This document shows positions 1 through 24,372 of a stretch of 24,372 bases of DNA, piece by piece (position 1 is the first letter of the stretch; every line of letters starts with the position of its first letter). Made by a program: the position numbers and the translations under genes. Origin of the DNA: a virus; the IMG/VR virus record IMGVR_UViG_3300025110_000123, positions 1 through 24,372 of that record; one strand, 5' to 3'. The notes under the pieces are model-generated. The model was not told the origin of the DNA, did no database searches, and saw only the letters and a program-made list of their open reading frames with translations.

Positions 1-1031
1 GCATCTGATATATTATCATCTTTATCAACAAATTTGTTTACAAGATTATTTATATCTGACTGTTTGTCTTTTACATTATTTTTGTCTTTTATATTAAATC
101 TATATTTGCTTTCCCCTACTTTATATTCAAAACCTTTGAAATTTTCGGAAAACAAATTATTTGTTTTATTTTCAAATATAGATCTTCTTTTTTGAGCTAT
201 TTTTTGTGTTGATTCTTGTTCTTGGTTATATTTATTGAAGAACTCAACCGCCTCTTTTTGTTTAGGAGTTAACTTAGAGCTTAACTTAACCTCATCGTAA
301 TATCTACTCTTCAAACTAGTAAGATTTGATTTAGCTTCTGCAATCGCCTCTTTCATTCTTAATTTTTTTCTTTGAATATTTTTATCATCATCTTCTTCTT
401 CATTATAAGAAAATGAGTCTTCAATTAAAAAATTAATTTCAGTATCGTTTAAATGAGGTTTTGTTTGTTTATAGTGTTCTTTTAAAAGATCTATATCCTC
501 CAAATCCTCATAATTTTTGTTTAATTTAATGTAATCTTCAAGAGTTCCACCTGTTTCTTTCATAAAATCTACTAATTTAGTAACATTTTCAGGGAGTTCC
601 TCTTGATTATTATTTACACTTTCTGTTTCTTCTTTAAGCTTTTCTTCAGCTTCTTTTTCAGTATCTTCTTCACTTTCTGCCTTTTCATCAACTTTTTCTT
701 CTTCCGTCTCTTCAACCTTTTCTAGTACTGGCTCTTCTTTTTGCTCTTCTTCATTTGAGGGCTCTTCTTTTTTGTCTTCTTGTTGTGTTTCTTCTTGTAC
801 GGCATCTTGATCTTTATTTATTTGTGATAAATCTACTTTAATAACGTTATCATCCCCTTCGTCCACAAGTTTTTTCATTGTTTTTGGAGTTGGTGGATTT
901 TCTTGTTCTTTAGAAGTTTCTGCTTTAGCAGTTTCTTCTTTAGGAGTATCACCTTTGTTATCTAGTGTATTCTCCGTTTTAGTTGAGTCCTGTTCTTCAA
1001 CTTTCTCAACTACTTCTTTTTCTTTTGACAT
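1..1031 (-). CDS. Acidic scaffold-like protein downstream of portal (3' end cut by window edge)
   Basis: The reading frame opens at ATG 1029-1031 and stays open to the left edge, giving about 343 residues with the C-terminus missing. Roughly the first 150 residues are extremely Glu/Lys-rich, low-complexity and without hydrophobic segments. The later part (from about residue 155) looks folded or helical, with alternating Leu and charged residues and a basic stretch near residues 230-240 (QRKKLRMKEA). It starts 29 bases after the portal stop, behind an A/T-only leader. In tailed phages the gene between portal and major capsid protein is often a scaffold or prohead protein, and such proteins are typically acidic and coiled. 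I infer that role from position and composition only. I do not recognise the family. A capsid protein would be expected next, outside the window. Confidence 0.75.
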   Translation of the reverse strand, partial: MSKEKEVVEKVEEQDSTKTENTLDNKGDTPKEETAKAETSKEQENPPTPKTMKKLVDEGDDNVIKVDLSQINKDQDAVQEETQQEDKKEEPSNEEEQKEEPVLEKVEETEEEKVDEKAESEEDTEKEAEEKLKEETESVNNNQEELPENVTKLVDFMKETGGTLEDYIKLNKNYEDLEDIDLLKEHYKQTKPHLNDTEINFLIEDSFSYNEEEDDDKNIQRKKLRMKEAIAEAKSNLTSLKSRYYDEVKLSSKLTPKQKEAVEFFNKYNQEQESTQKIAQKRRSIFENKTNNLFSENFKGFEYKVGESKYRFNIKDKNNVKDKQSDINNLVNKFVDKDDNISD

Positions 1032-1060
1032 AATAAAATATTATAAAATTAATAAAAATG

Positions 1061-3478
1061 TTATTTTGGCTCAAAAGCCTCCATATTAAATCCGCTACCC
1101 ATTGTATCATTTCCAGCAGACTCAAATTGTTGCGATCCCCTTTTATCTTTCCTTTGTTCTATAAGTTCTGATTGTTGGCTCGCTTGTATTCTTGTTCTTT
1201 CATCTTTTCTGTCTTCTTTATATTTTTCTTTCTTATCAAGAACACTATTTTCTTTTTCTAAAGTCATTTGATTTAATTGAAATTCAAATTGCATTAATTC
1301 TTTCTTTAGTTCTTTTTCTTTTTGTAATTTTTGTAATTCTAACTGGCTCTCCATTTTTAATAGCTCAGATTTTTGATTAGTAATAGCAGCATTTTTTTCT
1401 ACTTCCATTTTTGCAGCAACTTGTGTATTTTGAGAATTTGCATTAGCTTGAGCCTGTATATTAGCTTGTTGCTTTTGCATATCTGCCGCTTCCTTATTTT
1501 TCCTTCTTAATTTTAAAAGCTGGTTTGCTAATTTTAAATTTTTAACTTCTCTAATATCAATAGCATCTTCTAAAAATATTTGGTCCTTTGCTAGTGCTTG
1601 TTGAATATTATTTTCTAATAATTGTTTTTCTTCTTCATCGGGTGCTAATTCAATAAATATTCCAAAGTCATGTAAATGCAGTTTAGAGGCCTCCCCTAAT
1701 GTTCCTACATTGAATCTGCCTAAAGAAGCTACAAAAGCGTCTCTTGTTGGTGCAAATTCAAGAACGTCGGAAATTCTTAAACTTACCGATTCTGCTGTTT
1801 TTGCTGTTAAATATAAACTAGATTGTAGTATATGTCTTGTAGCTGTATTTGAATTAGCCGCTGCTAATTTTTGTACCCCAACTAATGCATTTTTATCAGG
1901 GGTACTAGCATCTCTCGCTTCGTTTAATCCGGTAACATCTCTTATCATTTGTAAATAATAATTATAAGTATTTATTAAAGACCCTATTTTATTATTACCA
2001 CCGTTGGAAGTTAATTCTTGAATAGGAACTTTTCCATGGTTTAAATCCCCGTCCTGTGTCATACTTCTACCAATTACAGAACCGGTTTGGAAAAACATAT
2101 TTAATGCTTCTTGCGGATTATAATTTGTACCATTACCTAAATCAATTTCTGCCAATCCATCTGCATCTAAATAAACTCCATCTGGAATCATTCTAGCAAG
2201 TACTTGTTGTAATTTTAAATGTGTTAATTGAATCATATCGGCAAAACTAGTTATTCTACTAACTAATGATTCGATTTTACCTTTATAAATTCTAGGGGAA
2301 ACAATATTATAATTTAACCACGCTTTAGTTCCATCAGCTTTAGGTCTAATCATGTTTTTAGATTTAGCCCATTTTAGTAATTTATTTTTTCCTAAAATAT
2401 AAACACCATCATAAACTGTCTCTAAAGACCTCCCTTCTTTAATAAACAATTCACTTTCTTCGGGATTGAATTGATCAGTTTTTTCAATAGCTTTTTCGCC
2501 TCCAGAAGCTGTTGTCTTAATTTTATAAACTTCATTATTAAAAGTTTTAAAATTAAAATATAATACTTGAATAGTATTGGCGTCTAATACAGCGTCCTCA
2601 TTTATATATCTATTATGTGAAGCAGAGGTTTGCACGCCTTGCTGCGAAATTTCCTTTAATTCATCTTTTGTCATATAAGGAAACTCCTGCATCAAATCAT
2701 TTATATTAACACTTTTAACTTCCCCAACATAATAAATATCATCAAAATAAGGTGAATCTGTATAAGAATAAACCATATTTGCTGGATCACAATATTCTAT
2801 TTTAATACCTTGTGTTGTAGTAAAAGTATTTTTTACACATCCAATACCTAAGACAGTAAGATCATAATTTATTCTTTTTTTAGTTAAATCAAAATTATTA
2901 TCTTCAAAAATATAATTAATAGCTTGTTCTTCAGCTATTTCCACAGATTGTTTATAATCTAATTGCATGTGAAGAGCGAGATCTTCTGGGGTATCTGGAA
3001 TTGCATCAGGATCATTAGCTAGTGTATTAACACCTAAGGTATTTTGTATATTTCCAGCAAAGTCTTTTATTGCCATATCTCTTAATAGAGACTCTACATA
3101 TTGAGTTCTTTCTGCTACTGATGAAGGGTCTTGCGAAAATGCTTTAATATCATAAAGCCTATCTGACATACCATTAACTACTATATCTACAAATTTAGGA
3201 ATAATAGGAACAGGCTTCCAGTCTAAATTTAAATAAGATAAATCTCCATTTATAGATAATTCATCTTTATATTTTTTTACAGATTGTTCGCCTCTTGCGT
3301 ATAATCTTAATCTATGATATTCATCCCTATTAGAATAAAATCTAGTTGATCCAGAATCTCTTTTGAACCACTCATGCTCAATAGCACGAGCTACTTTCAA
3401 ACCGTATTCTTGACTCGCTTTTTCTTGGTCACTAGCTATTTGACTAGGAAAAGAACTTTTTAATATTGTTTCTGCCAT
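1061..3478 (-). CDS. Portal protein
   Basis: An 805-aa protein directly after TerL (one base between the genes). The portal forms the dodecameric ring at the capsid vertex through which DNA is packaged and ejected. The N-terminal half has the usual portal look: an early region rich in Tyr and Arg (residues 45-75), a segment describing a fold with WKPVPIIPKFVDIVVNGMSD near residues 87-106, and a mid-protein helix-rich stem region around residues 400-560 (for example GLNEARDAS). From about residue 616 to 780 the chain is almost continuously helical and rich in Gln, Lys, Glu and Ala, consistent with a long C-terminal barrel or coiled coil. At about 800 aa it is larger than most siphovirus portals and close to crAss-like and some other podovirus portals. 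Identification rests on family resemblance and on the terminase-portal order. Confidence 0.85.
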   Translation of the reverse strand: MAETILKSSFPSQIASDQEKASQEYGLKVARAIEHEWFKRDSGSTRFYSNRDEYHRLRLYARGEQSVKKYKDELSINGDLSYLNLDWKPVPIIPKFVDIVVNGMSDRLYDIKAFSQDPSSVAERTQYVESLLRDMAIKDFAGNIQNTLGVNTLANDPDAIPDTPEDLALHMQLDYKQSVEIAEEQAINYIFEDNNFDLTKKRINYDLTVLGIGCVKNTFTTTQGIKIEYCDPANMVYSYTDSPYFDDIYYVGEVKSVNINDLMQEFPYMTKDELKEISQQGVQTSASHNRYINEDAVLDANTIQVLYFNFKTFNNEVYKIKTTASGGEKAIEKTDQFNPEESELFIKEGRSLETVYDGVYILGKNKLLKWAKSKNMIRPKADGTKAWLNYNIVSPRIYKGKIESLVSRITSFADMIQLTHLKLQQVLARMIPDGVYLDADGLAEIDLGNGTNYNPQEALNMFFQTGSVIGRSMTQDGDLNHGKVPIQELTSNGGNNKIGSLINTYNYYLQMIRDVTGLNEARDASTPDKNALVGVQKLAAANSNTATRHILQSSLYLTAKTAESVSLRISDVLEFAPTRDAFVASLGRFNVGTLGEASKLHLHDFGIFIELAPDEEEKQLLENNIQQALAKDQIFLEDAIDIREVKNLKLANQLLKLRRKNKEAADMQKQQANIQAQANANSQNTQVAAKMEVEKNAAITNQKSELLKMESQLELQKLQKEKELKKELMQFEFQLNQMTLEKENSVLDKKEKYKEDRKDERTRIQASQQSELIEQRKDKRGSQQFESAGNDTMGSGFNMEAFEPK

Positions 3479-3479
3479 G

Positions 3480-5690
3480 CTATCTAATTATTTGCGAATG
3501 CACTCCTTTATTGTTAAATTTTGAAATTTTAAGATCTAATGTGGGTTTTTCATATTTTGGTCTAGGGTGATATAAATGTCTATTGCAAGCCATAATGGCT
3601 AAACCGGAACTAATCGAAGCATCATATTTTGTTCTTTTATTTATATCGAATCTTGCCCAATCATTAAGTGTTTTATTGAAATATATATTTCCAGCCCCAT
3701 CATTTTGTAGGCCAACATGCTTTTCTATATATGTCTCTATTGCAGCTGCGTGGGCTTGTTTTACATCTTCTGATGTATTTGGTATTCCTCCAATTTCTTT
3801 TTCTGTAACAGATAATTTATTACTTAACTTATCAGGGCGATTCATTGAGAACCCTCTATACCCTCTCCTCTTTAAATAATATAATAATCTAGGTTTATTA
3901 TTCTCAGCTAAAATTGGCATTGCATAATAAGCTAAAGCCATTAAGACATCTTCAAAAAATATTTCAGCTGTTTGTGGTCTAGCTATATATTCTAAAAAGA
4001 ATGTATTTGGTGGAACATTCTCCATAGAGAATTTTGTTAATCCGTGTAAAGCCCCTTTAGAGCCAATACCGTCAGTAGTACCTGATATATCATATGAGTC
4101 ACATCCAAAAGCACCCATATGCTCATTACCTGGATACCTTATACCATTTTTTACTATAATATTATTTTGTAAAGCAGATTCAGGTGTCCATGCAATTAAA
4201 AATCTACCGTTCTGAGATGGATGAAAAATAACCCTTGTGTCTTTTATTCCATTCTCCCAAACAAAAGAACCTTTTGTTATTATTCCTTTTCTAATAAGAT
4301 CTTCATTCCAATCTATTTGTTCATATATTTTTGTTAAATTGAATATGCTATTATTAGCCTCATCCCTAAATGCGTGCTCTTCTGTTCTTGGGAATTGTCT
4401 ATAATATTCATTTAAACCATCAGAATCGTGTTTTAATCCCTCAACTTCATTTTCCCAAAACTCTATAACCCCGGTGTCAATAAATTCTTCATCGTTTCCA
4501 AGCGTCGGTTTTTCCGGCGTATTAAAGACAGGGTGTCCATAAGAATCAATGTATCCTTCGTAATTCCATTCCATAGGTACGAACAAACTATATAGTCCCG
4601 TGCTAGTTTGTCCATTACGATTTCTTTTTGTGACGTCTGAATCATTATATAGTTTTTTAAAATTATCGCCTCCTTTATCAAGTGCATTAGAAGTAGACCC
4701 CATCATACACTTTCCAATTATTTTTCTTCCTAATCTTAACGTCGTTTTCGTAACCCGCCAGTTGTTGAGGATGTTGTCGGGCCTCTCCCATTTGCCGGAT
4801 TCGTCGTGGGCAAGGAGTTGTAACTTCTCCCCATCGTAGGAGTTGTCCCCGGTGTTCTTCCAATCGATGGTTGTATCCAACCCCTGGAGTTCCTTTTCAA
4901 GGGCTGTACTAGTTTCCAATTTCTTTCTGGTAAGTTTCGAGGCAGGGACTCTATACGCGAGTTCCGTCTTGGGGCGGTCCATACCGTCCTGGATCGGTTT
5001 GAAAAAGAAGGGATAGTTAACTGATATTGGTACCACTTTGTCAGTAAACATTTTCTTCGCATCAGCTCCAGTTTTAGATAATATTCCATATCGTGAATCA
5101 GAGGATATAGTGGCCTGGTGTACCAGTTCTGATGATGCCATGAAAGAAAATCCCGATCTACGATTCTTAAGGTAGCACATTCCGTAACACCTAATATCGG
5201 ATTTACACGCTTCCCAAAAAATAAAGAAAAGTCTGTTTGCTTCTCGAAAGTCTGGCTTCCCAACATCAATCTTGGTCCACTGCAAGTACATATAGTGAGA
5301 ACCAGTGATATAAGTAGGAACGCCTTTATTATAAAACCAAAAACCTTCTTCACGTTTTTTAAACTCATCATTAATATAATCATACCATTTATTTTTAAAA
5401 GTTTCCGGATAACCTTCCCAATCAAAAATAGTTCGTATTCTATCTAATTCTTTTGGGTGTTCTTTTGGTACCCATTTATTATTTGTATTAACTATATTTT
5501 TAGGGGCAAGTGGAAGTGCAACTGGTAAATTTTGAATTTCTACTATTTCTCCAATTTGACCAGTTTTGCTAATAACAATAATATCATGCTCTTTATTATA
5601 CCCGTATTCCCATTTTTTTTGTTTATTAAGCCTCTTTATAATATTTTGTCTAATTGGGGTAATTGTTTTTACAAGATTTTGCTCGTACAT
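3480..5690 (-). CDS. terL: Terminase large subunit (DNA-packaging ATPase and nuclease)
   Basis: A 736-aa packaging motor. The N-terminal ATPase shows a Walker A-like loop at residues 175-182 (KNRRSGFS), which lacks the usual Lys before the final Ser, and a clear Walker B at 291-297 (QLLAHDE; D296 and E297). A probable coupling motif GSTSN lies at 331-335. The C-terminal RNase H-like nuclease has candidate metal ligands D531 or D534 (GCDSYD), E596 (ILAENNKPR) and D690 (KYDASIS). The start ATG overlaps the upstream gene's stop by one base (TAATG), which suggests translational coupling; the portal follows after one base. A stretch covering roughly residues 226-317 uses G/C-ending codons and is about 52% GC, quite unlike the rest of the gene (see findings). 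The frame is intact across it. Confidence 0.92.
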   Translation of the reverse strand: MYEQNLVKTITPIRQNIIKRLNKQKKWEYGYNKEHDIIVISKTGQIGEIVEIQNLPVALPLAPKNIVNTNNKWVPKEHPKELDRIRTIFDWEGYPETFKNKWYDYINDEFKKREEGFWFYNKGVPTYITGSHYMYLQWTKIDVGKPDFREANRLFFIFWEACKSDIRCYGMCYLKNRRSGFSFMASSELVHQATISSDSRYGILSKTGADAKKMFTDKVVPISVNYPFFFKPIQDGMDRPKTELAYRVPASKLTRKKLETSTALEKELQGLDTTIDWKNTGDNSYDGEKLQLLAHDESGKWERPDNILNNWRVTKTTLRLGRKIIGKCMMGSTSNALDKGGDNFKKLYNDSDVTKRNRNGQTSTGLYSLFVPMEWNYEGYIDSYGHPVFNTPEKPTLGNDEEFIDTGVIEFWENEVEGLKHDSDGLNEYYRQFPRTEEHAFRDEANNSIFNLTKIYEQIDWNEDLIRKGIITKGSFVWENGIKDTRVIFHPSQNGRFLIAWTPESALQNNIIVKNGIRYPGNEHMGAFGCDSYDISGTTDGIGSKGALHGLTKFSMENVPPNTFFLEYIARPQTAEIFFEDVLMALAYYAMPILAENNKPRLLYYLKRRGYRGFSMNRPDKLSNKLSVTEKEIGGIPNTSEDVKQAHAAAIETYIEKHVGLQNDGAGNIYFNKTLNDWARFDINKRTKYDASISSGLAIMACNRHLYHPRPKYEKPTLDLKISKFNNKGVHSQIIR

Positions 5691-5965
5691 TATTTAGATC
5701 TTTTTTCAGCAAACCCACTAAAAGCTTGCTTATTTTCTACAGGCTTATCCTCCATCAAATTTTTTTCATTTTCAATACGAGATAATATTTCAAATGCATC
5801 AAATATTGCTAATTTTTTTGTAGCAGCAGCATTTTTTAATCTATCTGCAGCTAATTCATCATCTTTGTCTTCAACAATAATTTCTTCTTCTGCTACTTTT
5901 ATTAATTCCTCTACTGCTTTATACCCAGCTTGGATTATATTCGACTTCATCTTTTTTATGTTCAT
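5690..5965 (-). CDS. Small conserved protein upstream of TerL (candidate small terminase or packaging accessory)
   Basis: A 91-aa, mostly helical, charged protein whose stop overlaps the TerL start by one base. Its core at about residues 15-70 (VEELIKVAEEE, AADRLKNAAATKKLAIFDAFEILSRI region) resembles, from memory, a small protein that repeatedly precedes the terminase in marine and Bacteroidota phages. Position and size would fit a small terminase subunit or another packaging accessory, but no helix-turn-helix is obvious, so this is inference. The start is ambiguous: the first ATG overlaps the preceding gene by 47 bases, and a second in-frame ATG five codons later (MKSNII) would shorten the overlap to 32 bases. 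Confidence 0.72.
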   Translation of the reverse strand: MNIKKMKSNIIQAGYKAVEELIKVAEEEIIVEDKDDELAADRLKNAAATKKLAIFDAFEILSRIENEKNLMEDKPVENKQAFSGFAEKRSK

Positions 5966-6518
5966 ATTTAATTGAAATTGAATTTATAGGCACTCTATAA
6001 AGTCTTTGGTCTCCAATAACAAACTCATACTCACTATTTGGAGTAAAACCTATTAAATCATTAGCTTTAAGTCCAAAGCTCCTTAAATCATCCCCTAAGT
6101 ACTTTAAAACGCCTATTAGAGGCTTTTCTTTATCTGTAGTGTACTTATTTTTATTTTTTATTGGTTTTACAAAGCAAAATCCGTCCGTAGGCATCCAATC
6201 ATTTTTATTCTTATATAAAAATATTTGATCATAATAGCAAAAGTATAAATCTTCTTTAAAATAACTCTTACTATTTTTTTCCTCTCCCCTAACATTATAA
6301 TATCTCCTAAAAATATTATGATGAATAATTACTTCGTCTCCAACATTTATATTATTAATATTATCAATCATAGGGGTTGCAATAACCTCTCCAAATCTAT
6401 TAACAAATTTGTGATCTTCTATTGATGTATTTAATATTAATTCTTTGTCTTGTATCTTAATCTTGTTATTATATCTACCATTAATTGGCTTTATAATATA
6501 ACAATGAATATTTTTCAT
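5919..6518 (-). CDS. Double GroES-fold-like protein (putative co-chaperonin-like)
   Basis: A 199-aa beta-rich protein with two halves that each resemble a GroES (chaperonin-10) barrel. Half 1 (about residues 1-105) has the GroES-type pattern of a conserved turn, RFGEVIATP at 41-49, followed by INVGDEVIIHHN at 57-68, matching the family's 'vkvGD.Vi' strand. Half 2 (about 109-186) repeats it with DGFCFVKPI at 112-120, IGVLKY at 135-140, KANDLIGFTP at 151-160 and a closing LYRVPINSISIKY. Similar proteins near phage terminases have been annotated as co-chaperonin GroES; this is from memory. I see no GroES mobile loop with confidence. Its job could be capsid folding with a host or phage GroEL, or an unrelated structural use of the fold. 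It sits three genes after a run of small conserved proteins and overlaps the next gene. Confidence 0.6.
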   Translation of the reverse strand: MKNIHCYIIKPINGRYNNKIKIQDKELILNTSIEDHKFVNRFGEVIATPMIDNINNINVGDEVIIHHNIFRRYYNVRGEEKNSKSYFKEDLYFCYYDQIFLYKNKNDWMPTDGFCFVKPIKNKNKYTTDKEKPLIGVLKYLGDDLRSFGLKANDLIGFTPNSEYEFVIGDQRLYRVPINSISIKYEHKKDEVEYNPSWV

Positions 6519-6736
6519 TAATAGTCTAGATTAAATTCTACTGCAACTGCCATGTTTTTATTAAAATGTTTCCAAGGAAGAATTTCATTATTTTTTTCAA
6601 TAAATATTTTATACTCTCCACTATCTTCCATTATTTGAGAAATTTTATGTCCCCCAAAAACTTCTTGCCCTACAGCATAATGCATTGCATCGTTTTTATA
6701 ATCTCTTCCAATGCTTATCTTACGTATTAGATTCAT
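6518..6736 (-). CDS. Conserved small phage protein
   Basis: A 72-aa protein of unknown function. It opens with a basic N-terminus and the pattern RKISIGxDYKxDAMHYxVGQEVxGG, and ends with WKHFNKNMAVAVEFNLDY. I recall similar short proteins near the terminase in Bacteroidota and marine phages, but I know of no assigned function. It shares its first base region with the end of the upstream coiled-coil gene (overlap 6720-6736) and abuts the next gene by one base (6518), so the three genes are probably translated as a coupled set. No membrane segment or metal motif is visible. Confidence 0.7.
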   Translation of the reverse strand: MNLIRKISIGRDYKNDAMHYAVGQEVFGGHKISQIMEDSGEYKIFIEKNNEILPWKHFNKNMAVAVEFNLDY

Positions 6737-6962
6737 TTTTACTATTTTTTATAGACCCATCTTTAATATCTATAGAAACATCCCCATATTCTTTTTGTAG
6801 TTGTTTCTTTTTAACCTCCATTTCGTTATTTACATCAACTAATTGGCCCATTAAAATTGCTTTTTGATATTCAAGAACACCTATACTTGTTGTTATTGAA
6901 TTTATTTTAGAATTAAGATCTTGTACTTCTTTTAATTCTTCTTTATTTATTTTTTTGCTCAT
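6720..6962 (-). CDS. Short coiled-coil protein
   Basis: An 80-aa protein that is almost entirely helical: residues 5-58 have regular hydrophobic spacing with Lys, Glu and Gln, typical of a dimeric or trimeric coiled coil. The C-terminus carries the pattern EYGDVSIDIKDGSI, which I recall as a recurring ending of small coiled-coil proteins in Bacteroidota phages. Function is unknown; it could be a virion linker or an assembly factor. Its ATG is directly preceded by a threefold near-repeat of a T/A decamer (6961-6990), and there is no Shine-Dalgarno sequence. It overlaps the next gene by 17 bases. Confidence 0.7.
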   Translation of the reverse strand: MSKKINKEELKEVQDLNSKINSITTSIGVLEYQKAILMGQLVDVNNEMEVKKKQLQKEYGDVSIDIKDGSIKNSKNESNT

Positions 6963-6990
6963 TTTATTTAATTTTATTTAATTTATTTAA
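6961..6990 (-). repeat. Threefold A/T decamer repeat in front of a start codon
   Basis: Three consecutive near-identical 10-base units, TTAAATAAAA-like on the minus strand, occupy the leader immediately before the ATG of the 80-aa coiled-coil gene (the last unit runs into the ATG). The same kind of A/T tract, usually as a single copy, precedes many genes here. It may be a tandemly amplified translation-initiation element or simple low-complexity DNA. Confidence 0.5.
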
Positions 6991-7004
6991 CTTATTGAAT
7001 ATAA

Positions 7005-7091
7005 TTACCTTAGTTCTTTTATTACATATATTATTATTATTATAAGAAATATCCCTCCAATTAATAATCCTTTTAAAATTGTTGAATCCAT
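7005..7091 (-). CDS. 28-aa single-TM microprotein
   Basis: ATG at 7089-7091 and TAA at 7005-7007 enclose 28 codons. The peptide starts MDSTILKG, then has an uninterrupted hydrophobic stretch of about 15 residues (LLIGGIFLIIIIIYVI) and ends KELR, the layout of a one-pass membrane peptide with a basic cytoplasmic tail. Its start overlaps nothing coding in front except the tail of the next upstream small gene (stop at 7103, 11 bases before). It fills most of an otherwise empty gap in a region with almost no unused DNA. Function unknown; tiny holin or antiholin-like or membrane-anchoring roles are possible. The short length makes this tentative. Confidence 0.45.
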   Translation of the reverse strand: MDSTILKGLLIGGIFLIIIIIYVIKELR

Positions 7092-7102
7092 AACTTGTAT
7101 TA

Positions 7103-7264
7103 TTAGGATATAATTTTATTACTGTTATTTATTTTGGTATTATAAGGTATTTTTTTATTTAACCATTCTTGTCTTTTTTGACAACCACAACCTTCTGTTT
7201 TTTTTATACCAACTAATCCTGTAAGTGCTGCTACTGTATCTCCTAGTCCTTTATGGTTTTTCAT
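7103..7264 (-). CDS. 53-aa conserved phage protein with a CGC motif
   Basis: ATG at 7262-7264 and TAA at 7103-7105 give a 53-aa peptide. It has the N-terminal pattern KGLGDTVAALTGLVGIKK, then GCGCQKRQEWLNKKIPY at residues 25-41. I recall the order 'GLGDT...GI...CGC..RQE.LN...PY' as a recurrent small protein in phages of marine and gut Bacteroidota, which is why I call it real despite its size. The Cys26-x-Cys28 pair could bind a metal or link chains, but a single pair is not a zinc finger. Function unknown. It follows the 2OG oxygenase gene (stop at 7268) by three bases. Confidence 0.68.
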   Translation of the reverse strand: MKNHKGLGDTVAALTGLVGIKKTEGCGCQKRQEWLNKKIPYNTKINNSNKIIS

Positions 7265-7267
7265 TTT

Positions 7268-7849
7268 TTACGTTTTTCGCTCTAGGTAAGTTAAATTACC
7301 ATTTAATGAAACTCTTTTTTCGCCTGAAGATTCTCCAGGTTTATGCATAATATCACCTCCAAAAAATACAGTTTCTCCTAACTTTGGATAATAACTTTCA
7401 GGGTTATTCTCAGTATCATAAAATATTATATGATCACCTTCTGATAATTCTAAATAAGTCACTGCTACATAATCAGCAGTTTGATGCTGATGAGGAGGAT
7501 TATCAATCCAGTCTTCATTCGGCTGGTAAAGATACCAAGATTCAAAAAGAAATAAGTCTTTTCCCTCTATCCCCTCTTTATTAATGTGCTCATTGAAAGG
7601 AGTACAAATATATTCTTCCCATTCAAGATGTAGCCCTCTGTTTCTTAAATCATTTTGATACCCAGGCCCTTTACTTTTAGGATCCATTTCAATGGGTGTA
7701 TAAAAAGAATTAAAATTATTAGAATTATATATGTCCATATAGTAATCATGCACACTATAATTATTTTGTAACAATTTTTCTATTAATACATTATCTTTAT
7801 TGTCTAAAGTAAATATTTTATTTCCTGCTATATTGTGTTCTTTTATCAT
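7268..7849 (-). CDS. 2-oxoglutarate/Fe(II)-dependent oxygenase family protein
   Basis: A 193-aa protein with a double-stranded beta-helix core in its C-terminal half. Candidate ligands are H120 and H122 (NPPHQHQTADY), the distal H169 (GGDIMHKPGE) and a 2-oxoglutarate-binding R179 (GEKRVSLNGNL). The spacing and the strand with VTYLELSEGDHIIFYD fit the phage-type 2OG-Fe(II) oxygenase families (2OG-FeII_Oxy_5-like). Such enzymes hydroxylate proteins or modified bases; the substrate cannot be read from sequence. The start ATG overlaps the stop of the upstream adhesin gene as ATGA, which ties its translation to a virion surface protein and makes a virion or host-surface target plausible (inference). 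The N-terminal 100 residues are less conserved. Confidence 0.75.
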   Translation of the reverse strand: MIKEHNIAGNKIFTLDNKDNVLIEKLLQNNYSVHDYYMDIYNSNNFNSFYTPIEMDPKSKGPGYQNDLRNRGLHLEWEEYICTPFNEHINKEGIEGKDLFLFESWYLYQPNEDWIDNPPHQHQTADYVAVTYLELSEGDHIIFYDTENNPESYYPKLGETVFFGGDIMHKPGESSGEKRVSLNGNLTYLERKT

Positions 7850-8523
7850 TTTACGTAAACTTCTTTCAATTGACTTGTGTAACTACCAGCACATGCGGTA
7901 AATTGTTGGAATAGCCTTGTAGTAGTATTTAGCGTACCGTGGAATTCTACAGTAAATCCAGTGCCTACCTGATCAGAGTATCTATTAGGGTAATTATTAC
8001 ATGCCCCATTTAATTGAGTTGCTGTACCTTGTAACTGAGTTCTGCTACTTGTGGTGCTTGTCCAATAAGGCCCACAAACAACACCACCATTATCACTAAC
8101 ATATAAAACTACTATTCTAACTTTCGTTATACTAAAATCACTAACAAAAGTAGAATTTAAATCAAGATAACTTTTTTGGGAATCTCCACCACATCCGTAG
8201 CTATTTGCCTGTGCATGTGTACCATTATTAGCGTTTAGTAGTGCTGTGCCACTGCCACCACCTGCTGCCATATTACTACCACCAGTACCGTGCCCACCAG
8301 ATAAAAGAGTGCTATATACCGAATTGCTAAGATTAACATTTATCCAACCCCCACCAGCGTCCATTTTTATATATGCCTCATAAGCGCCCGAACCTCCGTT
8401 TATCCAGTAATTGCCCGATGTTGTTATCCCGGCATTATATAAAGCTATACCTGAGGCGGCCGGATTACCTTCCGTCCCTAACGCCGATCCAAAAGCCCCA
8501 GAAAGTAATGATTGTCCAAACAT
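7846..8523 (-). CDS. Fibrinogen-C-like adhesin or tail tip protein
   Basis: A 225-aa Gly/Ser/Asn-rich beta protein. The N-terminus (MFGQSLLSGAFGSALG) is typical of virion-attached tip proteins. Residues about 26-65 follow the fibrinogen C-terminal/galaxin-like pattern: SGxYWI near 36-41, then a short hydrophobic segment YEAYIKMD and GGGWINV. Several Cys (in GCGGD, VVCGP, NGACNN and TACAG) could form disulfides or metal sites. In phages such domains are used for binding sugars or surface receptors. It directly precedes the 2OG oxygenase with an ATGA overlap and follows a fibre gene by one base. GC content is raised in its 5' portion (about 8401-8510). The receptor is unknown. Confidence 0.6.
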   Translation of the reverse strand: MFGQSLLSGAFGSALGTEGNPAASGIALYNAGITTSGNYWINGGSGAYEAYIKMDAGGGWINVNLSNSVYSTLLSGGHGTGGSNMAAGGGSGTALLNANNGTHAQANSYGCGGDSQKSYLDLNSTFVSDFSITKVRIVVLYVSDNGGVVCGPYWTSTTSSRTQLQGTATQLNGACNNYPNRYSDQVGTGFTVEFHGTLNTTTRLFQQFTACAGSYTSQLKEVYVK

Positions 8524-8524
8524 A

Positions 8525-9031
8525 TTATGATGCTATTTGTGAAATTGTGTACCAAAATTCTGTTGCGCCTACGCAAGTTACTTGTACAAAGTTTTTCTTA
8601 GAAGAAGTATCATCGTAATCTCCTGATATTTTATTAAATGTACCGGAAGCTCCTCCAACATTAAAAGCTAAAGTTCTGCTACCACCAGAGCCTGTTATAA
8701 CTATTGCTTTAGTAACACCAATTACGGGGTTAGTAATATTTATAGTCATATTAGCATTAGGCGTTAATGTAAATACTTGTGCTGCGGTATAATCTAACAC
8801 TACAGGAGAAGCCATTGTTAAAGCTGCTGCTGTAGTAAATTCATTACCCGCTTTAGCACTAGTCACACTATCATTAGCTAGTTTAGCTGTAGTTACATTA
8901 ACATCAACTATATTAGCAGTTACTACCGCATCATCCGCTAATTTAGCAGCTGTTACAGCATCCGCAACTATTTTTGAAGTTGTTACAGCATCATCGTTTA
9001 GTACGTTACTTGTTACTTTAGTTAAAGCCAT
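8525..9031 (-). CDS. Short tail-fibre protein with the shared C-terminal module
   Basis: A 168-aa protein in two parts. Residues 14-63 are five tandem 10-residue repeats of the form DAVTxAKLAD, the stalk type common in marine phage fibres. Residues 64-168 are a compact beta module containing ITGSGGSRTLAF, NKISGDYDD, NFVQV and FWYTISQ. The same module ends the 217-aa protein (16543-17196) and, more distantly, the 650-aa fibre (21652-23604). It probably trimerises, with the module at the tip as cap or receptor-binding head (inference). The leader is pure A/T with no Shine-Dalgarno. There is no enzymatic motif. Confidence 0.72.
   Translation of the reverse strand: MALTKVTSNVLNDDAVTTSKIVADAVTAAKLADDAVVTANIVDVNVTTAKLANDSVTSAKAGNEFTTAAALTMASPVVLDYTAAQVFTLTPNANMTINITNPVIGVTKAIVITGSGGSRTLAFNVGGASGTFNKISGDYDDTSSKKNFVQVTCVGATEFWYTISQIAS
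8843..8992 (-). repeat. Five tandem 30-bp repeats encoding a 10-residue fibre stalk
   Basis: Within the 168-aa fibre gene, codons 14-63 form five consecutive 10-codon units (D/V-x-V-T-x-A-K-x-A-x). The third and fourth units are the most diverged. Slippage or recombination between units could change stalk length. Confidence 0.7.
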
Positions 9032-9086
9032 TTTTTTATTTTATTAATTATTTTTTTTAGGTTTAGTTTGTGCCATTTAATATTTT

Positions 9087-9359
9087 TTATGATACTTTAT
9101 CCCACTCTTGGTTTTCTTCATCCCAATCATATTTTTCCCCATCGTCTGGATACTCAATAGGAGGATTCCACATACATGAAGATTCCTCTAGTAACCAACT
9201 AGGATAAGGTTTAGGTGGTATAAAAGCATCTCTACCGAAATCATAAGTAAAACCTATTCCTGCATAATTTTTTCTAAATGGTGTACCTCCATCTGAATGA
9301 ACACCGCCACGGGTATTATAAGAAGTCCTTTTACAAATTTGTTTTCTTATCGCCTTCAT
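9087..9359 (-). CDS. C-terminal part of a conserved marine-phage fibre-region protein (frame-broken)
   Basis: A 90-aa reading frame that begins at ATG 9357-9359. It carries the block SYNTRGGVHSDGGTP...RKNYAGIGFTYD...RDAFIPPKPYPSWLL...W(N)PPIEYPDDGEKYDWDEE. I recall this block as the C-terminal two thirds of a protein very common beside tail fibres in marine T4-like and other phages, whose family N-terminus reads MAHFAxLDxxNxVxxVIV. Here that N-terminus lies just upstream in another frame (9331-9420), so the gene is either broken by an indel, read through a frameshift, or expressed from the internal ATG. Codons 1-10 (MKAIRKQICK) would then be out-of-frame sequence. Function is unknown; the acidic, Trp-rich tail suggests a virion or chaperone-like role. 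Confidence 0.65.
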   Translation of the reverse strand: MKAIRKQICKRTSYNTRGGVHSDGGTPFRKNYAGIGFTYDFGRDAFIPPKPYPSWLLEESSCMWNPPIEYPDDGEKYDWDEENQEWDKVS

Positions 9360-9420
9360 CTTTACCTACTATTACTTCGGTTACTACGTTAGCCATATCT
9401 AAAAATGCGTAATGTGCCAT
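9331..9420 (-). CDS. N-terminal fragment of the same split protein (29 aa)
   Basis: ATG at 9418-9420 and TAA at 9331-9333 encode MAHYAFLDMANVVTEVIVG followed by KDEGDKKTNL. The first 19 residues match my memory of the N-terminus of the marine-phage family whose C-terminal block is encoded by 9087-9359. The two frames overlap by 29 bases (9331-9359). The linker normally found between the two parts (including a segment like ENGxESExxGIAFC) is absent, so a deletion plus frame change is the simplest reading. It starts nine bases after the 690-aa adhesin stop. A functional 29-aa peptide is not excluded. Confidence 0.5.
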   Translation of the reverse strand: MAHYAFLDMANVVTEVIVGKDEGDKKTNL

Positions 9421-9428
9421 ATTATTTA

Positions 9429-11501
9429 TTAGTTTAATTGTATATTTCCTGTTCCCGCTGTAATAGTAGTAACTTTATCTGAACCATTTGTTGCTGTACT
9501 GAGTGTTAATCCGCCACCGGGATTAGTTAAGGTTGAAGTATTTGGGTATCTAAGTATTACAACACCAGTACCTCCATTACCCCCAACATATCCTGTACCA
9601 GAACTTGGCCAGGCAGCACCACCACCACCGCCACCAGTATTAGCAGTACCAGCGCCACCAGGTTGATTACCACTTCCTCCAATTCCACCAGTACCACCAC
9701 CACCATCACCAGCAATTCCAGTTGTTCCAGAGGCATTAGTATATCTTCCACCACCACCACCGCCGCCGCGTGTGACAGATGATCCAGTTATTGTTGATGC
9801 AACTCCATCCCCTCCGTATCCAGTGCCATCAGTGTTACCAGCTTCTCCAGCACCACCACCGCCGCCGCCGCAGTATAATGAATTTCCACTTGCTGTTGCG
9901 GTACCTCCAGCATAACCTTGATTACTTGTCCCAGTTCCTCCAGCTCCTGAGTAAGCACCACCACCACCACCAGATCCACCTGGTCCACCAGCAACACTTA
10001 ATTTACCTCCATAACCACCTCCTGCAGATGTAACTGAAGAAAATATAGAATTAGAACCGACACTTCCATTATTACCTCCAACACCACTATAAGCAGCTCC
10101 GCCGGCTCCACCAGCACCTATTGTTACAGTATAATTAGTTGCTGTACTTAATGATAAAGCAGTTTCAGATGAGCCTCCTCCACCTGAGGTTTCGCTATTA
10201 TAAGCTGAGCGATATCCACCGGCACCACCACCACCTTGTCCATTACCATTACCTCCGGATCCAGCTCCACCGCCGCCTCCAGCAATTACTACATAATTAA
10301 CTGCTACTGCGTCTATTTCAATATTATCAGCTGTCCATCCTTTTGTAGCATCTTGGTAGACTAAGGTACATGTAGCATTGTTAGTAACACATTTGTAATC
10401 ATCAGTATCCCCTTGTATTTTTTCAGAACCATTAGAAGCAAATATAAGCTTATTAGTAGCAAAAGTTCCGGCATAGTCTTGAATAACTACTTCTTCACCA
10501 ACTACTCCAGCTGGTAGCGTTACTGTTATCGCTCCTGAAGTAGTATTAACAAAATAACCCTTTCCTGCAACCGCCGTAAAGTTTGATGTTTTTATTGCTG
10601 ATTGCCAATCAGTTGCACTAATTGTAGCATTACCAACTGTTATAGTACTAAACGCCATAACCTCAATGGTATAACCATTTTGTGGGGCCGTAGAAAAAGT
10701 TAAAGTTGTACCTGATATACTATAGGTTGATTTTTCTTGATAAACACCTTGTATAAAAACAAATGTTTTAGTTTCATTATCAATACTTGCAGATAATGTA
10801 AATGCTGTAGTTGATCCATCACCTGTAAAATTATTTTGATTTAGTGATGAAGTGTCAACAGCTTCCATATGAATAACTTCTATAACAGTACCGTTCGGAG
10901 GGGCGGTTGAAAACGTTAATGTGCTACCAGAAGTTGAATAACTATCTTTACTTTGATATACACCATCTAAATATACTTGCGTAGCATTTTCATTTGAAAT
11001 ACTCATAGTAAGTACATATGCTGTAGTTGAACCGTTGCCAGTAAAATTATCTCTTGCAATAATACCACTAACAGCGACTATATGTATAAGTTCTACAGAC
11101 ACGTTATTAGCAGGGGCAGTGGACATTGTTACAGTACTGCCACTTGTTGTATAATTATCTTTAGATTGATAAACGCCATCTAAATATACTTGTACATTAT
11201 TTTCACTTACAATTGCAGTTGAAGTATTGAATGTAACGTCTGATCCATCTCCAGTGTATACATTTTTTTCTACAGTTACAGTTCCACTGCTACTACCCCC
11301 ACTACCAGCAATTGCTCCCCACGCCGGGCTTGAACCAGTATAACCTTCAAACTCATTGGTTGTCGTGTTATAACGGAACATACCAACAGCAGCTGATCCA
11401 GGCCTTTGGGCTGTTGTACCATTAGGAATAGTTACGGTCCTTCCGGCAGAAAATGTTAAATCCCCATCAATATCGATGGAGTGTTTATGTTTAATAGCCA
11501 T
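9429..11501 (-). CDS. Glycine-rich tail-fibre adhesin
   Basis: A 690-aa fibre protein. The N-terminus (residues 1-66) has the fibre pattern RPGSAAVGMFRYNTTTNEFEGY. Three beta repeats of about 71 residues begin at residues 82, 153 and 225; each reads (Y/F)TGxGS...VYLDGVYQxKxxYxxSGxTLTFSTAP, the last with altered FIQGVYQ. A linker domain follows (290-400). Residues 401-653 are a glycine-rich domain that opens VNYVVIAGGGGGAG and closes GTGVVILRYP, with at least ten runs of Gly separated by short loops. That layout matches phage glycine-rich domains and the polyglycine-II adhesins of T4-like phages (S16 gp38 type), where loops bind host surface proteins. Likely receptor binding; the receptor is unknown. 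A chaperone is usually needed for such folds. Confidence 0.78.
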   Translation of the reverse strand: MAIKHKHSIDIDGDLTFSAGRTVTIPNGTTAQRPGSAAVGMFRYNTTTNEFEGYTGSSPAWGAIAGSGGSSSGTVTVEKNVYTGDGSDVTFNTSTAIVSENNVQVYLDGVYQSKDNYTTSGSTVTMSTAPANNVSVELIHIVAVSGIIARDNFTGNGSTTAYVLTMSISNENATQVYLDGVYQSKDSYSTSGSTLTFSTAPPNGTVIEVIHMEAVDTSSLNQNNFTGDGSTTAFTLSASIDNETKTFVFIQGVYQEKSTYSISGTTLTFSTAPQNGYTIEVMAFSTITVGNATISATDWQSAIKTSNFTAVAGKGYFVNTTSGAITVTLPAGVVGEEVVIQDYAGTFATNKLIFASNGSEKIQGDTDDYKCVTNNATCTLVYQDATKGWTADNIEIDAVAVNYVVIAGGGGGAGSGGNGNGQGGGGAGGYRSAYNSETSGGGGSSETALSLSTATNYTVTIGAGGAGGAAYSGVGGNNGSVGSNSIFSSVTSAGGGYGGKLSVAGGPGGSGGGGGAYSGAGGTGTSNQGYAGGTATASGNSLYCGGGGGGAGEAGNTDGTGYGGDGVASTITGSSVTRGGGGGGGRYTNASGTTGIAGDGGGGTGGIGGSGNQPGGAGTANTGGGGGGAAWPSSGTGYVGGNGGTGVVILRYPNTSTLTNPGGGLTLSTATNGSDKVTTITAGTGNIQLN
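10650..11258 (-). repeat. Three tandem ~71-codon repeats in the glycine-rich adhesin gene
   Basis: Units start at codons 82, 153 and 225 of the 690-aa gene. Units 1 and 2 share VYLDGVYQSKDxYxTSG; unit 3 is more diverged. They encode a repeated beta domain that probably stacks as a shaft. Confidence 0.75.
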
Positions 11502-11510
11502 ATTTTATTA

Positions 11511-12542
11511 TTAATCTATTTTAGTAACTAATACTTTTATATCATTACTTGCTGGTGCTGTAGAAAATGCTACGGTTAAAGTATCTACTGTAGCTCTTGT
11601 AACGTCTGCATACACTGTTTCGTAAGAAGATGCATCATATAGCTGAACAATGACATCCCTTGAATTTAAACTATGTGTAACTGTTATTGATGTGGCAGAC
11701 CCATCACCTATCGTACCAACAAATGACCTCGCGGCTAACCCGGAAGGGGTTACTGCCCTAGCTGTATCACTACCGGCTAAAGCTTCAGCACTTGTCGCTA
11801 ATTCTACAAGACCCGCTGCACTTGTACTAGCGGCAGCACCTGATGCATATTCTGTAGATAAAGGAATATTAAAATAATTAGAACCATCATTTGTGAATGT
11901 CCAACGATCTGTACTTTCATTCCATTTAATTAATGTATTTGTAGATGATCCCCTCTCAATCTCAATCCCAGCATCTGCTGATGGTGAACCAGTTGCATCT
12001 GAATTTAATACTAAAATATTATCTCCAATATTTACTGTATTACTATTTATAGTTGTTGTAGTTCCTGATATAGTAAGATTTCCAGTAACTGTTACATTAC
12101 CTCCAAAACTAACTGTATCACCTGAATCTGTACCAATAGATATTGTTTCATCAGCTGCACCACTAGAAGATTCCAAAGCAGCTAATAAACTTAGTAATTT
12201 AGCATTGTTAACAAAGCCATCAACAAAGTCATATATTTGGTCTCCATTTGCAAGAGCAGATCCCCCATTTGCTACAGTTGCTGTTACAATACTTAATGCT
12301 GGATTTGGACCAGTACCATTTGCTACAGTTAAAGTATCTGTTGTAGAACTTGTTATACTTTTTATATCTCCAGATGCATCTATCCAAGATGTATTGTCAT
12401 AAAAATATAATTTTTTATCGGTAGAGTTAAAATACATTTGACCCTGTGCAGGAGAACCCGGGGCTGTTCCTAACGGATGAATTACAGGATTCTGTAATTG
12501 ATTCTTATTAAGGTCAACGTTATTTAAATATTTTATTGCCAT
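11511..12542 (-). CDS. Tail-fibre / structural protein
   Basis: A 343-aa fibre-type protein. The N-terminus (MAIKYLNNVDLNKNQLQNP, then QGQMYFNSTDKKLYFYDNTSW at 34-53) is the module that starts many cyanophage and marine phage fibres. A central beta region at 135-222 includes TGNLTISGTTTTINSNT and AGIEIERGSSTNTLIKWNESTDRW. Residues 240-272 (AAGLVELATSAEALAGSDTARAVTPSGLAAR) match the repeat of T4 short and long tail fibres. The C-terminus (274-343) is a small beta domain with VTHSLNSRDVIVQLYD, similar in plan to the C-terminus of the 108-aa protein (12555-12881). The first four residues are the same as those of the 690-aa adhesin that follows after nine bases. Probably a shaft or connector rather than an enzyme. 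Confidence 0.75.
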   Translation of the reverse strand: MAIKYLNNVDLNKNQLQNPVIHPLGTAPGSPAQGQMYFNSTDKKLYFYDNTSWIDASGDIKSITSSTTDTLTVANGTGPNPALSIVTATVANGGSALANGDQIYDFVDGFVNNAKLLSLLAALESSSGAADETISIGTDSGDTVSFGGNVTVTGNLTISGTTTTINSNTVNIGDNILVLNSDATGSPSADAGIEIERGSSTNTLIKWNESTDRWTFTNDGSNYFNIPLSTEYASGAAASTSAAGLVELATSAEALAGSDTARAVTPSGLAARSFVGTIGDGSATSITVTHSLNSRDVIVQLYDASSYETVYADVTRATVDTLTVAFSTAPASNDIKVLVTKID

Positions 12543-12554
12543 TTTTTTATTATT

Positions 12555-12881
12555 TTAAGATAAATGCGCGGTTCCTGAAAAGGAAGACGTAAATGTTATT
12601 GTTAATGCGTTAGTGTTAGTATAATTTACTAAGCCTATTACTTGATTTCCCCCGGAATCTATAACTATTGGAGAAGGGTATTTACCAAGATTATGAGGAA
12701 TAGACCATGTAGAAGCAGCTGTAGTTTGTGTATGGGTGTAGTTATCATTTTCATTGAAAAAATCTGCTAAGGTAGATAAAGAGAAATTAACAGTTGTATT
12801 TTCATTATCTCCATCTGTACCTAATACAGTATCATTTCCAGTTAAGGAAGAATCTTTTGAATATGTTGATATTTTTGCCAT
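12555..12881 (-). CDS. Small fibre-type protein joining an N-terminal anchor to a beta tip domain
   Basis: A 108-aa protein. Residues 1-45 (MAKISTYSKDSSLTGNDTVLGTDGD...) match the N-terminus of the 650-aa fibre (21652-23604), which starts MAQISTYTLDSVISGSDILLGSD. The rest, from THTQTTAASTWSIPHNLGKYPSPIVID at about 49-75, is the common phage domain 'HNLGKyPsv.v.D..G..v...V.Y.n.n..ti.F...fsGtA.L'. So it looks like the anchor of the long fibre fused directly to a tip domain with no shaft. Its start overlaps the holin stop by one base. Likely a virion-attached short fibre or plug (inference). Confidence 0.7.
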   Translation of the reverse strand: MAKISTYSKDSSLTGNDTVLGTDGDNENTTVNFSLSTLADFFNENDNYTHTQTTAASTWSIPHNLGKYPSPIVIDSGGNQVIGLVNYTNTNALTITFTSSFSGTAHLS

Positions 12882-13297
12882 TATTTATGCATTTTATTTC
12901 CAAATATTTTTTCTGCTCCGCGAGACCCAAAATATCCCCCAATTACAATGGTTAAAAGCCCAGTAATAGAATCAAGCGGGTAACTCATATACCAACCTGC
13001 CACATAAGAAATTACTAAAAAAATTAGTGTAAGTGGCCGGACATTTGATGCAAGCCATGACCCTGATTTTGCATCCGCTACCCAACGCTTTGTTGTTCCA
13101 TCAATTTCTGCTCTTTCTATTTTTAATTTTTCAAGAGCAATATCTTTGTCTTCTTGGCTCATATCACTTCCGCCAATTATTGCTTGAATAACTGAACCAA
13201 CGGGAGTATCACCGGCAATAGCTCCTACGACATTTGGAATTTTATTTAATAAAAATTTTCCAACTCCGGTATCTTTAAATTTCTTTTTTTGACTCAT
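12881..13297 (-). CDS. Holin-like membrane protein (3TM holin family type)
   Basis: A 138-aa protein. A basic N-terminus and a Gly/Ile segment (residues 22-43, VVGAIAGD...VIQAIIGG) could be amphipathic or a first membrane helix. A charged helix follows (47-76), ending in RWVADAKSGSWLASNVRPLTL (71-91), then two transmembrane segments at about 88-104 and 110-126, and a basic tail (RGAEKIFGNKMHK). The pattern RWxxDxxSxSWLxxxxRP followed by two TMs is characteristic of the GTA/3TM holin superfamily. It would permeabilise the inner membrane so the M15 endopeptidase (17377-17850) can reach the wall. It sits between a large LamG gene and fibre genes rather than next to the endolysin. Confidence 0.75.
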   Translation of the reverse strand: MSQKKKFKDTGVGKFLLNKIPNVVGAIAGDTPVGSVIQAIIGGSDMSQEDKDIALEKLKIERAEIDGTTKRWVADAKSGSWLASNVRPLTLIFLVISYVAGWYMSYPLDSITGLLTIVIGGYFGSRGAEKIFGNKMHK

Positions 13298-13309
13298 AAT
13301 TTATTTTAT

Positions 13310-16018
13310 TTAATTATTTCTCTCAGAATATAATTGCCAAATTTGATCACCTGTTAGTTTAGTATTAAAAACTCTAAGATGATCCATATATCCGTTCATG
13401 TAATAATCAGATGCACCGGTAGGATATTTTCCTATATACCTTATATTTTGTGAAGTTGCCCCTACTGACCCTGAATTAATTTGCACACCATTTAGATATA
13501 CATTCAAATCTTTATCTTGATAAATATGATGCCATTTCCCCGTTAAAGCCCAATCTGTACCAGAGTAATTCCAATATGAACCTCCAGCATAAAACCCAGT
13601 AGCCCCGTCATTTGAACCCCATCTTGTACAACCAAAATATGTGCTACTCGTTTCTTCACTATAAATTAAAGTGTCTCTAGTATTGTGTCCATTTGCATTC
13701 ATTTTTACCCAATAACTAACACTTTGAAGTGGAATACCATTAGTCCCAAAATCAATGTAATTGCTACTATCATTAAAACTTAATGAGTGAGTTCCAAAAG
13801 CTGGATCTGTCGTTGTATAAGATACACTCGAAGCACTTGCGGCATAACTCCCTGTACTATCAGTTAAATTATTATTAAAATTAAAAAAAGCTACTTCCCC
13901 TGATCCAAAAGGGTCTGATGCATTTTTAGTAATATAGCATTGATATTCTGTATTGTATAGGTCTTGAATATTTGCAGCCGTTAGTGCTGAACTAAAATAT
14001 CTAAAATTATCAATAAGTCCTTTAAAAAACCCTGAGCCCCAAGACCCATCAAAATAAGAGCCTATATACATTACTTGCCCCATACTTCGTGAAGGAGCGC
14101 CTGAAGCAGAACCAGTCTGAGAACCATTTAAATATATTTTTAAATTACCACTGGAATCGCATGTAGCTCCTATATGATACCAAATACCTTTGGTAACGCC
14201 TACACTAGAAATTGCGCCAACATTAGAACCAGAATTTAATCTAACTCTAAATTCTGGGTATTGATTATTATAAGTAACTATTTGAAAATAATTTGTGCTT
14301 GATGAATTATTATAATATCCTTTAGATGCTATATAATTATATTCTGATGATGGCGATCCAGTGAATTTAACCCAAGTGGATATACTAAAAGCAGAATCGT
14401 TTGTAGTATAACCTGTGTTTATTTTACCTGAATTGGTAAAATCTGCTGCAGTACCAAACCTACCCGGAGTATAAGTTAAATTAGCTGCAGTACCGTCATA
14501 AGTTCCCCCATGATAATCAGCAGCATCTCCGGCTAGTTTATAGTATATAGTATTTGTTGCAACAAAATCTTGATTGTCTGTTGTACAAGTGTGCGAACAA
14601 GCTGTTAACTCATAAAGGGTTGTTGCTTCGGTGCTTGTTAATAATCTGTTAAAAACACGAACTTCATCAATAACACCAGTATACCATTCACACCCAGAAG
14701 TACAAGAATGTTGTCCAGATTTTCTAGTACCAATAGTAACATCCATCGGATAAGAAGTGTTAAATCCATAACCTCCTGTTGTAAACGATTCAGCAGATGC
14801 TCCATTAAGATAAAGTTTCAAGTGATTTGTGCTGTCAATTGTCATAACAATAAAATTCCAAGCACCTATGGTATAACTCGCACTCATAGTATAGGAAGCA
14901 TCACTTCCAACTGAAGTGTTCGATGCGTAAAGCAAAAGTTTATCGTTAACACACGCTAGAACATATCCTAAAAATCGCTGACCACTTATATAACCTGTAT
15001 TATTAAAGAGAGTATTCCACCCACTTGTTGAGGGAGGCCCCCAAAACCACATGCTTATACTTTGTGCTGAATATTGGAAAATATTATCTGCCATTTGTAT
15101 ATAGCTTGTCGATCCATCAAAGCGAGCTGCATAATTTATTTTCCCATTTACCCCAAATTCTACCCCTGTTGATGAACCATTAAAGTTTCCAGATTTATCT
15201 GAAGCGTCATAATCTAAAGGATAATAAGCAACGCATGAAGTTCCTTTTATAATTGTATTTAATGATGCTGTATCATCTGTTTCATCTAAATAAAGAGTTG
15301 TTACTTCTTCCTGGGTAAGGGCTTTCTTGTAAATTCTTAATTGATCAATTTTACCATTAAAAGGATAATCTGTATTTGATCCGTTTGTTCCTATTGCTAA
15401 ATTTTGAGTTGTTGGAGTTGGTCTTGTAGTTGTTTCTGTTGGAGGATTCGATGATCCAGCAGCAACTGTTTGATGAACTCCATTTACATAAGCCTTCATA
15501 GCCCCACCTGCTATTACAGTAAAAGCAATATGATACCAAGTGTTTTTAGATAAATTAGAGTCAGTTCTAAACCAGCTACTCCCAACCGAGAAATACATAT
15601 CTCCAGGATTGGAACTATAAGAAACTCCATACATTGAGACATTAATTGGGGAAGTTGAATCAGAACTTGTTCTTTGACTTATCATATATTGATAATTACT
15701 ATCATTCCCTTCATTTTTCATCCAAAAAGAAACACTATAGTCTCCTGAATTAAACCAAGTTTGATTCCCTAAACTAACTTTTCCATCTGTACCATCTACA
15801 GCAAGAGAATGAGAACCAAATTTTCGATCGGTTGAATAACTAAATCCGCCACTCCCTGTCCCATCTACCGAACCAACACCATCATCTAAACTATTGTCAA
15901 ATTGATAAATAGCTATATTTTTATTGTAGGATGCTTCCTCTCCAAAAGGTGCCATTGATTCTGAATTACAAACAGCAGCAGCAGCACTACTTTGTAATAA
16001 TTTTTTGCTAATTGACAT
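13310..16018 (-). CDS. Four-LamG-domain adhesin
   Basis: A 902-aa protein built from four concanavalin-like (LamG/Laminin_G_3-type) lectin-fold domains at about residues 34-243, 262-470, 490-690 and 707-900. Each opens with a variant of 'aYYxLdgda.D.sGn.n', has a core 'FG..SlsfdGts.yi.', then a strand set with 'fSiSfWvK' and 'WyHia.t.d..g.lklYlNG', and closes with 'G.iD.lRvfn.aLt..ei..LY'. An N-terminal SMAPFGEE and an internal SDPFGSGE look like linker starters. Cys-rich spots near 471-483 (TACSHTCTT) may bridge. Such proteins bind glycans; here the likely target is host surface polysaccharide (inference). No catalytic glycosidase motif is visible. The gene follows a fibre-chaperone-like gene by 18 bases. 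Confidence 0.82.
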   Translation of the reverse strand: MSISKKLLQSSAAAAVCNSESMAPFGEEASYNKNIAIYQFDNSLDDGVGSVDGTGSGGFSYSTDRKFGSHSLAVDGTDGKVSLGNQTWFNSGDYSVSFWMKNEGNDSNYQYMISQRTSSDSTSPINVSMYGVSYSSNPGDMYFSVGSSWFRTDSNLSKNTWYHIAFTVIAGGAMKAYVNGVHQTVAAGSSNPPTETTTRPTPTTQNLAIGTNGSNTDYPFNGKIDQLRIYKKALTQEEVTTLYLDETDDTASLNTIIKGTSCVAYYPLDYDASDKSGNFNGSSTGVEFGVNGKINYAARFDGSTSYIQMADNIFQYSAQSISMWFWGPPSTSGWNTLFNNTGYISGQRFLGYVLACVNDKLLLYASNTSVGSDASYTMSASYTIGAWNFIVMTIDSTNHLKLYLNGASAESFTTGGYGFNTSYPMDVTIGTRKSGQHSCTSGCEWYTGVIDEVRVFNRLLTSTEATTLYELTACSHTCTTDNQDFVATNTIYYKLAGDAADYHGGTYDGTAANLTYTPGRFGTAADFTNSGKINTGYTTNDSAFSISTWVKFTGSPSSEYNYIASKGYYNNSSSTNYFQIVTYNNQYPEFRVRLNSGSNVGAISSVGVTKGIWYHIGATCDSSGNLKIYLNGSQTGSASGAPSRSMGQVMYIGSYFDGSWGSGFFKGLIDNFRYFSSALTAANIQDLYNTEYQCYITKNASDPFGSGEVAFFNFNNNLTDSTGSYAASASSVSYTTTDPAFGTHSLSFNDSSNYIDFGTNGIPLQSVSYWVKMNANGHNTRDTLIYSEETSSTYFGCTRWGSNDGATGFYAGGSYWNYSGTDWALTGKWHHIYQDKDLNVYLNGVQINSGSVGATSQNIRYIGKYPTGASDYYMNGYMDHLRVFNTKLTGDQIWQLYSERNN

Positions 16019-16036
16019 AATTAATTGTTTATTATG

Positions 16037-16531
16037 TTATTGTAATTCTGGAGGCGTTTTTGGATCAAAAATTCTAACATTATATAAAACAACATCTTTT
16101 TGAGTTGTTAAAGCATTAATTTCAGTTTCTCTTTCAACAACTTTATCTCTAATTTCTTTTCTATCTGCAATTATAGAATCTGGTATTTCAGTTCCCAGTT
16201 CTGCTTTTCTTGTACAATACCAATCTGTATTTTTTAATCTGTCAAAAGCCATTATTTTTAATATTGCTATTTTTTCAGATTTCAAATCATCAATATCCCC
16301 AATATTTTTGTCAGTTTTTTCATAAATAAATTTTTTTGCTGTTTCATCAAATTTTAATTCACCTCTAATATGAAAACGGTCATCAAAATCATCAGCATTA
16401 GAAATATCATACCAGCCGTGTTCTTGTAATTTTTCGTTAGATAAATTATTAAACCCTAAAATATTATTCCAAGTTTTTGGAACAATATGAAATATTTTTA
16501 TTTCGCCATCTATTACAACCCCTTTTCTCAT
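16037..16531 (-). CDS. Tail-fibre assembly chaperone-like protein
   Basis: A 164-aa protein. The N-terminal third (GEIKIFHIVPKTWNNILGFNNL...GWYDIS) resembles the start of phage tail-fibre assembly or DUF4376-like proteins. The C-terminal helical part carries LKNTDWYCTRKAELGTEIPDSIIADRKEIRDK at about 109-140, the 'TDW....r..e.g..ip..i...R..lR' signature shared by tail-fibre assembly chaperones. It lies between a fibre gene and the four-LamG adhesin gene, the usual place for a dedicated fibre chaperone. Role by analogy only: helping folding and trimerisation of neighbouring fibres. Confidence 0.6.
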   Translation of the reverse strand: MRKGVVIDGEIKIFHIVPKTWNNILGFNNLSNEKLQEHGWYDISNADDFDDRFHIRGELKFDETAKKFIYEKTDKNIGDIDDLKSEKIAILKIMAFDRLKNTDWYCTRKAELGTEIPDSIIADRKEIRDKVVERETEINALTTQKDVVLYNVRIFDPKTPPELQ

Positions 16532-16542
16532 ATTTTATTTTT

Positions 16543-17196
16543 TTATGCTGGTTGATTTATTGTGTACCATGCTTCATTAACAGCTACCCATTTGATTTGA
16601 ATTAAATTTTTTGTTGATCCTGTATCATCATAATCGCCAGAAATTTTATTATAAGTACAAGAAGCAGCATTTGACGTTCCAAGTGTTACCGTTTTAGAAG
16701 TGCCACCCCCAGTAATAACTAGACTTTTCATAGCCCCAATAACAACATTAGTAAAATTTAAAGTAGCTGAATGCCCTGCTGTATAAGTAAAAATATCTGC
16801 AACAGCCGTATCAACTGCAATTGTAGCAGCCGAACTTACAGCACTTGTTGCTGTATATTCAACACCTAATTTTGCATTAGTAACAGCATCATTTGCTATT
16901 TTAGCTGTTACAACTCCTAAATCTTTTAATCTTACTGCATCTGAATTTAATTCAATAGTAGAATCATCAACGCCTACTGCTAAAGAAACTGTTCCTGAAG
17001 TTCCGCCCCCTGTTAATCCATCCCCTGCTGTTACTCCTGTAATATCTCCTGAAGTTCCTGCAACCCAGGTAAAACCACCTGAAGCATTATCAAAAGTAAG
17101 GTAATAATTATCTGTTGGTGAATTTGTACAATCTAATTTTACTTCATTAATTGAATCATCACCATAAAGACCGGTTTTTAGAGTTGTTTGAGCCAT
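16543..17196 (-). CDS. Tail-fibre protein with the shared C-terminal module
   Basis: A 217-aa protein. Residues 1-101 are a short fibre N-terminal region (MAQTTLKTGLYGDDSINEVKL, then TGGGTSGTVSLAVGVDDSTI), a plan typical of marine phage fibres with the phrase ITGVTAGDGLTGGG. Residues 102-217 form the same module as the C-terminus of the 168-aa protein: ANDAVTNAKLGVEYT, ITGGGTSKTVTLG, NKISGDYDDTGSTKNLIQIKW and WYTINQ. It starts six bases after the 56-aa membrane gene and is followed by the fibre-chaperone-like gene. Probably a trimeric short fibre with the module as head or trimeriser. Confidence 0.75.
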   Translation of the reverse strand: MAQTTLKTGLYGDDSINEVKLDCTNSPTDNYYLTFDNASGGFTWVAGTSGDITGVTAGDGLTGGGTSGTVSLAVGVDDSTIELNSDAVRLKDLGVVTAKIANDAVTNAKLGVEYTATSAVSSAATIAVDTAVADIFTYTAGHSATLNFTNVVIGAMKSLVITGGGTSKTVTLGTSNAASCTYNKISGDYDDTGSTKNLIQIKWVAVNEAWYTINQPA

Positions 17197-17202
17197 GCTT
17201 TA

Positions 17203-17373
17203 TTACTTTTTAAGTAATTCTTCTACTTTATCTTTAAGTTCGTCGAATTTTTTTTCAATTTTATCAGGAATAGCATTATCATTTTTGTCCTTAAAAGCAC
17301 CTAGTTTAGTAGCTATTATTGCTATAACTGCCCCTATTATTAGACTAGCTATTATAATTCCTATTGTATCCAT
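17203..17373 (-). CDS. 56-aa single-TM protein
   Basis: ATG at 17371-17373 and TAA at 17203-17205 enclose a 56-aa protein, in a slot with no other minus-strand gene. Residues 3-21 are a continuous hydrophobic helix (IGIIIASLIIGAVIAIIAT with no charge), followed by TKLGAFKDKNDNAIPD and a strongly amphipathic charged helix at 37-56 (KIEKKFDELKDKVEELLKK). This is the shape of a membrane-anchored small protein with a coiled-coil tail. It lies between the M15 endopeptidase (start of that gene's stop codon three bases away) and a fibre gene, so an accessory lysis role, such as spanin-like or holin partner, is possible. That is inference; I recognise no family. Confidence 0.65.
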   Translation of the reverse strand: MDTIGIIIASLIIGAVIAIIATKLGAFKDKNDNAIPDKIEKKFDELKDKVEELLKK

Positions 17374-17376
17374 AAT

Positions 17377-17850
17377 TTAAATTATTTTATATTTAGTTTT
17401 TCCTTTATCTTTATATGCTTGTAATACGCGCATTCTATTTGATCCTAAAGAGTAACTTGCGTGAACCCAAGCAGGATTTCCGCCAGGGGTCCAAGGCTCA
17501 TCGCCAAATTCCCAAATTAATTGGTCAAATTCGAGGTTATCTTTAATGTAATTAAAAAAATCAGCATTTGTAGCCCCTCCGTAAATATCATCAATATCAA
17601 TCGCTTCACCTTTGCAATGTTGCGATTTTGTACTCCCCCCAATTGCTTTGTTTAATTTTGGGGAACGATAAAATGAACTTATAAATATAGGTTTACCTAT
17701 AAATTCTCTAAGTGGTTCAAAAATATGAGTTGCTGTTATTCTCATATTTTCAACAATTTCCGGATCAGGGAAATTTTCTATATTTAATCTCTGTGCAGTA
17801 TTTGATCTAGTTGCCTCTTTCAAGGTAATGTGATCTGATATATTAAACAT
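17377..17850 (-). CDS. M15-family peptidoglycan endopeptidase (putative endolysin)
   Basis: A 157-aa zinc metallopeptidase of the M15A_3 type (D-Ala-D-Ala carboxypeptidase or L,D-endopeptidase fold). Zinc ligands are H78 and D85 in SQHCKGEAIDID and H130 in WVHASY. The family signature SSFYRSPKLNKAIGGSTKSQH (58-78) precedes them, and FDQLIWEFG (108-116) supplies the usual catalytic acid E114. Length is typical for a single-domain phage enzyme; there is no cell-wall-binding domain and no signal peptide, so it needs a holin. It would cut peptidoglycan peptides at lysis, or less likely at entry. Neighbours: the 41-aa CxxC gene before and the 56-aa membrane gene after. Confidence 0.9.
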   Translation of the reverse strand: MFNISDHITLKEATRSNTAQRLNIENFPDPEIVENMRITATHIFEPLREFIGKPIFISSFYRSPKLNKAIGGSTKSQHCKGEAIDIDDIYGGATNADFFNYIKDNLEFDQLIWEFGDEPWTPGGNPAWVHASYSLGSNRMRVLQAYKDKGKTKYKII

Positions 17851-17872
17851 GATTTATATTATTTTATTAGTA

Positions 17873-17998
17873 CTATCCTCTTTTACAATCTTTACAATCT
17901 TTATACATTGGCTTTGCGCACGAAGGGCACATTTTGCTTGGTATATTTGCACTTGCTTTTTTTGTAATAGGAATTGATGTTGGTCCGCCGTATCCCAT
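17873..17998 (-). CDS. 41-aa zinc-ribbon-like miniprotein
   Basis: ATG at 17996-17998 and TAG at 17873-17875 give 41 residues, filling most of the 150-base gap between the winged-helix gene and the M15 gene. The N-terminal half (MGYGGPTSIPITKK) is Gly/Pro-rich and probably extended. The C-terminal half holds two CxxC knuckles, C24-P-S-C27 and C35-K-D-C38, seven residues apart, with Lys and Arg around them. That is the arrangement of a minimal zinc ribbon. It may bind zinc and nucleic acid or protein. Too small for confident family assignment, but the two perfect CxxC pairs in 41 codons are unlikely to be chance. Confidence 0.6.
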   Translation of the reverse strand: MGYGGPTSIPITKKASANIPSKMCPSCAKPMYKDCKDCKRG

Positions 17999-18000
17999 AA

Positions 18001-18441
18001 TTATCTTGTGTTATCGTTATACATGTCTTTTATTGACTTATTAAAAACTTTACTCGTGTAGTTATTGTTTTTATTAAAGATATTTCTATTAGAAAAAGGA
18101 ATATCATCTTCACCTAATAAAATCTTATATATTCTAGTTATTAAATGCTTGCATTTTGTAGATGTTTTAAAAACAGTGTATTTTATAGTTGTTCTATTCC
18201 TATGTGCAAATACATCTATCCAGCCTTTACTTCTTAGCCTCTCCCATCTATTTTTATCCCAAGAATGTATATAAGTTCCTTTAATGTAATCATTTCTTGT
18301 AAATTTATCTAAACAATCAAAATGAATTAATAATTCTAAATCTGCATCTGTTAGATTATAGGTTTTACAAGCCCACTTCCTTACTAATCTATAATATTTA
18401 AATAAACCAATTTCTCTAATATTATCTGCTTCTAATCTCAT
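18001..18441 (-). CDS. Winged-helix (MarR-like) DNA-binding protein
   Basis: A 146-aa basic protein. An N-terminal helical part (LFKYYRLVRKWACKTYNLTDADLELLIHFDC, residues 13-43) is followed by FTRNDYIKGTY and WDKNRWERLRSKGWIDVFAHRNRTTIKYTVF at about 61-91. That is the helix-turn-helix plus beta-wing layout of MarR-type regulators: recognition helix around WERLRSKGWI and a wing at AHRNRTTIKYTVF. A C-terminal helix then reads KHLITRIYKILLGEDDIP. I recall similar proteins in marine phages. It starts at the GroES stop with an ATGA overlap, so it belongs to the chaperonin transcript, which makes it a candidate regulator of late or lysis genes. Target unknown. Confidence 0.65.
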   Translation of the reverse strand: MRLEADNIREIGLFKYYRLVRKWACKTYNLTDADLELLIHFDCLDKFTRNDYIKGTYIHSWDKNRWERLRSKGWIDVFAHRNRTTIKYTVFKTSTKCKHLITRIYKILLGEDDIPFSNRNIFNKNNNYTSKVFNKSIKDMYNDNTR

Positions 18442-18707
18442 AATACAACGACTACATCTTGTTCCTTGATTACTTGAAGTAAACTATCTTCGTATTCAAT
18501 GCCGTAGCCGGCGTGTTTATCATAATAGATTTGATCACCTTTTTTTACCCCCTCTACATAATTACCAACAGCTTCTACCGTGGCTTCTTTATATCTAATT
18601 TCTTCTTGAAATTTTTCTGTAAGCAATAAACCATTTTTTTTAAGCGGTTCTTTTTTCGTGGGTTTTATTATAATGTATTTATTGACTGCTCTCATCTTCT
18701 CTAACAT
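18438..18707 (-). CDS. groES: GroES-type co-chaperonin
   Basis: An 89-aa chaperonin-10 protein. After a short N-terminus (MLEKMRAVNKYIIIKPTKKEP) the usual barrel follows. The mobile-loop region is KKNGLLLTEKFQEEIRYKEATVEAVG (24-49), longer on charge than in bacterial GroES and without the 'GGIVL' seen in E. coli. Then comes VKKGDQIYYDKHAGYGIEYEDSLLQVIKEQDVVVVL, which matches the family's 'vkvGD.V.y.kyaG.....d.....i.e.Di.av'. It would cap the GroEL encoded just upstream. The start is ambiguous: MRAVNKY, four codons later, would also fit and would shorten the overlap with GroEL from 29 to 17 bases. The gene is coupled to the winged-helix gene by ATGA. Confidence 0.85.
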   Translation of the reverse strand: MLEKMRAVNKYIIIKPTKKEPLKKNGLLLTEKFQEEIRYKEATVEAVGNYVEGVKKGDQIYYDKHAGYGIEYEDSLLQVIKEQDVVVVL

Positions 18708-20244
18708 TTGAAATTACACAGTCTGCAGACATTATAGTCGTTGCTACGGATACAGCATTTTTTAAAGCTGTTTTTGTAACAAGTACTGGATCAATTATAC
18801 CTTCTTTTATTAAATTACAATTATCACCTGTATTTACATTAATACCATATCCTTTTATATCTTTATAATTTTCATAAGGTATTCCCGCATTATCTAAAAT
18901 TACCTTGCAAGGTTCTTTTATTGCTTCTAATAAAATATTTTCTCCTTTATTTTCAGTTTTTATATTACTAGAAATATTATGTAGTGCTGCTCCGCCACCT
19001 GGAACAATACCTTCTTTTAAGGCCGCTTTTACAGCATAAATAGCATCTTCTACTCTGTCCTTTTTTTCTTTTAATTCTATTTCAGAATTGGCACCTACTT
19101 TTATAATTCCTACAGAACCTAGTAGCATTGCCTTTCTTTCTTCTAATTTTTTAATTTTAAAAGGATTTTTTAATGCTTTAATTTGTTTGTCTATAGACTT
19201 TATTCTTTCGTCTATTATTTTTTTATCAGCATCAACAGTTATTATAGTATTATAACTATCAGTAACAACCTTTTTACAATAACCAAGACAATCAACATCT
19301 ATAAGATCTAGATCATCACCTAGTTCCTCACTTATTAATTTAGCCCCTGTTAGCAGACTTAGGTCTTCTAAAATATCTTTTCTTGTTAATGAAAAAGACG
19401 GAGGATCAATAATATTTACTTTTATATTTCCTTTTACTTTATTCATTATAAGAGCCGATAATGGTTGCTCCACTAAATTTGCTATAATAAGTATTGCTTT
19501 TTTATTTTTTATTGCATATTCTAAAACAGTCTGTATTTTTCTTATAGTTGTTACTTCTGAATCCACTATAAGTACAAGAGCATCTTCTAATACTGATTTA
19601 CTTTTTTCTTTATCTGTTATAAGGTGAGGTGATTTAAGAGCTGACTCAAATTGCACTCCATCTACGATCTCAACGTGCGTTTTTTCAGTGTCAGACTCCT
19701 CCATAAGCACAACACCTGTATTACCTACTTTTTTATATGCATCTGCTATAATGCCACCTAGTTCTTTATCATTATTAGTGGAAATTTCAGCAACATGGTT
19801 AAGCATTGAATCATTTACCGGGATTGCTTCTTTATCTAATAATTTTATTACTTTTTCAGTAGCAGATAAGATCCCTTCTTTTATCTTTCTAAGATTACTT
19901 GATTTAGAATCTATATACTTTGTTAAAATGGAGTGAGCAAGGACGGTAGATGTGGTGGTGCCGTCACCTGCTTCTTTTACTGTTTTTTGAGCTGCCTCTT
20001 TTATGAGGGTTGCACCGACATTTTCGGTAGAGTCCATAAGAACTACGCTATTTGCAACAGTTACTCCATCCTTAGTTACTATTGGGTTTCCTGCGGTATC
20101 TTCATAGATAACACATTTACCCGATGCACCAAGGGTTGATTTAACGGCATTATTTAATTTATTAATGCCTTTCATTACTTTAGTTTGCGCGTTATTGCCA
20201 AAATATAAATTTTTGACAATACTATTTGGTTGATTAAATTGCAT
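18679..20244 (-). CDS. groEL: GroEL-type chaperonin (phage-encoded Cpn60)
   Basis: A 521-aa group I chaperonin. Equatorial ATP-site motifs are intact: KDGVTVA with D59 (E. coli D52), GDGTTT at 93-98 with D94 (D87), and RVED with D400 (D398), followed by GIVPGGG at 412-418. The intermediate-domain and hinge region IIKVGANSEIE(L)KEKKDRVEDA is canonical. So ATP binding and hydrolysis are predicted. The apical domain is divergent: the usual YLSPYF is LKSPHL at 203-208, and the usual APGFGD is PPSFSL at 281-286. The C-terminal GGM tail is missing; the protein ends VREDESSQ, about 27 residues shorter than E. coli GroEL. It is followed by its GroES with overlap. Role: folding phage virion proteins, perhaps major capsid or fibres. 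Confidence 0.93.
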   Translation of the reverse strand: MQFNQPNSIVKNLYFGNNAQTKVMKGINKLNNAVKSTLGASGKCVIYEDTAGNPIVTKDGVTVANSVVLMDSTENVGATLIKEAAQKTVKEAGDGTTTSTVLAHSILTKYIDSKSSNLRKIKEGILSATEKVIKLLDKEAIPVNDSMLNHVAEISTNNDKELGGIIADAYKKVGNTGVVLMEESDTEKTHVEIVDGVQFESALKSPHLITDKEKSKSVLEDALVLIVDSEVTTIRKIQTVLEYAIKNKKAILIIANLVEQPLSALIMNKVKGNIKVNIIDPPSFSLTRKDILEDLSLLTGAKLISEELGDDLDLIDVDCLGYCKKVVTDSYNTIITVDADKKIIDERIKSIDKQIKALKNPFKIKKLEERKAMLLGSVGIIKVGANSEIELKEKKDRVEDAIYAVKAALKEGIVPGGGAALHNISSNIKTENKGENILLEAIKEPCKVILDNAGIPYENYKDIKGYGINVNTGDNCNLIKEGIIDPVLVTKTALKNAVSVATTIMSADCVISNVREDESSQ

Positions 20245-20262
20245 TTGATTGATTTAAATTAA

Positions 20263-20553
20263 TTATTTAAAAGTTTTGACTACTTTTGGGCCATTTAAGA
20301 ATTCTATTTTCTTTTCATAATGTTCTATAGAAGCATCAATAGCAGATTCCGCGCCTTCTATTGTTTCTCTTCTAGTAACATCTACCCAATTGTCGTCACT
20401 GTCAATGTCTTTATACTCGGTTTGATAAAATCCATTGGGTAATTGGACAATTCGCCAATTTGGTTTTTCAGATAAATGTTTCCAAAACTTTTTTGTTTTA
20501 TCTGATACTTGTGGTTGACTACTCCACGATTGAGTCTGGTAAAATAGTGTCAT
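20263..20553 (-). CDS. Conserved small phage protein preceding GroEL
   Basis: A 96-aa protein of unknown function. Its pattern is PNWRIVQLPNGFYQTEYKD...DDNWVDVTRRETIEGAESAIDASIEHYEKKIEFLNGPKVVKTF. I recall very similar short proteins in marine phages (cyanophage and pelagiphage contigs), always without an assigned function. The middle looks like a beta hairpin, the end like a helix rich in Glu and Lys. It starts after a possible hairpin (20582-20602) and ends 18 bases before the GroEL start, so it probably heads the chaperonin operon. Confidence 0.7.
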   Translation of the reverse strand: MTLFYQTQSWSSQPQVSDKTKKFWKHLSEKPNWRIVQLPNGFYQTEYKDIDSDDNWVDVTRRETIEGAESAIDASIEHYEKKIEFLNGPKVVKTFK

Positions 20554-20572
20554 TTTTGGTTGTTTTAAGGTT

Positions 20573-20602
20573 AAAAATGGTGATCCCCTTTAACCCGGGA
20601 TC
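20573..20602 (-). terminator. Possible weak hairpin terminator before the chaperonin block
   Basis: In the 63-base gap between the 73-aa and 96-aa genes, GATCCC (20582-20587) and GGGATC (20597-20602) form a 6-bp inverted repeat with a 9-base loop. On the minus strand, after a short spacer, it is followed by a run of five T (20573-20577). The stem is short and the T-run is offset, so it may be an attenuator or processing site, or chance. It is one of the very few gaps with such a structure here. Confidence 0.3.
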
Positions 20603-20616
20603 GTATTGGTTATAGG

Positions 20617-20838
20617 TTATAATGATGTGTAATCAATTACTACATTAGGGTTTGAATTATATTCAGGACCTTCACTAGTTGTTTTTATTTCTGTACCACC
20701 ACTTACTTCATCCCCTTCTGATACATTTATAGAAATTGAGCTAGTATTTGTTATTGTATCTATTCTAATGTCTCCAGAGGGCGTAAAAATTACTGGGTCT
20801 GTTACATCACATCCAGCTATTATTGTCGTTTGTGCCAT
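20617..20838 (-). CDS. Small beta-rich protein, unknown function
   Basis: A 73-aa protein beginning MAQTTIIAGCDVTDPVIF, then SGDIRIDTITNTSSISINVSEGDEVSGGTEIKTTSEG and a C-terminal NPNVVIDYTSL. The alternating Thr/Ser/Ile pattern suggests beta strands. Its first five residues (MAQTT) match the start of the 217-aa fibre, and its start overlaps the upstream 269-aa gene by one base (TAATG), so it is probably translated with it. Possibly a small virion or fibre-associated protein; I recognise no family. Confidence 0.55.
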   Translation of the reverse strand: MAQTTIIAGCDVTDPVIFTPSGDIRIDTITNTSSISINVSEGDEVSGGTEIKTTSEGPEYNSNPNVVIDYTSL

Positions 20839-21647
20839 TATGAATAAGTTATATTAAGTGTCGGTGTTGTACCAAGGGCATTTGGAGCACCTGTTACAAC
20901 TAATACTGGAGCATTTCCAAACATTGGACTACCATTTGTCATTACAAAATATGTATAATCTGTTCCAAGGGTTTTTCCTGTGATACTAACAGATAAATTT
21001 GATGCATTAAATCCTGAAAATGTTGTATAATTCCCAGATGTAATTGAGCTTTGATTAGAAAGCGCAATAGCTATATGTCCTTCAATGCCTGTTTCAAATG
21101 GTCCAATTTTCCATACAGGGTTATTATTAGGTGCATAATTATATTGATAGTTACCATCATTTCCTTGCGCTACATAAACACCTGATAAATTAAGTGTAAA
21201 TGTTGATGTATAAAAAGTACCACTGGGTGAGCCTTTTATAACTTGGAAAACAGCATTTGTATAGCTACTATTAGCAATGGTTATATTGTAAATACCTGTA
21301 GTGCCTGGTTCGTTTGCAACCCAACTTTTATTTATACTATTATAAGTATTTTGTTGTGTAAAAGTAATTGATGGGCTAGAAGAAATTGTTGTTTCTGAAG
21401 CAGTATAAGCTCCAAGATCATTTTGCCCAGCATAAGTCGGGGTATCCGGATTTGGTGAAAATGCAAAACAATAAATTTTATTTGTACCACTATCATTTTT
21501 AACCCAATCTCCGTAGCCTGCATGCCTTTTATCTATAGCTGTAGTTGCTATAACCGGTACAACAAATATTTTATCCGTTGGAATTCCTGTAGGGCCTGAA
21601 CCACCTTGTCCCGAATTTAGAAAAAATGTATTTGTTATAGGTGACAT
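20838..21647 (-). CDS. Beta-rich structural protein, unknown
   Basis: A 269-aa Thr/Ser/Asn-rich protein with many short beta strands. It contains an N-terminal Gly-rich linker (GQGGSGPTGIPTD), a central block with GDWVKNDSGTNKIYCFAFSPNPDTP, a FYTSTFTLNLSGVYVAQGNDGNYQY segment, and an ending with TPTLNITYS. No catalytic motif, transmembrane segment or known repeat is visible. It lies between the 650-aa fibre (four bases away) and the 73-aa gene (one-base overlap), so a tail or fibre-associated virion role is likely by context. Composition resembles the fibre proteins. Function is not recognisable. Confidence 0.6.
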   Translation of the reverse strand: MSPITNTFFLNSGQGGSGPTGIPTDKIFVVPVIATTAIDKRHAGYGDWVKNDSGTNKIYCFAFSPNPDTPTYAGQNDLGAYTASETTISSSPSITFTQQNTYNSINKSWVANEPGTTGIYNITIANSSYTNAVFQVIKGSPSGTFYTSTFTLNLSGVYVAQGNDGNYQYNYAPNNNPVWKIGPFETGIEGHIAIALSNQSSITSGNYTTFSGFNASNLSVSITGKTLGTDYTYFVMTNGSPMFGNAPVLVVTGAPNALGTTPTLNITYS

Positions 21648-21651
21648 ACTA

Positions 21652-23604
21652 TTATGTTGCTTGAGCTATACTGTAATAAAACTGATTTGCTGTTCCAGAT
21701 CCAGTTGCTATGCATGTAACTTGTATAAAGTTAAGTGCACCTGATGCATCTGAATAAGAACCTGTACCTACTTTTTTGACCGTTGCTGCTGCACTCCCAA
21801 CAGTGAATGGGGATGCTGCAAGTGCAAGAGAACCACCTGAACCGGTTATAATTATTGTTTTAACCATACCCGGCTGGTGATTCGACACATCAAAAACTAT
21901 ATTTGTAACTGCGGCTGTCATTGTATATATATTATATAAAGCCCAGTTTATTGCGGTTGAAGCGGCTGATTGATTACCTATTGCTTGAACCTCTGTAAAT
22001 TCAGGTCCTTGTTTTGCATAAGTAACTGCATTATTCGCTATTGTAACAGCCCCTGCTGATATAGTAGCGTCACCTGAAACAGTAGTCCAAGAAGGATCTC
22101 CATTTGCATCAGCTACTAATAATTTTCCATTTGCTCCTGCTGCTAAATAAGCTGGATCTCCAGACGCATCTCCAATAATTAATTTCCCTCTGGCAATACC
22201 TGCCATTTTAGCTAAAGTAATTGCATTATCAGCTACTGTACTTTCTCTACTTGTCCACGTCCAACCTGTTCCAGCATTATCAAGTCCTAATACTTTATCT
22301 GCCGCTGCTGAATTATTAGTAGTAAGAGAGGCAGGTGTAACAATTGTACCAACTGTTGCAAATTCTATTGCATTTCCTCCGGAATTTACTTTCATAAGTG
22401 TTCCAGCCGCGCCCAGTGAGTTTGCTACATCGGTAAGACCTACAATTGTAGTAACCCCTGTGGGACTAGTTGCCCACTTAAAATTACTAGCAGTAGAATC
22501 ATATGTAAGTACTTGCCCGTTTGAGGGTGCGGTTAATCCCGCTGTACCTGATCCTAATTTTGTATAATTAATAGAACCCGCTGCAACGTGCGTACCAGTC
22601 ACTGTATCCCTAGTTGCTAAAGCCCCTGCATTTGTAAGAGAGGAAATTTCGTGATTATGATTACCAGCCGATACATTTGATGCTCCAGTACCTACATCTA
22701 GAAAAGCAGCATCACCGAATGTAAAGCTAGGTTGTGTACCAGAGTAGCCTCCAGTTAAATTAAATGTAACTACTGATCCAGAATTTGAGATAGATCCTAC
22801 ATAAAAGTTACTCGCTGTATTACTTGCCCAAGTAAAACCATCTGAACCGTCAGAGGTTAGTACATGCCCCGATGTTGCTGCGTTAGAAATCTTTAATTTA
22901 GGCTCTGTAACATTAGAATTCTTTATTTTTAGCTCATGAACAGCATCTGTCTCAAGTTCGTTGGCACTAACTGTGTTTAAATTTGCTAAATTACCAAGTG
23001 AACTCAAATCTAAGTCTGCAATTGTCAAATTACTCTTAACATTTGCTATAATATCGGCTTGACTGGCAAATGCAGCACTGCCAAATGTATAAGTTGGTGA
23101 AGTTACACCTGTTCCGGCTAGATTAAATGTCAATACATTGCCTGATTTGCTAATAGAAGACAAATAATTATTAGTATTTTCAGCCGATACAGTACTCCAA
23201 GAGAAAGAACCGTCCCCATCGGACATTAAATACTGCCCGTCGTCGCCATTTCCTGAAACGTTTAAGTGCGTAGCTGTAATTGTGTTTGAGCCAACAACGT
23301 CCGATAGTGCATGTGTGTGAGTAGAGGCTGCGAAAGCGGTAGATGCAGAGAAAGCCGCTGTGCCTAGTGTGAGAGTTTTGTTAGTTCCACCCGTTACAGT
23401 GAAAGTTATAACGCCAGTGGTTGAATTACTTGATATTCCACTCAGGTAAAAGTTTGTATTACCCGATGCAGTGTTGTTTATATATGTTTTGATGGCATCT
23501 ATTGTATAATTCCTTGTTACACTAGAGCCATCTGCATCTGAACCTAATAATATATCACTGCCAGAAATAACAGAGTCCAGTGTATAAGTACTAATTTGTG
23601 CCAT
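21652..23604 (-). CDS. Repeat-rich tail fibre with the shared C-terminal module
   Basis: A 650-aa fibre. Residues 1-45 (MAQISTYTLDSVISGSDILLGSD) are an anchor module shared with the 108-aa protein. Three 35-residue beta repeats with core (Y-L/V)xxISxSGxVxTFNL...FGxAAF lie near residues 51-85, 146-179 and 266-301. A second repeat, 'GxxLxxDGxGxFxW', recurs near 122-136, 246-259, 363-377 and 492-506. Two HxH pairs (H96/H98 in STHTHAL and H316/H318 in GNHNHEI) could bind metal in the manner of T4-like fibres. Residues 524-650 are the module also found at the ends of the 217-aa and 168-aa proteins (VKTIIITGSGGS, NFIQVTC, FYYSIAQ). Likely trimeric; receptor unknown. Confidence 0.8.
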   Translation of the reverse strand: MAQISTYTLDSVISGSDILLGSDADGSSVTRNYTIDAIKTYINNTASGNTNFYLSGISSNSTTGVITFTVTGGTNKTLTLGTAAFSASTAFAASTHTHALSDVVGSNTITATHLNVSGNGDDGQYLMSDGDGSFSWSTVSAENTNNYLSSISKSGNVLTFNLAGTGVTSPTYTFGSAAFASQADIIANVKSNLTIADLDLSSLGNLANLNTVSANELETDAVHELKIKNSNVTEPKLKISNAATSGHVLTSDGSDGFTWASNTASNFYVGSISNSGSVVTFNLTGGYSGTQPSFTFGDAAFLDVGTGASNVSAGNHNHEISSLTNAGALATRDTVTGTHVAAGSINYTKLGSGTAGLTAPSNGQVLTYDSTASNFKWATSPTGVTTIVGLTDVANSLGAAGTLMKVNSGGNAIEFATVGTIVTPASLTTNNSAAADKVLGLDNAGTGWTWTSRESTVADNAITLAKMAGIARGKLIIGDASGDPAYLAAGANGKLLVADANGDPSWTTVSGDATISAGAVTIANNAVTYAKQGPEFTEVQAIGNQSAASTAINWALYNIYTMTAAVTNIVFDVSNHQPGMVKTIIITGSGGSLALAASPFTVGSAAATVKKVGTGSYSDASGALNFIQVTCIATGSGTANQFYYSIAQAT

Positions 23605-23607
23605 ATT

Positions 23608-24372
23608 TTATATTTTTTTTGTATTAGCAGAAACACCACCCTTATTTGTTGGTGTACCTGACATGCCTTTATCTTTTTCTTTAGGGTTTTCGCGAGGAAC
23701 TAATTGCCCACTTCGTATCCCTTCAGCACCTGCATTGAATTGATCTATTATATCATTTACTCTTAAACTATCCATATCTAGCTGCCTAAACCATATAGCT
23801 AATCCGTGCTCTGATCCATAAAGTTGCGCTTTATCTTTTTCTTTTATCCCCTCGTCATACATGTAATGTTTTAAATCTCTATTTTCACTCTGGCGTATTT
23901 CATTCATTGCGTCTTTATAACCTTGTGAAGTCTGAGAATCTTTAAAGTAATTTGGAGCTCCTTGTTTTTGTGCGTTATGTTTGGGTGAGAATCTTCTATC
24001 CCCTTCATGCATGAATTTGATGTCTCCATAGCTGCCTTTTGCCTCAGATAAGTAATTGTTTATTTCATCGAACCCCTCTATAATCGTCCCATCTTCTAAT
24101 TCAAGTGCCCTTCTTTTACCATACTTTTCCATTTCTTGACCATACCACCCACTAATTTCACCTGTCTTAGCATATTCATCATAATGACCATCTTTAAATA
24201 CTTTTGGCTCGTAATTAAAGTTCATGTTCCTACCACGGAAGTTTGCACCTTGTAAAACAAACCCATCATTTTGTCCTTCACCAACCCGGTATTTTGATAA
24301 GAGTTTATTGTCTTCATCAACGTCATGCTTTTTATCATAATCACTTGCAGTGAAAGCAATGGTTTGCCTTAC
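23608..24372 (-). CDS. C-terminal part of a large protein running off the right edge
   Basis: A methionine at 24223-24225 could start a 205-aa protein, but the frame continues upstream without a stop through 49 more codons to the window edge. The extra residues (for example DKKHDVDEDNKLLSKYRVGEGQNDGFVLQGANFRGRN) look like coding sequence. I therefore treat it as the C-terminal 254 codons of a longer protein. Visible parts: a hydrophilic Tyr/Glu/Lys-rich region (AKTGEISGWYGQEMEKYGKRRALELEDGTIIEGFDEINNYL) and a Gly/Pro/Lys-rich tail after residue 200. No catalytic motif is recognised. Position upstream of a fibre suggests a virion or ejection protein, but that is inference. Confidence 0.65.
   Translation of the reverse strand, partial: VRQTIAFTASDYDKKHDVDEDNKLLSKYRVGEGQNDGFVLQGANFRGRNMNFNYEPKVFKDGHYDEYAKTGEISGWYGQEMEKYGKRRALELEDGTIIEGFDEINNYLSEAKGSYGDIKFMHEGDRRFSPKHNAQKQGAPNYFKDSQTSQGYKDAMNEIRQSENRDLKHYMYDEGIKEKDKAQLYGSEHGLAIWFRQLDMDSLRVNDIIDQFNAGAEGIRSGQLVPRENPKEKDKGMSGTPTNKGGVSANTKKI

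Follow-up and report, generated by a model that had tools for sequence, protein, structure and literature searches.

Does a phage that encodes both halves of a GroEL/GroES chaperonin use them to fold its own late proteins, and is the pair truly phage property? The question is raised by a 24.4-kb virus sequence from a marine phage, the IMG/VR record IMGVR_UViG_3300025110_000123, which is referred to here over its whole length as the window, and in which a sequence-only reading had located a complete GroEL/GroES pair at positions 18438-20244. When the window terminase and portal protein were compared with annotated phages, relatives were found in Flavobacterium Elemovirus, in phages of Cellulophaga, Tenacibaculum and Maribacter, and in a podovirus from spring water (62.7% identity for the terminase). 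Judging from these relatives, the host of the window phage is most likely a flavobacterium.

The groEL-groES pair and its genomic context

The features of the window that are discussed in this work are shown in Table 1. Both open reading frames of the pair were found to be intact, and their assignment was confirmed by Pfam and PHROG. The deduced GroEL matched Pfam PF00118 (E = 1.8e-50; 172.5 bits, cutoff 34.3) and the PHROG groEL family (E = 4.5e-131), and it passed the NCBIfam subfamily models NF009487 (461 versus a cutoff of 352) and NF000592 (458.1 versus 397). Since its score remained below the cutoff of the stricter NCBIfam equivalog TIGR02348 (452.5 versus 582.1), this GroEL is classified by its sequence as a divergent member of the group I chaperonins. 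The deduced GroES matched Pfam PF00166 (E = 6.8e-11; 42.5 bits, cutoff 21.1) and reached none of the NCBIfam GroES cutoffs. The overlap of up to 29 bases described previously corresponds to 29 nt when groES is started at ATG 18707, and to 17 nt when it is started at ATG 18695; in the alignment, the GroES proteins of the relatives begin at the methionine of the sequence MRAVNKY/MKAVNKY, which is ATG 18695 in the window. The gene order groEL-groES is the reverse of the E. coli order groS-groL.

Table 1. Features of the 24.4-kb window and the evidence for their assignment.
Feature	Coordinates	Strand	Evidence and remarks
Portal protein	1061-3478	minus	PHROG 1.9e-147; relatives
Terminase large subunit	3480-5690	minus	PHROG 9.4e-167; best phage relatives infect flavobacteria
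T, 199 aa, probably two tandem Cpn10-like domains	5919-6518	minus	Just upstream of terminase
M15 peptidase endolysin	17377-17850	minus	Pfam PF08291 1.3e-14, PHROG endolysin; downstream of the groEL/groES cassette
146-aa protein, no confident family	18001-18441	minus	Directly after groES; synteny in clade
groES (Cpn10 co-chaperonin), 89 aa; 85 aa from ATG 18695	18438-18707	minus	Pfam PF00166, alignment
groEL (Cpn60, group I chaperonin), 521 aa	18679-20244	minus	Pfam, PHROG, ATP residues, tree
96-aa protein	20263-20553	minus	Directly precedes groEL throughout clade; synteny

A scan of IMG/VR viral sequences revealed 33 contigs whose GroEL is 56-71% identical to that of the window, plus one at 37%, and groES adjoins groEL in all 33 close contigs. 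The four-gene cassette formed by the 96-aa protein, groEL, groES and the 146-aa protein keeps its gene order at almost every clade locus listed. The 96-aa protein had no family match in Pfam or PHROG, and the 146-aa protein gave weak family matches only; a homologue of the latter comes directly after groES at almost every clade locus listed. In the Manatee Spring podovirus, Elemovirus and Panino, this homologue is also close to the pair but is encoded on the other strand, and its annotation in the Manatee Spring podovirus is "repressor protein". The late genes of the window with family matches (terminase, portal, fibres, holin and endolysin) all lie on the same strand as the pair, in agreement with the co-orientation with virion genes that had been noticed earlier. 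Elsewhere in the window, an open reading frame at 7268-7849 (minus strand) showed weak PHROG matches to a 2OG-Fe(II) oxygenase and to endonuclease V.

Residues of the phage GroEL and anatomy of its GroES

The sequence-only reading had stated that the residues of the ATP site are kept, and the alignment bears this out for all residues scored: the ATP/Mg residues (T30, G32, K51, D52, G53, D87-T91, I150, S151, D398, G416, I493 and D495 in E. coli numbering) are unchanged in the window GroEL and in all members (34/34) of the clade to which it belongs. Relative to E. coli, the apical binding face of the clade carries Q at L234 (34/34), H at Y203 (33/34) and L at Y199 (31/34). The inter-ring loop residues S463/V464 are deleted in all 34 clade GroELs, E461 is not kept in the window, and the clade proteins extend only 1-7 residues past position 525, the GGM tail being absent. 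On account of L234Q, Y203H and the S463/V464 deletion, the ring form and the lid binding of the phage GroEL could, as far as the sequence indicates, differ from those of E. coli.

In the mobile loop of the window GroES, the sequence GLLLT is found where E. coli has GIVLTG, so that the hydrophobic GroEL-binding triplet is kept; in the clade the corresponding sequence is mostly G-L/F-I/L-L/I/M. The mobile-loop segment of the clade is 1-3 aa longer than that of most bacteria. In 57/58 clade proteins the roof segment is 7 aa long, compared with 16 aa in E. coli and 11-17 aa in 71 of the 75 bacterial GroES sampled; as it is likewise shorter (11 aa) in about a third of the sampled bacterial proteins, the shortening in the clade is a matter of degree. 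The co-chaperonin gp31 of T4, which folds the T4 capsid protein gp23, is devoid of roof loops and has a longer mobile loop (PMC6318259), and the missing roof hairpin is therefore not decisive against the identity of the window protein as GroES. A single-sequence structure model of the window GroES reached a pLDDT of 38.8 and was left out of the analysis.

A Cpn10-like protein encoded next to the terminase

The window contains a second co-chaperonin-like gene (T in Table 1), which is absent from the sequence-only reading. The T protein matched the PHROG co-chaperonin GroES family (2.1e-19), and it is annotated merely as GroES/cpn10 in several relatives. A chaperonin cpn10 is listed among the core proteins of the Pervagoviridae (PMC8776804), and we infer that this core protein is likely T. 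The reading of T as an ordinary GroES on sequence grounds was rejected, the window copy being without a Pfam Cpn10 match. A phmmer search of T against the PDB found nothing, and a profile search of the PDB returned one match, to an unrelated acyltransferase (E = 0.035).

An AlphaFold2 model of T built with 63 sequences had a pLDDT of 87. Its best match among solved structures is the plastid Cpn20 chain 7ekq_R (Foldseek E = 4.8e-4; VIA-align Z 9.4, rmsd 4.0, 158 aligned, residues 1-186). Plastid Cpn20 consists of two Cpn10 domains in one chain; the sequence identity between T and chloroplast Cpn20 is about 13%. The C half of T was aligned with bacterial GroES profiles at an hhalign E of 3.5e-6, the best of 20 shuffled controls being 0.0068. 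In structural comparisons, the same half matched GroES structures with Z values of 7-8.6 (rmsd 2.2-2.8 over 75-80 aligned for most), among them 8wuc_a (Z 8.6, rmsd 2.4, 78 aligned), and T4 gp31 (1g31) with Z 6.4, rmsd 2.8 and 75 aligned; a mobile loop bearing a hydrophobic triplet was not apparent in the C half. For the N half, the profile comparisons gave 0.0013 (phage GroES) and 0.0096 (bacterial GroES) against 0.0015 for the best shuffled control, from which the N half was thus not clearly separated; owing to this lack of sequence support, the assignment of the N half is taken from the predicted model. Residues 27-31 of this half read L-I-L-N-T with hardly any variation, and the loop that contains them is modelled with lower pLDDT, which recalls a mobile loop. 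T is thus probably composed of two GroES-like domains in one chain, as suggested by sequence and model for the C half and by the model for the N half.

A divergent homologue of T in L035 (6813-7658, plus strand; 281 aa; gene order T-groES-groEL) does reach the Pfam Cpn10 cutoff (27.8 versus 21.1), and its N-terminal extension looks, by eye, like a further, third Cpn10-like unit. When records were fetched by T alone, and not by GroEL, Cpn60 and Cpn10 were present in 8/8 of those of at least 58 kb (G001-G004, G025-G028). T-bearing records of less than 53 kb in which Cpn60 is absent (G006, G007, G009, G010, G024 and G029) may be fragments. Purifying selection is clear on all three genes, with a median dN/dS of 0.18 for groEL, 0.30 for groES and 0.17 for T. 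In the open-access library searched, no report of tandem Cpn10 proteins in phages was found.

A putative folding cage for late phage proteins

These features are, in our judgement, probably best understood as those of a cage in which the phage folds its own late proteins, closed by a lid modified along the lines of gp31. The phage GroEL would bind unfolded late phage proteins, and ATP together with the phage GroES would close the cage, in which these proteins would fold. The shortened roof and slightly longer mobile loop of the lid may act as gp31 does when it makes room for the T4 capsid protein, and by the same analogy the main client would be the capsid protein or another large late protein. 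T may become part of the lid, in the way that Cpn20 associates with Cpn10 in plastids. The sequences themselves show the gene content, the kept ATP-site and mobile-loop residues, the shortened roof, the purifying selection and the shared inheritance with the terminase; the assembly of the cage, its client, its timing and the role of T are what we infer from these data. The sequence-only reading took the pair to imply a virion protein that the host GroEL cannot fold well, and the existence of such a protein is plausible.

T could stand outside the folding machine, with its Cpn10-like fold serving as an accessory of the capsid or of packaging, or as a cap that diverts the host Clp protease; we give this view a substantial though minor share of probability. 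The best solved match of T is a plastid Cpn20 chain from entry 7ekq, where Cpn20 is bound up with ClpP in one complex, and T stays beside the terminase and portal genes across distant phages. Moreover, the N half is without sequence support as Cpn10, and T persists in the complete genome of Cellulophaga phage phi18:3 (L302/L303), where no GroEL was detected by HMM and a plain GroES is present. The presence of Cpn60 and Cpn10 in all near-complete records fetched by T argues against it, as does the nearly invariant L-I-L-N-T loop of the N half. Since phi18:3 lacks GroEL, the chaperonin is not required in all relatives; the plain GroES that this phage keeps means that both co-chaperonins could use the host GroEL, and phi18:3 suggests that they can work with it.

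If T does belong to the cage, the solution known from plastids, where Cpn10 and Cpn20 combine in mixed lids (PMC4242682), may have been reached independently in these phages: T and the plain phage GroES would form a mixed lid on the phage GroEL, giving a phage-owned cage tied to the capsid and packaging genes. We regard this extension as tentative, and on present evidence somewhat doubtful.

It is unlikely that the chaperonin mainly serves replication, lysis or host-takeover enzymes, or the proteome of the infected cell, and that virion proteins are no special clients. The cassette does adjoin the M15 endolysin and two uncharacterised proteins, and not the capsid genes, and in Elemovirus the pair and the structural genes occupy opposite strands; however, in the window, as in its close relatives, the pair is co-oriented with the late genes, and the gp31-like features of the lid point to a large client.

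Origin and inheritance of the pair

A maximum-likelihood tree was constructed with 71 sequences. The GroEL clade of the window is monophyletic with a support of 100/100 and falls outside all 45 bacterial sequences in the tree, which agrees with the phage clade carrying both genes that the sequence-only reading had named as supporting evidence. The opposite outcome considered there, a placement of both genes within a single bacterial genus with signs of contamination, was not observed: no bacterial GroEL in the genome scan exceeded 42% identity to that of the window, and the cassette is shared by 33 related IMG/VR contigs. The clade groups only weakly (91/64) with the GroELs of Elemovirus, Panino and the Manatee Spring podovirus, long branches being involved, and for this reason we do not claim a single phage origin of the flavophage GroELs. 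Over 27 loci, the distances of GroEL and of TerL are correlated (rho 0.80, Mantel p 0.002), and those of GroEL, GroES, T and the terminase are correlated in the same way (rho 0.80-0.89, Mantel p 0.002 each). As read from these sequence comparisons, the pair is old phage gene content that has been inherited vertically. Although the best PDB match of the window GroEL is a reconstructed ancestral GroEL of the Fibrobacteres-Chlorobi-Bacteroidetes, which makes a bacterial source at some time likely, contamination or a recent capture from the host is ruled out for practical purposes by the genome scan, by the position of the clade outside all sampled bacteria, by the identical cassette layout in more than 30 contigs and by GroEL distances that track those of TerL.

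Comparison with known phage chaperonin systems

The sequence-only reading regarded a GroEL/GroES pair next to fibres and a terminase as unusual, and this view was not supported. By tblastn, a Cpn60 match was obtained in at least 282 phage records; some of these are relatives of giant phages matched with partial coverage, and a few resemble bacterial sequence deposited under a phage name. Annotations of both genes exist for Elemovirus, Immutovirus, Cellulophaga phage phi40:1 and the Manatee Spring podovirus. In 2017, GroEL was described in 36 marine phage genomes putatively assigned to Flavobacteriaceae hosts (PMC5332604), GroEL and GroES homologues have been noted in Panino (PMC11590407), and the presence of both genes in some phages is mentioned in a structural paper (PMC7185714). 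The pair is thus not rare in this phage group. In Tenacibaculum phage Gundel_1 (L305), no chaperonin gene was found, and a ClpX-like ATP-binding subunit is annotated at 7823-8638.

Pairs in related cultured phages, as well as GroEL in putative marine Flavobacteriaceae phages, were accordingly known before. What is new is T, a probable double Cpn10-like protein beside the terminase, which we consider a more interesting lead than the pair itself. Many marine phage contigs of this group retain GroEL, GroES and this protein jointly, and in phage chaperonins the most thoroughly studied folding machine is available in specialised forms that arose in nature. As cultured relatives exist (Elemovirus, Callevirus and Panino), it can be tested directly for which phage protein a cage of its own is required, and whether there is a mixed Cpn10/tandem-Cpn10 lid outside plastids. 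Phage phi18:3 provides a natural test case for co-chaperonins that work with the host GroEL.

Elemovirus (NC_062743) and the Manatee Spring podovirus (MW202828) share with the window the order groEL-groES, the portal/terminase family and the terminase-adjacent T gene, but their GroELs are only 36-39% identical to that of the window, and in Elemovirus the pair does not share the strand of the late genes as it does in the window. Among the Callevirus phages (Pervagoviridae), phi40:1 resembles the window in having GroEL and Cpn10, and phi38:1 in having T, whereas groES lies upstream of groEL with one gene between, and the sequences are more distant. Pseudomonas phage EL also encodes a GroEL homologue, gp146, but this protein is very distant from the window GroEL (29.8% over 39% of the query); it shows no functional interaction with E. 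coli GroES, and its encapsulating state was not seen (PMC7185714). In contrast to the phage EL chaperonin, the window groEL has groES adjoining it. Finally, T4 gp31 and the window GroES have in common a short roof segment and a longer mobile loop, the loop of gp31 being longer still, but T4 has no GroEL of its own and uses that of its host, whereas the window phage encodes both the lid and the chaperonin.
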